Origin: Salinadaptatus halalkaliphilus
GTDB lineage: Archaea; Halobacteriota; Halobacteria; Halobacteriales; Natrialbaceae
DNA length: 64,000 nt
Direction of reading: 5' to 3'
NCBI RefSeq assembly: GCF_006543045.1
Contig: NZ_RBZW01000039.1
Span: 1 to 64,000 of the forward strand
This document shows, piece after piece, positions 1-64,000 of the stretch. How positions within the stretch are numbered: the stretch's first letter is position 1; every line of letters starts with the position of its first letter. The position numbers and the translations under genes were made by a program. The notes beneath the pieces are model-generated. The model saw only the letters and a list, made by a program, of their open reading frames with translations. It was not told the DNA's origin and ran no database searches.

Positions 1-95
1 CGAATGCGGATGGGAGTGATGGACGCGGCCCAGTCGTCCAACAGTGTATCCGTTTCTTACGGTGTACTACTGAAAGCTACTGAAAATTGGAACGG

Positions 96-1253
96 TTACA
101 GCTCGTTTAGCTTCCGCAGGAGCTGTCCGCGGTACTCCTCGTCGCTCGTGATGCCTTTGACCTCCAAGACGTTGCGCTCGAGTTTGTCGAGAGCGACCCG
201 GAAGGCGTTTTCCGCGCCGTAGCCTTCGCCGGTGCCGGCGACCTGGCCCTTGTTCGTCCGCAGGCGGATCTGACACTGGACCAGCGGCGTTCCACGGAGT
301 TTCTCTTTGTGTTCTTTGAAACGCACGTGGGCGTGCATTACCTGCATCTCGGCGTACTTATCCGAGACATCCTGGATGCTCTCGGTGATCGACTCTCGCG
401 TGATCGTATCGAGCATCGAGATGTTCGTGATCTGAACGTCCATGCGCTCCTCTTCGGTGAAGGTGAGCGCTCGCAGAACGTCGGTTTTGGTGATGACACC
501 GATGACGACCCGGTCGTCGTCGTCGGGCGTGACCATCAGGCCACCGTAGTCGAGTTCGAGCATCGTCTCGACGGCCTCGTCGACGGTGGTATCGAGCGTC
601 GTCGTCTCGACCGGGCTGTTCATGATGTCGTAGACGGGGACATCGAGCATTCGATCGTTGTCACCAACGCGGTCGCCGGTGGTCATCCGTTCGTTCTCAC
701 GGATGACGAAGTCCGCGATGTCGTGGGTCGTCACGACGCCGGTGAGGTAGTCGTTCTCGTTGAGGACCGGGATCCGAGAGATCCCGTGTTCGCGAAGTAT
801 GTTGATCACCGTCCCGACCCCGTCGCCTTCCTGAACCGTCTCCGGGTCAGACGTGTAGACATCGTCGACGGTCAACGCGTCGAGGTTCTCGAGGACTGCC
901 TCGAGAACTCCGTCACTGCTGATTACGCCCCAGAGTTCGTCGTTCTCGAACACGGGCGCCATCTTCGCGTTGCTCTCGATCAGCACCCGGGCAGTTTCCC
1001 GAACGTCCTCGTCGCGGCTGACCCGCGGCGCTGGCGCGCTCCGGCTCGGTTTGATCAGCGCCGCGACTTTCGCATCGTCTTCGACGTGAGACTGGAGGAC
1101 CTCCCGTTCGCTGATGACGCCCTCGTAGTCACCGTCATTGGTGACGATTATTCCTTTGGGGTTGCCGTCCTCGAAGGTCGAACGGACCTTCCCCATGCGC
1201 GTGCCAACGTCGACTTCGATGTACTCCTGGGTGGCGATATCAGCGATATTCAT
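96..1253 (-). CDS. CBS-domain protein with ribosome-hibernation-factor-like C-terminus
   Basis: A 385-residue soluble protein. From about residue 8 to 285 it carries four CBS modules in two Bateman pairs, recognisable by repeated 'GVI/GVV' strands followed by short helices such as 'ITKTDVLRAL'; CBS pairs usually bind adenosine nucleotides. The last 90 or so residues ('MHAHVRFKEHKEKL' to 'AFRVALDKLERNVLEVKG') look like the HPF/RaiA fold that binds the small ribosomal subunit. The start at MNIADI was chosen because earlier in-frame codons precede the conserved first CBS module. An energy-sensing ribosome regulator is inference. It is divergent from the half lycopene cyclase, with start codons 97 bases apart. 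Confidence 0.88.
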   Translation of the reverse strand: MNIADIATQEYIEVDVGTRMGKVRSTFEDGNPKGIIVTNDGDYEGVISEREVLQSHVEDDAKVAALIKPSRSAPAPRVSRDEDVRETARVLIESNAKMAPVFENDELWGVISSDGVLEAVLENLDALTVDDVYTSDPETVQEGDGVGTVINILREHGISRIPVLNENDYLTGVVTTHDIADFVIRENERMTTGDRVGDNDRMLDVPVYDIMNSPVETTTLDTTVDEAVETMLELDYGGLMVTPDDDDRVVIGVITKTDVLRALTFTEEERMDVQITNISMLDTITRESITESIQDVSDKYAEMQVMHAHVRFKEHKEKLRGTPLVQCQIRLRTNKGQVAGTGEGYGAENAFRVALDKLERNVLEVKGITSDEEYRGQLLRKLNEL

Positions 1254-1350
1254 CGTTCCGGCTCGAGATACTCGCGCAAGGGATTTGAAGATACTGCCTG
1301 TTCCCACCCCGCTGGCGTATCTTCTTGTTGGTAGCCGCACAAGAGCCCCT

Positions 1351-1665
1351 ATGAGAGTCGATATCAGCGTACTCGGTCGATACACCTACCTCGCAACCGA
1401 ACTGTTCTGGGGAACGATCGCAGCGTTACTTTGCTACCGAGCCGGTGCCCTCCGGAGGGCCGCAGTGACAATTGTCGCCCTCTATCCGATCGCCTACGTC
1501 TGGGACCGATACACGCTCGCCGTCGGCGTGTTCGATATCACCCTCCGGACCGGGATCGACATCGCGGGCATTCCGCTCGAGGAGCACCTCTTCATGGCGG
1601 TCGTTCCCGGCCTCGTCGTCGGCGTCCACGAGACGATCTTCGGTTCCGAGGCCGACCGACCGTAG
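1351..1665 (+). CDS. Single lycopene cyclase domain membrane protein
   Basis: A 104-residue membrane protein of about three transmembrane helices. It contains the 'PLEEHLFM' motif that matches the PxEE(Y/A)LF motif found twice in heterodimeric or fused carotenoid cyclases (compare 'TPVEEYLFF' and 'LPIEEALFF' in the CrtY at 9786-10568). Archaeal and actinobacterial lycopene cyclases need two such domains; here only one is present and no second half is adjacent. It may dimerise, partner another half encoded elsewhere, or have another isoprenoid substrate. The ATG is preceded by nothing conserved; readings further upstream overlap the CBS gene on the other strand. Confidence 0.8.
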   Translation: MRVDISVLGRYTYLATELFWGTIAALLCYRAGALRRAAVTIVALYPIAYVWDRYTLAVGVFDITLRTGIDIAGIPLEEHLFMAVVPGLVVGVHETIFGSEADRP

Positions 1666-1823
1666 CCCATCCGCGCCTCGAGCAGTTCGTTCCCACGCCA
1701 TCGAATCTCGACGAGGATCCCGTTCCATCGCATTTCGGCGGTCGTTTCGCGACGACGGTCGCTGCTATCACCGACTGCAACCGACCATGGGGCTCTTATC
1801 GCGAGGGCTCTATTCGAGAGACG

Positions 1824-2585
1824 ATGGAGCGCCGTCGTCAGTCGGACCCCTCGCCAAATCGATCCCCTCGAAGCGATCGGGCGCTCGTCCGATCGATCCT
1901 CCGCCTACTCGTCCTCGCAGTCTGTCTCGTCAGCATCGTGGTTGCGGCGGTGACGGTCGGCCCGATCGTCCTCGAGGAACTCGAGGAGCTAGACGACGTC
2001 GAGATCGTCGACCGACCCGCGCCGAGTTCGGAGCCCCCGCCGGCTGGCGAACGCGACCCCGCCGTGACCGACCCCGGCGATCCCGGCGAGTCGAGCTACG
2101 AAACCAACGTCGAGACCGTCACCTCGCCAACCGTCGAGGATTTCATTCACGCCGAAGTCAACGACCGGCGGGCCGAGCACGATCTCGAGTCCCTCGAGTG
2201 GGACGGCACCGTCGCGTCGGTCTCGCGTGCACACAGCTACGACATGGCCGAACGCGATTACTTCGCCCACACGAATCCCGACGGGGAGGCGCCGTTCGAT
2301 CGGTTCACCGACATCGACGACTACTGTCGCGCCTACGGCGAGAATATCGCGCTGACGTGGGTCGATCGACCGGTCGATCGCCCTGGTGAGGACGGTTCGA
2401 CCACCTACTACACTGCGGAGGAACTCGCGACCGGGCTCGTCGACCAGTGGATGGACTCACCGCCACACCGAGAGGCGATCCTCGACGAGCACGGCGGCCC
2501 AGGCTGGGATCGCGGCGGGATCGGCGTCTACCTCGACGACGACGGCAGCGTCTACGCGACGCACAATTTCTGTCACGAGTGGTAG
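1824..2585 (+). CDS. CAP/SCP-domain extracellular protein
   Basis: A 253-residue protein with an N-terminal hydrophobic anchor (about residues 26-52, 'LLVLAVCLVSIVVAAVTVGPIV'-like), a proline and acid-rich linker to about residue 105, then a CAP (cysteine-rich secretory/SCP) domain. Landmarks are 'HAEVNDRRAEHDLESLEWD', 'AHSYDMAERDYFAHTNPDG', 'YGENIA' and 'SPPHREAIL', including the conserved histidines and Glu of the CAP cavity. It should be membrane-anchored with the domain outside the cell. Prokaryotic CAP proteins have no settled function, and lipid or peptidase roles are only proposed. It ends with 'HNFCHEW', typical of the final CAP strand. Confidence 0.88.
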   Translation: MERRRQSDPSPNRSPRSDRALVRSILRLLVLAVCLVSIVVAAVTVGPIVLEELEELDDVEIVDRPAPSSEPPPAGERDPAVTDPGDPGESSYETNVETVTSPTVEDFIHAEVNDRRAEHDLESLEWDGTVASVSRAHSYDMAERDYFAHTNPDGEAPFDRFTDIDDYCRAYGENIALTWVDRPVDRPGEDGSTTYYTAEELATGLVDQWMDSPPHREAILDEHGGPGWDRGGIGVYLDDDGSVYATHNFCHEW

Positions 2586-2674
2586 TTCGTCAGCGGACCG
2601 AAGCGTCTCCGGCTCGAGACACAGCAGATGCGAACGTGTTACAGTTTCTTGATGGATCGGCTCGTAGGGACCAT

Positions 2675-3457
2675 ATGGACGTCACGACGACGATCGCGTC
2701 GGTCTATCGTACGGCGACGGATCGGGAGATCACCTTCCTCGCCGCCGCCTTCGCCTACTACGCGTTCGTTTCGCTGATTCCGATGGTACTGTTGGCGCTC
2801 GTCGTCGGCTCGGTGCTCGGCGGCGAGGAGACCGCTCAACAGTTGATTCTTGTGGCGGGGGACTTCCTCCCCGACGCCGGTGAGGCGTTAGTGACCGAGG
2901 CGCTGACGACCGAAGCCGGCCGCGCCGAGGCGACCGTCGTCGCGCTCGCGGTCGCCACCTGGGGCGCTCTCAAGGTCTTTCGCGGGCTGAGCAAGGCCTT
3001 CGATACGGTCTATGACGAGGTCGTCGAGGAATCGCTGCTCGAGGAAGTTCGCGACGGCGTCATCGTCATCGTCGCGGGTGCGGGCGCGCTCCTGTTGATG
3101 ATCGTCGTCGGCACCGTCTTGGGGGTCGTCGCTGGAACGATACCGTTTGCCAGCGCGATGAGCTGGCTCGTTCTCCTGATCGGGCTCGTCCTCGTCTTTC
3201 TGCCGGTCTATTACGTGCTTCCCCCAATATCGGTGTCTGTCTCCGAGATCCTTCCGGGCACGATCGTCGCCGCTGTCGGCTGGACCGCACTGCAGGTCGG
3301 GTTCCAGGTCTACGCCGGGAACGCGGGCCAGTACGAAGCCTACGGCGCCGTCGGTGCCGTCTTGTTGCTGGTTACGTTCCTCTATTTCGCCGGCATCATC
3401 GTCTTGCTCGGTGCCGTGGTCAACGTCGTCCATTCGGAGCCGACACTCGCCGAGTGA
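2675..3457 (+). CDS. YihY/BrkB-family membrane protein
   Basis: A 260-residue integral membrane protein with about six helices. It opens with the family signature 'REITFLAAAFAYYAFVSLIPMVLL' (residues about 15-40), followed by a soluble segment, a helix 'VIVIVAGAGALLLMIVVGTVLG' and a paired C-terminal set. The family was once called ribonuclease BN; that was a misassignment, and BrkB-like proteins are now regarded as transporters or envelope proteins of unknown substrate. The ATG was chosen because MDVTTTI directly precedes the signature. A degenerate copy of the dispersed palindromic element begins 6 bases after the stop codon. Confidence 0.9.
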   Translation: MDVTTTIASVYRTATDREITFLAAAFAYYAFVSLIPMVLLALVVGSVLGGEETAQQLILVAGDFLPDAGEALVTEALTTEAGRAEATVVALAVATWGALKVFRGLSKAFDTVYDEVVEESLLEEVRDGVIVIVAGAGALLLMIVVGTVLGVVAGTIPFASAMSWLVLLIGLVLVFLPVYYVLPPISVSVSEILPGTIVAAVGWTALQVGFQVYAGNAGQYEAYGAVGAVLLLVTFLYFAGIIVLLGAVVNVVHSEPTLAE

Positions 3458-3463
3458 GCGGAC

Positions 3464-3544
3464 GCATCGGTTTCCTGTACGTCATTGCCGGGACACCGTC
3501 CGGGTCGTGGGTGTGCGGGGACAGCGGTACAGGAATCCGTATCA
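3464..3544 (+). repeat. Dispersed palindromic element, copy R1 (degenerate)
   Basis: An imperfect palindrome of about 81 bp with the A end at left (CATCGGTTTCCTGTACGTC) and the B end at right (reverse complement TGATACGGATTCCTGTAC). It begins 6 bases after the BrkB stop codon. It is the most diverged of nine related copies in the window. Confidence 0.75.
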
Positions 3545-3565
3545 CTGGTAACGACCAAAAACCCA

Positions 3566-4138
3566 CTACCGGTAGTTCTTGAACAACAACGCCCTGACAT
3601 CGTCTTTGGTCTGGACGTCCTCCGTCGAGCCGTCCGGCAACGTCACCGTGTAGCGGTGATCCGACGAGTCCGACTCCGCCCACTTGTCGTCGTGGGTCTC
3701 GAGCAGGCTCATCATCTCGTCTAGCATCTCGTCGTCGTCGGCGTCGCCGCTCGCGTCGTCCGCGTTGGACTCGACGTCATCTTCGTCGCCGGTATCGCCC
3801 GCAGAATCCTCGTCGTCAGTCGCAGACTCACCGTCATCGCCGACGGACGACTCGTCCGGGAGCTTCGACGCCGTCGTTTCGTCGTAGGCGACTTCCTCGA
3901 GTGCGGTTGGATCGGGATCGCCGTCGATCGCAGCGCCGACCGAGGCGGCAACGTCGTCGGTCGCCGAGGAGTCGAACTCGCCGTCGAGATCGATATCGTC
4001 GTCGAGATTGTCGATCAGATACTGAAGCGCATCCTGTTCGCGAACGTAGCCGTACTTGCCGACGACGTCCTCGGAAATTTCCTCGCGGAGGTGCTGAATG
4101 AACGCGTACTGGTCGTCGGTCACCTCGAGGGTTTGCAT
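3566..4138 (-). CDS. Haloarchaeal acidic protein of unknown function
   Basis: A 190-residue soluble protein that I do not recognise beyond being a haloarchaeal type. Residues 1-50 form a compact helical start ('MQTLEVTDDQYAFIQHLREEI', then 'REQDALQYLIDNLDDD'). Residues about 75-140 are an Asp/Glu/Ser-rich low-complexity linker, and the last 45 residues ('RYTVTLPDGSTEDVQTKDDVRALLF') look like a small beta-alpha module. The two ordered ends joined by a disordered acidic spacer suggest an adaptor or regulator, but this is only an inference. It faces the redoxin gene divergently, 103 bases away. Confidence 0.8.
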   Translation of the reverse strand: MQTLEVTDDQYAFIQHLREEISEDVVGKYGYVREQDALQYLIDNLDDDIDLDGEFDSSATDDVAASVGAAIDGDPDPTALEEVAYDETTASKLPDESSVGDDGESATDDEDSAGDTGDEDDVESNADDASGDADDDEMLDEMMSLLETHDDKWAESDSSDHRYTVTLPDGSTEDVQTKDDVRALLFKNYR

Positions 4139-4241
4139 ATGCCTTCGATGCGGGTGACGGTACAAATATGTACGCCGTCCCGACGCGTACCGGCTCGTAA
4201 CGAGCGCTATTCTTACGTCGATAGATACGAATGGATCACGT

Positions 4242-4805
4242 ATGGTCCTACAAGAGTCCGATTCGACGCTCGAGGCCAGCGACGAGGCGCCCGCCTTCGA
4301 ACTCGAGGGTGTCGACGGCCAGACGTACACGCTCGAGTCGTTTGCCGACAGCGAGGCACTGCTGGTCGTGTTCACCTGCAATCACTGTCCGTACGCGAAA
4401 GCGAAGTTCGACCTGTTGAACGAACTGGCCGCCGAGTACGACGACGTTGCAGTCGTCGGCATCAATCCAAACGACGCCGAGGAGTACCCCGACGACTCCC
4501 TCGAGGCGATGCAGGAGTACGTCGACGACGGCCGAATCCAGTACGACGCCTACCTTCGGGACGAGTCCCAGAGCGTCGCCCGCGAGTACGGCGCAGTGTG
4601 TACGCCCGATCCGTTCCTCTTCGACCGCGACGATGGTGCGTTCAGACTCGTCTACCACGGTCGACTCGACGACGCGCTCAATCCCGAGGACGAGCCGACT
4701 CGGTTCCACGTTCGCGAAGCGATCGACAGCGTGCTGGCTGGCGAGGCGGTCGACCTCGAGTGGCAGCCCTCCCAGGGATGTTCGATCAAGTGGGCCGACG
4801 ACTAG
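4242..4805 (+). CDS. Thioredoxin-fold redoxin (AhpC/TSA-like) with CxxC
   Basis: A 187-residue cytoplasmic thioredoxin-fold protein. The active site is 'FTCNHCPYAK', giving cysteines 46 and 49, a pattern typical of the redoxin family that keeps a CNHCPY motif rather than the CGPC of thioredoxin. The neighbouring segments 'VVGINPNDAEEYPDDS' and 'TPDPFLFDRDDG' match peroxiredoxin-like redoxins. The likely role is thiol-disulfide exchange or peroxide handling; the substrate is unknown. The gene is transcribed alone, and copy R2 of the palindromic element starts 15 bases after its stop. Confidence 0.9.
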   Translation: MVLQESDSTLEASDEAPAFELEGVDGQTYTLESFADSEALLVVFTCNHCPYAKAKFDLLNELAAEYDDVAVVGINPNDAEEYPDDSLEAMQEYVDDGRIQYDAYLRDESQSVAREYGAVCTPDPFLFDRDDGAFRLVYHGRLDDALNPEDEPTRFHVREAIDSVLAGEAVDLEWQPSQGCSIKWADD

Positions 4806-4820
4806 TGGCGTCCCGACCCT

Positions 4821-4904
4821 GATACGGTTTACTGTAAGTCATTTCTGGCGCACCCGCGACCTGGACGGCGGGTGCGCCGGTAAATCGTTACAGCAATCCG
4901 TATG
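4821..4904 (+). repeat. Dispersed palindromic element, copy R2
   Basis: An 84-bp imperfect palindrome with outer ends GATACGGTTTACTGTAAGTC (A end) and, in reverse complement, TCATACGGATTGCTGTAACG (B end). The inner arms GGCGCACCCGC and GCGGGTGCGCC are complementary around a GC-rich centre. It is one of the best preserved copies and lies between the 3' ends of the convergent redoxin and halocyanin-like genes. Confidence 0.88.
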
Positions 4905-4953
4905 AACGACGGGATCGAATCCGGCGGAGTGGGTCGGTTCGATGGTCGGACGG

Positions 4954-5454
4954 CTACTTGACGACGAGATCGCCGACCTGATTTACTTCGTGATAGCTAC
5001 AGACGTACGTCGCCATCGCACTGTCTGCAGTAAACTCGAGGGATGCACTCTCGCCTTCGGAACTGACCTCGTCGCTGATCAGGTCGTCGACGACGTCGTC
5101 GGTATCGTCCCAAATCTGGATGTCGTGTGGCATGTCGTCGGCGTTGATCCACTCGATGGTGTAGGCTTCACCGTCGGTGAGTGCGAGCGTCGGATTTTCC
5201 TCACCCTCGATCGCAGTCGGTTCGACGCCGTCCCAGTGGGTAGCGTAGCCCTCGAGGACGATCTCCGTTCCAGGCTCGACCTCGATGCCGTCGCTACCGT
5301 CGGTTCCGTTTCCATCGCCGGTTCCATTTCCATCGCCGGATCCACCGTTACCGTCGCTCCCGTTATCGTCGCCGCCCATACATCCTGCGAGGGTGAGCAT
5401 TGCTGTCGATGCCCCTGCAGCCTTCAGGACCGTGCGCCGAGTATGATCGGTCAT
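4954..5454 (-). CDS. Halocyanin-like cupredoxin lipoprotein (axial Met replaced)
   Basis: A 166-residue exported protein. It starts with a twin-arginine signal ('TRRTVLKAAG') and a lipobox 'LAGC' (lipidated Cys25), then a Gly/Asn/Asp linker to about residue 58 and a cupredoxin domain. Likely copper ligands are His110 ('MPHDIQIW'), Cys152 and His155 ('YVCSYHEVNQVG'). Halocyanins normally have a methionine axial ligand a few residues after the second His; here the nearest residue is Gln159, as in stellacyanin-type sites. It would act as a membrane-attached electron carrier on the outer face. Whether it binds copper is not proven by sequence. Confidence 0.82.
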   Translation of the reverse strand: MTDHTRRTVLKAAGASTAMLTLAGCMGGDDNGSDGNGGSGDGNGTGDGNGTDGSDGIEVEPGTEIVLEGYATHWDGVEPTAIEGEENPTLALTDGEAYTIEWINADDMPHDIQIWDDTDDVVDDLISDEVSSEGESASLEFTADSAMATYVCSYHEVNQVGDLVVK

Positions 5455-5547
5455 GGCTCTTCGGCCGACGGTTCGGGTCAGATACCGTTGAAAATGCGAC
5501 CGCGTTCCCAGCGGGTGAGGCCTCGACCGATCATATTCGGCGCCGGA

Positions 5548-6636
5548 CTATCGGACGGCGCGACGGTATTGGACCGGCCATCGGTCGGCCGACTCGTCCT
5601 CGAGGCGGTCGGCGGCATGGAGTCCGAAGTACGGATCCTGGAGGAACTCCCGACCGACGAGCACGAGGTCGCCACGTCCGTTGCGAACGATCGCGTCGGC
5701 TTGTTCGGGCTCGGTGATCCCGCCAACTGCACCGACGGCGATGTCTGCCCCGTCGCGAATCGCTTCGGCCAGGGGCACCTGGAAATTCGGTCCGCCAGGC
5801 GGTTCCTGATCCGGATGGACCGAACCCGAGCTCACGTCGATCAGGTCGACGCCGAGTCCGGCGAGATCGTCGGCGAGTCGAACCGACTGCTCGAGATCCC
5901 ACGAGGGTCGATCCTCGAGCCAGTCCGTTCCGGAGATACGCACGAAGAGGGGCTTGTCCGCGGGCCAGACCGCCCTGACTTCCTCGGTGACCTCACGGAG
6001 GAGTCGCGTTCGGTTCTCGAAACTCCCGCCGTACTCGTCTTCGCGTCGGTTGGTCACCGGCGAGAGAAACTCGTGGAGCAGATAGCCGTGTGCAGCGTGA
6101 ATCTCGGCGATGTCGAACCCGGCCTCGAGCGAGCGCTCTGCCGCCGTTCGGAATGCGCCGATTACGTCGACGATGTCGTCCGTGCTCGCTCGTTTCATTG
6201 CCGGCCGATCCCCGCGAAACGGCGGGTAGGCGTCGGGTGACGGCGAGAGCGTTTCCCAGCCACCGTCGGCGGGCGACAGCGGCAGGTTCCCCTCCGAAGG
6301 CGGACACTTGCTCGCCTTGTGACCGGCGTGAGCGAGTTGAATACCCGGGACGGCACCCTGTTCGCGAACGAAGTCGGTGATCGGCTCGAGTGCGGCCGCG
6401 TGCTCGTCGCTCCAGATACCGAGGTCCGCGCCGGTGATACGGCCGCGGGGCTCGACGGCGGTGGCTTCGGTCAAGACGATGCCGGCACCACCGACGGCGC
6501 GACTCCCGAGGTGAACGCGGTGCCACTCCGTCGGCAGTCCGTCGCGGTCACAGGAGTACTGACACATCGGCGAGACGGCGATTCGATTCGGTATCTCGCA
6601 GTCACGCATCGACAACCCGTCGAACAGCGCTGGCAT
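5548..6636 (-). CDS. NADH:flavin oxidoreductase, old yellow enzyme family (YqjM-like)
   Basis: A 362-residue TIM-barrel flavoenzyme. It begins 'MPALFDGLSMRDCEIPNRIAVSPMCQYS'-like, with the cysteine near residue 25 that tunes FMN in the YqjM class. 'GIQLAHAGHKAS' carries the active-site His pair, and 'EIHAAHGYLLHEFLSP' and 'VNRREDEYGGSFENR'-like segments are family signatures. The C-terminal 'GDLVLVGREFLQDPYFGLHAAD' binds the FMN phosphate. It probably reduces activated C=C bonds with NAD(P)H; the physiological substrate is unknown. The start was placed at MPALF, since upstream codons are not conserved in such enzymes. Confidence 0.93.
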   Translation of the reverse strand: MPALFDGLSMRDCEIPNRIAVSPMCQYSCDRDGLPTEWHRVHLGSRAVGGAGIVLTEATAVEPRGRITGADLGIWSDEHAAALEPITDFVREQGAVPGIQLAHAGHKASKCPPSEGNLPLSPADGGWETLSPSPDAYPPFRGDRPAMKRASTDDIVDVIGAFRTAAERSLEAGFDIAEIHAAHGYLLHEFLSPVTNRREDEYGGSFENRTRLLREVTEEVRAVWPADKPLFVRISGTDWLEDRPSWDLEQSVRLADDLAGLGVDLIDVSSGSVHPDQEPPGGPNFQVPLAEAIRDGADIAVGAVGGITEPEQADAIVRNGRGDLVLVGREFLQDPYFGLHAADRLEDESADRWPVQYRRAVR

Positions 6637-6728
6637 AGCCGGGGCTTTCGACCCAATCGGGAAAACGACGATGAACGGGGCCGCGTTTGCCGGCTCGCAC
6701 GGCGGGACAGTCATCGGTCGACCGTATG

Positions 6729-6737
6729 GTTATATAT
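6729..6737 (+). promoter_or_regulatory. TATA box of the zinc-ribbon membrane protein gene
   Basis: GTTATATAT lies 24-32 bases before the ATG at 6761. This spacing puts the transcription start at or next to the start codon, so the mRNA is probably leaderless. Confidence 0.65.
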
Positions 6738-6760
6738 TGGGTTAGAAACACGTCTGGCGC

Positions 6761-7288
6761 ATGGAAAACACCGCTAGCGAAACAGCGTACTGTTCCGCGT
6801 GTGGAACCGAGATTCGTTCGGACACCGCCATCTGCCCCACCTGTGGTGCCAACCAGAACGGGCGCTCCACCCAGCACGGAGACAGCAGCCACCACCAGGA
6901 CCACCGACAGGAACCGGCAGAACCGACGGGCCGATACGTCGCTGCAGCGGTCGGCGCGCTGATCTCGTTTTTCATCGGTTGGTTTCCGTTCGTCGGTCCG
7001 ATCGTTCCGGGTATCGTCGCGGGATATCTACGCGGGAGCGACACGAAAGAGAGCGCACTCGCCGGTACCCTCGCGAACGTGATCGCCTCGATCCCGATCG
7101 TCGGACTGCTGATGCTCTTTTTCGGCCTGGGCGCGATCGGCATGGTCACCGAAGGCAACGGCGAGGCCGGACTCGGCCTCGGCATCCTCCTGGCAATGAC
7201 TCTCGTCTCGCTTCTGTACTACTACGGCTTCGGTGCCCTCGGCGGCGTCATCGGTGCCGCGATGACCGATCGTCGCGACCCCGAGTGA
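6761..7288 (+). CDS. Zinc-ribbon membrane protein
   Basis: A 175-residue protein. The N-terminus carries a zinc ribbon made of two CxxC pairs ('YCSACGTE' and 'ICPTCGAN', about residues 11-30). A polar His/Gln-rich linker follows, then about three to four transmembrane helices from residue 60 ('VAAAVGALISFFIGWFPFVGPIVPGIVAGYLRG', 'VIASIPIVGLLMLFFGLGAIGM', 'LLAMTLVSLLYYYGFGALGGVIG'). The membrane part resembles the DUF5518-like haloarchaeal proteins with 'GPIVPGIVAGYLRG'. Its function is unknown; the ribbon may report zinc or bind a partner on the cytoplasmic side. Confidence 0.87.
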   Translation: MENTASETAYCSACGTEIRSDTAICPTCGANQNGRSTQHGDSSHHQDHRQEPAEPTGRYVAAAVGALISFFIGWFPFVGPIVPGIVAGYLRGSDTKESALAGTLANVIASIPIVGLLMLFFGLGAIGMVTEGNGEAGLGLGILLAMTLVSLLYYYGFGALGGVIGAAMTDRRDPE

Positions 7289-7377
7289 GACGGGTTCGTC
7301 AACGTCGTGCAACCCGCCCTCCCGTGGATCCACCGGAACATCGATACACCAGACTGGAGACTGACCCCGTCGCACAA

Positions 7378-8616
7378 TCAACTGACGAACAACAACGGCC
7401 CGATCAACACCCCCATCAGATGGACGCGCCGGGCCCGCAGCCGAACCGGAACCATGCCGACGGCGGCCGCGACGAGAAAGATCACGATTCCGATCGGACC
7501 AGTAAAGAGAAACGACAGCCCGATCAACAACGCGAGGACGACTGCCGAAATCTTCCAGTAGGTCATCCGACCGACTATCTCGAGATAGGCGTCGCCGACG
7601 ACGATAACGAGCACGAAGCCGATCGCACCTGCGAGCACGACACCAGTAAGGAGAATCGGCAACTCGAGGGGGACATCGGCGCTGTCGACGGCGACCATCA
7701 CCCCCGTTCGGGGTTGGCCGATGGCGACGAGAGCAAAGAGCGCGAAGATCGTATTCGCCGTATCGACGCCACTAGTCGCGACGATGTAACCGCGGTCACC
7801 CGAGCCGCCGGGCACGAGCACCAGGACGGCGACGGCAGCGATCGCGGCGGAGATTCCCGGAATGTAGCCGACGACGGCCCCCGCGAGCGCGCCGGCGATC
7901 GCCGTACCGGCGACGAGCCAGCGCGGGAGGGCGATCGTCTCCTCGCGCTGGGCCGGAACCCCGCTGCCGAAGATGGCGTCGATCAACACCGGCGCACCGA
8001 AGAGACCGGCAAACAGTGGTGCGAGCATCCCGCCGGCCTCGAGCGGCGCGTTCGGCGAGAGATCGAGTGTGAGAAACCCGAGCGCCGCGGCCAGGGCAAA
8101 CGAGACGAGGGCAGCCACGCGTCGAAACCAGGTGTACTCCGAGGCGATCAACGCGACAACGACCATCGCCAGCACGAGCGAGAGGTTGTCACGAATCGTC
8201 GGGTAGACGGCCATCACGCCCCAGGTGATCGGAACCGCCAGCGGGAGAGCCACGAGAACGGCGAGCAGACTCCCGATCGCCGAGAGTCGAATCGCCTCGT
8301 ACCCCCGTCCCGCCATGACCATCCGGTGGCCCGGGAGGGCCGTCACCGCCATCTCCGCGTCGGGGACGCCAAGCGCCATCGCCGGCACCGCGTTGAGAAA
8401 CGTGTGGACGACGCCGGCGGCGAGCATCCCACAGCCGATGAACAGCGGCGGACCGGGAATCGACGTCGCGACCCCCGCCAGCAACAGGGCGAAGTTGTTC
8501 GCGTGCAGACCGGGAACGAGCCCACTACAGCTTCCCAGTACCGAGCCAGCCAGAATCCACGCGAGCAACGCAAGCGTGAACTCGAGATCGACGACCACCT
8601 CGAGGCCGGAGACCAT
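7378..8616 (-). CDS. TctA-like tripartite tricarboxylate transporter permease family protein
   Basis: A 412-residue polytopic membrane protein with about ten helices. The first signature 'GSVLGSCSGLVPGLHANN' and the later 'AGAVVGYIPGISAAIAAVAVL' are the two 'GxxPGL' re-entrant motifs of the TctA/DUF112 family. Bacterial TctA works with TctB and a periplasmic binding protein TctC; neither is encoded nearby, which fits the archaeal stand-alone branch. Substrate is unknown. The gene ends 11 bases past the midpoint of a short convergent interval with the zinc-ribbon gene, and its start lies 97 bases from the end of the brp gene. Confidence 0.85.
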   Translation of the reverse strand: MVSGLEVVVDLEFTLALLAWILAGSVLGSCSGLVPGLHANNFALLLAGVATSIPGPPLFIGCGMLAAGVVHTFLNAVPAMALGVPDAEMAVTALPGHRMVMAGRGYEAIRLSAIGSLLAVLVALPLAVPITWGVMAVYPTIRDNLSLVLAMVVVALIASEYTWFRRVAALVSFALAAALGFLTLDLSPNAPLEAGGMLAPLFAGLFGAPVLIDAIFGSGVPAQREETIALPRWLVAGTAIAGALAGAVVGYIPGISAAIAAVAVLVLVPGGSGDRGYIVATSGVDTANTIFALFALVAIGQPRTGVMVAVDSADVPLELPILLTGVVLAGAIGFVLVIVVGDAYLEIVGRMTYWKISAVVLALLIGLSFLFTGPIGIVIFLVAAAVGMVPVRLRARRVHLMGVLIGPLLFVS

Positions 8617-8713
8617 CGCTCTTGTTGGTCCGGCGTTTGGATTTAAACCTGCGCACGGACGTGCTCGAGCCGCGCCCTCGACTCACAGCGATACTGTGGG
8701 GAAGCCAACGGCG

Positions 8714-9796
8714 TCAGCCGCTGGTAGTCGACCAGACGAGCAGTCCCTGCGTCCTGTCGAGCAGTGTGACGACGACGACGTGGGGCAGCGTCAGGACTGC
8801 GAGACAGACCAGGTAGAGGGCCAGTACGTCGGGAACGTTCGTCGGTGCGTACGGAACGAGCACCGCCAGTCCACCGAGGACGGCGAGGGCACCTGCGGTC
8901 AGGGGCGCGGCGTCGCGGACGAACCGCCAGCTCGCAAGCCGATCGTTTCCTGCCGCGAGCGCTTCCGACGCCACGTCGTCGACGAGCATCGTGCGGAGGA
9001 TGTGACGCACCGAGTGCCAGAGCGGGAAATAGAACCCAATCGCGAGAATCGGTGGCACGACCGCGAAAAACCCCACCAGACCGAGAGTTTCGACGACGTC
9101 GGCGAGCCAGGGCTCGAGCGTCTCGGCCCGCCGGTAGCTCAGCGACAGCGATCCGACGACGAGCGCGCCGACGCCGACGGCCACGCCGAGTCGAACCGTC
9201 GGCTGGAAGATCGGCTCGAGTGCGGCCGCTGCACCCGGATCGAACAGCCCGACGAGCGACTCCGCGACGACGGCATATTGGCCGGGAAAGGCGACCAGTG
9301 GGACGAGCATCGGAATCCCGCCGCGGACGAGCACCGTGAGAGACGCCGGCGCCAGACCCTCGAGGTAGCATCCCCCGGTGAGGACGCGGACGGCGTAGAC
9401 ATCGCCTTGCCCCCAGTGTAGCAGCGTCACGAGGATGAACAGTACGAAGGCGACGACGGGCGCGAGAAACCAGACGACGGCGTACGCGCCGCCGACGACC
9501 AGATAGAGGCCACCGACGACAGCGAACGACCGTGCCGTCGGTCGCCGGTTGGCGGCCCTGGGAACCACGAGGTGGTCGACGGCTCCGTGGGGAAGCCCGA
9601 ACGCGAGGACGCTCACTGCCAGCGGGAGGTATTGGTACGCGAGCGGAACGGAGTCGACGAGAGTCGAGAGAGCGAGCCCGGCCAGTACTGCGAGCGCGCC
9701 GAAGCCGTAGCTCGCACGCGCGGCGCGACGCCGGGCGCTCTCGGTTGGCTCCGTATCGTCGCCAGCGCCCGCACTGTGGGAGTCGCTACGGACCAT
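8714..9796 (-). CDS. blh: Brp/Blh-family beta-carotene 15,15'-dioxygenase
   Basis: A 360-residue membrane enzyme that cleaves beta-carotene to two molecules of retinal, the chromophore of microbial rhodopsins. Conserved iron-ligand motifs are visible in order: 'GLPHGAVDH' (about residue 88), 'LLHWGQGD' (about 145), 'PLWHSVRHILR' (about 264) and 'LTLPHVVVV' near the C-terminus. Eight or so hydrophobic helices surround them. It overlaps the upstream crtY gene by 11 bases, so the two are very probably translated from one mRNA. With crtY and hop it forms a pigment cluster. An alternative name used in haloarchaea is brp. Confidence 0.94.
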   Translation of the reverse strand: MVRSDSHSAGAGDDTEPTESARRRAARASYGFGALAVLAGLALSTLVDSVPLAYQYLPLAVSVLAFGLPHGAVDHLVVPRAANRRPTARSFAVVGGLYLVVGGAYAVVWFLAPVVAFVLFILVTLLHWGQGDVYAVRVLTGGCYLEGLAPASLTVLVRGGIPMLVPLVAFPGQYAVVAESLVGLFDPGAAAALEPIFQPTVRLGVAVGVGALVVGSLSLSYRRAETLEPWLADVVETLGLVGFFAVVPPILAIGFYFPLWHSVRHILRTMLVDDVASEALAAGNDRLASWRFVRDAAPLTAGALAVLGGLAVLVPYAPTNVPDVLALYLVCLAVLTLPHVVVVTLLDRTQGLLVWSTTSG

Positions 9797-10568
9797 TCGT
9801 CGGGTTCGAGCCGATCACGGGCAGTCGATCCAGGCTTGAATCGCCCTCGAGGCGCTCGAGCACCCAGACGTACAACACCAGCCCCTGCACGATGAACACG
9901 TTCGTCAGGAGGAAAAAGAGCGCTTCCTCTATCGGCAGCCCGAGAAGCGCAATTCCGGTCGTCTGCGTGCTCGAAATCATCCAGATCCCGAGTTCGATGG
10001 CGATCCGATCAACGACCCAGAGATACAGCGTCGGCACGGCGACAGCCAGGCCGACCATCGGCCAGACTTCCCGAAGGTACGGCAGGCCGAACCCCCACTG
10101 GATCGCGAGGATCGGCCCCGCCCAGAACAGGAGCCAACCCAGGTAGTACGTCGTCGTCGAGCCAAGCAAGAACCAGCCAGCGAGACACACGACGAGACCA
10201 CCCGCCACGCCGGTCGCCCGGTGGCGCAGTGAGACCTCGAGCGGCCGGTCGACGACATCGAGGAACTGAAAGAGCCAGAGTCCGGTCAGTACTGGCTGGA
10301 GGACGAAAAACAGGTATTCCTCGACCGGCGTGTGCCAGATCGTCGCGAGAACTGCACCGTCGCCGTACCACCAGACGCCGGCCGGAATGAGGTGGTTCGT
10401 CCACGGCGTGGTGTAGACGACAGCCAGCCCCACGAGGACACAGAGTCCCGACAACGACCGCCGATCGATCCAGGCGTCGCTTCGCCACCAGGCAGCGGCC
10501 GCCAACACCAGAATCGGCGGGAGCAGAAAGACCAGGTGGAACTCGAGGTAACTCAGCGGTGGGCTCAC
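9786..10568 (-). CDS. crtY: Fused lycopene beta-cyclase
   Basis: A 260-residue membrane protein with two lycopene cyclase domains in tandem, each with a PxEE motif: 'HTPVEEYLFFVLQPVL' (about residue 80) and 'GLPIEEALFFLLTNVF' (about residue 213). This is the archaeal fused form of the CrtYc/CrtYd heterodimer, which closes the two ends of lycopene to give beta-carotene. Its product feeds the Brp/Blh enzyme encoded immediately downstream. Start codon chosen as the ATG of 'MSPPLSYLEFHLVF', which opens the first helix. It is divergent from hop with a 244-base control region between. Confidence 0.94.
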   Translation of the reverse strand: MSPPLSYLEFHLVFLLPPILVLAAAAWWRSDAWIDRRSLSGLCVLVGLAVVYTTPWTNHLIPAGVWWYGDGAVLATIWHTPVEEYLFFVLQPVLTGLWLFQFLDVVDRPLEVSLRHRATGVAGGLVVCLAGWFLLGSTTTYYLGWLLFWAGPILAIQWGFGLPYLREVWPMVGLAVAVPTLYLWVVDRIAIELGIWMISSTQTTGIALLGLPIEEALFFLLTNVFIVQGLVLYVWVLERLEGDSSLDRLPVIGSNPTNGP

Positions 10569-10728
10569 GCACGATCACCGACCCTGGGTGGGCTGTCGGC
10601 ACCCACGTCGACGACTCGGCTGTCGACGGACGCAGACGGCTGTTTCACCGCGCGGTCCCGAACCATCGCCATCGAATCCTTCTCGAGACTCCACCGACAA
10701 AAACGGACACCCATACAGTCGTAGATCG

Positions 10729-10744
10729 TTGGTGTTCACCAACA
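10729..10744. promoter_or_regulatory. Inverted repeat upstream of hop
   Basis: GTTGGTG-TT-CACCAAC is a perfect 7-bp inverted repeat with a 2-base centre. It lies 33 bases upstream of the probable hop TATA element and 160 bases upstream of the crtY start. The place fits an activator or repressor site for the pigment genes; no binding protein is known from this sequence. Confidence 0.45.
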
Positions 10745-10775
10745 CGGGAATTACTGTACACGGTAGGTGCACGTG

Positions 10776-10784
10776 ACTTTAACC
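10776..10784 (+). promoter_or_regulatory. Probable TATA element of hop
   Basis: ACTTTAACC lies 29-37 bases before the hop ATG, so a short leader of up to about 10 bases is expected. Very short leaders are typical of haloarchaeal rhodopsin genes. Confidence 0.5.
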
Positions 10785-10812
10785 CGTCAGGAGTAGGGAG
10801 GCATGCACACAC

Positions 10813-11667
10813 ATGACCCCACCGACGCTCGGCGATCCGCCCGCGTTCGAATCGGTCGGCGTCCCGCTCGAGACGACACAGTCGGAACTCTTCGAGTTCG
10901 TCCATAGCGACCCACTGCTATCGCTGTCGTTCGTCGTCAACATCGCCCTTGCCGGGCTGACGATCCTCCTGATCGTCTATCTCGGCCGGAACCTGACCGA
11001 CCCCCGTGCGAAACTGATCGCCGTCTCCGTAATGCTCATCTCGGTCGTCTCGATCTCGAGTTACACCGGACTCGCCTCGGGACTCACGCTCAGCTTTCTC
11101 GAGATGCCCCCTGGACACGCGATGGCGGGCGACGAGGTACTCGCGATGTGGGGCCGATATCTCACCTGGACGTTCTCGACACCGTTTATCCTGATCGCGC
11201 TCGGAATGATCGCCGGGTCGAACCTCACGAAGATCTTCACGACCGTCGCCTTCACCATCGCGATGTGTATCACGGGCCTGGCTGCAGCGTTTACGACCTC
11301 GAGTTATCTGCTGCGGTGGTGGTGGTTCGTGATTAGCTCGGCGTTCTTTCTGGTGATCGTCTACGTGTTGCTTTTCGATTGGGTCGAGGACGCGAAACGG
11401 GCCGGAACGATCGACCTGTTCAACACCCTGAAACTGCTGACGGTGGCGAGCTGGTTTGGCTATCCGATCCTGTGGGCCCTCGGCGTGGAGGGGTTCGCGC
11501 TGCTCGACATCGCTATCACGTCCTGGGGATACAGCGTCCTCGACATCGTCAGCAAGTACATCGTGACCGTGTTGATCATGGTGTGGCTCGCGAAGGAACC
11601 CTCGGCGGTCACGGCTGGCGCTGCGTACGGCTCGAGTCGACCCGGCGTTACCCCTGCCGACGACTGA
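10813..11667 (+). CDS. hop: Halorhodopsin, light-driven chloride pump
   Basis: A 284-residue seven-helix retinal protein. The retinal Schiff-base lysine is Lys248 in 'LDIVSKYIVT', with Asp244 four residues before it. The helix-C segment 'GRYLTWTFSTPFILIALGMI' gives Thr118, Ser122 and Ala129 at the positions occupied by the two proton-carrying Asp and one Thr in bacteriorhodopsin. That TSA pattern marks an inward chloride pump, not a proton pump. An extended N-terminus of about 30 residues and a short acidic C-tail match haloarchaeal halorhodopsins. The stop codon TGA overlaps the edge of palindromic element R3. Confidence 0.97.
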   Translation: MTPPTLGDPPAFESVGVPLETTQSELFEFVHSDPLLSLSFVVNIALAGLTILLIVYLGRNLTDPRAKLIAVSVMLISVVSISSYTGLASGLTLSFLEMPPGHAMAGDEVLAMWGRYLTWTFSTPFILIALGMIAGSNLTKIFTTVAFTIAMCITGLAAAFTTSSYLLRWWWFVISSAFFLVIVYVLLFDWVEDAKRAGTIDLFNTLKLLTVASWFGYPILWALGVEGFALLDIAITSWGYSVLDIVSKYIVTVLIMVWLAKEPSAVTAGAAYGSSRPGVTPADD

Positions 11668-11750
11668 GACGGATTGCTGTAACGATTTACCGGCGCAACC
11701 GCGACCCGGGCGGCGGTTGCGCCGGCAATGACTTACAGTAAACCGTATGA
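11666..11750 (-). repeat. Dispersed palindromic element, copy R3
   Basis: An 85-bp palindrome with the B end at left (GAGACGGATTGCTGTAACG) and the A end at right, so it is inverted relative to R2. Arms GGCGCAACCGC and GCGGTTGCGCC are perfectly complementary. Its left edge shares bases with the hop stop codon (TGA at 11665-11667), and its right edge shares two bases with R4, forming a tandem pair. Confidence 0.88.
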
Positions 11751-11830
11751 GACGGATTGCTGGCAGTCATTTCCGGCCCGCCCCCGGACAGGAGCGGTCA
11801 CGCCGGAAGATCGTTACAGCAGACCGATAC
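11749..11830 (+). repeat. Dispersed palindromic element, copy R4
   Basis: An 82-bp diverged copy placed directly after R3. The left end GAGACGGATTGCTGGCAGTC followed by ATTTCCGG has the A-end inner sequence, and the right end in reverse complement (GTATCGGTCTGCTGTAACG) is the B end. The remaining 90 bases to the rpl12 stop codon show nothing recognisable. Confidence 0.78.
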
Positions 11831-11920
11831 TGCCTGCCCGGCTGTCGTCTCCGCACAGCAGTCGCTTCTCGGGTAGTGGTCGATAAAAATTCGTGGTCGT
11901 CGATATCGTCGCGTCGCGAC

Positions 11921-12265
11921 TTAGCCGAAGAGTTCGCCGAGACCCTCGCCGTCGGCTTCCTCGTCTTCCTCGTCCTCGTCGTCTTCGGTCGTGTCCGGCA
12001 CGTCGGCTTCGCCGTCGTCGTCGTCGCCGTCGTCAGCAGCCTCGTCGGCTGCCGCGCCACCGGCAGCTGCGCCGCCTGCAGCGGGGACGGCAGCAGCTTC
12101 CGAAACCGCTTCGTCGATGTCGACGTCCTCGAGGGCGGCGACGAGCGCTTTGACACGGGATTCTTCGACATCGACGCCAGCGGCGTCGAGTACGTCGGTG
12201 AGGTTGTCTTCGTTGATCTCTTCGTCCGTCTCGTTCAGGATGAGTGCAGCGTAAACGTATTCCAT
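11921..12265 (-). CDS. rpl12: Ribosomal protein P1/L12
   Basis: A 114-residue stalk protein of the large ribosomal subunit. The first 60 residues form the helical dimerisation domain ('[22 protein letters not shown]'-type start), followed by an Ala/Gly hinge, an extremely acidic tail and the conserved end 'GLGELFG' that recruits translation GTPases. The L10 protein encoded just upstream ends with the closely similar 'GLGEMFG', as expected for stalk partners. It is the last gene of the L1-L10-L12 operon, 17 bases after rpl10. Confidence 0.97.
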
Positions 12266-12282
12266 TGTAAGGTCCTCCGTGG

Positions 12283-13326
12283 TTATCCGAACATCTCGCC
12301 GAGGCCGGACGCGCCGTCACCGTCGTCTTCGTCGTCATCGTCGTCGGTGTCGGCGTCGTCGGCCGCAGCGTCGTCTTGGTCGTCAGCCGATTCGTCCTCG
12401 CCCTCGTCGTCGGTATCCGCCGTCGCGGCGGGTGCGTCGACATCCTGCAGTTCCTCGGGCAGGGCCTCCTCGTCGTCGATCTGGGCCGCGAGCGCACGCA
12501 GCTGTGCGTCGGCCTTGCTGACGAGGTCGGGCAGCAGGTCTTCGTCCTCGATGGCGGCCTGGAGGCCAAGGCTCTTGGCTTCGCCCGTGGCCTTGGCGAT
12601 GAGCGTCGGTGCCGTCGTCTCGGTCGGGAACGTCGCGTTGACCGCGAGGTTCCGTGCGCGAGCGGCGGCCGTCGCCACGTCGCTCTCGTAGGCCTCGATA
12701 TCGATATCGAGGTCGTCCGGATCGAAGCGCACGCCCTCGGCGATGACGGCGCGCAGGTCGAGCCCGACTTCCTTGGGCTCGATACCGAGTTCGTTGAGGA
12801 CGTTCGAGAGGTCCGCAGAGACTTCCTCGCCGGCTTCTAAGACCGTCGAGTCCTCCATGACCTGAATCGAACCGTCCTCGATGCGTGCGTTCGCACCGAC
12901 TCCCTGCAGTTCGCCGACGAACGGTCCCGGGTCGACACCCGTGTCCCCTTCCGGAATGACGATATCGTTCGGGGCGACTTCGCCCTCGTTGATTGGGGCC
13001 GGCGTCTTCGAGGCCTCGAGTTCCTTGTAGAGTGCGAAAGGATTGTCGTTCGTTCCGACGAGTCCGACCTGTCCCTCGACCTCCTCGACGAGTTCGTCGA
13101 GTCCGGCCGATTCGAGCGCGCGGACTTGCAGCGTGTTCCGGCTGACGCGCAACTCGGCGGTCCCGTGGAGATCACGGCGCATGTCCTGGAGCTGCTTCGA
13201 CGGAATGCCGGCGATGCCGACGACGCCGACGCTCTCGTAGTTCTCGATGAGGTCGGTAAGTTCGTCGACTTCCTCTTTCTTCCACTGTGGAAGGTTCTCT
13301 GTCTTGCGTTCAGCCTGTGCGCTCAT
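12283..13326 (-). CDS. rpl10: Ribosomal protein P0/L10
   Basis: A 347-residue stalk base protein. The N-terminal rRNA-binding domain starts '[20 protein letters not shown]' and is followed by the archaeal-specific insert domain, the L12-binding helical spine and a long acidic tail ending 'GLGEMFG'. It anchors several L12 dimers on 23S rRNA helix 42-44. The start ATG at 13326 lies 1 base before the rpl1 stop region, giving near-overlap and probable translational coupling. The reading frame stays open upstream through rpl1, but only this start matches the family's N-terminus. Confidence 0.97.
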
Positions 13327-13327
13327 C

Positions 13328-13960
13328 TTAGGCCACCTCCACGGACGGGCCCATCGTCGTCTTGACGAAGACGCCGTCGATGTTCTGTGGACCTTTCTCG
13401 AGGTCGGCGTGCAGTCGACGCAGGATGACGTCGATGTTGTCGGCGATATCTTCGGCGTCCATGTCTTCGGCGCCGACGAGCGTGTGGAACGTGCGTCGGT
13501 CGCCCGAGCGAAGCTGCACGGTATTTTTGAGTCGGTTGACGGTCTCGACGACATCGTCGTCGGGGGCGAGCGGATCCGGCATCTTTCCTCGCGGACCGAG
13601 GATGGTACCGAGATGCCGGGCGATGTCTTGCATCATCGCCTCTTCGGCGATGAAGAAGTCCGTCTCGTCGGCCATATCTTTGGCCTCGTCGTCGTCCAGA
13701 TCGGCCACGTCGTCGACCGAGAGCACGTCGTCCGCAACCTCTTCGGCACGGACGCCGGTTTCGCCCTCGGCGATAACGACGATGATCGTCTCTTGGCCGG
13801 TTCCGGACGGCAAGACGATTGACTCGTCAACACGATTCGACGGTTCGTTCAAATCAAGGTCGCGCAAGTTTATCGCGAGGTCGACCGTCTCGGTAAAGTT
13901 CCGGTCCGGCGAGTCCTCGAGTGCGCGAGCCACTGCGGTTTCGATATCCGAATCTGCCAT
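13328..13960 (-). CDS. rpl1: Ribosomal protein L1
   Basis: A 210-residue L1 stalk protein. Family landmarks are '[25 protein letters not shown]', the signature loop '[15 protein letters not shown]' and the C-terminal '[17 protein letters not shown]'. It binds 23S rRNA helices 76-78 and, in archaea, can also repress its own operon by binding a rRNA-like structure on the mRNA. It heads the L1-L10-L12 operon; no L11 gene is next to it in this window. Confidence 0.97.
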
Positions 13961-14055
13961 CGTTCACCTCCGTAGTACGCAGGAGTGCTCCTACGGGTCA
14001 GTGAAACAGGCTACGCCTGTCTCTGTTGGACGAAGTGGGATCCCGAACTTAAACC
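13961..14055 (-). promoter_or_regulatory. Promoter and structured leader of the rpl1-rpl10-rpl12 operon
   Basis: On the minus strand a TATA-like GGGTTTAAG sits at about 14048-14056, so a leader of roughly 60-70 bases precedes the rpl1 ATG. The leader contains a perfect hairpin ACAGGC-GTA-GCCTGT (14008-14022) and AGGAG-TG-CTCCT (13981-13992). Most haloarchaeal genes here are leaderless, so a long folded leader stands out. In haloarchaea and methanogens L1 represses its own operon through a rRNA-like mRNA site; that this leader is such a site is inferred. Confidence 0.55.
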
Positions 14056-14129
14056 CGTCGAACTGGAGCCGTTGCAGTGTGCGCGACTGACCACAAATGC
14101 TATTGTCCCTGTCAGAGTATTGTCCAGCA

Positions 14130-14735
14130 ATGAGTGGGTTAAATTTACTCGATATTGCTGCCGTATGGGGGGCCGATGGGGCGGCGGCCATCGCAAACAG
14201 CGGCTGGCTCGAGCAGTACCAGTCGCTTGGCGTCCTCGAGCGCGTTGGCGGGCAGTTCGTTCTCACGGTCGTCGTGGCCATCGTCGTTCTCGGGATGATC
14301 CATCGTCACGGGACGGACGCGGTCACGAAAGCCCGGCGAAGCCCGATCATTTCGCTCTGTATCGGGACGCCCACGTTACTCGTGATCAGCGGCCTCACCG
14401 CCGCGGGCTACTATATGCTTGGCTCGAGCGTCGGTACGTTCTTCGGCGTGGTACTCATCGCGATCGGATTCGCTGCCCTTCCAACGAGTATCGCGATCGG
14501 GTTCGTGGCGATCGGCCAGGGTATAACCGGTCGGCTTGGACGAACGAAACTGTGGCACGGTATCCTGATGGGAGGACTGTTGGCGGGCCTTTCGGGCGTC
14601 TCGCTCTCAGCAACGCTCGTTGCCGTTACGATTACCGGCACGCTCGGAACGGGGGCACTCGTTCGGATCCTGTTTGGGGCCGGCGGGACGACCAGTCCCG
14701 AGGAGCGGACCGTTCCACCCGCGAACAAAATCTGA
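14130..14735 (+). CDS. Haloarchaeal membrane protein of unknown function
   Basis: A 201-residue integral membrane protein with four to five helices ('FVLTVVVAIVVLGMIHRHG', 'TPTLLVISGLTAAGYYMLG', 'TFFGVVLIAIGFAALPTSIAIGFVAIG', 'GILMGGLLAGLSGVSLSATLVAVTITGTLG'). I do not recognise a named family; the pattern is like haloarchaeal proteins next to bactofilin genes, but none is present. The start was put at 'MSGLNLLDIAAVWG' because an upstream ATG at 14097 lies in the divergent promoter region of rpl1. A TATA-like AAATGCTATTG lies 25-30 bases before. Confidence 0.82.
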   Translation: MSGLNLLDIAAVWGADGAAAIANSGWLEQYQSLGVLERVGGQFVLTVVVAIVVLGMIHRHGTDAVTKARRSPIISLCIGTPTLLVISGLTAAGYYMLGSSVGTFFGVVLIAIGFAALPTSIAIGFVAIGQGITGRLGRTKLWHGILMGGLLAGLSGVSLSATLVAVTITGTLGTGALVRILFGAGGTTSPEERTVPPANKI

Positions 14736-14762
14736 GACCGGTTCGTCTCTGGGAGAGTAATA

Positions 14763-16163
14763 CTACGGTTCGTCGTCGTCCGGGAAAATCTTTCCCGGAT
14801 TGAGTGTTCCAGTCGGATCGAGAGCCGCTTTGATGCGTCGCATCATGTCGACGCCGCCAGCACCGTGTTCGGGCTCCAGGTAGGCCTGTTTGCCCTGCCC
14901 GATACCGTGTTCGCCGGTCGCGGTGCCGCCCATCTCGATCGCTAGTTCGACGATCTCCCGATAGGCACGCTCACCGCGGGCCAGTTCGTCGGGATCGGTC
15001 GGGTTCGCAAGGACGGTGTAGTGTAAGTTCCCGTCGCCTGCGTGACCGAAACAGGGGATCGTCACGTCGTACTCGTCGGCGACCCGCTTTGCCTCGCGGA
15101 CGATGTCGGGATAGCCGCTGATCGGGACGGTAACGTCGCCGGGATGGAGCGTCTCCCGGTCGGGATCGTAGCTTCGGGTGGCATACGCTAGTTCCCGACG
15201 AGCCTCCCAGAGGCGATCCATCTCGGCGTCGTCGTCGCTCACCTCGAAGCGCTCGAGGGCGTAGTCCGAAAAAATCGTTCGACAGAGGCCGATCTCTTCC
15301 TCGATGCCGTGGTTGGCGTGGAACTCGAGAAAGACCATCGGCGCGTCGGGCAGATCGCTGCCGAGATACTCGTTTGCTATCCGTGCGCTCAACTCGTCGA
15401 CGAGTTCGATCCGGGCGACGTCGATTTCGGTCTGGAGGGCATCGGCGATCGCCGCGGCGGCGGCGTCGAGCGTTTCGAAGATAGCGCGGCCGCCCCGAAC
15501 CTGTTGTGGTCGGCCCGCCAGCGCGAGCGTCGCTTCGGTGACGACCGCGAGGGTCCCCTCGCTGCCGATCAGCAGCTCGGTCAGGTTGTAGCCGCTCGAG
15601 GTTTTGATCGCACGCGAGCCCGTCCGAACGACGGTACCGTCGGCGAGGACGGCCTCCAGAGCGAGCACCCAGTCGGCGACCTCGCCGTACTTGACGGTCT
15701 GCATGCCGCTGGCGTCGGTCGCGATCATGCCGCCGATGGTCGAGATATCGCCGGAAGAGGGAAGCGGCGGGAAGAAGAGGCCGTCGTCTGCGACGTACTC
15801 GTCGACTGCCGAGCCGATGATCCCCGGTCCGACATCGATCTGGAAGTCCTCGGGGCGGTAGTCCCGAACGTCGTTCATCCGGGTGAGGTCGAGGCTGATT
15901 CCACCCTCGGCAGGGACGGCGTTGCCTTCGAGCCCCGTCCCCGCTGCGTAGGGCGTGACGGGAACGCCCTGTTCGGTTGCGGCCTCGAGCACCGCCGCCA
16001 CGTCGGCGGTGGATTCGGGCCAGACGACCGCGTCGGGAACGGTGGGAGCGTCCTCGTCCTGGGTCCCCCAATCCGTCGCGTGTGCCTCGCGTCGACCGCA
16101 CTCGAACGAGTATTGGTCGGCCTCGAGTGTGAGCCCCTCGAGAAACGAGCAATCGTGAGCCAT
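14763..16163 (-). CDS. FAD-linked oxidase (glycolate/D-lactate dehydrogenase GlcD-like)
   Basis: A 466-residue flavoprotein of the PCMH/VAO class. The FAD pyrophosphate region shows 'VVWPESTADVAAVLEAATEQGVPVTPYAAGTGLEGNAVP' and 'LPSSGDISTIGGMIATDASGMQTVKYG', and the C-terminal FAD-oxidase domain has 'CFGHAGDGNLHY' and the ending 'GGTATGEHGIGQGK...ALDPTGTLNPGKIF'. Such enzymes oxidise 2-hydroxy acids, most often D-lactate or glycolate, passing electrons to quinone or another acceptor. No iron-sulfur GlcF partner is adjacent. An alternative start 13 codons upstream (16202) is possible. Confidence 0.93.
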   Translation of the reverse strand: MAHDCSFLEGLTLEADQYSFECGRREAHATDWGTQDEDAPTVPDAVVWPESTADVAAVLEAATEQGVPVTPYAAGTGLEGNAVPAEGGISLDLTRMNDVRDYRPEDFQIDVGPGIIGSAVDEYVADDGLFFPPLPSSGDISTIGGMIATDASGMQTVKYGEVADWVLALEAVLADGTVVRTGSRAIKTSSGYNLTELLIGSEGTLAVVTEATLALAGRPQQVRGGRAIFETLDAAAAAIADALQTEIDVARIELVDELSARIANEYLGSDLPDAPMVFLEFHANHGIEEEIGLCRTIFSDYALERFEVSDDDAEMDRLWEARRELAYATRSYDPDRETLHPGDVTVPISGYPDIVREAKRVADEYDVTIPCFGHAGDGNLHYTVLANPTDPDELARGERAYREIVELAIEMGGTATGEHGIGQGKQAYLEPEHGAGGVDMMRRIKAALDPTGTLNPGKIFPDDDEP

Positions 16164-16333
16164 AGCCCCACGTTGGACAGCAGTCGTATCAACGTTTTTC
16201 ATACTGCCGGACAGAACTACTGTGAGCAGTCGCCACCCTATCCGGATCGCTGACCTTTATAGGAATGGCACTCGCGGTAGGAGATGATGGTAATTAATCA
16301 AGCAATTCGACAGCAGACACGGAGGGCAGGACT

Positions 16334-17341
16334 GTGAACGCGACGCTCGATCTCCTGATTCGGCTGACGGACTACGAGACGCCACAGGACGTCGCCGATC
16401 GGGCCGTTTTCGCCGAAGAACTGGGGTTCGACCGCATCACGGTCGGGGAAACGACCGGGTGGAACATCGTCCCACCGCTGACGCTTGCGGCGGACCGGAC
16501 CGACGACCTCGGTATTTCGAACGATGTCGTCTCTCCGTTTGCCCGGTCGCCGGCATTGCTCGCCCAGACCGCGCTCACGCTACACGATGCCTCTGACGGC
16601 CGCTTCCGACTGGGGCTCGGACCGAGTTCGCCTGCGATCACCGAGCGTTGGCACGGCGAAGACTTCGAGCGGCCGCTGCGACGCACCCGCGAAGCCGTCG
16701 AGATCATCCGCAACGTCTTCGAGACGGGCAACCCCGCCTACGAAGGCGACATCTTCGATGTTCCCGGACTGGATTACAACCGCGATCCACCCGAGGAGCC
16801 GCCGGCGGTCGACATCGCGACGCTCGGGCCGAAAGCGACCGAGATGGCCGGCCGTTTCGGCGACGGCTGGGCGCCACAGATGTTCACCAAAGACGGCCTC
16901 GAGGAGCGCCTCGAGGACTTACAGCGGGGCGCCGAACTCGGCGGAAAAGACCTCTCGGACCTGCGCGTCGCGCCGATCGTGCGAGCGATCGCCGACGAGG
17001 ACCGCGAGAAGGCCCGGGAGAAGGCCCGCAAATCGACGGCGTTCATGGTCGGCGCCTACGGCCCGTACTACGGCAACTCGGTCGCCGAGCAGGGGTACGC
17101 CGATGTCGTCGAGGAGATCCGGTCGGAGTGGGAGAACCGCGATACCGAGGCGATGGCCGAGGCCCTCCCCGACGAGGTACTCGACGAACTCGCGGCGGCG
17201 GGGACGCCCGAGGAAGTCCGCGACTGGCTCGAGGACTACGCCGAGGTCGATGACCTCGACACCATCCGACTGGGCTTCGTCAACGGCATGACCGACGGGG
17301 AAAAGGAGACGACGATGGAAGCCGCCGGCGAACTGTTGTAG
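16334..17341 (+). CDS. F420-dependent LLM-class oxidoreductase (Mer-like)
   Basis: A 335-residue TIM-barrel protein of the luciferase-like monooxygenase class, closest in layout to the F420-dependent methylenetetrahydromethanopterin-reductase-like branch. Typical parts are 'RAVFAEELGFDRITVGETTG', 'ALTLHDASDGRFRLGLGPSSPAI', 'RTREAVEIIRNVF' and 'VDIATLGPKATEMAGRFGDGW'. Haloarchaea make F420 but do not use Mer for methane formation, so the substrate is unknown. The start is GTG, 4 bases after a short purine tract; no ATG precedes the conserved strand. A TATA-like TTTATAGG lies about 70 bases upstream and could serve either direction. Confidence 0.88.
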   Translation: MNATLDLLIRLTDYETPQDVADRAVFAEELGFDRITVGETTGWNIVPPLTLAADRTDDLGISNDVVSPFARSPALLAQTALTLHDASDGRFRLGLGPSSPAITERWHGEDFERPLRRTREAVEIIRNVFETGNPAYEGDIFDVPGLDYNRDPPEEPPAVDIATLGPKATEMAGRFGDGWAPQMFTKDGLEERLEDLQRGAELGGKDLSDLRVAPIVRAIADEDREKAREKARKSTAFMVGAYGPYYGNSVAEQGYADVVEEIRSEWENRDTEAMAEALPDEVLDELAAAGTPEEVRDWLEDYAEVDDLDTIRLGFVNGMTDGEKETTMEAAGELL

Positions 17342-17427
17342 CCCCGAGATCACGAGGCGTCCTGCGAGACGCTTCTCGACGGGGTTGGGGATCGATCGGC
17401 GTCGCCTATCGAACGGCTCCCATCGGC

Positions 17428-18549
17428 CTACCGAACCGCTCGCGTCGCGTCGTCGATGATCTCGAGGGCTGCTTTCAACTCCTCCATCCCCGTCGCATAC
17501 GAGAGGCGAGCGTAGCCCTGGCCGTTCGCGCCGAAGGCGTCGCCCGGGACGACGATCACGCCGCGGTCGAGCACTTCGTCGCACCATCCCTCGGGGACCT
17601 TCGGCATGACGTAGAACGCCCCTTCGGGCGACGGCACCTCGAGGCCGGCGTCCTCGAGGCCGTCGAGGACGACATCGCGGCGTCGTTCGAAAGCGGCGAC
17701 CATCTCTTCGACTGGGTCTTGGGGGCCGGTCAGGGCGGCTTCGGCGGCGTACTGTGCGGGTGCGGAGGCACAGGCCTGCCCGTACTGGTGGACTCGGAGC
17801 ATGCGTTCGATCCGCCGGTTCGAACCGGTGACCCAGCCGAGACGCCAGCCGGTCATCGAGTAGGTCTTCGAACAGGCGCTGACGGTGACGACGTTGTCGC
17901 TCTCGGCGAACTCGAGCGGCGGATGGTGGGTCCCCTCGAAGACGATCCGTTCGTACACTTCGTCGGAGACACAGAGGACGTCGTGTTCGTCGGCGATGCG
18001 GGCGAACTCGCGCATGTCGGCTTCGCTCTGGACGGCGCCGGTCGGGTTCGCCGGGCTGTTGACGACGAACGCGGCGGTGTCGTCGGTGATCGCTTCCTCG
18101 ACGGTCGCGGGATCGAGTGTGAGGTCATCGCGAAGCGGGACAGGTTTGGGCGTCCCGTCGGCGATGTGGGTCAGTGCGTCGTAGGAGACGAAGCCCGGAT
18201 CCGGGAAGATCACGTCTTGGCCGGGATCGACGTGAGCCTCGAGGACGAGGTGGAGTGCTTCGCTGCCGCCCGAGGTGGCGATGATGTCCTCGGGATCGAT
18301 CTCGAGCCCGTACTCGCGGTCGTAGGTCGCCGCGATCGCCTCCCGAAGCGAACGGGTCCCCTTGTTCGACGTGTAGGCGTCGGCTTGGTCGTTTTCGATC
18401 GCCTCGATCGCCCCGCGTCGGGCGTGGGCGGGCGTGGGAAAGTCGGGCTGCCCGATACCGAGGTTGATCGCGTCGTCGCCGGCGGCTTCGAACACTTCGC
18501 GGATGCCGCTGATCGACACCTGCTCGACTCGCTGTGCAAACTCCGTCAT
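17428..18549 (-). CDS. PLP-dependent class I/II aminotransferase (AspC-like)
   Basis: A 373-residue fold-type I aminotransferase. Lys228 in 'SACSKTYSMTGWRLGWV' is the PLP lysine; 'NSPANPTGAV' and 'SDEVYERIVFEG' give the Asn and Asp that hold the cofactor, and 'ARLSYA' near the end carries the substrate-carboxylate Arg. It probably transfers amino groups between aspartate or another amino acid and 2-oxoglutarate. The frame stays open upstream to 19143, but the extra 198 residues are Arg-rich shadow sequence of the divergent genes, so MTEFAQRV at 18549 is the true start. Confidence 0.94.
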   Translation of the reverse strand: MTEFAQRVEQVSISGIREVFEAAGDDAINLGIGQPDFPTPAHARRGAIEAIENDQADAYTSNKGTRSLREAIAATYDREYGLEIDPEDIIATSGGSEALHLVLEAHVDPGQDVIFPDPGFVSYDALTHIADGTPKPVPLRDDLTLDPATVEEAITDDTAAFVVNSPANPTGAVQSEADMREFARIADEHDVLCVSDEVYERIVFEGTHHPPLEFAESDNVVTVSACSKTYSMTGWRLGWVTGSNRRIERMLRVHQYGQACASAPAQYAAEAALTGPQDPVEEMVAAFERRRDVVLDGLEDAGLEVPSPEGAFYVMPKVPEGWCDEVLDRGVIVVPGDAFGANGQGYARLSYATGMEELKAALEIIDDATRAVR

Positions 18550-18656
18550 TACCCATACGCGGGTGGGCAACCCCGATAACTCTTGATGCTCGCGCGCGCG
18601 TCGTCCGCCGTCGCCGCGATCGGTGTCTCCCCCGTGGGCGAGAGCCGATACCGCCG

Positions 18657-19067
18657 TCAGCGTTCCTCGAGGTTCGAGCGAACGGTCGCCTCGAATTCGT
18701 CGCTCGAGCGTTCGAAGATGGTGTACCCATCCTGCGATCGTCGACGAGGAATGGAGGAGACTGGTTCGTCGTCGACGAAGACGGTCCAGTCGTCGCCGTA
18801 GCGCGCGTCGACGCCGGCGATGCGAACGGCGATGTCGAGGTCGCGCTCGAGTCGGTCGACGACCTCGTGTGTCAGTTCGCCGTCGGCGAATCGAGAGGGG
18901 CGAAACGGACGCAGATCGTGGCTCTCGAACAGTCGAACTGCCCGTGCCCACCAGTCGGGAAGCGTCTCGAGTGCGACGCCTTCGTAGGGATCGTCGGGAT
19001 CGTGGCCGGGTGGGCGAGATCGCAGTCGGGTGATCTCGTCGTCGGTTGCGCCCCGGTCGTCGTCCAT
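18657..19067 (-). CDS. Haloarchaeal conserved protein, possibly the 'rnhA operon protein' type
   Basis: A 136-residue soluble acidic protein. It has a charged N-terminus ('DDEITRLRSRPPGHDPDDPYEG'), a Trp-rich helix 'LPDWWARAVRLFESHDLRPFRPSRFADGE' and a C-terminal alpha-beta half ('VRIAGVDARYGDDWTVFVDDEPV'). The pattern reminds me of the haloarchaeal 'rnhA operon protein' family, but no ribonuclease H gene is beside it, so the assignment is weak. A start 9 codons upstream is possible. Confidence 0.72.
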   Translation of the reverse strand: MDDDRGATDDEITRLRSRPPGHDPDDPYEGVALETLPDWWARAVRLFESHDLRPFRPSRFADGELTHEVVDRLERDLDIAVRIAGVDARYGDDWTVFVDDEPVSSIPRRRSQDGYTIFERSSDEFEATVRSNLEER

Positions 19068-19120
19068 GGTTCCCGGTTGCAGGCGGAATGTCAAAAATCC
19101 AGTTATCGGACGCCCGAACC

Positions 19121-19150
19121 ACTATATGCCCATACAGAGACAATCTCTGT
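19121..19150 (+). promoter_or_regulatory. TATA box and palindrome at the amidohydrolase start
   Basis: ACTATATG (19121-19128) is a clear TATA box. It is followed by ACAGAGA-CAA-TCTCTGT (19134-19150), a perfect 7-bp inverted repeat that ends one base before the ATG at 19152 and covers the expected transcription start. A repressor bound here would block initiation. Confidence 0.6.
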
Positions 19151-19151
19151 C

Positions 19152-20297
19152 ATGGCACAGTCACAGCGCAGTTCCGACTCGATACGCTCGCTCGCCGATA
19201 TGACGATCGTCGATACGGATTCGCACGTCACCGAGACGCTCGAGGATCTGATTCCCTACGTCGAACGGCAGAATCCGGGCGTGGTTCGATTCCTGAAGAA
19301 CGCAGCAGACGCACGGCGAGACGTCTACTCCGCGACGCGTGCAACCGCGGCGTTCAGCCAGACGCCGGGGCCGCTCGACGGCCAGGAGAGCGGGTCGGAC
19401 GACCTCGTCCACTCGCAGGTTCGGGAGCCGTCGGTGAAGATCGAACTGATGGAACAGTTCGACATCGATTACTCGATCCTCTCGCCGGGGTTGAACCTGA
19501 ACTTGGCGACGGTCAACCACGATTCGACGGCCGTCGCGATCGCGCAAGCGTATAACTCGTGGCTGACGGACACCTTCCTCGACGCCCACGATGGGTTCCG
19601 CGCGACGGCGATCGTCGCCCATCAGAAACCGGCCAAGGCGGCCGAGGAAATCGACCGCATGGCGAGCGAAGACGATATCGTCGGCGTCCAGTTGCCCGGC
19701 TCCGGACTCGTCCCGCCCGCCGGTCACACCTGGTACGATCCGATCTACGAGGCGGCCGAAGACCACGGGCTCCCCATCGTGATGCACAGCGGCAACAACG
19801 GCGCGTCAGCCGTCTTCCCGATCCAGCGACAGTGGGCTGAAACCTTCCTCGAGGATCACGCCTTTACCTTCCCCGTCGAATCGATGTGGCACCTCATCTC
19901 GTTGGTCTGCCAGGGCGTACCAGAGCGGTTCCCCGACCTCGAGTTCGTCCTCCAGGAGTGTGGGATCGAGTGGCTGCCGTGGCTCATGTGGCGACTCGAC
20001 GATCACTATCTCCAGAACTCACAGGACGTTCCGATGCTTCGTCGGATGCCAAGCGAGTACATCAAAGAACAGTTCTACATCACCTCCCAGCCACTCGGAC
20101 ACACCGAACGCAACGACCACCTCGCCTCGATCGTCGAGATGGCCGGCGGCGCGGAGACGCTGCTGTTCGCGATGGACCACCCACACCCCGACTTCGATAC
20201 GCCCGAAGAGCTGTACAATCCGCTGTGTGCGGGCCTGGACGGCGACAGTATCGGCGGGATCATGGGCGAAACGGCGCTCGAACTCTTCGATATCTGA
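19152..20297 (+). CDS. Amidohydrolase-2 family protein
   Basis: A 381-residue TIM-barrel hydrolase or decarboxylase. The metal motif 'IVDTDSHVTE' (about residue 20) is the DxDxH version seen in the ACMSD/gamma-resorcylate decarboxylase branch; 'GLPIVMHSGNNG' holds the second metal His, and 'PDLEFVLQECGIEWLPWLMWRLD' and 'LLFAMDHPHPDFD' carry the late His/Asp positions. Members act on aromatic acids or cyclic amides. The Rieske protein gene starts 6 bases after its stop, suggesting a joint catabolic or detoxification step, perhaps on an aromatic compound. Strong TATA and a palindromic candidate operator precede it. Confidence 0.9.
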   Translation: MAQSQRSSDSIRSLADMTIVDTDSHVTETLEDLIPYVERQNPGVVRFLKNAADARRDVYSATRATAAFSQTPGPLDGQESGSDDLVHSQVREPSVKIELMEQFDIDYSILSPGLNLNLATVNHDSTAVAIAQAYNSWLTDTFLDAHDGFRATAIVAHQKPAKAAEEIDRMASEDDIVGVQLPGSGLVPPAGHTWYDPIYEAAEDHGLPIVMHSGNNGASAVFPIQRQWAETFLEDHAFTFPVESMWHLISLVCQGVPERFPDLEFVLQECGIEWLPWLMWRLDDHYLQNSQDVPMLRRMPSEYIKEQFYITSQPLGHTERNDHLASIVEMAGGAETLLFAMDHPHPDFDTPEELYNPLCAGLDGDSIGGIMGETALELFDI

Positions 20298-20302
20298 TCC
20301 GT

Positions 20303-20659
20303 ATGTGTGGGCGTCACAAAGTAACCGACGAAGCTGCGATCGCCGACCCCGGCGAGCGCGTCCTCACCGAGGTCAAGGGCGTCGAAATCGCCGTGTTCAA
20401 CGTCGACGGCGACTACCACGCGCTCGCGAATTTCTGTCCCCACCAGAGCGGCCCGCTCTGTGAGGGGCCCACCCAGGGCCGGGTAACCGTCGACGACGAC
20501 CTCGAGTGGGCGTACGACGACGAGGAGCGAAACGTCGTCTGTCCGTGGCACGGTTGGATATTCGACGTGACGACGGGGACGAATATCGACGCCGAGCAGT
20601 ACACCGTTCCGACGTACGATATCGAGGTCGAAGACGGCGAGGTGTTTATCGTGATCTGA
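20303..20659 (+). CDS. Rieske 2Fe-2S ferredoxin-like protein
   Basis: A 118-residue single-domain Rieske protein. The cluster ligands are Cys45 and His47 in 'NFCPHQSG' and Cys80 and His83 in 'VVCPWHGWIFD', the classic C-x-H and C-x2-H boxes. It lacks a membrane anchor and a catalytic domain, so it should work as a soluble electron carrier, such as the ferredoxin of a ring-hydroxylating oxygenase. The gene lies 6 bases after the amidohydrolase gene and is probably cotranscribed; no oxygenase alpha subunit is nearby. Confidence 0.92.
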   Translation: MCGRHKVTDEAAIADPGERVLTEVKGVEIAVFNVDGDYHALANFCPHQSGPLCEGPTQGRVTVDDDLEWAYDDEERNVVCPWHGWIFDVTTGTNIDAEQYTVPTYDIEVEDGEVFIVI

Positions 20660-20714
20660 CGGGTACCGGCGCCGAGACGGTGCGTTTACACCGCCGTCGG
20701 CCCAAGCGTCACCA

Positions 20715-21647
20715 ATGAGAGACCCCGACGCATTGATCGCTCGCGCTGGCGTCCGCGGCGATCCCGATCGCGACCAGCACTTTCTCGTCGACGACCGCGT
20801 CCTGAATCGTCTGCCGACCTACCTCGAGAGCGAGGCGCTACGGGCCTCGGATGAAGGGTGCGAGGCGCTACGGGCCTCGGATGAAGGGTGCGAGGCGCTA
20901 CGGGCCTCGGATGAAAAGCGCGAGGCGATCGACCGCACGCATCTCCTCGAAATCGGCGGCGGAACGGGGGCACTGACCGACCGACTCCTCGCACTCGAGG
21001 AGACGGACGAGGTGACCGTCGTCGAGCGCGACCCCGATCTCGCGGCCTTTCTGCGCGAAGAGTTTCGCGACGAGATCGACGCCGGACGACTCACCGTGAT
21101 CGAGGCCGACGCACTCGAGGTCGAGTTACCCGACTTTACCGCCTCAGTCTCGAATCTTCCCTACGGCGTCTCGAGCGAAATTGCGTTTCGGCTGCTGCCC
21201 GAGCGACGGCCGCTCGTCTTGATGTTTCAACAGGAGTTCGCCGAACGGATGGTCGCCGAGCCCGGGACCAGCGAGTACGGCCGTCTCTCGGTCTCGACCC
21301 AGCACTACGCCGATGTCGAACTCGTCGAGTCGATCCCAAAGGAGGCGTTCTCGCCGCCGCCGGCCGTCCAGAGCGCGGTCGTTCGCGCCGTCCCGCGACC
21401 CCCCGAGTACGAGGTCGACGACGAGGCGTTCTTCCTCCGGTTCGTCAAGGCCCTATTTACCCAACGGCGCAAGACCGTCCGCAACGCGATCAGAAACACG
21501 GCACACATCTCCGGGCTCGAGGAGCCAGATGCCGTCGTCGACGCCGCCGACGAAGAACTGCTGAAAAAGCGGCCGGATTCGGTCACGCCCGCGGAATTCG
21601 CCGAACTCGCGGCGCTTGCGGATCGGATCGGGGAGCGGACGGACTAG
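20715..21647 (+). CDS. rsmA: 16S rRNA dimethyladenosine transferase KsgA/RsmA
   Basis: A 310-residue SAM-dependent methyltransferase that dimethylates two adjacent adenosines at the 3' end of 16S rRNA. SAM motif I is 'LLEIGGGTGALTD' and the catalytic motif IV is 'NLPYGVSS'. The C-terminal rRNA-binding helices end 'RRKTVRNAIRN...KRPDSVTPAEFAELA'. Between the conserved N-terminal 'QHFLVDDRVLNRL' and motif I there is a 30-base in-frame repeat in three copies, unit 'CEALRASDEG', which lengthens a surface loop by about 20-30 residues. The protein should still fold because both flanking blocks are intact. Confidence 0.95.
   Translation: MRDPDALIARAGVRGDPDRDQHFLVDDRVLNRLPTYLESEALRASDEGCEALRASDEGCEALRASDEKREAIDRTHLLEIGGGTGALTDRLLALEETDEVTVVERDPDLAAFLREEFRDEIDAGRLTVIEADALEVELPDFTASVSNLPYGVSSEIAFRLLPERRPLVLMFQQEFAERMVAEPGTSEYGRLSVSTQHYADVELVESIPKEAFSPPPAVQSAVVRAVPRPPEYEVDDEAFFLRFVKALFTQRRKTVRNAIRNTAHISGLEEPDAVVDAADEELLKKRPDSVTPAEFAELAALADRIGERTD
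20830..20919 (+). repeat. Three in-frame 30-bp tandem repeats inside rsmA
   Basis: The unit starts GCGAGGCGCTACGGGCCTCG and is 30 bases long. Copies 1 and 2 are identical; copy 3 differs only in its last few bases (AAAAGC instead of AAGGGT). A partial fourth start (GCGAGGCG) follows. The period of 10 codons keeps the frame. Confidence 0.95.
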
Positions 21648-21720
21648 GGTCTTCCCCTCCAGTCGACGCGAACGACCGTCACACCCATATGTCTCTCACC
21701 AAAACTGAGACCTATTGGGG

Positions 21721-22932
21721 ATGACCGCCTCGAGCCGTCGGCCGATCGTCCTCGTTGCGATAGCCCTCGCACTGTCGATTGCCGGAGCAGTTGCTATCAC
21801 CGGCCTCGGTATCGACGTGGTGGGAACCGATTCGGATCCGGATCCCGACGAATTGGTCGCCGATGTCGTCACCGCCTCCGGTGACGTCGAGACGCTCCAA
21901 GCGACGCGAACCGACACGTACGAAATACACGACCTCGGATCCGGGGAACCGCGCACGGGCGAGACGACCGTCGACGTCTGGAAGCGACTACCCGATCAGT
22001 CACGTACCGAAGTCATCGCCACGAACGCGCCCGAGCGCACTCCCGGCGACGTTCGCGTCGTCGACGGCTCGAGGCTGCAAAGCTACGATGCGAACCAGGC
22101 GTCGATGCTCGTCGACGACGAGTGGGACGGCGACGCCGTCTCTCACTGGCCAGTAACCGCAGCGGAACTCGAGGACGGCAGCCTCGAGACGACGTATCGC
22201 GGCACCGACACTATTGACGACCGCGAAACCTACGTCGTCGACATCGAACGCGCCGACAACTCGACGGCCGGGATCAGCCTGCTCGTCGGCGACACCGAAT
22301 ACGCACTCGGCGACGACGACGAGAATCGAACTCTCAGCCGGACGACGACCTGGTGGATCGATGTCGACGCCGGCGTACCGATCAAAGAGCGCGTCGTCAC
22401 CGAACACGACGCGCCCGCGGAACACGTCCTCGAGCGCGAGCGAGACGTGCGGACGGTCACGTACGAAGACGTTCGCTTCAACGAAGACATCGACGACGAC
22501 CGCTTTGTCATCGACCCGCCCGACGGCACCGATGTCTACGAACCTGCAACGTCGTTCGACGTCGACACGGTTCCAGACGCCGACGACGCGGTCCCGTTTA
22601 CCGTCCAAGAGCCGGTGATCCCGGATCGATTCGAACGGGTTATCGTCAGTGCACGCGAGTTCAGGGGGAATACGACTGTCGATCTCGTCTATCGTGACGG
22701 GGACCTCCGTGACGGCGAGGAGATATTCGTGCGACTTTCCAATGCACCGTTCGATCAGACGAGGGTCATCGAAGACGATGTCGGTCCCCACGATGGCGCC
22801 CGCGTCACCACGGGCTTTGGACCGGGGTACGGCTGGGACTGCAATGGGGTCTACTACGAACTGGCTGCGGACGATCCGGACGGCGACAACGCGCAGTTCG
22901 CGATGGATCTGGCGGACTCAATCGACTGTTGA
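21721..22932 (+). CDS. LolA-like outer-membrane-lipoprotein-sorting family protein, exported
   Basis: A 403-residue protein with one N-terminal signal or anchor helix (residues 8-30) and no lipobox. The body is a beta-rich domain resembling LolA/LppX/DUF2092 half-barrels ('VADVVTASGDVETLQATRTDTYEI', 'GETTVDVWKRLPDQSRTEVI', 'TTTWWIDVDAGVPIKERVV'). Haloarchaea lack an outer membrane, so it cannot sort lipoproteins to one; the half-barrel may hold a hydrophobic ligand. Two cysteines near the C-terminus ('WDCNGVYYE' and the final 'SIDC') could form a disulfide outside the cell. The ATG was preferred to a TTG six bases earlier. Confidence 0.85.
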   Translation: MTASSRRPIVLVAIALALSIAGAVAITGLGIDVVGTDSDPDPDELVADVVTASGDVETLQATRTDTYEIHDLGSGEPRTGETTVDVWKRLPDQSRTEVIATNAPERTPGDVRVVDGSRLQSYDANQASMLVDDEWDGDAVSHWPVTAAELEDGSLETTYRGTDTIDDRETYVVDIERADNSTAGISLLVGDTEYALGDDDENRTLSRTTTWWIDVDAGVPIKERVVTEHDAPAEHVLERERDVRTVTYEDVRFNEDIDDDRFVIDPPDGTDVYEPATSFDVDTVPDADDAVPFTVQEPVIPDRFERVIVSAREFRGNTTVDLVYRDGDLRDGEEIFVRLSNAPFDQTRVIEDDVGPHDGARVTTGFGPGYGWDCNGVYYELAADDPDGDNAQFAMDLADSIDC

Positions 22933-22975
22933 GCGACGGGCCAAACGACGGACGACGGTCGCGTCGGTGCATAGG

Positions 22976-23019
22976 GACTCGAGAACGGAACGATACAACG
23001 GCGACTCGAGAACGGAACG
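22976..23019 (+). repeat. 17-bp direct repeat after the LolA-like gene
   Basis: GACTCGAGAACGGAACG occurs at 22976-22992 and again at 23003-23019, inside the convergent gap of 126 bases between the LolA-like gene and the next gene. Confidence 0.7.
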
Positions 23020-23058
23020 GTCGGCGTTGCGTGATCAGCGGGAAAACGACCGTCGTCG

Positions 23059-24033
23059 TTACCGACTGTTCGGCGTCCACTCTTCGCAGGCGTCCATGTC
23101 GTCCATGGCGCGTTCGTGGCGAGCACAGTACGGAACCATGCCGGAGGACGACCGGACGTACTCGAAGTGGCGACAGTTTCCACAGTAGCGGTCGGCGGGG
23201 TTGGACGGTTCGTCGGGGCTCGATTCGACGATTTCGGCGTCACGCCCGTCGCCATCCAGCGGCGAGGAGATATCGGCCGTCGTCGATCCGCCGTCGCTCG
23301 TGGGTGTGCCAACCGACGGACCCCGCTTCGAGGCGGAGCCTCGAGAGCGAGACTGTGTCGACGACCGCTGCTCCGTGAGGATCGCCCCGTCGTCCAGCTC
23401 CGGCTCGGTGTCTGCGTCGGTCGCCGACTCTGACTGGGCGTTGGTCTGCGTTTCGACATCGCCGTCTGGCGTGCTACCGAAAAAGCCGATGCCGCCGTGG
23501 CCGCCCGAGTCCGGTTCCGGCTCCTCGTACTCGACGATGGTCTGATTCCGGCGCGTGACGTTCATCTCGAGCATGCCGCCAGGGTCGTTGCGGGTCTTGA
23601 AGTTGACGACGGCGGTAAAGAGACACCAGACGGCGATAAAGAGCCCGAGCAAGTAGACGACGGAGACGTGGAGGGTGAGGTCGTCACCGTAACCCCGCCA
23701 GTGATACGGGTAGGCGTGCCAGAAAAGGGCAACGCCGAGCAGACAGAGGCTCGCGCTGATCGCGGCGGTCGCACGGACCCGTCTGCCTGCAGGTAAGACA
23801 ATGAAGACGCCGACGAGTGCCGCGGGAACGCCCAGTCCGGCGAGGACGCCGGCGACGCGGACGGCGGCGTAGTGGTCGCCGACGACCCCGACGAGGAGGT
23901 CCGTCGTCGCGATGACGACGGCGACGACCGACAACGCTGCCCCGAGCAAGACGAGTGCCGTCCCCGCGTACAGCCGTCGGAGGCTCGTCACCTCCCGTTC
24001 GTTCCCTTTGTAGGCCTCCGTCAGACTTGTCAT
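23059..24033 (-). CDS. Haloarchaeal four-helix membrane protein with C-terminal Cys/His cluster
   Basis: A 324-residue protein. Residues about 20-145 hold four transmembrane helices ('LYAGTALVLLGAALSVVAVVIATT', 'VAGVLAGLGVPAALVGVFIVLP', 'AISASLCLLGVALFWHAYP', 'VVYLLGLFIAVWCLFTAVVNF'). A long disordered acidic stretch follows, and the last 40 residues contain 'YCGNCRHFEYVRSSSGMVPYCARHERAMDDMDACEEW', four cysteines plus histidines that look like a small zinc-binding module. The membrane part is the DUF7139-like haloarchaeal type. Function unknown; the layout suggests a membrane sensor or scaffold facing the cytoplasm. Confidence 0.83.
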   Translation of the reverse strand: MTSLTEAYKGNEREVTSLRRLYAGTALVLLGAALSVVAVVIATTDLLVGVVGDHYAAVRVAGVLAGLGVPAALVGVFIVLPAGRRVRATAAISASLCLLGVALFWHAYPYHWRGYGDDLTLHVSVVYLLGLFIAVWCLFTAVVNFKTRNDPGGMLEMNVTRRNQTIVEYEEPEPDSGGHGGIGFFGSTPDGDVETQTNAQSESATDADTEPELDDGAILTEQRSSTQSRSRGSASKRGPSVGTPTSDGGSTTADISSPLDGDGRDAEIVESSPDEPSNPADRYCGNCRHFEYVRSSSGMVPYCARHERAMDDMDACEEWTPNSR

Positions 24034-24174
24034 GGAGCCACGTTTGTACTCCGAGCACAAAACGCTACGTCAGACACACCTCGGTTCTTAGAGACGTTAC
24101 TCGACCGTCGGTAAGAGCGTCTCGGGTCCACAATAGCCGCGTTTCGATTCTCGCGTGCTTTCCCGAGTCGGTGC

Positions 24175-24489
24175 TCACTCGGAGACAGGTTCGAAGCGAT
24201 GACGGACGGCGGTGTTGTCGTCGTTCCACTCCGTCCCGTGTGTCTGCTCGATGCGGCGCTTGTAGGCCTCGAGATTCGGCGACCCTTCGGCGCGGGCGTC
24301 TTCGTCGGTCAGTTCTCCGAGTCGACGTTCGGTAACGTCGACGACCTCGAAGGTCGTTCCGTCGATTTCGAACGTATCTCCTTCTGATGCGTGTTTATCA
24401 CCGCGGTGGAGCTGGGTGATCTCTCCCTCGAGGACGCTGGTTCGAAGCCGTTGTGCCGGAAGCAAGTCTGGCGCTGGAATCGTCGCCAT
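24175..24489 (-). CDS. ASCH-domain protein
   Basis: A 104-residue protein that fits the ASCH fold, a PUA-related beta-barrel associated with RNA or transcription coactivators. Visible parts are 'LEGEITQLHRGDKHASEGDTFEIDGTTFEVVDVTERRL' followed by 'EDARAEGSPNLEAYKRRIEQTHGTEW', which matches the typical ASCH ending with a conserved Trp. The substrate is unknown. It is divergent from the DUF5789-like gene 118 bases away. Confidence 0.82.
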   Translation of the reverse strand: MATIPAPDLLPAQRLRTSVLEGEITQLHRGDKHASEGDTFEIDGTTFEVVDVTERRLGELTDEDARAEGSPNLEAYKRRIEQTHGTEWNDDNTAVRHRFEPVSE

Positions 24490-24607
24490 AGCTCAGTAGA
24501 GCGGATCGACGTTACTAATTCTGTCGAATGGGTTGCTAACGGCGATCCAATCGGGTCGGAGCCGTCGAAGCGAAAGCTTGAATCGACGCGCTCGCAAACC
24601 TCGAGTC

Positions 24608-24895
24608 ATGAGCGACGAGGACGAAGACGACGAGCCGGCGGTCGAACTCGGTGAGCAAACGCCGGTCGAGGGGGCACCACTCGCACGCGTGAGTTCGCGC
24701 CTAACCTGGCCCAAGGAAAAAAGCGAGATCGATCGTCTCGAAGGCGAGAGCGTCCTCCGCACGCCGGAGGGGCCACAGGAACTGTCAGCGATCCTCGAGT
24801 CGGTCGAGGAGACCTACTTCGAACGGCGACAGGAGTTCGAATCACACGTTCGGGATGTCGTCGGTACCGGACCGATCCCGACGACGGACACGTAA
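24608..24895 (+). CDS. DUF5789-like small haloarchaeal protein
   Basis: A 95-residue acidic protein. The middle segment 'LARVSSRLTWPKEKSEIDRLEGESVLRTPEGPQEL' and the helical 'ILESVEETYFERRQEFESHVRDVVGTGPI' match the pattern of DUF5789 proteins, which are widespread in haloarchaea and of unknown function. The CPBP protease gene starts 6 bases after its stop, so the two are probably cotranscribed. Confidence 0.82.
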   Translation: MSDEDEDDEPAVELGEQTPVEGAPLARVSSRLTWPKEKSEIDRLEGESVLRTPEGPQELSAILESVEETYFERRQEFESHVRDVVGTGPIPTTDT

Positions 24896-24901
24896 TGACC
24901 A

Positions 24902-25600
24902 GTGGCCACCGAAGACAGTAGTTATCGCCTCGACTGGCTCCGCGATCGGTTTGACCGCCTCTCCTGGTTCCACAAGTCGCTACTGACGGGTGCGGTGTTG
25001 ACGCTGTTGTGGATGCACTTCGTACCGGGTGCGTTAGAGCGCCGAGCCGTCGTCGATAGCGTGCTGTTGATCGGTGGGCCGCTCCTCCTGGGACTGACAC
25101 ACGGCCGACGTATCGGCTGGACGATAAACCGGGTGGCCGTTCGTAACGCCGTCTTGCTTGCGATGTTCGTCTTGCCGTTTTACCTGGTCGGCTCGACCCT
25201 GCCGACGATCCGGCAGTTCTATCCGATGTGGCAGACGACGGTCGCGCCGGCGTCGTTTCTTCCCCACGCGGTCCAGTTGTTCGTCCTCGCACTCGCTGCG
25301 GAGACGTACTATCGGGGACTGCTCTGTGTCGGAGTCAGGGAGATCGGCTTCAAAGCCGTGCTCATCAGTCCCGTCGTCTACATGATCCACCACGCGAGCA
25401 AACCGCCGATCGAGTTCCTGTTGTCGGGACCGACCGACGTCCTCTTTGGCGCCGTCGACTACAAGTCTGGCTCCATCCTGCCGTCGGTAATCGCCCACGG
25501 CGCCGGTCTCGTCTTACTCGACTGGTTGGTTCTCCACGAGCCGCTGTTCGATCCGACGGCGCTTCTCGAGGCGCTGTCGTGGCTCCCCTTACCACTATAA
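24902..25600 (+). CDS. CPBP-family intramembrane metalloprotease
   Basis: A 232-residue membrane protein with about six helices. The CPBP (Abi) signature is recognisable: 'ALAAETYYRGLL' gives the catalytic Glu and Arg (the usual EExxxR with the first Glu replaced by Ala), 'YMIHHAS' gives the first metal His and 'VIAHGAGLVLLDW' the second. The family includes CAAX prenyl proteases and bacteriocin-immunity proteins. The missing first Glu means activity is uncertain, although the second Glu is the more conserved. The start is GTG, 6 bases after the previous stop codon. Confidence 0.85.
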   Translation: MATEDSSYRLDWLRDRFDRLSWFHKSLLTGAVLTLLWMHFVPGALERRAVVDSVLLIGGPLLLGLTHGRRIGWTINRVAVRNAVLLAMFVLPFYLVGSTLPTIRQFYPMWQTTVAPASFLPHAVQLFVLALAAETYYRGLLCVGVREIGFKAVLISPVVYMIHHASKPPIEFLLSGPTDVLFGAVDYKSGSILPSVIAHGAGLVLLDWLVLHEPLFDPTALLEALSWLPLPL

Positions 25601-25604
25601 GATG

Positions 25605-26300
25605 TCACGCCGTGTCAGCTGGAACCGCCCGCGCAGCCGTCGCCTTGAACGCAGCCGTAATCGGCTCACCGACGGTGAGGTTGAGACGGTCGGCGCTGGC
25701 GCGCGTAACGAGTGCTCGAAGCTCGCGCTCGCCCTCGAGGCCGATCGTTACGCCCGTGACCTCGGCACCCGGCTCAAGGGCGGACACTGTCCCCGTAAAC
25801 TGGTTGCGAAGGCTCGTTTCGTCTTCGCCGGGGGACTCGTCCGGATCGGTCAACACGACGGCGTCCGAGCGGACGGTAACCTGTACCGCCACGGTCTCGT
25901 CCGGTGCTAGGGCGACGATAGCGCCGATCGGCGTCTCGACGGTCGCGAGCTCACCTATTTGATTACTTACATGTCCTTCGAAGACCGATTCAGTGACTCG
26001 CGCAACCCCGTCGAGTTCGGCGTTGTGACGGTCGAACTGCTGGCAGAGATCCCGCGCCGTCTCGGTGAGTTCGGTCCCGCCGCCCCCGGGGCCGCCGCGT
26101 CGACGTTCGGTGATCGGCCCGAGAGCGTCTTCGATCTCGACGACGCGGTTTTGCAGCCGTGCATACGAGCGTTCGAGCGCGTCGGCCGCGCCGTGCATCG
26201 ACCCGTGTCGGTCGATTGCCTCGAGCATCTCGATGTCTCGTCGGTCGATCGTGAGGTCGCCGACGGCCAGTTTCGTCCGATATTCCTTCTCGATTCGCAT
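25605..26300 (-). CDS. ModE-like regulator with TOBE domain (molybdate/tungstate sensing)
   Basis: A 231-residue transcription regulator. Residues about 12-95 form a LysR/ModE-type winged helix ('IDRRDIEMLEAIDRHGSMHGAADALERSYARLQNRVVEIEDALGP'), and residues about 160-230 form a TOBE/Mop-like oxyanion domain ('NQFTGTVSALEPGAEVTGVTIGLEGERELRALVTRASADRLNLTVGEPITAAFK'). It should bind molybdate or tungstate and control the transporter genes directly upstream on the same strand; the gap to the ATPase gene is 35 bases. The frame is open upstream through the ATPase gene on the same strand, but MRIEKEYR is the natural start. Confidence 0.9.
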   Translation of the reverse strand: MRIEKEYRTKLAVGDLTIDRRDIEMLEAIDRHGSMHGAADALERSYARLQNRVVEIEDALGPITERRRGGPGGGGTELTETARDLCQQFDRHNAELDGVARVTESVFEGHVSNQIGELATVETPIGAIVALAPDETVAVQVTVRSDAVVLTDPDESPGEDETSLRNQFTGTVSALEPGAEVTGVTIGLEGERELRALVTRASADRLNLTVGEPITAAFKATAARAVPADTA

Positions 26301-26335
26301 CGTGGGTTCTCCCGACGGACCTGCCGCCAGTCGCG

Positions 26336-27103
26336 TTAGTATATCAGTTCGCCGTCGATAAACTTCCGGGTTCGATCGTCCGACGGCGACTCGAAGATCG
26401 GTTCGGTCGGCCCGACCTCGATGATCTCGTTGCCGAGCAACACTGCGACGCGATCCCCGATGCGTTCGGCCTGGTGCATATCGTGGGTCGCGACCACGAC
26501 GCCGATATCGCGTTCCGTCGCCGCGAGAACGGCATCTTCGATCACTGCCGTGTTTCGCGGATCGAGGTCGGAGGTCGGCTCGTCGAGCAACAACACGTCG
26601 GGCTCGTAAGCGAGCGCACGAGCGAACGCGACTCGCTGTGCCTGGCCACCCGACAGCGACGTGGCGTCTCGGTCGGCCCGCTCGTGAAGCCCCACGGTTT
26701 CGAGGGCCTCGACGACGTTGCTGTCGCCGTTCCCCCGTCGAGAGAGACTCGAAAGCGCAGTCCGAAGCCGATCGGCCCACGATTGGCGGACGCGCACGCC
26801 GTACTCGACGTTCCGGCGAACGCTCGCGTCGAAGAGGCTGGCCTCCTGGAAGACCATTCCGATCCGGCGCCGGTACTCGAGTCGGCGCTGGTCCGACGCC
26901 GCCCAGACATCGACGCCGTCGACGGTGATCGTTCCGTCGTCGGGAGCGTCGAACAACGCGAGTAGACGAAGCAGCGTCGACTTGCCGACGCCCGAGGGGC
27001 CGATAATCGTGACGACCTCACCGGGCGTCACCGAAAGCGAGACGCCGTCGAAAACGGGGTCGCCGTCGTAGCCGTGACACAGTTCGGTCGCCGAAAGGGT
27101 CAT
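26336..27103 (-). CDS. tupC: Tungstate-type ABC transporter ATPase
   Basis: A 255-residue ABC ATPase. Walker A is 'GPSGVGKST', the ABC signature '[16 protein letters not shown]', Walker B '[14 protein letters not shown]', and the switch His is in '[16 protein letters not shown]'. It powers the permease encoded by the overlapping upstream gene (4-base overlap). Assignment to tungstate over molybdate or phosphate rests on the binding protein of the same operon. The Gln loop '[14 protein letters not shown]' is normal. Confidence 0.9.
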
Positions 27104-27855
27104 CGGTACCGCCCTCCGCCGTTGCCGAGTCGGATCACCAGTGCATTGACGAGCAAGACCAGAACGACGAGAACCGCGCCCAACAACATGGCGGTCTGGA
27201 ACCGACCCTGTCGGGCCTCGAGCTGGATCGCCGTGGTCAGCGTTCGGGTCTGGGAGATCCCCTCCGGGCCGGTGATGTTCCCGCCGACGATGAGTACGGA
27301 GCCGACTTCGCTGATCGCCCGACCGAAGCCGGCCAGCACCGCCGTCGCGATGCCGTACCGGGCCTCCTTGATCGTCACGAGCGCGACGTCGATCCGGGTC
27401 CCGCCCATCGCGAACGCGGCGTCGCGGACGTTCTGGTCGACGCTGCTGACCGCCGCGAGCGTTACGCCGGTAATTACCGGTGCGGCGAGAACGAACTGGG
27501 ACATGATCATCGCCTCGGGCGTGAAGACGAGATCGAACGTGCCGAGCGGTCCCTCGTTCGAGACCGCAAACAGGACGACGAGTCCGACGACGACGCTCGG
27601 AAAGCCCATGCCGGTGTTGATGAGCGACGTCACCAACGTCTTGCCGCGAAACTCCTTGAAACCGATCAGTAGCGCGACCGGGATACTACAGAGGGTGCTC
27701 AACGTGACGGCGACCAGACTCACGTGTAGCGAGACCCGAATGATGCTCCGAATGTAGTGCCACTCGAACGGAAACTCGAGCGCGAGTGGAAGCAAGGAGC
27801 CGGTCACGGCGCCCATCAGTACTGCGTATCCCGCGGTCAGTGCGTGTCCGATCAT
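27100..27855 (-). CDS. tupB: Tungstate-type ABC transporter permease
   Basis: A 251-residue inner-membrane permease with about six helices. The EAA-type cytoplasmic loop is '[47 protein letters not shown]', which docks on the ATPase. '[24 protein letters not shown]' is characteristic of the TupB branch. It overlaps tupC by 4 bases and follows tupA by 58 bases. Confidence 0.92.
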
Positions 27856-27913
27856 CAGTGTGCTCCTATCATCACGAGTATATCATCGTCAGCGAATGTC
27901 AGTCGGTACCGTT

Positions 27914-28831
27914 CTACCCGTCCCACTCTTCGGGCACGTACTGCTGGAACTGCGGTTCCTCCGCCAGCGCCTCCGAGAAGAACAGCTGTTCGCCGTCGAC
28001 GGTGTAGCTTTCGATGATCTCCTGGCCCTCGGGACTCGTGATGTAGCCGATGTAGGCCATCGCCAGATCGTAGTTCACGGTGTCGTGGACGGCGGGGTTG
28101 ACGGCGACGATCCCGTACGGGTTCGCGAGCAGTTCGGGGCCGCCCTCGACCGGACCCTCAACGTGAATCTCGAGATCGATTTCGTCCTGCATCGAGAGGT
28201 ACGTCCCGCGGTCGGACAGCGTGTAGCCGCCCTGCTGGTCGGTCTGGACGAGCACCTCGCCCATCCCCTGTCCGGCTTCCATGTACCAGCTGCCGAACTC
28301 GTCGGACCCAATTCCGGCCCCCTCCCACATCTCGAGTTCTTTCGTGTGTGTCCCCGAGTTGTCGCCCCGAGAGACGAACGTCGATTCCGTTTCAGCGATC
28401 GCCGTGACCGCGGCGGGTACGTCCTCGCCGCCGCCGATGGACGACGGGTCGTCGGAATCACCGACGACGACGAAGTCGTTGAACATGAGGTCGCGACGGT
28501 TGATTCCGTATCCGTCCGCCATGAACTCGTCCTCGAGGGATCGAGCGTGGACCATCACGACATCCGAATCCCCGCTTCTCGCGGTCTCGAGGGCAGCGCC
28601 GGTTCCCTGGGCGACGGTGTCGACGCTGACGCCATATCGGTCCTGAAACGGCGCGTTGAGTTCGTCGAGCAGGTCCGTATCGTAGGTGCTGGTCGTCGTG
28701 GTCAGCGTCAGCGTTTCACCACTGACCCCCGGTCGTGACTCGTCGTCATCACCCGTCGCCGCGCAGCCGGCGAGGCCGGCCGCCACGACGCTGGCGGCCG
28801 AAGCCAGGAACTGGCGCCGTTGTATCGCCAT
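27914..28831 (-). CDS. tupA: Tungstate-type substrate-binding lipoprotein
   Basis: A 305-residue exported binding protein. Tat-like '[19 protein letters not shown]' gives a lipobox with Cys at about residue 25. The mature protein begins with '[41 protein letters not shown]', where the 'TTTST' loop is the oxyanion-binding signature of TupA, and continues '[23 protein letters not shown]' and '[18 protein letters not shown]'. It would bring tungstate to TupBC for tungsten or molybdenum enzymes. A GTG three codons upstream is possible, but the ATG directly precedes the twin arginines. Confidence 0.92.
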
Positions 28832-29181
28832 GGATACCACGTCCGCCCCGGACCCAAAATAACTTTTGATCGAGCCGTAACTGCCTTCGGTTTCATCAAG
28901 AAAGGATTTCGGCCCGTCTCGCCGGTAGGCGCCGAGTCACCAGTGTGGTTCTCAATAGATGTTGGTCTGCAACAACGCACGAGGGGAGCGGGAAACTATC
29001 GCGGACTATCTTTCACTCTGATGTAACTGGAATACGTTACAACATACGGGCGAACCGAATCGGGTAGTCATCCAGCCTCGGCCGACCTCGAGTACCGGTG
29101 GTTCGCTTTCGTTCGATAGATGATAGGTGAGCGTTTCGGTCGCGACAGGTTTTTCACCACCCATCGATACCACCTAGTTGT
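28832..29181. promoter_or_regulatory. Divergent control region between tupA and thi4
   Basis: A 350-base gap without a supported gene. On the minus strand AGTTATTTTG (about 28856-28865) is a TATA-like element 25-35 bases before tupA. Nearer thi4 there is an inverted repeat TGTAAC-N8-GTTACA (29022-29041). The thi4 side contains a pyrimidine tract and ACAGGTTTTTCACC close to the start codon. In haloarchaea thi4 is known to be controlled by the ThiR repressor under thiamine; which of these bases it would use is unknown. No TPP-riboswitch core is recognisable. Confidence 0.5.
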
Positions 29182-30114
29182 ATGAGCGACTTCGACCAGT
29201 TCAGCGACGTTGGTGAAGCGGACGTAACCCGTGCGATCGGCCAGGAGTGGACCGAGGAGTTCATGGATTTCTCGGATAGCGACGTGATCATCGTCGGCGG
29301 CGGCCCCTCCGGACTGACGGCGGCGAAAGAACTCTCCGAGCGCGGTGTGAAGACGATGGTCGTCGAGAAGAACAACTACCTCGGCGGCGGCTTCTGGCTC
29401 GGCGGCTTCCTGATGAACAAGGTCACGGTCCGTGATCCGGCCCAGCAGATCCTCGACGAACTCGAGGTTTCCCACAAGGAGTCTCAGGATAGCGAGGATC
29501 TCTATGTTGCGAACGGTCCGGAGGCTTGTTCCGGGCTGATCAAGGCGGCCTGTGATGCGGGTGCGAAGATGCAGAACATGACCGAGTTCACGGACATCGT
29601 CATCCGCGAAAATCACCGCGTCGGCGGTATCGTCATGAACTGGACACCAGTCCACGCCCTGCCCCGGGAGATCACGTGCGTCGACCCGATTGCCGTCGAA
29701 GCCGACCTCGTCATCGACGCGACGGGTCACGACGCGATGGCCGTCAAGAAACTCGACGAGCGTGGCGTGTTGGATGCCCCCGGCATCGGCGACGCCGAAG
29801 CCAACGCAACGGGGATGGACCAGACCGGCGACGACAGCTACGGCGCGCCCGGCCACGACTCGCCTGGCCACGACTCGATGTGGGTCGGCAAGTCCGAGGA
29901 CGCCGTCGTCGAACACACTGGTCTCGTCCACGACGGGCTGATCGCTACCGGCATGGCCACGGCGACGACTTACGGGCTTCCGCGGATGGGTCCGACGTTC
30001 GGCGCCATGCTCGTCTCGGGCAAACGCGCCGCACAGGTTGCCCTCGACGAACTCGAGGTCGACGCCGACCCCGTCGACATCACCTCGCGAGCCGCCACGC
30101 CGGCCGACGACTGA
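29182..30114 (+). CDS. thi4: Thiazole synthase Thi4
   Basis: A 310-residue enzyme that makes the thiazole part of thiamine from NAD, glycine and sulfur. The dinucleotide fold begins at '[23 protein letters not shown]' (residues 33-55), followed by '[23 protein letters not shown]'. Cys166 in 'REITCVDPI' occupies the sulfur-donor position, so this is probably the single-turnover suicide type described for yeast and Haloferax, and not the His-containing, sulfide-using type of methanogens. The insert '[32 protein letters not shown]' is typical of the family. The stop TGA touches element R5. Confidence 0.95.
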
Positions 30115-30254
30115 TACGGGTTGCTGTACCGATGTCCCGGCGGTGAGTCGAACGGTGTGCGACGAGCCTCGGTCGAGGAGCGATGCGAGTCGACCGGCCC
30201 AGCCGCGACTCGGGCGGCGAGTGCGCCGGCAATGGCGTACAGCGCTCCGTACGA
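30113..30254 (-). repeat. Dispersed palindromic element, long copy R5 with 57-bp insert
   Basis: The B end GATACGGGTTGCTGTACCG starts on the last base of the thi4 stop codon; the A end is at right (reverse complement TCGTACGGAGCGCTGTACGC). A 57-bp insert (30137-30193) follows the B arm. The same insert, in opposite orientation and with about three mismatches, occupies the same internal place in R9. Confidence 0.85.
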
Positions 30255-30461
30255 GCGGATTCCGTAGCCACAGCGACGCGCTGTTCGAATTGACGGACGA
30301 CGAACCCCGTTTCCTCACCGCTACCTGGACCTAATACTGTCGAGCAGCGAGCAATAGTATACATTCGACGAACGAAAGTGGCGAATACACACGGGAGTGC
30401 CGACGGAATACGTAACAGGCTAACCGTAAGTGTTTCACCGAGTGGTACGACTAGGTAATAC

Positions 30462-31238
30462 ATGGTCGATCGAGTTATGTGCTACCGCTCTCCGACGACC
30501 GTCGCTGACGTCGACGAAATCGCCGACTGGCTCGAGGCACGCGTCGACGCGGACGTGACGGTTCGAGATCGGTTCCTCGAGGAACATCGGACCGACGGTC
30601 TGGCCGACCGGTTTGCCGCGGCCCGTGTCACGTCGCCGTACGACCGCGACACCGGTAACACGATGTTGGGAACGATCCGCTACGAGGAACGTGCCCTCGA
30701 GAATCCCGATCGAGAGGGCGGGGTCCTCTACGATGGCGTCCAGATGCAGCGCGCGCTCAACGCCGCGCTCCCGGCCGCCGAGCGCGGCCTCGAGACGCTC
30801 CACCTTCCGATCATAGACCGCGCGATCGGCACCTGGGGCGACCACGACGGCCGCTGGCACAAGCGCGTGACCGTCCTCGGCCAACCCGCGTTGCTCTCGG
30901 TGCCCGGCCTGTACGAAGCCCCAGCCAAGCCCGAATCCTATTACAAGGAAAAGCAACGCCACGCCCTCTTGTCCGGAGATACGCCGCCTCGAGAAGTCCT
31001 CGAGAATCAGGTCGAGGGTGAGTTCCTGATCGCGGACGATCCGCGGACGACCGCTGCCCTGAAAGGGTACGCCTTGCAAGCCTATCACTACCTCGAGACG
31101 GGCGAGGCGTTCTGCGAGCGGGATGGATGTCGCCTCTTCAACGCACACTACCACGAAGATCTCGTCGAGGCGCAACTGCGAGAGCCGTCCTTTTGTTCCC
31201 GTCACGGTCGCCAATACGGTCTCGAGAACGAGGTTTAG
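30462..31238 (+). CDS. Archaemetzincin-like protein lacking the HExxH site (haloarchaeal putative metallopeptidase family)
   Basis: A 258-residue soluble protein. The C-terminal end 'TGEAFCERDGCRLFN...PSFCSRH' gives Cys218-x4-Cys223 and Cys245-x2-His248, which matches the second metal site of archaemetzincins (C-x4-C-x(~18)-C-x2-C) apart from one His. In archaemetzincins the first of those cysteines ends an HExxHxxGxxHC helix; here the aligned helix is 'AYHYLETGEAFC', keeping only the Gly. The zinc ligands and catalytic Glu are therefore missing at that place. It could be an inactive relative, or use other ligands such as 'GDHDGRWH'. The neighbouring genes give no hint. Confidence 0.75.
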   Translation: MVDRVMCYRSPTTVADVDEIADWLEARVDADVTVRDRFLEEHRTDGLADRFAAARVTSPYDRDTGNTMLGTIRYEERALENPDREGGVLYDGVQMQRALNAALPAAERGLETLHLPIIDRAIGTWGDHDGRWHKRVTVLGQPALLSVPGLYEAPAKPESYYKEKQRHALLSGDTPPREVLENQVEGEFLIADDPRTTAALKGYALQAYHYLETGEAFCERDGCRLFNAHYHEDLVEAQLREPSFCSRHGRQYGLENEV

Positions 31239-31293
31239 CCGTGTAGCGAGTGTCAGCGCGCTTTTCCGACCCGTACGTTCGTCCCGTCCGTCT

Positions 31294-31377
31294 CGTACGG
31301 ACCGCTGTACGTCGGTACCGGCGCAACCGCGAGTCGTCCTGCGGTTGCTCCCGGAAACGTTACAGCAGCTCGTATCA
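31294..31377 (+). repeat. Dispersed palindromic element, copy R6
   Basis: An 84-bp diverged copy with A end at left (CGTACGGACCGCTGTACGTC) and B end at right (reverse complement TGATACGAGCTGCTGTAACG). It abuts R7, giving a second tandem pair, and lies 55 bases after the stop codon of the archaemetzincin-like gene. Confidence 0.78.
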
Positions 31378-31459
31378 TACGGTTTACTGTAAGTCGTTAC
31401 CGCCGAAACCGCAGACGGGTCGCGGTTTCGCCGGTAAATCGTTACAGCAATCCGTATCA
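31375..31459 (+). repeat. Dispersed palindromic element, copy R7
   Basis: A well-preserved copy of about 85 bp: A end TCATACGGTTTACTGTAAGTC at left (first 20 bases shown are 31375-31394) and B end at right. Inner arms CCGAAACCGC and GCGGTTTCG pair around the centre. Its last three bases (31457-31459) are the stop codon of the minus-strand gene that follows. Confidence 0.85.
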
Positions 31460-31795
31460 GTCCTCGTCGTCAGTGTCTTCGAAGACAGAGTACTCTCCCG
31501 GATCCGTTTGTTCGTCGTCACGGTCCTCGAAAACCGAGTACTCGTTTTTGTCGCCCGGTTTTTCCTCGGTCGCCTCGATATCGCCAGTCGTGTCGTCCAT
31601 CTCGACGGACCCGCGTCGTCTTTCGTCTCCCTCGAGCGCTTCGTCTTCGAGCTCCTCGAGGTATCGTTCGGCGTCGTAACGAACGTATCCCGTATAGAGC
31701 AACAGGAGCGCGAACAGGATGGCTGGCACGCCAAAGAGCAAAAAGAGGACGGCGACGATGGTGAGGGGGTCGCTGGGAAGCGCAGCCGGATGCAT
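31457..31795 (-). CDS. Small membrane protein with acidic tail
   Basis: A 112-residue protein with one long N-terminal transmembrane helix ('LTIVAVLFLLFGVPAILFALLLLYTGYV', residues 11-38) and an acidic cytoplasmic tail. The tail ends with two near-copies of the peptide 'EYSVFEDRDDE' / 'EYSVFEDTDDE', separated by 'QTDPG', a short internal duplication. No named family is recognised. The stop codon is formed at the edge of element R7. Confidence 0.75.
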   Translation of the reverse strand: MHPAALPSDPLTIVAVLFLLFGVPAILFALLLLYTGYVRYDAERYLEELEDEALEGDERRRGSVEMDDTTGDIEATEEKPGDKNEYSVFEDRDDEQTDPGEYSVFEDTDDED

Positions 31796-31910
31796 TATCG
31801 CAGGGTCGGTGGTCCGCGGAGAAAGAGCTTTTCCTCGAGCGTAGACTCGTGTGTCTCGAGGCCTGTCGAATACATTCGGCCGTCGAGTTCACGAGACGAT
31901 CGGCGATCGC

Positions 31911-33212
31911 TCAGGGCGGCTGCGAGAACGCGTCGAGGCTGGACTGCAAACCGGCGGCGAGTTCTGACTTGCGCTGGAGTCGCTGGTAGCCGACCGGCAA
32001 CTGGGTCGCGACCTGCGAGACGGCGTCGTGAAACGTTTCAGCCTCGCCGTACTCGCCGTCGAAGGCGTTGCGAACGCTCTCGCGAACCTGCCAGACGCCG
32101 ACGGGCGCCCAGTAGTCGTCGCTCACTTCCCGGAGCACCAGACACTTCGCCTGCCGACCGATCGACTCGAGGTGCTCGAGGACGGCCAGTCTGGCCGCAT
32201 AATACGCGCCGGCGGTCTCCTCGACGTAACTCGAGCGCCCCTCGTAGCCTTCGCTGGCGCTCTGGAGCCAGATGTCGTCCTCCGGGTTGGGGTTCCAGAT
32301 GCTCCCCGGCGCCTTCATCTCGACGAGTTCGAACTCCCAGCTACCGGGCGCGAGGACGATCCAGTACCGGTTGCCCATGTACTCGTTGGCCCAGACCTGT
32401 ACTTCGTCGATGCCTCGCTCGTTGCGGATGCGCCCGCGGAGAAACTGTCCGACCGTGTCGTCGACCGCGGTGATCGACCACCGCGTTGGGACGAGTCGGC
32501 GCTGGTCGGTCTCGCCGAGCGCGCCAGCCGAGAGGATCGAGTTGATGTCGTAGACGTCGAACCCACGCCGATAGAGGTAGGTCATCGCCCCCTGAGCCTG
32601 CCAGTCGTCGTCCTCCAGGGTCTTTTTGACGGGTTTTGGCACGGAGGGGTTCTCCCGCAACTCGGCGTTGCGAGCGTTCGCCCGCGGCCCACGCGGTGTC
32701 GCGACATCCGTGCCTGCATCCAGTCCGAGGTCGGGGGTGTCGTCGAGTCCGATCTCGAGGTCGACCGGGCGGTCGGCGATGGCGACCTCGCGCTGGACGC
32801 CGACGAAGCCGTCCCACGTGTCGTGAACCGACGGCGTGAGGCGACTCGCGATCGAGGGTGAATCGACGTTTGCGCGCTTGCTCGAGTTCAACAGCCCGGT
32901 ACGGCGCTGGAGGACGTCGTCGATGCCGTACCCCTGCTGGTACCAGGCGCCGTCGGTGACGTACTCGTCGGCGGCGTCTTCGTCGCCGACCGGCGAGAGC
33001 AGCCCGATGGGAATGTCGGGGTAGTTCGATCGGCCGACGAAGATCGACGGCGACGTCGAGCCGACGAGGGTATCGCCGGACAACGCGTCGTCGAAGCGCT
33101 GCTCGAACTCCTCGAGGTGGTCCGTGATCGCGTAGGACTTCTCCTTGGCGAGACGGCGTCGCTTCGCCTCCTCGTCGGGCTCTAGGTCCTCGATGTAGTC
33201 GTCGAGGCGCAT
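31911..33212 (-). CDS. nreA: DNA repair protein NreA
   Basis: A 433-residue archaeal repair protein of the Nre family. Conserved parts include 'SPSIFVGRSNYPDIPIGLLSP', 'SRLTPSVHDTWDGFVG...VQREVAIADRPVDLEI', 'RRLVPTRWSITAVDD' and 'NRYWIVLAPGSWEFELVEMKAPGSIW'. The C-terminus 'QSSLDAFSQPP' fits the PCNA-interacting PIP box (QxxLxxF), as reported for archaeal Nre proteins that act in mitomycin-type DNA damage repair with PCNA. There is no zinc-finger N-terminus, so it is the haloarchaeal short form. The gene stands alone between intergenic gaps of more than 100 bases. Confidence 0.92.
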   Translation of the reverse strand: MRLDDYIEDLEPDEEAKRRRLAKEKSYAITDHLEEFEQRFDDALSGDTLVGSTSPSIFVGRSNYPDIPIGLLSPVGDEDAADEYVTDGAWYQQGYGIDDVLQRRTGLLNSSKRANVDSPSIASRLTPSVHDTWDGFVGVQREVAIADRPVDLEIGLDDTPDLGLDAGTDVATPRGPRANARNAELRENPSVPKPVKKTLEDDDWQAQGAMTYLYRRGFDVYDINSILSAGALGETDQRRLVPTRWSITAVDDTVGQFLRGRIRNERGIDEVQVWANEYMGNRYWIVLAPGSWEFELVEMKAPGSIWNPNPEDDIWLQSASEGYEGRSSYVEETAGAYYAARLAVLEHLESIGRQAKCLVLREVSDDYWAPVGVWQVRESVRNAFDGEYGEAETFHDAVSQVATQLPVGYQRLQRKSELAAGLQSSLDAFSQPP

Positions 33213-33344
33213 TCATCGAACGTAGGGAGCGGGCTGGTTTGAATGTTGAGTTCCCACGCGAACATCGAGGGTTTCGGGGATCGGTGTCGCCGATCGAAAT
33301 CGGGGAAAGATTGTTGAGGAGAAACGAGGTAGCAGCACAGAGAC

Positions 33345-35192
33345 GTGGACATTCTGCCCGTCGTTATCGGCGTCGTGGCACTCGGCGTCGGCATTCAGGT
33401 GCTGGCCAAGCGGGTGCGAGTGCCGAGCGTTCTCTTTCTGATCGTCGTCGGCGTCGTCGTCGGTCCGGAAGGACTCGGCTTCGTTACGATCGAGACCTTC
33501 GGCGACGGACTCTCGACCGTCGTCGGCATCAGCGTCGCGATCATCATCTTTGACGGCGCATTTCACCTTCGCCGGGAGAAACTCGAGGCCGCACCGCGAT
33601 CGGTTCGCCGACTGACAACGATTGGTGCGATACTCGCCTTTCTCGGGACAACGGCCGCGGTCCGGCTGTTTCTGGATACCGACTGGGACGTCGCCGCCCT
33701 GATCGGTGCACTACTGATCGCGACCGGACCGACCGTCGTCACCCCGATTCTCGAGGTGGTGACGGTTCGTGACCACGTCGAGACGGCGCTCGAGGCCGAG
33801 GGGATTATCAACGATGTGACCGCAGCGATCCTCGCGATCGTCATCTTCGAGGCCGTCGTCGTCGGAGACGCTCCCGAACTGGTGCTGGTCGGCTTCCTGC
33901 AGCGATTGGTCGCCGGCATCGGCATCGGCATCGTCGTCGCGGCCGGCGTCTGGTACCTCCTCGTCGAGGTCCGTCCGCCGGCCGGCGACGCGCCGCAGGT
34001 GGCGCGGCTGGTGACGCTCACCGGCGCGCTCGTCTCGTTCGGGCTCGCGGAGTCCGCCTTTCCCGAAACGGGCGTCGCCGCGGCTGCAGTGTGTGGGCTG
34101 GTTCTCGGCAATCTCGAGTTGCCACACCGCGCGGAGATCCTGGCGTTCAATCGCGATCTCACCCTCGTCGTCCTCTCGTTCGTGTTTATCTCGCTGGCGG
34201 CGCTGATCGACTTCGACTCGTTGCTCGGGTTGGGAACGGGCGGCATCGCCGTCGTCGTCGCGGTTACGCTGTTCGTCCGTCCGATTCTCGTCGCGCTCTC
34301 GGCGGTCGACCGGCAGTTCAGCCGCGAGGAACGACTCTTTCTTTCGTTCGTCGGTCCCCGCGGGATCATTCCCGCCTCGGTGGCGACCCTGTTTGCGATC
34401 GAACTGGAGGCGGCGGGCCAGTTCGAAGCCGCCCAGACGCTCGCCGGGACCGTCTTTCTCGTCATCTTTCTCACTGTCGTGATTCAGGCGGGCCTTGCCC
34501 GTCAGATCGCAGAATACCTCGAGGTAATTCCGATGCCAGCTATCATCATCGGCGGCGGCCGGGTCGGCCGGGCGCTCGTCACTCGACTGGAGAACCGTGG
34601 CGAAAACGTCGTTATCGTCGACGAAGACGCCGAGACCGTCCAGGCGCTTCGTCGGGACGGCTACACGGCCGTCGCGGGCGACGGAACGAACACCGAGACC
34701 CTTCGCGAGGCGGGTATCGAACGAGCCAAGCTCGTCGTCGCGACGACGGCCGACGACGACACGAACCTGCTCGTCTCGCAGCTAAGTCGAACCAAATTCA
34801 GCGTCGAGACGGTCGTCGCTCGGGTCAACGAACCGGAGAACGTCGACGCGTTCGAGACGCTCGGCGTCCGTGCGATTGACGTCGCGAGCGCGACCGCGTG
34901 GTCGCTCGACAACGAGATCGAACGTCCCGCGCTCGCCCACTGGATGACCGAACTCGGCGAGGGCCACGACGCCCAGGAGATCGTCGTGACCGCGACGGAT
35001 CTGGGTGGATCGACCATCGCCGAGTTGGATGCGGACATCCCCGATGGCGTGATCGTCGCTGTACTCGCTCGCGACGGCGAAACCTACGTGCCGGACGCCG
35101 ACACGGTCCTCGAGGAGGGTGATCGGGTGACGTTTCTCGGCCGTGAAGACGCCGTTGCCGAGGCCGTTCGTCGATTCCATCCGCACGAGTAG
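33345..35192 (+). CDS. CPA1-type Na+/H+ antiporter with TrkA nucleotide-binding domains
   Basis: A 615-residue protein. Residues 1-395 form about 12 transmembrane helices of the NhaP/CPA1 antiporter type, with ion-site motifs 'LLIATGPTVVTPIL' and 'GIINDVTAAILAIVIFE' (Asn-Asp pair). Residues about 400-520 are a TrkA-N Rossmann domain ('PAIIIGGGRVGRALVTRLENRGENVVIVDED'), and the last 80 are a TrkA-C domain ('GGSTIAELDADIPDGVIVAVLARDGETYVPDADTVLEEGDRVTFLG'). Such RCK-type domains gate transport by NAD(H) or nucleotides. It should export sodium in exchange for protons. Start is GTG, directly before the first helix. Confidence 0.92.
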   Translation: MDILPVVIGVVALGVGIQVLAKRVRVPSVLFLIVVGVVVGPEGLGFVTIETFGDGLSTVVGISVAIIIFDGAFHLRREKLEAAPRSVRRLTTIGAILAFLGTTAAVRLFLDTDWDVAALIGALLIATGPTVVTPILEVVTVRDHVETALEAEGIINDVTAAILAIVIFEAVVVGDAPELVLVGFLQRLVAGIGIGIVVAAGVWYLLVEVRPPAGDAPQVARLVTLTGALVSFGLAESAFPETGVAAAAVCGLVLGNLELPHRAEILAFNRDLTLVVLSFVFISLAALIDFDSLLGLGTGGIAVVVAVTLFVRPILVALSAVDRQFSREERLFLSFVGPRGIIPASVATLFAIELEAAGQFEAAQTLAGTVFLVIFLTVVIQAGLARQIAEYLEVIPMPAIIIGGGRVGRALVTRLENRGENVVIVDEDAETVQALRRDGYTAVAGDGTNTETLREAGIERAKLVVATTADDDTNLLVSQLSRTKFSVETVVARVNEPENVDAFETLGVRAIDVASATAWSLDNEIERPALAHWMTELGEGHDAQEIVVTATDLGGSTIAELDADIPDGVIVAVLARDGETYVPDADTVLEEGDRVTFLGREDAVAEAVRRFHPHE

Positions 35193-35489
35193 AGCGGGAC
35201 CCGACGGCGGAGTAGACGGCAACCACGCGCGTCGCTCGGCCAGGTCGGTCGGGAGCCACGAGAAGTGTCAGAGGCACGGCCCTCGGCGGTCGGGCACGAA
35301 CGCCGTTGGCAGGCCGCACTCGAACCGACGACCTGGGGGGTAAAAGACCCGGAAGTGGATTTTCTGACCCAGAAAATGCGCTGATATAACCGACGAATCG
35401 GCGTCTCGTCAGGATACCGGGGTGTGTCGGGTGACAGAAAGTACGAGAGCGAGGTCGGCTGGCGGCGTCACTCGAGGTCGGCTTCGCGG
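35193..35489. other. Intergenic stretch with hairpins and a degraded tRNA-3'-end-like sequence
   Basis: A 297-base gap between convergent genes. ATTTTCTG-ACC-CAGAAAAT (35359-35377) is a perfect 8-bp hairpin, and GGGT-AAAAG-ACCC nearby (35337-35349, read on plus) is another. On the minus strand GGTTCGAGTGCGGCCTGCCA (35308-35327) resembles a tRNA T-loop and acceptor end with CCA, but the T stem does not pair and no D or anticodon arm is present. It may be a remnant of a tRNA-derived integration or a decayed tRNA. No gene is supported. Confidence 0.35.
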
Positions 35490-35747
35490 TCAGGCGTCGC
35501 TACTGAGGTCTGCGTCGACGCGAACTTCCGAATCGGTGATCGTCTGGATGTTTTCGGCGGGGATCTCGAGGTCGTCTTCGCCGGCGTCGCCGCGGCCGAG
35601 ACTCTGGATCCATGCGTTCGTGAGGGTGGGTTCGGGGTCGACGTAGGCGACCTGCTCGATGGGGTCGATCTCGGTGACGATCCCGATCTGTTCGCCCCTG
35701 ACATCCATCAGGAACTTCCCTTCGTCTTCGGTCGAGAGGACGGACAT
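35490..35747 (-). CDS. Small PRC-barrel-like beta protein
   Basis: An 85-residue acidic protein. The opening 'MSVLSTEDEGKFLMDVRGEQIGIVTEIDPIEQVAYVDPEPTL' has the strand pattern of PRC-barrel proteins, which often bind RNA or regulators ('GKxLMDVRGExIGxV' with an Asp-containing turn). The C-terminal half ends with 'LEIPAENIQTITDSEVRVDA'. It fits the DUF5749 type found in haloarchaea, by memory. The upstream extension to 35813 is not conserved-looking. Function unknown. Confidence 0.8.
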   Translation of the reverse strand: MSVLSTEDEGKFLMDVRGEQIGIVTEIDPIEQVAYVDPEPTLTNAWIQSLGRGDAGEDDLEIPAENIQTITDSEVRVDADLSSDA

Positions 35748-35860
35748 AGTACTCGAGTGAGGCTCGCCCGTCGATAAGTACTTGTTGGTATTTGAATACG
35801 AACGCCGTCGCACGCAGACGGTCTAGCGCTTGGTTGCCGTGGAACCATCAAAAGACAACG

Positions 35861-35869
35861 GTTAAAAAC
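35861..35869 (+). promoter_or_regulatory. TATA box of the zinc-finger/EF-1 beta pair
   Basis: GTTAAAAAC lies 22-30 bases before the ATG at 35891, supporting that downstream start and a leaderless mRNA. Confidence 0.55.
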
Positions 35870-35890
35870 GGCGGGCGGGAAGGGATGGAT

Positions 35891-36070
35891 ATGAGTACGA
35901 CGGACGACCGAAACACGCGATCCTGCGTCTCCTGTGGGATCAACATCGCCGGCACGAACGCCGCCGCGTTCAAATGTCCAGACTGCGGCGCACAGATCTA
36001 CCGCTGTGCCAAATGCCGCAAGCAGAGCAACCTCTACGAGTGTCCCGACTGCGGATTTACCGGCCCCTAA
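35891..36070 (+). CDS. HVO_2753-type small zinc-finger protein
   Basis: A 59-residue protein with four CxxC pairs: 'SCVSCG', 'KCPDCG', 'RCAKCR' and 'ECPDCG', enough for two zinc sites. Its sequence and length match the haloarchaeal HVO_2753 family, whose founding member was shown in Haloferax volcanii to fold around two zinc ions and to affect biofilm and swarming. An in-frame ATG six bases upstream is possible; the shorter form gives the family length. It lies 8 bases before the EF-1 beta gene, a conserved arrangement that suggests a translation-related role. Confidence 0.93.
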
Positions 36071-36078
36071 CTACTACC

Positions 36079-36345
36079 ATGGGAAAAGTCGCTGCAAAAA
36101 TCAAGGTCATGCCGGACAGCCCCGAAATCGACCTCGACGCGCTCCAGGAGCGCCTCGAGAGTGCGCTCCCGGAGGGCGCAAAGATCAACGGCGTCGAACG
36201 TGAAGAGGTCGCGTTCGGCCTCACCGCGCTCTACCCGACCGTGATCGTTCCCGACGGCTCCGGCGGTACGGAAACCGTCGAGGAGAACTTCTCCGATGTC
36301 GATGGCGTCGAGAGCGTCGGCGTCGAAAACGTCGGCCGTATCTAA
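36079..36345 (+). CDS. ef1b: Translation elongation factor 1-beta (aEF-1B)
   Basis: An 88-residue nucleotide exchange factor that recycles EF-1 alpha from GDP to GTP. The family pattern is clear: '[32 protein letters not shown]', '[32 protein letters not shown]' and '[15 protein letters not shown]'. Its ferredoxin-like fold corresponds to the catalytic C-terminal half of the eukaryotic EF-1 beta. It shares an operon with the zinc-finger gene, 8 bases apart. Confidence 0.95.
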
Positions 36346-36481
36346 CGGCTCGCTCGTTCTCTCGAGCGGTCATCCAACCGCGTGACGGCACCGACTACCA
36401 GCGGTTGTGTTGGCAGTCTCGGCTGTCCAGCGAGAGCCGTAGACACAACGCTTACGACCACACCCCGGAAATGATCTCAGC

Positions 36482-37795
36482 GTGAACGTTCTGTCGGATT
36501 CGACTACACGGCGGTGGCTCGCGTGGGCTGCGCTGGCGACCGTCTTCTTGTTGGTCAACCTGCATCGACTGTCGACGGCCGTCCTTTCGGAGGACCTCAC
36601 GACGGGATTCCAGACGACTGCCGCACAGCTCGGGACGCTCCACGCCTCGTTTTTCCTGATTTACGCAGCGATCCAGATCCCGACCGGCGTGCTCGCCGAC
36701 CGGTTCGGTCCCCGATACGTCGGTTCGATCGGCGGCGTGCTCCTCAGTCTCGGTGCGATCGGTTTTGCGCTCAGCAGCAGTTATCTCGCGGCGTTTGGCT
36801 CACGCGCGCTCATCGGCCTCGGCAGCGGCGTCATCTTCGTCTCGATCCTCCGGTTCTGTGCCAACTGGTTTCGGACCGACGAGTTCGCCACGATGACCGG
36901 ATTGACCGGCAGCATCGCCGGACTCGGCGCGATCCTCGCAACGACGCCACTGGCTGTGACGGTCAATCTATTCGGCTGGCGTGAGACAATCGCTAGCCTT
37001 GGCATCCTCGGGTTCGTCGCGGCCGCTGCTGTCTTCGTCCTCGCTCGACAGTCACCCTCGAGTGCCGGCCTCGAGCCGATCGAGGGCGTGCCCGAACAAC
37101 CGACCGTCACGCTCGCAGAGACGTGGCAATATCTTCGAACGCTCGCTCGAGACCTCGATCAGTGGTTGCTGTCGATGGTCTTTTTCGCCGGCAACGGGAC
37201 GATCCTGACGTTGCTTGGTCTCTGGGGTGTGCCGTACCTCGTTGTCGTCTACGAGATGGACGTGACGACGGCCTCGTACTTCACGCTGCTTGGGTCGATC
37301 GGAACGCTGCTGGGGCCGCCGCTTCTGGGCTGGTTTTCCGACAGGATCGCGCGCAGACTCCTCCCGATGACTGTCGGTATCGGGATATTCTGTCTCGCAC
37401 TCAGTACGATCCCCGTCTTCGGTCGACCACCGGTGGCGGTTATCGCGGTCGCGTACCTGTGCTGTGGCTTTCTGTTCGGATCGGCGATGTTGGCGCTCTC
37501 GGTCGTCAAAGAGCGGTATCCGGCCGGGGCAAGCGGCGTCGCGACGGCGACGGTCAACACCGCCGGCTTCGTGGGTGCGACGATCCTGCCGACGATCATG
37601 GGCGTCACGCTCGATACGTACCAGACGGGCGAGACCGTCGAAGGAACCGTCGCCTACACGCAGTTTGGCTACCGGCTCGCGTTTGGCCTCCTCTCGATCG
37701 TCCTTCTTCTCGGTTTCCTCGCTGGACTCTGGCTGCTCGTTCGCAACCGAGATGTCCAATCGCAGTCGAGAGTGGGCACCGGCTCGAGTTCGTGA
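36482..37795 (+). CDS. MFS transporter
   Basis: A 437-residue protein with 12 transmembrane helices in two halves. The first has 'RWLAWAALATVFLLVNLHRLSTAVL' and the loop motif 'GVLADRFGPRYVGSIGG', the MFS motif A; the second has 'GWFSDRIARRLLPMTVG', its repeat. Order and length resemble nitrate/nitrite or organic-anion MFS carriers, but the substrate cannot be told. The start is GTG just before the first helix; a possible upstream ATG (36470) is out of frame. 198 bases after the stop hold no gene. Confidence 0.9.
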   Translation: MNVLSDSTTRRWLAWAALATVFLLVNLHRLSTAVLSEDLTTGFQTTAAQLGTLHASFFLIYAAIQIPTGVLADRFGPRYVGSIGGVLLSLGAIGFALSSSYLAAFGSRALIGLGSGVIFVSILRFCANWFRTDEFATMTGLTGSIAGLGAILATTPLAVTVNLFGWRETIASLGILGFVAAAAVFVLARQSPSSAGLEPIEGVPEQPTVTLAETWQYLRTLARDLDQWLLSMVFFAGNGTILTLLGLWGVPYLVVVYEMDVTTASYFTLLGSIGTLLGPPLLGWFSDRIARRLLPMTVGIGIFCLALSTIPVFGRPPVAVIAVAYLCCGFLFGSAMLALSVVKERYPAGASGVATATVNTAGFVGATILPTIMGVTLDTYQTGETVEGTVAYTQFGYRLAFGLLSIVLLLGFLAGLWLLVRNRDVQSQSRVGTGSSS

Positions 37796-37993
37796 CCCGT
37801 TGTACGGACTGGGGTCGCTCTTGGCCGGCGATCACCGCAGCCAGTCGATCGGGTGCGGCGATCACCGGAAAAACGCTATGCTAACCAGTATCACCGCGGC
37901 TACTGGATTGGGGCGGTTGTCGATACGAGTGTGTGGCAGTGACGGGCGTTCGATTCCTGGGGTCGCCAGCCGTTCGTCGAGGGGGTAGCCTCG

Positions 37994-38431
37994 CTACGTT
38001 TGCTTGTTGATGTCCGCGCCGAGGTCCGCGTTGGAGATAATCTGTGCGCTTGGCTCCGAGAGATCGACGGTCACGTCGCCGGGGACGGCTTTGTTGATCT
38101 CGTCGATATTGCCAGCAAGTACCGTCACGATGTCGTCGAGATTCGCGTACAGCAACATGTTGCCGTCCTGGCCCTCCGCGACGAGTTGTGTGTCGTTGAG
38201 GACGATCTGATCGTTCTGGATCGTCGCCGCCACGACCGGCAACGCCGCTGGCTTCCCCTGCTCATCGTCGCGAACCCGACGAATGTGGACCTCCTCGAGG
38301 TCGAGGACATCCTTGTGCGCGTTGATCTGCTCGGCACACGCGACCATATCCTGCAACAGCGCCGACTTCTGCTCGGACGCGCCGTGGTCGCCCTCGAGAC
38401 AGTGCTGACAGACGCGAAGTTCGAGTCGCAT
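37994..38431 (-). CDS. Haloarchaeal conserved protein with N-terminal CxxC
   Basis: A 145-residue soluble protein. It begins 'MRLELRVCQHCLEGDHG' with a Cys pair and His that could bind zinc, goes on as a helical 'ALLQDMVACAEQINAHKDVLDLEEVHIRRVRDDE', then an alpha-beta C-terminal part 'AALPVVAATIQNDQIVLND...DDIVTVLAGNIDEINKAVPGDVTVDLSEP'. No family name is recognised. It stands alone, upstream of palindromic element R8. Confidence 0.75.
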   Translation of the reverse strand: MRLELRVCQHCLEGDHGASEQKSALLQDMVACAEQINAHKDVLDLEEVHIRRVRDDEQGKPAALPVVAATIQNDQIVLNDTQLVAEGQDGNMLLYANLDDIVTVLAGNIDEINKAVPGDVTVDLSEPSAQIISNADLGADINKQT

Positions 38432-38486
38432 TAGGCACCCGTTGGGACTCGAGCCCGATGACAATTCCGCTTCGAAGCCCCCGACT

Positions 38487-38570
38487 GATACGGTCTGCTG
38501 TAACTGTGTACCGGTGCAACCACAGTCCGTTCGCGGTTGCTGGGGCGATGACTTACAGCAGACCGTACGA
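38487..38570 (-). repeat. Dispersed palindromic element, copy R8
   Basis: An 84-bp copy with B-like end at left (GATACGGTCTGCTGTAAC) and A end at right (reverse complement TCGTACGGTCTGCTGTAAGT). It lies 15 bases after the stop codon of the MBL gene on the minus strand, and 55 bases before the start of the next gene. Confidence 0.82.
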
Positions 38571-38585
38571 TTCCTCGAGACGCCG

Positions 38586-39248
38586 TCAACCACCGATCTC
38601 ACGAATCGTCTCGGAACCGCGGTCGACGTAGCCGCCGTGGAAACAGACGACGTGGTCGATCTCGAGGGCGGCGAGTCGATCGACGGACTCGAGCGCCTGG
38701 TCCATCTCGGGAGTGAACTCGGGTTTCGGCCCCGAGAGCGGCTCGTCGCCGTCGGCCACGAGCGCGTCGCCGGCGATCAGCAGGTTGCCCGCAGGGACGG
38801 ACAGCGAGACGTGGCCGGGCGTGTGACCTGGTGTTTCGACGACCTCGAGCGGGCCGGCCGCCGTCGCCACGCGAGCGCCATCAGTGAGCTCGAGGTCGAC
38901 GGCGACCGTGTCGTACTGGCCGCCCTTGAGCGGCTCGCGCTCGCCGGTGATGTAGGGGGCTTCCTCGGGATGGGCCGCGACGATGGCGTCGGTGTGGGCG
39001 AGCAATTCGGCGAGTCCGCCCACGTGGTCGCCGTCGTGGTGGGTACATAGCACCAACCAGATATCGGCGAGGTCGTAGCCGAGGCCCCGGACGTGTGTTC
39101 GGAGTGAGTCGACGATCCCAGCCGGACCCACGTCGATCAACACGAGTCCGCCACCCGTCTCGACGACCGTGGGGGTGATCGTGATCTCGCGGCCGCCGTA
39201 GTCGATCGTCATCGGTAGCGTGTGCACGCCAGCGTCGTCATCCGACAT
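38586..39248 (-). CDS. Metallo-beta-lactamase fold hydrolase
   Basis: A 220-residue MBL-fold protein. The metal motif is 'LCTHHDGDHVGG' (HxHxDH with a Thr before), the next His is in 'VVETPGHTPGHVSLSVP', the bridging Asp in 'LLIAGDALVADG' and the last His in 'VVCFHGGYV'. It resembles glyoxalase II-like or quorum-type small hydrolases, and the substrate is unknown. The ATG was chosen by the conserved N-terminal strand. A fragment duplicating residues about 13-31 lies just upstream (39330-39374). Confidence 0.9.
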   Translation of the reverse strand: MSDDDAGVHTLPMTIDYGGREITITPTVVETGGGLVLIDVGPAGIVDSLRTHVRGLGYDLADIWLVLCTHHDGDHVGGLAELLAHTDAIVAAHPEEAPYITGEREPLKGGQYDTVAVDLELTDGARVATAAGPLEVVETPGHTPGHVSLSVPAGNLLIAGDALVADGDEPLSGPKPEFTPEMDQALESVDRLAALEIDHVVCFHGGYVDRGSETIREIGG

Positions 39249-39329
39249 AGCGCTTCGTTCGGGCGGGACGAAGAAAGGTTTGGCTGGTCGCTCCGACCGA
39301 CAGCATCGATCACCGTCGACGCCACGTGG

Positions 39330-39374
39330 GTTGGGGTAATCGTGATCTCGCGGCCGCCGTAGTCGATCGTCACT
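39330..39374 (-). pseudogene. Remnant duplicate of the MBL gene N-terminus
   Basis: On the minus strand these 45 bases read 'VTIDYGGREITITPT', identical to residues about 14-28 of the MBL protein (38586-39248) with two or three base changes. The match breaks after about 15 codons, and nothing else of a second MBL gene is found. It is probably the scar of a tandem duplication followed by deletion. Confidence 0.75.
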
Positions 39375-39403
39375 CACAATTACTGGCTATTTTCAACACT
39401 ACC

Positions 39404-39433
39404 CTAACTGTTTCATGTTAGATTTAAAATAAT
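39404..39433 (+). promoter_or_regulatory. Inverted repeat and TATA box of the terpene-synthase-like gene
   Basis: CTAAC-N8-GTTAG (39404-39421) directly precedes the AT-rich TATA element TTTAAAATAATAAT (39423-39436), which lies about 20-32 bases before the GTG start at 39455. The mRNA is probably leaderless and the inverted repeat could be an operator. Confidence 0.55.
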
Positions 39434-39454
39434 AATCCGAAGATAGTTTCTCCA

Positions 39455-40447
39455 GTGACCCACCAAATCGAACCCCCCGTTCCGGACACCGACGATCCAG
39501 TGGCAGCGGTTCGAAACGCCGCGCTTCCGGAATCGGTCGGCCCGTTGCTCGAGGCCTACGAGGCGGTCCTCGGCGGTCGAGATCCGTATCTCTGGAAGTG
39601 GCTCGCCCACCTCTTCCCGACGTTTACCCTTTCGACCGTCGAGGATCGACGCCGGCCACAGGTCCAGGAGGCAAAGTTCCTCGCGTCGCTGTTCGTCACT
39701 GTCGCCGACGACCTGGCGGAGAAACACGGCGATCGATCCACGTTCGAGGAAGCCGGGAAAATTCCGTTCGACCGGTACGCCGTCGATGTCGAACGGGACG
39801 GCGTCGACACCGATGTCGTTCGATACCTCGAGGATGTCTGGGCGGCGTTTACCGACGCGATCACGGACAGTCCGCGACTGGCCGAGTTCGGCGATCTCCT
39901 GTGGTTCGACCTCCAGCAGATCGTCCAGGCGATCAGATACACCGCCATCGTCAGCGATCACCTCGAGTTCGTCTCCGAGGCCGGATTGTGGCGCCACGAC
40001 GTTCACAACATGATGATCTGTTTCTACGCCGACATCGATCTCGTCAACGCCGGTGCGATCGAACCGACGGAACTGGCGACGCTCAGGGAGATGGTCCATC
40101 GCACACAGCGAATGGGCCGCATCTGCAACTGGCTGGTTACCTGGGAACGCGAACTCAGCGAAGGCGACCCGATCTCCGGCGTCGTCGTCCGCGCACTCGA
40201 GACCGACATCGTCTCGATCGACCAGCTACGGGCACTACAACGATCTCCGACAGGCGAGACCGTCGACCCGGTCGTCGATGCCATCCGCGAGAGCGATATC
40301 GAGGATCAGTTCCTCGCACGGTGGCAACGAGAGTACGACGAGGCACAGCAACTTGCGGCCGATATCGATTCCGTCGATGCCGATGCCTATCTCGAGGCGT
40401 TCGAGGACATCCTCGTCTATCACGTCGAGAGTCGCGATTTGCTGTAG
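39455..40447 (+). CDS. Class I terpene-synthase-like protein
   Basis: A 330-residue, mostly helical protein without membrane segments. Three spaced motifs of bacterial-type class I terpene synthases can be read: an Asp-rich 'VADDLAEKHGD' with Asp85-Asp86 and Glu89 (DDxxE), the Arg180 in 'GLWRHDVHN', and 'NWLVTWERE' with Asn225, Thr229 and Glu233 (the NSE pattern N-x3-S/T-x3-E). Separations of 140 residues (Asp to Asn) and 45 (Arg to Asn) match bacterial sesquiterpene synthases. The second residue of NSE is Trp where Asp is usual. It may make or bind an isoprenoid diphosphate; product unknown. It starts with GTG 26 or so bases after a strong TATA box. Confidence 0.62.
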   Translation: MTHQIEPPVPDTDDPVAAVRNAALPESVGPLLEAYEAVLGGRDPYLWKWLAHLFPTFTLSTVEDRRRPQVQEAKFLASLFVTVADDLAEKHGDRSTFEEAGKIPFDRYAVDVERDGVDTDVVRYLEDVWAAFTDAITDSPRLAEFGDLLWFDLQQIVQAIRYTAIVSDHLEFVSEAGLWRHDVHNMMICFYADIDLVNAGAIEPTELATLREMVHRTQRMGRICNWLVTWERELSEGDPISGVVVRALETDIVSIDQLRALQRSPTGETVDPVVDAIRESDIEDQFLARWQREYDEAQQLAADIDSVDADAYLEAFEDILVYHVESRDLL

Positions 40448-40486
40448 GTTCGCGGGCTGGGCTACGCACCGACCGGCGGACCGATG

Positions 40487-41614
40487 TCACTCACCGACCG
40501 TCGCTCCCGGTTCGGCCGCGACACGCTCGAGACGATCGTCGAGGGCGTAGGGGCCGGCGCCGGTGATGAGCAACACCGAGGCCATCCCGAACAGCGCGAC
40601 GTGAGCGAGGACGGGATCGTCGGGTAGTGCAAAGAGCGTCAGTGTGAACATCGCGATCGCCGTCGCGGCACTCGCCCGCGTAAACAGTCCGAGGACCAGC
40701 GCGGTACCGAGCCCTGCCTCGGCCAGTCCAGCCCCCAGCACCCAGAGCTCGGGACTCACGGGGACGACCGCGGTGAGCTCGTATCGGTCGACGACGGCGA
40801 GTGCGAGCCCTGGCTGGAGCAGCTTCTGGGTCACGCCGAGAAAGATGAACGTCGCGCCGAGTCCGAGACGAACGACCGTCGGGAGATACCGTTCGGCGGG
40901 TTCGATTCGATTCTGGAACGCTCGTGAACGCGTGTGAACCGGGTCGAACCGTCTGTAGGCGGTTCCCGTCGTCCCAGCGATCCGCTGGAGGACGTGATCC
41001 GCGCTCGGCTTCCCGCTTCCGAGGACGGCAAGCGCCGCCAGACCGCCCACGAACTCGAGTTGCAACAGCAGCGTCGGCCAGATCACTACCCCGACGAGGT
41101 AGACCGCGAGCGCGAGGATGGCGACGACCCGCGTCGCGAGTCCGAACAACAGGAGAAAGCCGAGGCCGACCTGCAGCAGTCGGAGGTCGACCTCGAGGGC
41201 GGGGCTGATGAAATAGCCGCTAAAGCCGGCCCCGATCAGCGGAATGCCGAGCGAGATCCGCAACAGCCAGGGAACGTACGCGGTGTACTCCCGCATGGCA
41301 GCGCGAAACGCCGCGATATCTCGTTGCAACGGCCGAACGGAGAGATAGAGTCCGATCACTGCGAGTACGGCGACTGTGCCGGCGATCAGCGGGCCGACGA
41401 CGAACGGATCGGTGAGCGCTGTCCCGACGAATTCCCCAAGTGTGATGTCTCGTTCTTCGTCGACGACGTACTCCTCGTGGGCGCGAGCGGATGTCGCCGC
41501 CGCCACGAACAGAGCGATAGCACACACCATCCCCAGCACCGCAGGGCAGAAAAGCCCCGGAGAGCGGCCGCGGCCAACTCGAGTCACGAACCCCGCTACC
41601 ACCAGCGACCGCAA
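40487..41614 (-). CDS. DoxX-family membrane protein
   Basis: A 375-residue protein with a cleavable-looking signal ('VLGMVCAIALFVAAATSARAHEEY') and about eight further transmembrane helices. Two DoxX-like four-helix units can be read: 'LLRISLGIPLIGAGFSGYF...LLQVGLGFLLLFGLATRVVAILALA' and 'VVRLGLGATFIFLGVTQKLLQPG...LGAGLAEAGLGTALVLGLFTRASAA'. The family includes the quinol-linked thiosulfate oxidase subunit DoxD and catabolic membrane proteins; function here is not predictable. It is convergent with the terpene-synthase-like gene (40 bases apart). Confidence 0.88.
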   Translation of the reverse strand: MRSLVVAGFVTRVGRGRSPGLFCPAVLGMVCAIALFVAAATSARAHEEYVVDEERDITLGEFVGTALTDPFVVGPLIAGTVAVLAVIGLYLSVRPLQRDIAAFRAAMREYTAYVPWLLRISLGIPLIGAGFSGYFISPALEVDLRLLQVGLGFLLLFGLATRVVAILALAVYLVGVVIWPTLLLQLEFVGGLAALAVLGSGKPSADHVLQRIAGTTGTAYRRFDPVHTRSRAFQNRIEPAERYLPTVVRLGLGATFIFLGVTQKLLQPGLALAVVDRYELTAVVPVSPELWVLGAGLAEAGLGTALVLGLFTRASAATAIAMFTLTLFALPDDPVLAHVALFGMASVLLITGAGPYALDDRLERVAAEPGATVGE

Positions 41615-41674
41615 ATAAGCTTGGTCGGCAGCCGCGACAGCGAGATGTCGACCGATCGGGCGGCGGCGGCGCTA

Positions 41675-41694
41675 TTCGACCCTGCAGTGCAGGC
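41675..41694. repeat. 20-bp hairpin sequence, copy 1
   Basis: TTCGACCCTGCAGTGCAGGC contains the hairpin CCTGCA-G-TGCAGG. The exact reverse complement occurs at 57968-57987. Both sit just behind gene 3' ends (here 25 bases after the archease stop codon on the minus strand). Confidence 0.8.
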
Positions 41695-41718
41695 GTAGAA
41701 CGGCACTCGGTCCGGCGA

Positions 41719-42177
41719 CTACACGTCGAAGACGACGTAGGCTTCCCACCCCTCGTCGATCCGCTCGAGTCGCATCTCCGAGTACGTCACGGCCTTGATT
41801 TCGCGGGCGGTGACCGCTGCCAGCGAAACGCCGCGTGCGGTTGCCTCGAGCGACCAGGCGTCGGTGGCTATCCCCTTCGATCTACTTGCTGTCGGTCCGG
41901 TCGCCGCCGGTCCGTCGATCGAGTCCACGCGATGGTCGACGGGAAGTACCGCGCGAACGTCGCGCTGATAAACGAGGTCGTCGAGATAATCGAACAGCAG
42001 CGCCTCGCGGCTCTCGGCCGTGACAGCGATCTCGAATCGGTCGCCGCCCTCGTCGGGAACGCTCTCGCAGGAAGCCGCCGCGAACCCGTCGGCCACGGCG
42101 CCGAAAACCCCCTCGAGGGAGTCGCCCGTGGCCGCGACCGCGATATCGGCCGTGTGGTCGCGCAGTTCGTATCCCAT
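41719..42177 (-). CDS. Archease
   Basis: A 152-residue protein that activates the RNA ligase RtcB. Family motifs are 'YELRDHTADIAVAATGDSLEGVFGAVADGF' (with the Asp cluster that binds calcium), 'REALLFDYLDDLVYQRDVRAVLPVD' and the C-terminal 'VTAREIKAVTYSEMRL' and 'WEAYVVFDV'. A spacer of about 25 residues ('SIDGPAATGPTASRSKGIATDAW') is longer than in typical archeases. RtcB is not encoded in this window. The start ATG of MGYELRDHT was chosen by the conserved opening. Confidence 0.95.
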   Translation of the reverse strand: MGYELRDHTADIAVAATGDSLEGVFGAVADGFAAASCESVPDEGGDRFEIAVTAESREALLFDYLDDLVYQRDVRAVLPVDHRVDSIDGPAATGPTASRSKGIATDAWSLEATARGVSLAAVTAREIKAVTYSEMRLERIDEGWEAYVVFDV

Positions 42178-42315
42178 CCCGTCATCGTAGGTCGACTGGG
42201 GTGGTATGTTCGTCGATTCGTCGCGGACGCCGGTCCGAGCAGCCGACTCGAGGCGGCTCCGAATGGATCGATTGTTCTCGATCGTCTGACGTTCTCCAGC
42301 AACTGGCGCCGGTGG

Positions 42316-42324
42316 AATTATAGT
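42316..42324 (+). promoter_or_regulatory. TATA box of the GNAT acetyltransferase gene
   Basis: AATTATAGT lies 24-32 bases before the GTG start at 42348, so the mRNA is probably leaderless and the GTG is supported. Confidence 0.6.
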
Positions 42325-42347
42325 GACGACGGTATAAGCAGACTGTA

Positions 42348-42824
42348 GTGAGCGTCAACATCGACAGTCGTGTCGTTACCCCGGGCAGCGACGAGTTCGT
42401 CGACGACGCCTGGGAGCTCAAAGAGCAGATCAGTCGCCGCGAAGGCGTACTCAAGCAACGCCACGACTTCTTTACCGACGCGTATCGCCGCTCGAAGGTC
42501 CACTGTTATCACCAGGACGGCATCCTCATCGGCTTCGCGGCGGTGCGACGCGACGGCTACATTCTGTTTCTGGCTGTCGACCCGACCTGCCGCGGCGAGG
42601 GTATCGGCAAGAAACTCGTCGCCCGCGTCGCCGACGATCACGAGACGATCACCTGTCACGCCCGCACGAGCAACGAGAACGCGCTCCAGTTCTACGAGCA
42701 TCTGGGCTTCGAGATCAAACGTCGCATCGACGACTACTACGAGGACGGTGGCGACGCCTACTATCTGAAACTCGGCTCCGACATCGGCATCACCGACCGG
42801 CTCTCGGATCTGATGCGACGGTAA
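42348..42824 (+). CDS. GNAT-family N-acetyltransferase
   Basis: A 158-residue acetyltransferase. The acetyl-CoA motif A is 'LFLAVDPTCRGEGIGKKLVARVADDH' (R-x2-G-x-G), followed by 'RTSNENALQFYEHLGFEIKRRIDDYYEDGGDAYYLKL', which is the motif B region with the Tyr typical of RimI-like proteins. Its target may be a protein N-terminus or a small molecule. The start is GTG, 25 bases after a TATA-like element. It is followed 98 bases later by the primase gene on the same strand. Confidence 0.9.
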   Translation: MSVNIDSRVVTPGSDEFVDDAWELKEQISRREGVLKQRHDFFTDAYRRSKVHCYHQDGILIGFAAVRRDGYILFLAVDPTCRGEGIGKKLVARVADDHETITCHARTSNENALQFYEHLGFEIKRRIDDYYEDGGDAYYLKLGSDIGITDRLSDLMRR

Positions 42825-42922
42825 CGTCGTTGCCGGGTCGCCTCCATCCCCATCGAGCCGAGCCGTTTCGAAGTCGACCATTCGGCACCATTATACGCCC
42901 CCACCCACGACTACTCGAGCGC

Positions 42923-44098
42923 ATGGAGGAGCGAACGAGGGCCTATCTTCGAGGGCGATTTCGCGATCACTACCGTCGGACGGAGATTACGCCACCACCA
43001 GCGGCCAACGAGCGCGAGTGGGGCTTTATTCCCTGGACCGAGGGCCCGGATACGACGATGGTTCGCCACCGATCGCTCCTCGAGTTAGGCGATCTCTCGG
43101 AGTTTCTCGTCCGCAAGCGACCCCGCCACGTCTACTTTTCGGCGGGGCGCTTTCGCGATCCCGGCGCGAGTTCGATGCACGAGAAAGACTGGCAGTCCGC
43201 CGACCTCGTCTTCGATCTCGACGCCGACCACCTCCCGTCGGTCACGCTCGGCGAAGATTCCTACGCCGAGATGCTCGCCAAATGTAAAGGCGCCCTCGGT
43301 CGGCTGCTCGAGTTTCTCGAAGACGACTTCGGCTTTGAAGAGCTCGAGATCGTCTTCTCTGGTGGTCGCGGATACCACGTTCACGTGCGCGACGACGGCG
43401 TACAGCACCTAGCGCGCGAGCATCGACGCGAGATCGTCGACTACGTTCGAGGGATCGGACTCGAGTTCGAGCACCTGATCGAGACCGAAACCGTCGCCGG
43501 GTTAGGTCGTAAGACGCCGACGGAGCGACGAACCCTCCAGATCGAGGGTGGCTGGGGGAGGCGAACGCACGACCACTTCATGGCGTTCGTCGACGAGTTA
43601 CTCGCGATGGACGACGACGATGCCATCGCGCGCCTGCAGGCGTTCGACGGCATCGGCGAGGGGAAAGCCAAGGCGACGCTGAACGCCGCCCGGACGAATC
43701 GCGAGGGCCTCGAGGCGGGCAACGTCACGGTCCACACGGCGGTCGCCCAACTAGCCGAACGCTTCGCCAGCCGAGCCGTCGAGCGGGACAACGCCCCGAT
43801 CGACGAGCCGGTGACGACCGATACGAACCGACTCATCCGACTGCCGGGCTCTCTGCACGGCGGCAGCGGGCTCGAGACGGTGCGTCTCGGCCGTGGCGAA
43901 ATCGCGGATTTCGACCCGCTCGTCGACGCCGTCCCCGACACCTTTCACGGCCAAGAGATCGCCGTCGACATCACCGACGGGGGGCCGGTCGAACTCGGAG
44001 GAGATAGCTTTACAGTCTCGGAGGGCGACCAGTCACTCCCGGAGTACGTTGCCGTGTTCCTGATGGCACGGGGCAGAGCTGAAAAGGAGAAAGAATGA
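42923..44098 (+). CDS. priS: DNA primase small (catalytic) subunit PriS
   Basis: A 391-residue archaeo-eukaryotic primase. The catalytic metal site is 'ADLVFDLDADHL' (Asp98 and Asp100), with 'SGGRGYHVHV' as the nucleotide-binding turn and a zinc-free insert as usual in haloarchaea. 'TNRLIRLPGSLHGGSGL' and the C-terminal 'FLMARGRAEKEKE' are further family parts. It makes RNA or DNA primers together with PriL, which is not in this window. Its stop codon overlaps the GINS start by 4 bases, so replication genes are translationally coupled. Confidence 0.96.
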   Translation: MEERTRAYLRGRFRDHYRRTEITPPPAANEREWGFIPWTEGPDTTMVRHRSLLELGDLSEFLVRKRPRHVYFSAGRFRDPGASSMHEKDWQSADLVFDLDADHLPSVTLGEDSYAEMLAKCKGALGRLLEFLEDDFGFEELEIVFSGGRGYHVHVRDDGVQHLAREHRREIVDYVRGIGLEFEHLIETETVAGLGRKTPTERRTLQIEGGWGRRTHDHFMAFVDELLAMDDDDAIARLQAFDGIGEGKAKATLNAARTNREGLEAGNVTVHTAVAQLAERFASRAVERDNAPIDEPVTTDTNRLIRLPGSLHGGSGLETVRLGRGEIADFDPLVDAVPDTFHGQEIAVDITDGGPVELGGDSFTVSEGDQSLPEYVAVFLMARGRAEKEKE

Positions 44099-45054
44099 AT
44101 TTAGACGAGTTGCGCTCGGTCCAGAGCAAGGAGCGAAAGAAAGACAGCCTCCAGAACCTTCGCCCCTCCTTTTATCAGGAGGTCGGCGACTACATCGCCG
44201 ACCTCGAGGACGAGCGCGACCGCGTCGCCGAGCAAGTCGACGATCCCTTCTCCTCGCCGGAAGTAAGCCAGCTCACCGACGAGATCGAGACGGCCAAAGA
44301 CGTCGTCGAGGCCGTCTACGAGCGTCGGATGGGGAAACTCGTCAAACAGGCGAGTCTCGCGGCGGCTGGAATGGCGGCCAACGACGAGGGGTTGACTGCC
44401 GAGGAGCAGGATCTGTTTGCGGATCTCGTCGACCGAATCGGCTCGAACAAATCCCGCGTGCTCGACGTCCTCGAGGGCAACGCCGTCGAGGCGGCTGCCG
44501 ATGGGCAACGGATATCCGACGGCAACGCGACCGATCCGACCGCGGACCAGTCGCTCGCGTCCGACCCCGAGCCGGCGCCAACGCCACCCGAGCCAGAACC
44601 CGAGCCGACAGCCGCGCCACCCGAGCCCGATCACGCGCCTGCAGATTCAGACCCGCCCACAGCCGACGGCTCGAGCGGGCTCTCGCCCGCAGCTGCGATG
44701 GGCAGTGGCGCCGACGATTCCCCGCCAGCCGAGTCAGGCGAGGACCGTCCCCACGAACCGTCGGATCGCAACTCGAGCCAGCGGGAGCCGACGGACCAGC
44801 GGTCGGCGTCCGACGAGGCGCTCGGTGGTGACCCGTCGACAGGGGCCGACTCGACCGCCGATGGTGAACCGGCTGGTACCGACGCTACGACAGCCGACGT
44901 CGACCGAGTCACCGTCAAGATCACCCAGGACCTGGGGTCGATACTCGGCGTCGACGCCCGCGAGTACAGCCTCGCGACCGACGACGTCGTCACCTTACCC
45001 GAGGAGAACGCGACGCCGCTGCTCGAGCGCGAGGCCGCCGAACGCCTCGAGTAA
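44095..45054 (+). CDS. GINS complex protein (Gins51-type)
   Basis: A 319-residue replication factor, part of the archaeal CMG-like helicase (GINS, GAN, MCM). Residues 1-130 are the helical A domain ('LRPSFYQEVGDYIADLEDERDRV', 'VVEAVYERRMGKLVKQASLAAAG'). Residues about 140-260 are a low-complexity linker rich in Asp, Pro, Ser and Thr, longer than usual. The last 55 residues ('VTVKITQDLGSILGVDAREYSLATDDVVTLPEENATPLLEREAAERLE') form the small B domain. Coupled to priS by a 4-base overlap, a pairing common in archaea. Confidence 0.92.
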   Translation: MNLDELRSVQSKERKKDSLQNLRPSFYQEVGDYIADLEDERDRVAEQVDDPFSSPEVSQLTDEIETAKDVVEAVYERRMGKLVKQASLAAAGMAANDEGLTAEEQDLFADLVDRIGSNKSRVLDVLEGNAVEAAADGQRISDGNATDPTADQSLASDPEPAPTPPEPEPEPTAAPPEPDHAPADSDPPTADGSSGLSPAAAMGSGADDSPPAESGEDRPHEPSDRNSSQREPTDQRSASDEALGGDPSTGADSTADGEPAGTDATTADVDRVTVKITQDLGSILGVDAREYSLATDDVVTLPEENATPLLEREAAERLE

Positions 45055-45135
45055 CGAGACAGAAACCGGGAAAGTCGGCTATGGTGATCGATTCCAAACC
45101 GCAATACATACGGTGGTCGTCGCTAACACACGGCT

Positions 45136-45624
45136 ATGCTCGACGTAGGCGACGACGCACCGGAGTTCGAACTGCCAAATCAGGACGGGAACCTCGTCAG
45201 CCAGTCCGATTTTGACGGCCGCCTCGTAGTGTACTTTTACCCACGTGCGAACACCGACGGCTGTACGACCGAAGCGTGCGCATTCGACGACGCGAAACCA
45301 CAGTTCGACGATCACAACGTCGATATCGTCGGCATTAGCGACGATCCGATCGAGGATCTCGAGGACTTCGCCGAAGCGTACGATCTCGGATTCGATCTCC
45401 TCTCCGACGAGATGGGCGAAGTCGCGACGCTGTACGACTCATACGGCGAGAAGCATATGTTCGGAAACACGTTCGACGGCGTCTTTCGGAACACGTACGT
45501 CGTCGGGGCCGACGGCACGATCGAAGCCGTCTACGAGGGCGTCACGCCGGAGGGCCACGCCGAGGAGGTGCTTGCAGACCTCGCCGACGATGCGACGGTC
45601 GCGACGCCGCGGTGTGACGACTGA
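45136..45624 (+). CDS. Bcp-type peroxiredoxin
   Basis: A 162-residue thioredoxin-fold peroxidase. Peroxidatic Cys43 and resolving Cys48 lie in 'NTDGCTTEACAF', the C-x4-C pattern of bacterioferritin-comigratory protein, and 'VYFYPRANT' precedes it. The thioredoxin-fold continues with 'IVGISDDPIEDLEDFAEAYDLGFDLLSD' and 'RNTYVVGADGTIEAVYEGVTPEGHAEEVL'. It reduces peroxides using thioredoxin-like donors. The stop codon TGA overlaps element R9. Confidence 0.93.
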   Translation: MLDVGDDAPEFELPNQDGNLVSQSDFDGRLVVYFYPRANTDGCTTEACAFDDAKPQFDDHNVDIVGISDDPIEDLEDFAEAYDLGFDLLSDEMGEVATLYDSYGEKHMFGNTFDGVFRNTYVVGADGTIEAVYEGVTPEGHAEEVLADLADDATVATPRCDD

Positions 45625-45763
45625 GACGGTTTACTGTCCGTCATTTTCGGCGCACCCGCAAGACGGCTCGCAGGTGCGCCGGTCGACTCGCGTCGCTCCT
45701 CGACCGAGGCTCGTTGCACACAGTTCGACTCACCGCCGGTAATCGGTACAGCAGTCCGTACGA
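45623..45763 (+). repeat. Dispersed palindromic element, long copy R9 with 57-bp insert
   Basis: A 141-bp copy with the A end at left (GAGACGGTTTACTGTCCGTC), starting inside the stop codon of the peroxiredoxin gene, and the B end at right (reverse complement TCGTACGGACTGCTGTACCG). A 57-bp insert (45683-45739) sits just before the B arm. It is the reverse complement, with about three mismatches, of the insert in R5. Confidence 0.85.
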
Positions 45764-45852
45764 GACGGTGTGCGGTTGAGACAGCACTCGAGGACGAGCG
45801 ACAAAAATCGGGAGCACGGCGTTTCTGACGCCTTCGACGCCGAGACGGGCCG

Positions 45853-48120
45853 TTATTGGAACGTCCGGCCGAGTTGGTCTTGTTCCTGTGCGGGTTCGGC
45901 CTGCTGGAACTCCTCTTCGATATCTTCGTAACGCTCGCGGGTCTCGGGAGTCACGCTCGCGTTGACTTCCTTGAGGGCGTGCTCGAAGTGGTCCGTGCTG
46001 ATGCGAACGTTCTCGATGGTGTCTGGCATCTCCTCAGGGTCGACGGAGCTGATGAACTCGCGGCTGGCGGCCATCGACGCCTCGCGACAGACGGCCTCGA
46101 TGTCGGCGCCGACGTAGCCCTCGGTTTTGCCGGCCAACCACTCGAGGTCGACCGCGTCGGCGAGTGGCTTGTCACGGGTGTGGACCTCGAAGATCTTCTT
46201 GCGGCCGTCCTCGTCGGGGACGGGGACGTGGACGTGTCGATCGAGTCGCCCCGGCCGGAGCAAGGCGCGATCGATGAGGTCGGGCCGGTTGGTCGTCGCG
46301 ATGACGACGACGTCTTCTAACTCCTCGAGCCCGTCGAGTTCGGTCAGTAGCTGGGAAACGACGCGTTCGCCGACGCCGGAGTCACCTTGTTGGCGGCCGC
46401 GCTCGGTCGCGATCGAGTCGATTTCGTCGAAGAAGATCACGGTCGGGGCGTTCGACCGTGCCTTCTCGAAGATCTCGCGGACACCCTTCTCGGACTCGCC
46501 GACGTACTTGTTCAGCAGCTCGGGGCCTTTGATCGAGATGAAGTTCGATTCGGCCTCGTTGGCGACGGCTTTGGCCAGCAGCGTCTTTCCGGTTCCCGGC
46601 GGCCCGAACATCATGACGCCCTTGGCAGCCTCCATGTCCATCTGTTCGAAGACCTCGGGGTAATCGAGCGGCCACTGGATCGTCTCGCGCAGGCGCTCTT
46701 TGGTGTCTTCGAGGCCGCCGACATCGTTCCAGGTGATGTCTGGGACCTCGACGAACACTTCCCGCATCGCCGAGGGCTGGATTCCCTTGAGCGCTTCCTT
46801 GACATCGCTCTCGTCGACCTGCAGTGACTCGAGGACGTCGGCGTCGATCTCGTCTTCCTCGAGATCGAGTTCGGGGCGAATCCGCCGCAGTGCGTTCATC
46901 GCGCTCTCGCGAGCGAGGCTCTCGAGATCGGCCCCGACGAAGCCGTGAGTGTTGGCGGCGTAGTGATCGAGGTCGATCGACTCCTCGAGTGGCATCCCGC
47001 GGGTGTGGACCTGCAGGATCTCCTTGCGGCCGTCCTTGTCGGGGACGCCGATCTCGATCTCTCGGTCGAAGCGACCGCCGCGTCGGAGTGCGGGATCGAT
47101 ATCGTCGACGCGGTTGGTCGCCGCGATGACGGTGACTCGGCCCCGCTCCTCGAGGCCGTCCATCAGCGAGAGGAGTTGGGCGACGACGCGACGTTCGACG
47201 TCACCGCCGGCGTCCTCGCGCTTGGCCGCGATCGAGTCGAGTTCGTCAATGAAGATGATCGCGGGCGCGTTCTCCTCGGCTTCCTCAAAGACTTCGCGGA
47301 GTTGCTCTTCGGACTCGCCGTAATACTTCGACATGATTTCGGGGCCCGAAATCGTCTCGAAGTACGCGTCGATCTCGTTGGCGACGGCTTTCGCCATCAG
47401 CGTCTTCCCGGTGCCCGGTGGCCCGTGCAGGAGGACGCCTTTCGGCGGTTCGATACCGAGCTGCTGGAACAGTTCGGGATGGCGCATCGGCAGCTCGATC
47501 ATCTCGCGAACTTGCTCGAGTTCGTCGTCTAAACCGCCGATGTCTTCGTAGGTGACGTTCGGGACACCTTCAGCGGATGCGGCGGGACCGCCGGCGCTGA
47601 CCTGTTCGGCCGGCGTCTCGGAGATGTCGATGGTCGTCGAATCCGTGATGACGACGGTGCCACTCGGGCTCGTACTCGCGATCTTCAGCGGGACCGACTG
47701 GCCGGAGCTGGCCATCGGCCCAAAGGAGAGCGAGAACGGTACCGTCTGCCCTTCCGCGACCGCCTGCCCGGAGAGCTTGTCTCGGACGAGCGGGCCGATA
47801 TCGCCGCGGATCCGAAGATTCTGGGGGAGCGCGACGGTGACGGATTTGGCCGGCTTGACGTCGGCGGGTTCGATCGTCACGCGATCGTCGATACCGACAT
47901 CTGCCTCCTGTCGCAGTCGACCGTCGATACGAACGATCCCGCGGTTCTCGTCCTCGGGATAGCCGGGCCAGACTCTGGCGACGGCCTGGCTCTCACCCGA
48001 GCCGTCGATGACGATGTAATCGCCGTTCTCAAGGTCGAGTTCGCGCATCGAGGCGCGATCGATCGCGGCCAGTCCGCGGCCCGCGTCTTTCTGTTTCAAG
48101 GGTTTGACGGTAAGTTTCAT
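45853..48120 (-). CDS. cdc48: Cdc48/VCP-like AAA+ ATPase
   Basis: A 755-residue double AAA+ unfoldase. Residues 1-180 are the N domain (double-psi barrel plus four-stranded part, '[38 protein letters not shown]'). Domain D1 has Walker A '[17 protein letters not shown]' (near residue 230) and Walker B '[11 protein letters not shown]'; D2 repeats '[17 protein letters not shown]' (near 505) and '[11 protein letters not shown]', with Arg fingers in both. It ends 'QDQLGRTFQ' without the hydrophobic-Tyr tail that docks on proteasomes. It remodels ubiquitin-like-tagged or unfolded proteins. It overlaps the small gene in front by 4 bases. Confidence 0.97.
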
Positions 48121-48362
48121 CGTGCAGCCTCCGTCTCGATACTGAGGACCCCGTTTTTGATAAACGTGTGCGCGTCGTTCGCGTCGACTGGTAGATCCAG
48201 TTCGTACTGGTCGTCATCGACGACGACGATCACGGTGTCGTCGACCACGTCGACCGAGGGTTCCGTCGTTGGACCGAGATCGACGGCCAGAACCGTCCGG
48301 TCGTCGTACTGGTACCGCCGCACTAGTGCGTCCTCCGAGTGAACGATATTGTCGAGAGTCAT
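48117..48362 (-). CDS. Hsp20-like small protein (DUF7127-type), coupled to cdc48
   Basis: An 81-residue acidic protein with the strand pattern of alpha-crystallin/Hsp20 domains: '[60 protein letters not shown]'. The final '[10 protein letters not shown]' corresponds to the conserved 'KNGVLTI' strand of small heat-shock proteins. I recall this as the haloarchaeal DUF7127 family. Its stop codon overlaps the cdc48 start by 4 bases, so the two are translated together and may work together on misfolded proteins. Confidence 0.85.
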
Positions 48363-48369
48363 TTTGTAA

Positions 48370-48402
48370 CTAACCCAAGGTTAGGGTTATAAGTATATAT
48401 AT
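48370..48402 (-). promoter_or_regulatory. Palindrome and TATA region of the Hsp20-like/cdc48 operon
   Basis: Read on the minus strand, an AT-rich TATA region (ATATATATACTTATAA, about 48387-48402) is followed by the perfect inverted repeat CTAACC-TTG-GGTTAG (48370-48384), which ends 7 bases before the ATG at 48362. The repeat covers the expected start of transcription, a common place for a repressor in archaea. Confidence 0.6.
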
Positions 48403-48511
48403 CTTTCGCCAAAAAACCCACAGACGGCGTCGGGTAGTGGGCAGAGGAGACTGTTCGCAGTTCACACCTCGCTGGCGGTTGATCCAGCCGTCACCGAGCG
48501 ACCGGTTCGAG

Positions 48512-48520
48512 TCTTTATAC
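48512..48520 (+). promoter_or_regulatory. TATA box of the alpha/beta hydrolase gene
   Basis: TCTTTATAC lies 24-32 bases before the ATG at 48544; the mRNA is probably leaderless. Confidence 0.55.
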
Positions 48521-48543
48521 GTAAACCCCTCGTGTAGACACGT

Positions 48544-49317
48544 ATGGAAACGGTACCACACCACGGACGGGAGACGGCCTACGAGGTGATCGACTGCGGC
48601 GGCAACGGGCTACCAGTCTGTTGGATTCACGGCAGCGGTGGCACGGCCGACATCTGGCGCGCCCAAGAACAACTCGCGGATCGGTACCCGCTCGTTATGC
48701 TCGATCTGAGCGGACACGGTGATTCGAGCGACATCGACGCCAACACCGGATATGCAACGCTTTCGGCCTACGCCGACGACGTCCTCGCCGTCGTCGAAGA
48801 GACGGATGCACGGGTCCTCGTCGGCAGTTCTCTCGGCGGCGCGGTCGTCTTACACATCCTGCTCGAGCGCGACTTCGATCCCGAGGCCGTCGTCCTCACC
48901 GGAACCGGCGCGCGACTCGGCGTTCTCGACGATCTGTTGGTCTGGCTCGAGCAGGACTTCGAGCGTGCACTGGCGTTCCTGCACGCCCCCGGGCGACTCT
49001 TCGCCGATCCCGATCCGTCGCTTCGCGAGCGATCGATGGCGATGATGGAAACGACCGGCCAAGCGGTGATGCGACGGGACTTTCGTACCTGCCACCGGTT
49101 CGACGTTCGTGACCGTCTCGAGGATATCGACATCCCGACGCTCGCGATCTGTGGTGAGAACGATCAACTCACGCCACCGTGGTATCACGAGTTTCTCGCC
49201 GACGAAATCGACGGGGCGTCGTGGGTTGCCCTCGAGGATAGCGCCCACCTCGTCATGCTCGAGCAACCCGATACCTTCAACGAACTCGTTGACGACTTTC
49301 TCGCGGAAACGATCTGA
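48544..49317 (+). CDS. Alpha/beta hydrolase
   Basis: A 257-residue hydrolase of the alpha/beta fold. The oxyanion loop is 'CWIHGSGGTADIWRAQ', the nucleophile elbow 'VGSSLGGAVV' with Ser at about residue 99, the acid is in 'AICGENDQLTPP' and the His in 'LEDSAHLVMLEQPDTF'. It is an esterase, lipase or related enzyme with unknown substrate, most like non-heme haloperoxidase or 3-oxoadipate enol-lactonase types. Confidence 0.92.
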   Translation: METVPHHGRETAYEVIDCGGNGLPVCWIHGSGGTADIWRAQEQLADRYPLVMLDLSGHGDSSDIDANTGYATLSAYADDVLAVVEETDARVLVGSSLGGAVVLHILLERDFDPEAVVLTGTGARLGVLDDLLVWLEQDFERALAFLHAPGRLFADPDPSLRERSMAMMETTGQAVMRRDFRTCHRFDVRDRLEDIDIPTLAICGENDQLTPPWYHEFLADEIDGASWVALEDSAHLVMLEQPDTFNELVDDFLAETI

Positions 49318-49354
49318 GATCGAGCGGGACAACCGCGAGGGGCCAAATCGACCG

Positions 49355-49555
49355 CTACCGTGCGTCCTCGAGCGAGACGAACGACTCGCTGTTGGCGGTA
49401 AGCCACTCCGTCGCGACAGCTGCCGTGTGGTCCTGTGGGAACATCGTACACGTGGCGAGATCGTCGCCAGTCTCGACGGTCACGTGCTGGAGTGTGGACA
49501 AACGATGCGGCGCGGAGTCGGGTACTGCGAATCGCGTCATCTGTGCGTCGGTCAT
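49355..49555 (-). CDS. Small haloarchaeal protein, DUF7511-type
   Basis: A 66-residue protein that I recall as the haloarchaeal DUF7511 family. Visible: 'LSTLQHVTVETGDDLATCTMFPQDHTAAVATEWLTANSESFVSLEDAR'; the pattern 'ATCTMFPQDxxxxAxATEWLTA' with one Cys is typical. Function unknown. Its upstream region (49556-49660) is unusually AT-rich and contains a palindrome. Confidence 0.8.
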   Translation of the reverse strand: MTDAQMTRFAVPDSAPHRLSTLQHVTVETGDDLATCTMFPQDHTAAVATEWLTANSESFVSLEDAR

Positions 49556-49629
49556 GGGTCGGTGTTTCGATGGAATCACACACGTCGTGGTATGTAAACA
49601 CTGTCGCTAAACGTGTGGTAGTTCCTTAT

Positions 49630-49654
49630 GATATATTATCACAATAATATTGTG
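49630..49654 (-). promoter_or_regulatory. AT-rich promoter region with palindrome upstream of the DUF7511-type gene
   Basis: CACAATA-A-TATTGTG (49640-49654) is a perfect 7-bp inverted repeat with one central base. Next to it, ATATATTATC gives TATA-like sequence on either strand. It lies about 85 bases before the small gene and 35 bases before the panB stop codon, so it probably serves the small gene. Confidence 0.42.
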
Positions 49655-49686
49655 TGTCCCTCGGAACCGCATCCACCGGTGACAGT

Positions 49687-50499
49687 TCAGTAGATGTCTT
49701 CGAGATCGTCGGCCTCGTGACTGTGTTCGTCGGCCGGGAACTCGCCGGATTCGACGGCATCGATGTAGTCGGCGACGGCAGTTTCCATCTCTTCGCGGAC
49801 GTTGCCGAACTGTTTCGAAAACGACGGTGACCACTCGCTCAACCCGATCGCGTCGTCGACGACGAGCACCTGTCCGTCGCAGTCGGGTCCCGCACCGATC
49901 CCGATCGTCGGCATCTCGACGGCGTCGGTGACGTCGGCAGCGACGTTCGCGGGGACGTGTTCGAGGACCAGCGAAAACGCACCGGCCGCCTCGTGCTGGC
50001 GAGCGAGCTCGAGAATTCGCTCTGCGGCGTCTTGATCGGTTCCTTGGCGGGGGTAGCCACCGTACTGATTGACGTGTTGCGGTGTCAGCCCGAGGTGGGC
50101 CATTACCGGAATGCCGAGTTCGACCATCCGCTCGGTCAACTCGACGGTGTGGGGGCCGCTCTCGAGTTTGACCGCCGACGCGCCGGCGTCTTTGATCATC
50201 CGGCCGGCGTTCTCGAGGCTGTCGGCTTCGTCGACGCCGAAGGAGAGAAACGGCATATCGGCGACCACCAGCGCCTCGTCGGTCGCCCTCGAGACCGCGC
50301 CGACGTGGCGGGCCATGTCTTCGACGGTGACGGGGAGGGTCGTCTCGTATCCGAGCGAGGCGTTCCCGACGCTGTCGCCGACGAGGATGACATCGGTGCC
50401 GGCCTCGTCGACGATCGCCGCCGTCGGCGCGTCGTAGGCGGTCAACATCGTGATCGGTTCCTCGCCCGCTTTCGTTCCCAGATCCCGAACGGTCGTCAT
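49687..50499 (-). CDS. panB: 3-methyl-2-oxobutanoate hydroxymethyltransferase
   Basis: A 270-residue TIM-barrel enzyme that makes ketopantoate from 2-oxoisovalerate and methylenetetrahydrofolate (or its archaeal analogue) for coenzyme A. Signatures are 'ITMLTAYDAPTAAIVDEAGTDVILVGDSVGNASLGYETTLPVTVEDMARH', 'AVKLESGPHTVELTERMVELGIPVMAHLGLTPQHVNQYGGYPRQG' and 'IGIGAGPDCDGQVLVVDDAIGLSEWSPSF', including the metal Asp and Glu. The start at 50499 was chosen by the family's opening; the upstream 22 codons are not conserved-looking. Confidence 0.96.
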   Translation of the reverse strand: MTTVRDLGTKAGEEPITMLTAYDAPTAAIVDEAGTDVILVGDSVGNASLGYETTLPVTVEDMARHVGAVSRATDEALVVADMPFLSFGVDEADSLENAGRMIKDAGASAVKLESGPHTVELTERMVELGIPVMAHLGLTPQHVNQYGGYPRQGTDQDAAERILELARQHEAAGAFSLVLEHVPANVAADVTDAVEMPTIGIGAGPDCDGQVLVVDDAIGLSEWSPSFSKQFGNVREEMETAVADYIDAVESGEFPADEHSHEADDLEDIY

Positions 50500-50629
50500 G
50501 GATCGACGTTGGACCTCGGACGGTATAGTAGCCACCGATACGAGTGGTCGGCGAGCGGATACCACAGAACTGATCGACGACTATCCCAAACCCGCGGCGT
50601 TTAAGACGACCGCGTCTGGAGTCACCACC

Positions 50630-50863
50630 GTGCCAGAACCCGTCGAAACGAGCGATCCGGAGGGCGTCGACTACGGCTGGGTGATGCAGACGACCTTCGT
50701 CGTAACCATCCTCGTCGGCGCACCGCTGGTGGCACTCCTGTCGACGACCGCCGACCTGCCGTCCTGGGGCGCTCGAGCGGAGTTTGCGATCCGGGTCGGC
50801 GCACCCGTCTGGTTGCTGACGGCGATCGCCGTCTTCCTGTACGCAAAGCGGGCGCAGACGTAG
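50630..50863 (+). CDS. Small two-helix membrane protein (DUF5822-type)
   Basis: A 77-residue protein with two transmembrane helices ('WVMQTTFVVTILVGAPLVALLSTTA' and 'AEFAIRVGAPVWLLTAIAVFLYAKRAQ') and a short acidic N-terminus. I recall it as DUF5822. The start is GTG (frame of 'VPEPVETSDPEG'); a TATA-like GTTTAAG (50600-50605) lies 25-30 bases before. No function is known. Confidence 0.8.
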   Translation: MPEPVETSDPEGVDYGWVMQTTFVVTILVGAPLVALLSTTADLPSWGARAEFAIRVGAPVWLLTAIAVFLYAKRAQT

Positions 50864-50877
50864 CTCGAGTCGGGGCG

Positions 50878-51420
50878 CTACGAGACATCGGCTGGCCCGT
50901 CGCCGACGTACTCGAAATCTGTCCCCGCCCGACGCGCAGTCAGTTCGTCACGCTCGGAATCGCCGACGAAGAGCGTGTCCGACGGCTCGGCCTCGAGACG
51001 ATCGACGGTCTCGAGCAAGGGCTCCGGCGCCGGTTTACGTTCCGGAACCGTATCGCGGCCGACGACCGCCTCGACCGCGTGGGTGAGATCGTACGTCTCG
51101 AGTGCGATCCGACAGGCCGCCTCGCAGTTGAGCGAACAGACGCCGACCGGCACCGTCCGCTCGAGGAGTTCGTCGGCGTGTGCCAGTCGCGGTGCAGTCT
51201 CGGCCCCCGCACGTTCGTGGGCGGCGATCGCCGCTTCGACCTCGGTTGCCACGCCGTAGCCGGTCGCTCCCTCGAGCATGTCCCAGAGACCGCTACCGGG
51301 CGGGTCGACGTTGGCGTCGACGTAGACCTCGCGGACATCGGCCGCGACGGCGCCCCAGTCGACTGCCAGATCGACGAGGGTTCCATCGAGATCGTAGACG
51401 ACAGCGTCGTAGCTAGTCAC
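50878..51420 (-). CDS. HAD-superfamily phosphatase
   Basis: A 180-residue haloacid-dehalogenase-like hydrolase. Motif I is 'AVVYDLDGTLVDLAVDWG' (Asp nucleophile), motif II 'GVCSLNCEAACRIALE' with a Ser, motif III the Lys in 'VPERKPAPEPLL', motif IV 'TLFVGDSERDELTARRAGTDFEYVG'. It should be a phosphatase such as phosphoglycolate phosphatase. A GTG start at 51420 gives 8 residues before motif I; the ATG at 51471 gives 17 more residues and is an alternative. A TATA-like ACTATTCTT lies about 25 bases before the GTG. Confidence 0.88.
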   Translation of the reverse strand: MTSYDAVVYDLDGTLVDLAVDWGAVAADVREVYVDANVDPPGSGLWDMLEGATGYGVATEVEAAIAAHERAGAETAPRLAHADELLERTVPVGVCSLNCEAACRIALETYDLTHAVEAVVGRDTVPERKPAPEPLLETVDRLEAEPSDTLFVGDSERDELTARRAGTDFEYVGDGPADVS

Positions 51421-51505
51421 GCGGTGCAGTACGGTCCGTGGAAGAATAGTGACTTCGGTCACAGCCGTCATAGCGGCGGCTGGGACCGACGGGATCGAGA
51501 GTAGA

Positions 51506-52120
51506 TTATCGGTCGAGGTAGCTATCCACCGGCTTCCGAACGGCGGTCAACCACTCGACATCGTCCTCACACGACCGGAGCAAGAGTGCACCTTCGAACA
51601 GAAGAAAGAGCATACTGGCAACCGTCTCCGAATCGATCTCTCGGATCGATCCGTCGTCCATCCCGGCCTCGAGCAACGCCTCGAAGTGATTCCGAATCAT
51701 CGCGTCGGTCCGACTGACGTACTCGCGCATCTCGGGATTGCGGACCGCCTGGGCACGCATCTCCATAATCGTCGCCACGTACCCCGGTGCAAACACCGAT
51801 TCGAAGCAGACGCCGTCGGCAGTCTCGCCCAGCAAGAGGAGATCCAATAGCCGATCGAGGCTGGCTCGAGCGTCGCCCTCGTGGTCGACGACCAACTGAT
51901 CGATATACCAGGTGAGCAGTTCTTCGGAGAACTGCATGAGCAGGTCGTACTTATCGTCAAAATGATAGTAGATGGTCGATTTGCTGAGCGACGTTCGGTC
52001 GGCGATCCGCTGAATCGAGACGCCCGCGTAGCCGTGGTCGCGGAGAACGAGGTACGTCGCTCTGAAAATCTCCTCCGTGCTCGTCGCCGGGTCGATAAAT
52101 GGCTCCTCGAACGTCGTCAT
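51506..52120 (-). CDS. TetR-family transcriptional regulator
   Basis: A 204-residue repressor. The N-terminal helix-turn-helix is 'TEEIFRATYLVLRDHGYAGVSIQRIADRTSLSKSTIYYHFDDKYDLLMQF', and the remaining helical domain binds an inducer. It is divergent from an NrfD-like gene across a 76-190 base region that carries three GACCGAACGTTCGGTC-like palindromes. TetR proteins usually bind their own promoter, so it probably represses itself and its neighbour. The start was placed at MTTFEEPF; an ATG ten codons upstream (52150) or further (52198) is possible, but the latter would lie within the operator. Confidence 0.9.
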   Translation of the reverse strand: MTTFEEPFIDPATSTEEIFRATYLVLRDHGYAGVSIQRIADRTSLSKSTIYYHFDDKYDLLMQFSEELLTWYIDQLVVDHEGDARASLDRLLDLLLLGETADGVCFESVFAPGYVATIMEMRAQAVRNPEMREYVSRTDAMIRNHFEALLEAGMDDGSIREIDSETVASMLFLLFEGALLLRSCEDDVEWLTAVRKPVDSYLDR

Positions 52121-52123
52121 CCT

Positions 52124-52214
52124 GACCGGTTGTTCGGTCGGGGCCGGCATAAAGTCATCCCGAACGTTTAATGCGCGACCGAACGTTCGGTCAGTCATGA
52201 ACCGAACGTTCGGT
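52124..52214. promoter_or_regulatory. TetR/NrfD shared control region with three palindromes
   Basis: GACCGAACGTTCGGTC is a perfect 16-bp palindrome at 52177-52192. ACCGAACGTTCGGT repeats at 52201-52214, 23-24 bases away centre to centre. A third, degenerate copy GACCGGTTGTTCGGTC (13 of 16 bases equal) is at 52124-52139. Between the first and third, CGTTTAATG (about 52164-52172) reads as a TATA element on both strands. The place and symmetry fit operators of the adjacent TetR protein. Confidence 0.75.
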
Positions 52215-52309
52215 CAGCTCGGGTCGATCGATCGTGCTCGAACCGCAATGGAGATCAGTACCGCCGCCACCAGAAGCAGTCACCGGTCGGACACGTGGAG
52301 GGGACACAG

Positions 52310-53680
52310 ATGAGCACGAAGCGACCGACGACGGCGGATATCCTTCGTCCGATGCAACGGACGACCAAGTGGTTCTATCTCGCGTTCGCCGTTGCTGGAG
52401 TGGCCTTGTTCGTCTGGGTCCTCGCGTGGGGGTATCAGCTCCGAGCAGGGATGGTCGTCACGGGACTCTCTGACTGGGGATCCGGCGGCGGTGCGACCTG
52501 GGGGCTGTACATCGGCGCGATGATCTGGTGGGTCGGGATCGCCCACGGGGGGATCATCCTCTCGGCAGCGGTTCGCTTGCTCGGCATGGATCGATACATG
52601 CCGGTCGCCCGTCTCGCGGAGTTACTCACCCTCGCTGGCCTCTCCGCAGCAGGATTTTACATTCTCGTCCACATGGGTCGGCCCGATCGCATGGTCACGA
52701 GCATCTTCGGCCACTACCACATCACGGTCAATAACTCGCCGCTGGTGTGGGACGTGACGGTCATCACGGCCTACTTCGTGCTGACGGCGACCTATCTCGC
52801 ACTCACGCTTCGTTACGATATTACGCGACTGCGTGAGCAGTTGCCCGACCGCTTCGAGCCCGTCTACATGGTCATGACGCTCGGCTATACGAAAGCGGAA
52901 GACGAAATCGTCGAGCGGATGGTCTGGTGGCTCGCACTCGCGATCATCATCATGGCACCACTCCTGCTCCACGGCGGGGTGATTCCGTGGTTGTTCGCCG
53001 TCCTTCCGTCGATGCCGGCCTGGTTTGGCGCCGTGCAGGGACCACAGTTTCTGACCATCGCGCTGACGTCGGCGATCAGCGGCGTCATCGTGGTCGCCTA
53101 CGCGTTCCGGCGGGCCTACGGCTGGGATCACATCATCACCGACGACGTCTTCCGTGGCTTGCTACTGTGGCTCGGCTTCTTCTGTCTCCTCTTTTGTTGG
53201 CTCCAACTCCAGCAGAACGTCACCGGTCTGTTCGCTGGGCCAGTCAGCACCGCCATCGCACAGGAGGCTACTCTCGGACACCCGGTCTACATCACCGCGA
53301 TGGTGCTGGTCCTCGCGACGCTTACGTACATCTTCGCACAGACGGTCCGACCGTCGCTGTTTACGAAGACACGAGCGGTCGTCGCCGCGTTCGCCGTGCT
53401 CACAGCCACGCTGCTCGAGAAGCTACTCTTCGTCGTCGAAGGCTTTCTCCATCCCGAGTTCGAACTTTACGCGGCGACGCCGGGCGAATACTTCCCGAGC
53501 GCGATCGAGTGGCTCTCACTTGCCGGAACCACCGGAATGGTCGTGCTGTTTTTCCTCGGGGTCGCAAAGGTCGTTCCCGTGATCGAACTCCACGCGATCG
53601 AGCACCTCCAGGCCTCGCGCGACGAACTCGAGGCGTCCGATCGGCTCGAAGAACGCGACTCGGCAACGGCCGACGCGTGA
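52310..53680 (+). CDS. NrfD/PsrC-family membrane subunit without partner genes
   Basis: A 456-residue polytopic protein, about ten transmembrane helices. Conserved parts are 'WGLYIGAMIWWVGIAHGGIILSAAVRLLG', 'VHMGRPDRM', 'NSPLVWDVTVITAYFVLTATYL' and 'LHGGVIPWLFAVLPSMPAW', which match the DmsC/NrfD/PsrC quinone-site subunits and related ActC-type proteins. These normally pair with an iron-sulfur subunit and a molybdopterin subunit; neither is nearby, so it is an orphan. It probably exchanges electrons or protons with menaquinone. Start ATG at 52310 overlaps a short upstream frame stop (ATGA). Confidence 0.88.
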   Translation: MSTKRPTTADILRPMQRTTKWFYLAFAVAGVALFVWVLAWGYQLRAGMVVTGLSDWGSGGGATWGLYIGAMIWWVGIAHGGIILSAAVRLLGMDRYMPVARLAELLTLAGLSAAGFYILVHMGRPDRMVTSIFGHYHITVNNSPLVWDVTVITAYFVLTATYLALTLRYDITRLREQLPDRFEPVYMVMTLGYTKAEDEIVERMVWWLALAIIIMAPLLLHGGVIPWLFAVLPSMPAWFGAVQGPQFLTIALTSAISGVIVVAYAFRRAYGWDHIITDDVFRGLLLWLGFFCLLFCWLQLQQNVTGLFAGPVSTAIAQEATLGHPVYITAMVLVLATLTYIFAQTVRPSLFTKTRAVVAAFAVLTATLLEKLLFVVEGFLHPEFELYAATPGEYFPSAIEWLSLAGTTGMVVLFFLGVAKVVPVIELHAIEHLQASRDELEASDRLEERDSATADA

Positions 53681-53738
53681 ACCGCCTCGGGGCTTGATCC
53701 CGAGGCACTCGGCCTGCTCCGCCTGTAGACGATTCGAC

Positions 53739-54872
53739 TCACTCGAGCAGTTCCCGCGCGATCACCGTCTGCTGGATCTCGGTCGTCCCCTCGTAGATTT
53801 CGGTGATCTTGGCGTCCCGGTAGAGGCGCTCGACGTCGGTTTCGCTGACGTAGCCGTAGCCGCCGTGGATCTGGACGGCCTCGTTGGTCACGTGCATGGC
53901 CGTCTCGCTCGCGAAGTACTTCGCCATGCTCGCCTCGAGGGCAGCGCCGCCGGATTCCGTACTGGCGCGCTTCCGGGCGGCTTCCCGCGTCAGAAGCCGA
54001 GACGCCTTCGTTCGGGTTGCCATTTCGGCGAGTGTGTGGCGAATCGACTGGATGTCGGCGATCGGACCGTCGAACTGCTCGCGCTCCTGACTGTACGCGA
54101 TCGCTTCGTCTAACGCGGACTGGGCGAGCCCGACCGACTGGGCGGCGATAGCGATGCGGCCGCCGGTGAGAATGTGAAAGGCCGCCGAGAGCCCGTCGCC
54201 TTCTGGAGTCAAGCGGTTTTCGGCGGGAATCCGAACGTCGTCGAAGGTGAGACTCGTCGTGTCGCTGGCCCGTAGGCCGAGTTTGTCCTCGGGTTCGCCG
54301 ACGTCGAGCCCATCCACGTCGCCGGGCACGAGAAACTGCGTAACCGAGTCCGGATCGTCACGGTCGGTCTTCGCGAAGACGATGTAGACGCCCGCACGCT
54401 CGCCGTTCGTGATCCACTGTTTCTCGCCCTCGAGGACGTATTCGTCGCCCGCTTTGCGGGCTTCGGTCGTCATCTCGGCCGGGTTCGAGCCGGCGTGTGG
54501 CTCCGAGAGGGCGAAGGCACCGACGGGGCGACCCTCGGCCATGTCGGGGAGCCACCGCTCGCGCTGGGACTCGCTGGCGAACTCGGCGAGACACGACGTC
54601 GCGAGCGAGTGGACCGACAGCGCCGTCGCGACCGCGAGCATCCCGTAGGCCACGTCCTCGTTGACGATCGCGGCCGTGACCGGGTCCGCGTCGTAGCCAC
54701 CGTACTCCGCTGGCACCGTCAACCCCGTCAAATCGAGGTCGGCAAGCCCGTCCCAGATCTCCTCGGGAAACGACTGGTCTCGATCGGCCTCGAGCGCTGT
54801 CGGTCGGATTACCTCGCGTGCGAACTCCCTGATCGTCTCGCGAATGGCCGTCTGTTCGTCGCTGAGTTCCAT
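53739..54872 (-). CDS. Acyl-CoA dehydrogenase
   Basis: A 377-residue flavoprotein of fatty-acid or branched-chain acid breakdown. Landmarks are 'MELSDEQTAIRETIREFAREVIRP', the FAD-binding 'VGAFALSEPHAGSNPAEMTTEARKAGDEYVLEGEKQWITNG', 'REQFDGPIADIQSIRHTLAEMATR' and the C-terminal 'AVQIHGGYGYVSETDVERLYRDAKITEIYEGTTEIQQTVIARELL' with the catalytic Glu in 'YEGTTEI'. It reduces an electron-transfer flavoprotein. The ATG at 54872 was chosen because it gives the family's usual start; 54881 is an alternative. Confidence 0.95.
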   Translation of the reverse strand: MELSDEQTAIRETIREFAREVIRPTALEADRDQSFPEEIWDGLADLDLTGLTVPAEYGGYDADPVTAAIVNEDVAYGMLAVATALSVHSLATSCLAEFASESQRERWLPDMAEGRPVGAFALSEPHAGSNPAEMTTEARKAGDEYVLEGEKQWITNGERAGVYIVFAKTDRDDPDSVTQFLVPGDVDGLDVGEPEDKLGLRASDTTSLTFDDVRIPAENRLTPEGDGLSAAFHILTGGRIAIAAQSVGLAQSALDEAIAYSQEREQFDGPIADIQSIRHTLAEMATRTKASRLLTREAARKRASTESGGAALEASMAKYFASETAMHVTNEAVQIHGGYGYVSETDVERLYRDAKITEIYEGTTEIQQTVIARELLE

Positions 54873-54930
54873 AGTGGCCATTCGGGAGCCGATACAAAAG
54901 GTATCGTCACGCGATATCGAACGGTGTGTG

Positions 54931-55032
54931 ATAGGGATTCTCGTAGAAGTTCATCGATTCCCGGGATTGAAATCGAGTCACGGACACGCCACGACCGGGC
55001 AGGAACAGCCGGTTGGCTACGAGAATCCCTAT
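54931..55032. mobile_element. MITE-like element with 16-bp terminal inverted repeats
   Basis: ATAGGGATTCTCGTAG (54931-54946) is repeated exactly inverted as CTACGAGAATCCCTAT (55017-55032). The 102-bp unit holds no ORF. The ends and size fit a non-autonomous miniature element. No clear target duplication flanks it. Confidence 0.6.
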
Positions 55033-55123
55033 GAGTGCCACTGCACGGGCGAATCGACGGTGAACCAGAACGTTTTCTGCCTCGCACTGTCAGGAGTGAG
55101 TAGAGATCCCTCCCACATAGATT

Positions 55124-57961
55124 ATGCGAGCCAGTCTCCCCTCTCGTGACGGTCGCTCGGCGTGTCTCGCGATACTCGTCGTTTGCTCGGTACTCGGTTT
55201 GATGACGGTCGGTGTCGCGCCAGTCGGGGCGACGGAACCGATCGAACTCGAGGACGGCGACGATTTCATCTATCATGGCCAAACGGTGCTGATCGATGTC
55301 GCGGACGAGTTCGATGTCGAAGACGGCGACGAGATGTACGTCTACGAACTCGAGGACGACTCCATCGAGGCGGTCGCCGATCGGCCGACTGTCGAGGACG
55401 GGACGATCACGTTCGACTCCGACGACATCGACGATAGTGACGGCCCGCAGTTCGCACTGACTGCCGAGTCGGGCCTCGACGGTACCGTCCGTGAGTACAC
55501 GATCGACGAGCAACGGTTCGACGTCGAGTGGGACCGCGAGACGGTAACCAGCAGCGACGCCGCAGCTGAACTCGAGGTCGACACCAACCGCCCGTCGGAG
55601 TACAACGTCACCATCAGCGCGGACGATCTCGACTACGACGATCTCGCTGCCACCTTCCTGCACAACGATACCGACGTCGAGGAAGTGACCGAGCCCGCAC
55701 AGCTGCCGTTCGATCGACTCGATTACGACCCCGACGACGGGGACGATCTTGAGGACCTCCGTGACGATGGTTATCTCACGCTCAACCTCGCGGAATCCGA
55801 CAACTACAGTGCCGACGGCGCGATCGACGCGAACTTCATGGCCCTTGACGAGACCGAAGGGCTGCCCGACGACGGCGACTACAACTTCGATCTCACCGTG
55901 ACCGACACGACGGCCGAGGACAGTTCGTCGATCGAAATCGGCGAGACCGGGGCCGCCTTCGACGAAGATCACTACACGCACGCGGCCGGCGACCTGGTCG
56001 AACTGACCGTCGACCTCGAGGCGACCGACGACGCCTGGCTCATGCTCGGCGGCGAAGACGCCGGTTTCGTCGATGTCCTCTACGTCGAAGACGACGACGG
56101 CAGCGGCGACGTGACGTTCACGGCGAATACGCGACTCATGGGGACCGACCACAGTCACATCGACGGCGTCGGCCCGGACGACACGGACATCGTCTACGAC
56201 GCCGAGGACGACGTGATCGAGAGCTACATCCATGACGAGATCGTCGGAACCGACGATACCGACGTCGGCGAGGCTACCTTTTACGCCGATGCAAACGTCG
56301 AAGACGGCGATCCGATCCCCTTCGAGGAGTACCTCGCGGAACTCGATATCCTCGACGCTGGCGACGGTGGGACCGACCAACTCGATCGGCCGCTCCAGCC
56401 GACCGTCTACGGGCTGACAGTCGAGCGCGGCCAGAACTTCGTCGTCGACGACGGCGAGGCAGCCGCCGACGATGCGATCGGGAGTGCCGAACTCGACCTG
56501 TTCCAGCCGAGCGTCGGCGACGCGAACACCTCGGTCGCGCCGGCAGCGGATGCAGACGACACCACGACCGTAGACGCCCTCGAGAGCGAGACGACCGCAA
56601 GTGACGGCGTTGCGATCGGCGATCGGGCCGTCGTCGAGTTCGAGGCGACGGGTCTCACCGGCGCGTTGGCGACGATCGACTACGTCGAGAACGGCAACGA
56701 TATCGTCGATGGGCCGGCAGCGGGCTACAGATCGAACGTCCTCTATGAACTGACCGACGGGGACAGTACCTGGAGCGGTGAGGGCATCACGTTCGAGTTC
56801 GAGGGACCGAATATCCCGAATCAGGAGCCGAACACGCTCGCGCTCGAGGATGCCGAGCTGGAGGATATTGCCGTCCTCGCATCGATCCAGGAGCGTGCCG
56901 ACGAGTCAGGGACGCTCGCTATCGTCGTCGATACCGACGACGAGCCGTTCGCCGAGTCACTCGAGGACGGCGACGACTTCGACGCGAGGCTCGCCTACGA
57001 GGGCGGCGCCGAGCGATACGAGTTCGACCGCCAGAGCGGCGTGTTCGGCGGCGAAGACGGCGATACGTCGGTTCCGTCCCACCCCTACACACCGACGGGA
57101 ACGACGTACAACGCGACGGCGACGCCGACGTTCGAATCGCCGGCGGCGGCGTTCGACAACGCAGACGGCGGGACCGTCCCGATCCCGCCCGAACCGAATG
57201 CACCCGCAACCGGCGAGACGAACGTCGCCCCCGGAACGACCGTTACGGTCACCGTTCGTGACCGGTCCACCGACGACGAGTCGGCCGACGAAGAGCCACC
57301 GTTTCTCGTCCGAGACGAACCCACCGTTACCGAAAACGGGACGTTCGACGCTCAACTGGCGCTCGAGGATCGATCCGTCGCCGAACAAGGTATCGTCGAG
57401 TTCGACTACCGCGGCGAGACGATCGAAACCACAGACGTCATCTTCGCCATGACCGACGACGATCGACCGCCGTACTTCGAGACGAACCTCGAGGCACCGG
57501 AGACGGTCGATCCCGGTGATGCCTTCGAGGTGAACGCGACAGTCCAAAACACCGGGGACGAACCGGGAACCGCAGCGCTTCGGACGACCGCCGGGGAGGA
57601 GGTACTGATTGACGAGGCCCTCGAACTCGAGGCAAACGCGACGAACGAATCGACGGCGACCATCGACATCGGTAACGAGACCGACACACTCGCCGTCGTA
57701 GCGTCGACGCAGGATACGGCAGCGATGTCGACCGTGGCCATCGACGAGACCGATCCCACGCCGACGGTCGACGAGCCAGTGACCGAGGAGGATGATCGAC
57801 AGATCGGCGGGAGCACGGGGACGAACGACTCTGACACCAGCGATGACGACGAGCCGAGCCCCGCCGACGAGGAGGCCGATGGTGTCCCCGGGTTTGGCAT
57901 CCTTGTCGGAGTTGTCACTGTCGTTCTCGGCGTGATCGTCGCGTCTCGCTGTTGGGACTAG
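55124..57961 (+). CDS. Large surface glycoprotein with PGF-type C-terminal sorting signal
   Basis: A 945-residue exported protein. A signal peptide spans residues about 12-36 ('ACLAILVVCSVLGLMTVGVAPVGA'). The body is extremely acidic, mostly beta-rich and carries many N-glycosylation sequons (such as NVT, NDT, NYS, NAT, NST and NET). The C-terminus has a Thr/Asp/Pro-rich linker and 'VPGFGILVGVVTVVLGVIVASRCWD': a PGF motif, helix and final basic residue, which is the target of archaeosortase ArtA. It resembles the haloarchaeal BGTF-domain surface proteins; late repeated 'CARDB-like' strands occur near residue 780-880. It would be part of, or bound to, the S-layer. Confidence 0.85.
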   Translation: MRASLPSRDGRSACLAILVVCSVLGLMTVGVAPVGATEPIELEDGDDFIYHGQTVLIDVADEFDVEDGDEMYVYELEDDSIEAVADRPTVEDGTITFDSDDIDDSDGPQFALTAESGLDGTVREYTIDEQRFDVEWDRETVTSSDAAAELEVDTNRPSEYNVTISADDLDYDDLAATFLHNDTDVEEVTEPAQLPFDRLDYDPDDGDDLEDLRDDGYLTLNLAESDNYSADGAIDANFMALDETEGLPDDGDYNFDLTVTDTTAEDSSSIEIGETGAAFDEDHYTHAAGDLVELTVDLEATDDAWLMLGGEDAGFVDVLYVEDDDGSGDVTFTANTRLMGTDHSHIDGVGPDDTDIVYDAEDDVIESYIHDEIVGTDDTDVGEATFYADANVEDGDPIPFEEYLAELDILDAGDGGTDQLDRPLQPTVYGLTVERGQNFVVDDGEAAADDAIGSAELDLFQPSVGDANTSVAPAADADDTTTVDALESETTASDGVAIGDRAVVEFEATGLTGALATIDYVENGNDIVDGPAAGYRSNVLYELTDGDSTWSGEGITFEFEGPNIPNQEPNTLALEDAELEDIAVLASIQERADESGTLAIVVDTDDEPFAESLEDGDDFDARLAYEGGAERYEFDRQSGVFGGEDGDTSVPSHPYTPTGTTYNATATPTFESPAAAFDNADGGTVPIPPEPNAPATGETNVAPGTTVTVTVRDRSTDDESADEEPPFLVRDEPTVTENGTFDAQLALEDRSVAEQGIVEFDYRGETIETTDVIFAMTDDDRPPYFETNLEAPETVDPGDAFEVNATVQNTGDEPGTAALRTTAGEEVLIDEALELEANATNESTATIDIGNETDTLAVVASTQDTAAMSTVAIDETDPTPTVDEPVTEEDDRQIGGSTGTNDSDTSDDDEPSPADEEADGVPGFGILVGVVTVVLGVIVASRCWD

Positions 57962-57967
57962 TCCCAA

Positions 57968-58019
57968 GCCTGCACTGCAGGGTCGAATCCAGCGGTGGGT
58001 GTCGGTTCGACCCTGCAGT
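57968..58019. terminator. Long inverted repeat after the surface protein gene
   Basis: ACTGCAGGGTCGAA (57974-57987) and TTCGACCCTGCAGT (58006-58019) are perfect 14-bp inverted repeats with an 18-base loop, 12 bases after the stop codon. The first arm extends to a 20-base copy of the sequence also found at 41675-41694. A termination or mRNA-end role is inferred from position. Confidence 0.55.
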
Positions 58020-58036
58020 CGGCGGTTGGGAGGGTA

Positions 58037-58122
58037 CTATAGTAGCCACTGCAATTCAATGCACACCTGATCGCGCGACGGCTGTGCGATCAGTGTGTAA
58101 ATCGTTGCAGTTGTTACTATAG
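58037..58122. mobile_element. MITE-like palindromic element (CTATAG ends)
   Basis: The 86-bp unit begins CTATAGTAGCCACTGCAA and ends TTGCAGTTGTTACTATAG, which are near-perfect inverted repeats. The inner parts (TGCACACCTGATCGC and GCGATCAGTGTGTA) also pair. It lies between the surface-protein gene and the pilin-like gene. Confidence 0.75.
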
Positions 58123-58164
58123 CTGGGCCAATACTCGTATACGTCGGTGGGACTATCTGTCGAT

Positions 58165-60174
58165 ATGATCGGTCGTGGGGACGAGCGCGCTGTGACGGTG
58201 CAGATCGGTGCGGTCCTGTTGCTCGCGATTCTCTTTATGGCGCTTGCGCTCTATCAGGTAAACACCGTCCCCGCGGAGAACGAAGTGGTCGAGATCAACC
58301 ACAACGAGGAGGTACAGGGGGAGCTACTCGAGACGCGAAACACGATTCGTTCGTCCCACGGTGGCGGGAGTAGCACCTCGCAATCTGTCACCCTCGGGAC
58401 GGCTTACCCGACGCGGGCGTTTGCTATCAATCCAGGGCCGATGGCAGGAACGCTAGAAACGGAACCGCTGGGTAAACTCTCTATCGAGAATGCGAACGTT
58501 GTGGACGACCACGGCCAAGTCAGCGACGAATGGGAGACGGGATACACTACCTACGGACTTACCTACAGCCCGGGCTATAACGAGTACCACAACGCACCGC
58601 GGACGATCTACGAGCACGGCTCCTTGTACAACCATCATTACAACGACGAGACCCTCGTCGTCGGTGGCCAGACCCAGTTCGTCGTCGACGACGACGAAAT
58701 CAATATCGTCACGCTGCAGGGGAATTACTCCGAAACGGGCGATCGGACGGTTTCGATCGACCCGCGGGCGTTCAGTACGTCGAGTAATACGGTCAGCGTT
58801 GCGAGTGAAAACCCGAACCCGCTGACGATCACGCTCCCGACGGCGAACCCCGATCACTGGGACGAGACCCTCAGCGAAACGACCGACCACCAGATCGACT
58901 CGAACGACGAAAGCGTCACCATCTCGCTCGACGAAGGCGTCTATTCACTTCGGATGACCGAGGTCGGCGTCGGGGATGCCACTCGAGCGCCAGCCGAAGA
59001 GCGCGTCGAGTATCTGGCAACGATCCCCGAGGGCGAGTCGACGACGATTCTCGAGTTTCGCGATCGGTTCAACAATCCAGTTCGAAACGCACAGATCGAC
59101 GCTATCGACGATATCGACGATCTAACCGATGGTATCGTTGCCGTCAGCGACTTACCGGAGACGACCGGGAACGACGGTCGAGTTCGAATCGACGGGGACC
59201 ATTCGACGCCGGTATCCGGCAACACCTACACGTGGATCGAAGAAACCGACAGCGACGGCGTCGTGGAAATCGATATCGAAGAGCTGCCGGACGATCTCGA
59301 GGAAGACAACATTACAGTCAGTGCGACCGCCGTCTCGGATACCCCCGAGCAAGCGAAGTTCTCCCAGCTCGAGAACATCGATCTCGACGCCGAGACGATT
59401 ACGATCCAATCGATGCAGTTAGAGTCCGAAGAAGGTGGGTTCATCATCCCGCGAGAAGATCTCACGATGTCGTCTGCGGATGCAAACACTCGAGTACACG
59501 TTATCGCAGTCATAGAAGGCGAAGAAGCAAACGGTAACGATGGAGACGATGGTGAGAACGGAGGCGACAATGGTGAGTCGGACCCGCCAACAAACGGTGA
59601 GGAATTACCCGATGGAGCGGTTGCATTCGACGACGAGAACGGAAATGGACAATACGACGAGAGCGAAGAGACCTACACTGAGGACGATCTCCATTCGTTT
59701 GACGAGGAGATCGATCTCGTGATCGTCAATGACGTATCGAGTCACGGGACTGATGCTTCGACAACGACGCTCACTATCGATCCTGGGACGACAGTTGATG
59801 CCGAAGGGAGCGATAACGATATCGACCTCGAAACTGAACAAGTGCTCACCGCTCCAGAGACGACTGTCGGAGCGAACGGAGACATTACACTGGACTCAGG
59901 CAGTGAAATTGATATTCGCGAGAGTCACATCTCGGCTCAAGGCAACGACAACGACATCGATATCGAGGCCGAGGGCAACATCGATGCGATGGATGCGACG
60001 ATAGAGTCGAACGGCGACATCAGTATCACTTCGGATGGTGTTATCGACGTTAGCAACGCTCAAATTACAACAAAAGGTAACGATAACGACATCGAGATCG
60101 ATGGTTCCGACATCATCTGTGAGAACGCGGAGATAGATGCAAGCGGCGATCTCGATATGGATCCAAGCTGTTGA
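58165..60174 (+). CDS. Very large pilin-like protein with C-terminal beta-repeat domain
   Basis: A 669-residue protein that starts like haloarchaeal type IV pilin-like proteins (DUF7289 type): 'GRGDERAVTVQIGAVLLLAILFMALALYQ'. A short basic leader is followed by a hydrophobic helix (residues 11-31), while typical pilins have fewer than 250 residues. The middle is an acidic, beta-rich ectodomain. A low-complexity Asp/Gly/Asn segment (about 453-475) precedes an EF-hand-like loop 'DENGNGQYDESEE' (about residue 489) and a run of repeats such as 'GNDNDIDIEAEGNIDAMDATI' type, which suggest a beta-helix. The last third has visibly lower GC than the surroundings. Start chosen as MIGRGDER; a TATA-like CGTATACG lies about 25-30 bases before. 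Confidence 0.8.
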   Translation: MIGRGDERAVTVQIGAVLLLAILFMALALYQVNTVPAENEVVEINHNEEVQGELLETRNTIRSSHGGGSSTSQSVTLGTAYPTRAFAINPGPMAGTLETEPLGKLSIENANVVDDHGQVSDEWETGYTTYGLTYSPGYNEYHNAPRTIYEHGSLYNHHYNDETLVVGGQTQFVVDDDEINIVTLQGNYSETGDRTVSIDPRAFSTSSNTVSVASENPNPLTITLPTANPDHWDETLSETTDHQIDSNDESVTISLDEGVYSLRMTEVGVGDATRAPAEERVEYLATIPEGESTTILEFRDRFNNPVRNAQIDAIDDIDDLTDGIVAVSDLPETTGNDGRVRIDGDHSTPVSGNTYTWIEETDSDGVVEIDIEELPDDLEEDNITVSATAVSDTPEQAKFSQLENIDLDAETITIQSMQLESEEGGFIIPREDLTMSSADANTRVHVIAVIEGEEANGNDGDDGENGGDNGESDPPTNGEELPDGAVAFDDENGNGQYDESEETYTEDDLHSFDEEIDLVIVNDVSSHGTDASTTTLTIDPGTTVDAEGSDNDIDLETEQVLTAPETTVGANGDITLDSGSEIDIRESHISAQGNDNDIDIEAEGNIDAMDATIESNGDISITSDGVIDVSNAQITTKGNDNDIEIDGSDIICENAEIDASGDLDMDPSC

Positions 60175-60298
60175 CAGACCATCGGACGAACTGGTGTCGT
60201 TCGGTACCGATGATCGCTCGAGCGGGGTCAGCGACTACCGATAACACGCGACACCAATCGGTATGCATCGACACCTGTCGAAAATACGAACGACAATA

Positions 60299-60307
60299 CC
60301 ATATATC
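60299..60307 (+). promoter_or_regulatory. TATA box of the HMG-CoA synthase gene
   Basis: CCATATATC lies 21-29 bases before the ATG at 60328; the mRNA is probably leaderless. Confidence 0.6.
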
Positions 60308-60327
60308 TCCTCCAATATTGTCCGGCT

Positions 60328-61665
60328 ATGACTGCAGTCGGTATCGACGCGATCGAAATCTGGACCGGGAACCTCAAACTCGACTTACCGGGAACGTTCG
60401 CCCCGCAAAAGGGTGAAGAGCCCGAAAAGTACACGAAGGGGCTCGGTCTCAACGCCAGTTCGTTCCCCGACAGTTACGAGGACATCGTCACGATGGCGGC
60501 CAACGCCTCGCACCGATTGATGGAACGCAAAGGCCTCGAGCCCGACGATATCGGGCGTATCGACGTCGCGACCGAGAGCGCCTTCGACAACTCGAAACCG
60601 GTTTCGACGTACGTCGCCGGCTGTCTCGAGCAAGTGTTCGACGGTGATTTCCATCACGCGAACAAAGGCGAGCGGAAGTTCGCCTGTATCGCGGGGACCC
60701 AGAGTCTCGACGACGCCTACAACTGGATTCGGGCGGGGCGCAATCGCGGTCGCGGTGCGATCGTGATCGCGACGGATACTGCACTCTACGCCCGCGGTGA
60801 CGCCGGCGAAGCCACCCAAGGTGCCGGCGCCGTGGCGATGTACATCACCGAGGACCCCGATCTGGTCAAACTCTCGCCCGAACAGGGGTACGGCTCGGCG
60901 GACGAGACCGACTTTCTCAAACCCAACCAGCAGTTCCCCTCCGTCGACGGGAAGCGATCGGTACAGGTCTATCTCGCGCGAATGCGTGAAGCGCTGCAGG
61001 ACTTCGAGAGCGTTCACGGGGAGAGTCACCCGGACCAGTACGCCTACATCCCCTTCCATACCCCGTTCCCGGGGATGGTCCGCAAGGCCGGTCTCCTCGT
61101 CTACCGGCACATGATCCGTGATACCGGCATCGAAGACGACCTAGCCGACGAAATCGGCCGCCAACCCCGGTCGGAGGCCTTCGACGACGACGAGGCGTTC
61201 CACGACGCGCTCCGGGCGTACATGGACGATCTCAAAGAAACCGAGACGTACCAGGAGTGGTACGAGGCGACCATCGATCCCACGCTCACCCTCTCTCGAG
61301 AGGTCGGTAACTGGTACACCGGCTCCGTCCACGTCGCCCGCGTCAGCGCGCTGAAACACGGCCTCGAGAACGACCTCGATCTCGCCGGCAGTAAACTGCT
61401 CGTTGGTTCCTACGGCTCCGGCGCCCAGGCGGAAGGCCACGCCGAGACGATCCAGGACGGCTGGCGCGAGGAAATCGAAGCGCTAAACGTCGACGAACAG
61501 CTCGAGACGCGCTACGACATGAGCTGGGAGGACTACGAAGAAGTCCACGACGTCCACAACCACGAGATGGACGTCGACGTCGAGGAGTTCACGGCACCCG
61601 AAAGCGAGTTCGTCTTCGACGGCTGGGGACGGATGGGCGAGCGCCAATATCGATACGTCGAGTAG
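60328..61665 (+). CDS. Hydroxymethylglutaryl-CoA synthase
   Basis: A 445-residue thiolase-fold enzyme that joins acetyl-CoA and acetoacetyl-CoA to give HMG-CoA, the entry to the mevalonate pathway for archaeal lipids and carotenoids. Cys120 in 'ERKFACIAGTQSLDDAYNWI' is the acylated cysteine, Glu83 in 'ATESAFDNSKP' the general acid or base, and 'YIPFHTPFPGMVRKAG' carries the His. The C-terminal 'LLVGSYGSGAQAEGHAETIQDGW' is typical of the archaeal/eukaryotic type. The length matches haloarchaeal enzymes. It supplies precursors that crtY and any terpene-synthase-like enzyme would depend on. Confidence 0.96.
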   Translation: MTAVGIDAIEIWTGNLKLDLPGTFAPQKGEEPEKYTKGLGLNASSFPDSYEDIVTMAANASHRLMERKGLEPDDIGRIDVATESAFDNSKPVSTYVAGCLEQVFDGDFHHANKGERKFACIAGTQSLDDAYNWIRAGRNRGRGAIVIATDTALYARGDAGEATQGAGAVAMYITEDPDLVKLSPEQGYGSADETDFLKPNQQFPSVDGKRSVQVYLARMREALQDFESVHGESHPDQYAYIPFHTPFPGMVRKAGLLVYRHMIRDTGIEDDLADEIGRQPRSEAFDDDEAFHDALRAYMDDLKETETYQEWYEATIDPTLTLSREVGNWYTGSVHVARVSALKHGLENDLDLAGSKLLVGSYGSGAQAEGHAETIQDGWREEIEALNVDEQLETRYDMSWEDYEEVHDVHNHEMDVDVEEFTAPESEFVFDGWGRMGERQYRYVE

Positions 61666-61758
61666 CCTCGAGCTGGCCGCGAATTCGCGACCGATCTCTC
61701 ACCGGCGCCATCCGGCAGTATAGCAATCTTTTCGACCATCGGCGTCCCACTCGCCGAT

Positions 61759-62559
61759 ATGAACTTCTTCGATCGGCTCCACGACCGCATTCGGACGGTC
61801 GACAGCGTCGTCAGCGTCGGGCTCGACCCCGATCCCAAACGCATCCCCGCCCACCTCGAGGAGTACGACCTGCCACGGTGGGCGTTCAACCGCCGGATCA
61901 TCGACGCGACCCACGAACACGCTGCGGTTTACAAACCGAACGCCGCCTTCTACGAAGATCCCGACGGCTGGGCAGCCTTGGCGGAGACGGTCGCCTACGC
62001 CCACGGCAAAGACGTACCCGTTCTTTTAGACGCCAAACGAGCCGACATCGGGAACACGACCCGCCAGTACGCCAAACTGCTCGAGACGGTCGACGCGATC
62101 ACGGTCAACCCCTACATGGGTCGAGACTCGCTCCAGCCGTTTCTGGCCGACGAGGAATCCGGCGTCTTCATCCTCTGTCGGACCTCGAATCCCGGCGGGG
62201 CCGACCTCCAAGACCTCGAACTCGAGACCGGCGAACCCCTCTACGAGCGCGTCGCGGCGCTTGCGGAGCTGTGGAACGAAAACGACAACGTCGGGCTCGT
62301 CGTCGGTGCGACCAAATCCGAGGAACTCGAGGCGCTACGCGAGCAGGTGCCGGATCTGCCCTTCCTCGTCCCGGGCATCGGCGCCCAGGGTGGCGACGCC
62401 GAGGCGGCGGTCGAATACGGGATCGCCGACGGCGTCGGGCTGGTAAACTCGTCTCGCGGGATCATCTTCGCTGGGGAAGACCAGGGCGAGGAGTTTGCGA
62501 CGGCAAGCAAACAGGCTGTGAAACGTCTCAAACGCCGCCTCAACCAGTACCGGGGCTAA
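61759..62559 (+). CDS. pyrF: Orotidine 5'-phosphate decarboxylase
   Basis: A 266-residue TIM-barrel enzyme that makes UMP. The catalytic 'LLDAKRADIGNTTRQYAK' contains the Asp-Lys-Asp set of the long (bacterial type 2) branch; 'VVSVGLDPDPKRIP' opens the barrel and 'PFLVPGIGAQGGDAEAAVEYG' and 'GLVNSSRGIIFA' bind the phosphate. It should be soluble and housekeeping. A TATA-like GTATAGCAA occurs about 40 bases before the ATG. Confidence 0.96.
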   Translation: MNFFDRLHDRIRTVDSVVSVGLDPDPKRIPAHLEEYDLPRWAFNRRIIDATHEHAAVYKPNAAFYEDPDGWAALAETVAYAHGKDVPVLLDAKRADIGNTTRQYAKLLETVDAITVNPYMGRDSLQPFLADEESGVFILCRTSNPGGADLQDLELETGEPLYERVAALAELWNENDNVGLVVGATKSEELEALREQVPDLPFLVPGIGAQGGDAEAAVEYGIADGVGLVNSSRGIIFAGEDQGEEFATASKQAVKRLKRRLNQYRG

Positions 62560-62605
62560 CCGTGTGCGATTCGGTCAGTTCCGGGCCGATCGATACCGAG
62601 TCGAG

Positions 62606-63778
62606 TTACCGGCGGGACGACACCGACGGTCCGCCACGGCGCTTCGGTGACGGCTGGCTGGCACGTTCGACCGGTAGCGATACCGAGAAGGTCGACCCCT
62701 TGCCGGGTTCGGAGTCGACCCAGATCTCGCCGCCGTGGCGTTCGGCGATGCGTTGACAGAGCGCGAGACCGATGCCCGTTCCGGGATACTCCTCGCGCGT
62801 GTGAAGGCGCTTGAACACTTCGAAGATGTCGTCTTGGTTTGCCGGGTCGATGCCGATACCGTTGTCCTGGACGGAAAGAATCCAGGTGTCCCCGTTTCGT
62901 TCCGCAGTGACCCGAACCCGTGGGTCGTCGTCGGTGTACTCGAGTGCGTTCTGGAGCAGGTTTTGAACGAGTCGGTGCAACTGCATCTCGTCGCCCTCGA
63001 CCTGTGGCAAGTCGCCGACGGTTATTTCCGCGTCGCACTCCTCGATGAGCACGCCCAAATCGTCGACCGCACGTTCGACCACGTCCTCCAGAGCCACCGT
63101 CTCGAACGGTTTGCCCTCGGTATCGATCCGCGAATAGACCAGCAATCCGTCGACCATCGCTCGCATTCGGTCGGCACCGTCGACCGCGTACGCCAGAAAC
63201 TCCCGCGTCTCGTCGGTGAGTTCGTCGTCTGCTCGGCGCTCGAGCAGTTGCAGGTACGACGAGACCATTCGAAGGGGCTCTTGTAAGTCGTGAGACGCCG
63301 CGTAGGCGAACTGCTCGAGTCGCTCGTTGGACATCCGCAGTTGCTCGACTGTTGTGTCGATCTCTCGCTTGCTCGTTTTGATCTGTGCGTCGCGCAACCC
63401 GAGTGCGAAGCCGGCGAGAGCGCTAAAGGCCGGCAGAATCGTAAACGCCCGATCCGGATTGCTGATCCCGCCTTCCACGACGACGTTGTAGACGGCGAGA
63501 AAGCCGACCATCGCGAGTACCCCACCGGTCGTCCACGTCGCGACCGTCGAGTGGAAATCGGGATGGATGTCCATCTCGCGGAGCCGATACCCACCGTAGA
63601 GAAGTATCAGCGCGGGAATGCTGATAAACACCGAGACGAACAGCGCACTCGTCGGGGCTGTGCCGCTGGCGATTCGCACGTAGCCGCGTATTGCGGCCGC
63701 GACGAGAAAGACGACACCGATGGCGACGATAAGCCGTCGCTCTCCGATCGTCTCGATGAGACGCGCCCCAGTACCCAT
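62606..63778 (-). CDS. Membrane-bound sensor histidine kinase
   Basis: A 390-residue kinase. The N-terminal 130 residues hold about four transmembrane helices with little extracellular sequence, so the signal may be within the membrane or cytoplasm. The HisKA box 'FAYAASHDLQEPLRMVSSYLQLLERR' has His163 as the phosphorylated residue; the HATPase domain shows the N box 'RLVQNLLQNALEYTD', G1 'VQDNGIGIDP' and G2 'GTGIGLALCQRIAERHGGEIWVDSEPGKGSTF'. There is no PAS domain or fused receiver, and no response regulator gene is adjacent. Confidence 0.93.
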   Translation of the reverse strand: MGTGARLIETIGERRLIVAIGVVFLVAAAIRGYVRIASGTAPTSALFVSVFISIPALILLYGGYRLREMDIHPDFHSTVATWTTGGVLAMVGFLAVYNVVVEGGISNPDRAFTILPAFSALAGFALGLRDAQIKTSKREIDTTVEQLRMSNERLEQFAYAASHDLQEPLRMVSSYLQLLERRADDELTDETREFLAYAVDGADRMRAMVDGLLVYSRIDTEGKPFETVALEDVVERAVDDLGVLIEECDAEITVGDLPQVEGDEMQLHRLVQNLLQNALEYTDDDPRVRVTAERNGDTWILSVQDNGIGIDPANQDDIFEVFKRLHTREEYPGTGIGLALCQRIAERHGGEIWVDSEPGKGSTFSVSLPVERASQPSPKRRGGPSVSSRR

Positions 63779-63909
63779 TAGGTAACGTAGGTGCGACTGG
63801 GAACTTGTATCTCACTGTAGTACGGTCGACATGCGGATCAGGTTCGTTCACCGAGAGGCAAAAACGCACCCCACAAGACAGGCGCCGGGAGGTTGCTACA
63901 CTAGCCGCG

Positions 63910-63999
63910 TCAGTCGTCGATCGGGGCCGCACTCGAGAGCGCGTCGTCGAGTTCGGCATCTTCCATCTTCTCGACTAAGGCGTCGATGACCTCCTCGCG
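63910..63999 (-). CDS. C-terminal end of an acidic protein, gene truncated by the window edge
   Basis: Only the last 29 codons and the stop are inside the window ('REEVIDALVEKMEDAELDDALSSAAPIDD'). The acidic helical tail is typical of haloarchaeal proteins; too little is visible to name a family. The 131 bases between it and the histidine kinase start show no other gene. Confidence 0.55.
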   Translation of the reverse strand, partial: REEVIDALVEKMEDAELDDALSSAAPIDD

Positions 64000-64000
64000 T

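Follow-up and report, generated by a model that had tools for sequence, protein, structure and literature searches.

A family of archaeal class I terpene-synthase-like proteins, encoded by about one in three haloarchaeal genomes and often beside sensory regulators

Membrane lipids, carotenoids, retinal and the tails of quinones make up most of the known isoprenoids of haloarchaea, and a gene of Salinadaptatus halalkaliphilus raises the question of whether these archaea also encode terpene synthases of class I. The gene lies within the stretch of 64,000 nucleotides analysed here (the window), and an earlier note, made from the letters of this DNA, described it as a lone gene whose product has the motif spacing, length, helix content and lack of membrane segments of the bacterial enzymes. 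The open reading frame, which begins with GTG at position 39455 and ends with a stop codon at 40445–40447, indeed has 330 codons, and the absence of membrane segments is confirmed by a best 19-residue Kyte–Doolittle mean of 0.98. The encoded protein is acidic, with 65 acidic and 28 basic residues. The sequence TTTAAAATA is located 28 bp upstream of the GTG, a position that might fit a leaderless haloarchaeal transcript, and A/T-rich stretches are likewise found upstream of the relatives at L002, L003 and L005.

No isoprenoid gene is adjacent, and the gene is a lone one within the window. A biosynthetic gene cluster around it was considered and rejected, the neighbours being the genes of a metallo-hydrolase and a DoxX-like protein (Table 1). 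Metallo-β-lactamase-fold neighbours of the same cluster are present at seven Natrialbaceae loci, their functional tie to the synthase being putative at most; the gene of the DoxX-like protein is not conserved beside relatives of the window gene.

Table 1. Positions of the features discussed in the text, given for the whole 64-kb window
Feature	Positions	Strand	Basis or remarks
Class I terpene-synthase-like gene	39455..40447	+	330 aa, GTG start
First metal-binding motif, DDLAE, residues 85–89	39707..39721	+	End of helix 64–88 in the model; conservation
NSE-type second metal-binding motif, NWLVTWERE, residues 225–233	40127..40153	+	Conservation, profile alignment
Helix-break segment, HDVHNMM, residues 181–187	39995..40015	+	Model, conservation, profile alignment
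Possible archaeal TATA box, TTTAAAATA	39423..39431	+	Sequence; would fit archaeal promoter geometry
Metallo-β-lactamase-fold hydrolase, divergent neighbour	38586..39377	-	Pfam PF00753, 4e-27
DoxX-like membrane protein, convergent neighbour	40487..41614	-	Pfam scan

The two motifs and Arg180 are located exactly as the earlier note had it, with separations of 140 and 45 residues, and both motifs bind metal in class I terpene synthases (PMC10563020). By itself, such spacing is weak evidence and is not rare: DDxx(D/E) followed 120–160 residues later by Nx3(S/T)x3E was found in 38 of 20,000 shuffles of the same protein (0.2%) and in one of 336 other haloarchaeal ORFs from the neighbourhood. These frequencies speak for a chance resemblance of some unrelated helical protein, an explanation which is nevertheless refuted by the invariance of the motifs in the family, the predicted fold and the above-cut-off Pfam matches of relatives, and which can be given next to no weight.

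It is the conservation of the motif residues within the family that makes the pair significant. The 27 members collected by a whole-protein search, without any motif pattern, show no variation at D85, D86, E89, N225, W226, W230, R232, E233, G237 or D238 and at least 90% conservation of T229. The Asn and Glu of the NSE motif are invariant, with Thr or Ser throughout, in these 27 and in 38 members likewise found without the pattern, and the triad is also present in the full-length methanogen rows. In the larger set, DDxx(D/E) or NDxx(D/E) is present in 113 of 114 members and N-x3-T-x3-E with a basic residue ahead of the Glu in all 114; 80 of these had been collected by means of the pattern NW[VLI]xTW[ERK]RE, which does not include the first motif but holds the letters of the second, so that only the remaining rows are independent for the latter. 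A fast-evolving member (L099:8208–9134) has NDLSD replacing DDxxE, with the second motif intact, and its activity is possibly altered. Outside both metal motifs, D152, D195 and D238 are invariant or nearly so across the family. Two members, L023 and L024, have ~31 additional residues inserted ~45 residues downstream of the NSE motif; as aligned in L023, Thr, Asp, Glu and Gly are abundant in this insertion.

Within the second motif, the Trp in place of Asp had been recorded correctly, but it is not the oddity for which it was taken: Trp is found in 108 of 114 members (partly selected by the pattern), and its position, the second of the motif, is no metal-ligand position, making it a hallmark of the family. 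The residue preceding the NSE Glu, Arg232 in the window protein, is Arg or Lys in all 114 members (again partly pattern-selected) and invariably Arg in the 27- and 38-member alignments collected without the motif pattern. Its place is that of a diphosphate-binding Lys in known enzymes, K226 in aristolochene synthase.

A further proposal, that Arg180 serves as a diphosphate sensor, did not hold. A sensor Arg is common in bacterial enzymes, where it is located ~46 residues before the NSE Asn together with the effector triad held by the G1/G2 break; to our knowledge it does not define the class I synthases as a whole. In the present family, Arg occupies position 180 in 43 of 114 members and, not being conserved, receives no support as a functional site; nor is there a conserved Arg at positions 179–186 in the 114 members, the place of the sensor being filled by none. 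The place of the G1/G2 break is occupied by the HDVHNMM segment, flanked in the AlphaFold2 model by helix ends at 180/182 and 186/188, with Asn185 and Met186 as its conserved residues. The C-terminal Arg-Tyr pair, usual but not defining in class I terpene synthases, has no invariant equivalent in the last part of the 38-member alignment; the window protein ends with LVYHVESRDLL.

The AlphaFold2 model, calculated from 27 alignment rows, is all helical (pLDDT 91.3, pTM 0.89), which confirms the high helix content, and the NSE motif lies within helix 204–235. It is a confident prediction of the class I isoprenoid-synthase all-alpha fold, one part of what the earlier note had asked of a structure prediction. 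The best 50 Foldseek matches in the PDB are all class I isoprenoid synthases (E about 1e-4), among them hydropyrene, 10-epi-cubebol, T-muurolol and aristolochene synthases and Sat1646. The TM-scores of the model, 0.46–0.62, are modest. Prenyltransferases are also among the matches, and the fold search does not separate them from terpene synthases; the apparent affinity to one or the other is decided by sequence, not by fold.

The comparison with the bacterial terpene synthase profile, the other computational check proposed, gave matches above the curated cut-off in relatives and one below it for the window protein itself. Against PF19086 (Terpene_syn_C_2) the latter scores 19.1 bits (E 0.0012), below the cut-off of 23.7 bits, whereas relative L012 exceeds it with 27.9 bits, residues 80–253 being aligned to profile positions 4–180, and further relatives reach up to 35.5 bits; a Natronorubrum texcoconense protein (L101) and a Haloarcula member (L131) are also above the cut-off. 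The profile matches 25 of the 27 members at E ≤ 1 (best 1.7e-7), and its above-cut-off matches occur in 29 of 194 haloarchaeal genomes, one of the 29 being accounted for by a canonical Halocatena pair. In a profile–profile comparison with 11 terpene synthases (eight bacterial, three from Halocatena), E was 5e-4, and the alignment placed DDxAE on DDxxD and NWxxTWxREL..GD on NDxxSxxKE..G. Single-protein phmmer against PDB sequences gave nothing relevant, no NCBIfam family was matched, and the best PDB sequence for the family profile was Streptomyces Stt4548 (7e4m), with E 0.19 and over the NSE stretch only.

The protein could alternatively be another class I isoprenoid enzyme, either a prenyltransferase or a lyase or diphosphatase releasing a linear alcohol or alkene. 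The metal chemistry is the same in all of these, and several of the best Foldseek TM-scores (0.61–0.62) belong to GGPP and other polyprenyl synthases. The trans-polyprenyl diphosphate synthases (PF00348), however, have two DDxxD motifs, whereas the window protein has no second DDxxD and carries N-x3-T-x3-E as its second motif; what they have in common with the window family is the class I fold, similarity at the profile level not being found (E 0.26 in the comparison with eight polyprenyl synthases, against 5e-4 with the terpene synthases). PF00348 (polyprenyl_synt) is also absent among the matches listed in the Pfam scans of the window protein and L012. An enzyme of this other kind appears improbable.

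Taken together, the predicted fold, the conservation of the metal motifs and the profile similarity support the assignment of the window gene product, a stand-alone member of its family, as a protein of the class I terpene synthase type. Most probably it is a terpene synthase that depends on Mg2+ and uses a prenyl diphosphate as substrate. In the proposed mechanism, DDxxE and N-x3-T-x3-E would bind Mg2+, and the metals together with basic residues (Arg232 and possibly Arg222) would hold the diphosphate of a C15–C25 prenyl substrate. As the host genome contains three polyprenyl synthase genes, the substrate would most likely be GGPP or FPP supplied by one of their products. Ionisation would produce a carbocation, to be cyclised or deprotonated to a terpene.

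Although the earlier note described terpene cyclases as rarely reported from haloarchaea, the family is not rare: about a third of haloarchaeal genomes encode it, and it also occurs in methanogens. When 100 related genomes, including that of the window, were searched with the protein, 29 gave matches, and the 27 full or near-full relatives have 25–65% identity. With a profile search, members were found in 121 of the 391 genomes of the class (about 31%) and in 40 of 87 genera; the distribution is patchy, and some haloarchaeal genomes carry two or three members. Relatives with a genus name come, among others, from Natrinema, Natrialba, Natronorubrum, Haloarcula, Halorubrum, Halosimplex, Halorussus, Halobellus and Halogeometricum. 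Six plasmid-borne relatives are annotated as 'hypothetical protein'. Extension of the search to the phylum added genomes outside the class, several of them of methanogens, including a Methanohalobium MAG record (L154/L242). A divergent group, L235–L240, comes from phylum members with large genomes (3.1–5.8 Mb) and has N-T/A-x-x-T-W-x-R/K-E, with NTxNTWxRE instead of GNWxTTWERE; L238, the one member of this group tested, is not detected by PF19086.

A phylogenetic tree has a Natrialbaceae group as the sister of the window protein (100/99 support) and places members from other archaea outside those of haloarchaea, a topology which, with midpoint rooting, does not show a direction. Close members are present on two contigs of 30–31% GC, L176 and L177, filed as 'bacterium' and Lysobacteraceae, and because of this low GC at least the Lysobacteraceae label looks misbinned. 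Some members outside the haloarchaea (matches in genomes G613, G535 and G577) are interrupted by TAG or TAA in frame; the TAG might stand for pyrrolysine in methanogens that decode it, and the other stop-bearing members look like decayed copies.

At 57 of 119 distinct loci, at least one sensory or regulatory gene is located within 3 kb of the synthase gene. A BAT-like regulator, with PAS, GAF, BAT and HTH_10 domains, is encoded within 3 kb at 36 loci and beyond 3 kb at two, in similar amounts of near and far flanking DNA (699 and 756 kb); the corresponding near and far counts are 11 and none for a FilR1-type HTH gene, and 14 and seven for a PAS kinase gene. The loci are related by descent, and these counts are thus not independent of each other. 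The position of the BAT-like gene varies: in Halorubrum and Halobellus it lies upstream in divergent orientation, in Haloarcula upstream but in the same direction as the synthase gene, and in Halobaculum downstream, which indicates that the linkage has outlasted rearrangement. In Halorussus halophilus the last four bases of the synthase gene are shared with the HTH gene. Cytochrome P450 and FAD monooxygenase genes are near three loci each, and a pathway involving them was rejected, three being too few. In many relatives, expression or activity of the synthase would be under sensory control by the BAT-like, FilR1-type or PAS-kinase neighbours, or by fused receivers, which suggests that archaea may make terpenes in response to signals.

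Such fusions were found in several records. In archaeon SHRA6 (L137:5419–6921 and L092:7763–9277), a single ORF comprises a receiver, a HalX domain and the synthase (Response_reg 8e-17, HalX 8e-7), and in its model (pLDDT 86.8, pTM 0.70) a receiver of alternating alpha and beta elements can be told from the helices of HalX and from the synthase bundle. A receiver (3e-18) is also fused to the synthase in a Halodesulfurarchaeum MAG (L126:5521–6936), and the contig of a Haloferacaceae MAG (L149:3–1271) begins inside an apparent receiver end, in frame with the synthase; in both, the gene of a PAS-HisKA-HATPase kinase follows convergently within 24 bp. L126 and L149 form one clade of the tree, separate from L137, so the fusions arose at least twice or were lost elsewhere. 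The active-site Asp, Thr and Lys are retained in the receiver sequences of SHRA6 and L126, and the synthase is likely to be the output of a two-component system in the fusion-bearing archaea.

The same linkage to regulators at 57 of 119 loci and the receiver fusions, as well as the loss of the diphosphate-sensor Arg and the lack of biosynthetic partners beside most members, could also be explained by a non-catalytic sensor, whose fold would bind FPP or GGPP with Mg2+ and report the isoprenoid status to the accompanying regulators. All metal ligands of both motifs have been kept over a large divergence, however, which is rarely needed for simple sensing; these invariant ligands, together with the basic residue before the NSE Glu, make a non-catalytic binder less likely. 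Furthermore, the fusions place the synthase domain at the output end of the receiver, and no regulator gene accompanies the window gene or its Natrialbaceae relatives. A purely sensory role thus seems unlikely, and a catalytic terpene synthase is the preferred reading. More tentatively, the haloarchaeal–methanogen lineage may have its own class I branch, with NW..TW.RE and no sensor Arg, that is used as a signal-controlled output and in many haloarchaea is paired with regulators sensing light, redox state or metabolites; in at least two clades it would be the output of a response regulator, a histidine kinase switching terpene synthesis on or off by phosphorylation.

The archaeal family resembles the bacterial class I synthases of PF19086, such as the 1,8-cineole synthase CnsA and hydropyrene synthase, in having DDxx(D/E) on one helix and N-x3-(S/T)-x3-E about 140 residues further on, a basic residue before the last Glu, an all-alpha fold, a length of about 330 residues and a helix break in the effector region. 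It differs from them by Trp instead of Asp at the second NSE position, by the strictly kept Trp230 and Asp238 (NWxxTWxREL..GD) and by the lack of a conserved sensor Arg or RY pair; it forms a clade of its own, and the full-length match is too weak for detection with a single sequence. Haloarchaeal class I terpene synthases are also represented by the SRPBCC–terpene synthase fusions of Halocatena plasmids (L204, L256), which have the canonical ND..S..KE motif, score 161–170 bits against PF19086 and are not close relatives of the window family; the two are distinct. The Halocatena fusions (L204:6308–12007 and L256:4010–6394) carry an N-terminal SRPBCC (Polyketide_cyc2) domain and each adjoins a polyprenyl synthase gene; L204 contains two inverted copies, with transposase-like and integrase-like ORFs nearby. 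One record of the Halocatena type is filed as Actinarchaeum halophilum.

Terpene synthases in archaea have reportedly been claimed by Samusevich et al., whose enzymes may include members of the window family. Their preprint (bioRxiv 2024.01.29.577750) is cited in PMC12797696 under a title on terpenoid biosynthesis in archaea and, as far as this reference goes, archaeal enzymes of this kind have a precedent. A search for papers on archaeal terpene synthases found none in the collection searched. The haloarchaeal 'terpene clusters' of PMC8600319 are genome-mining calls and probably represent carotenoid genes.

The linkage to regulators and the receiver–synthase fusions are newly noted here for this family, and its fold and motif set bring an archaeal branch into the discussion of how class I terpene synthases originated. 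We know of no phosphorylation-controlled terpene synthase described before, and the receiver–synthase fusions with an adjoining kinase gene, if they act as proposed, would be the first. If the proposed function is true, about a third of haloarchaeal genomes, as well as methanogens, would encode terpene synthases, which would represent an overlooked archaeal chemistry.
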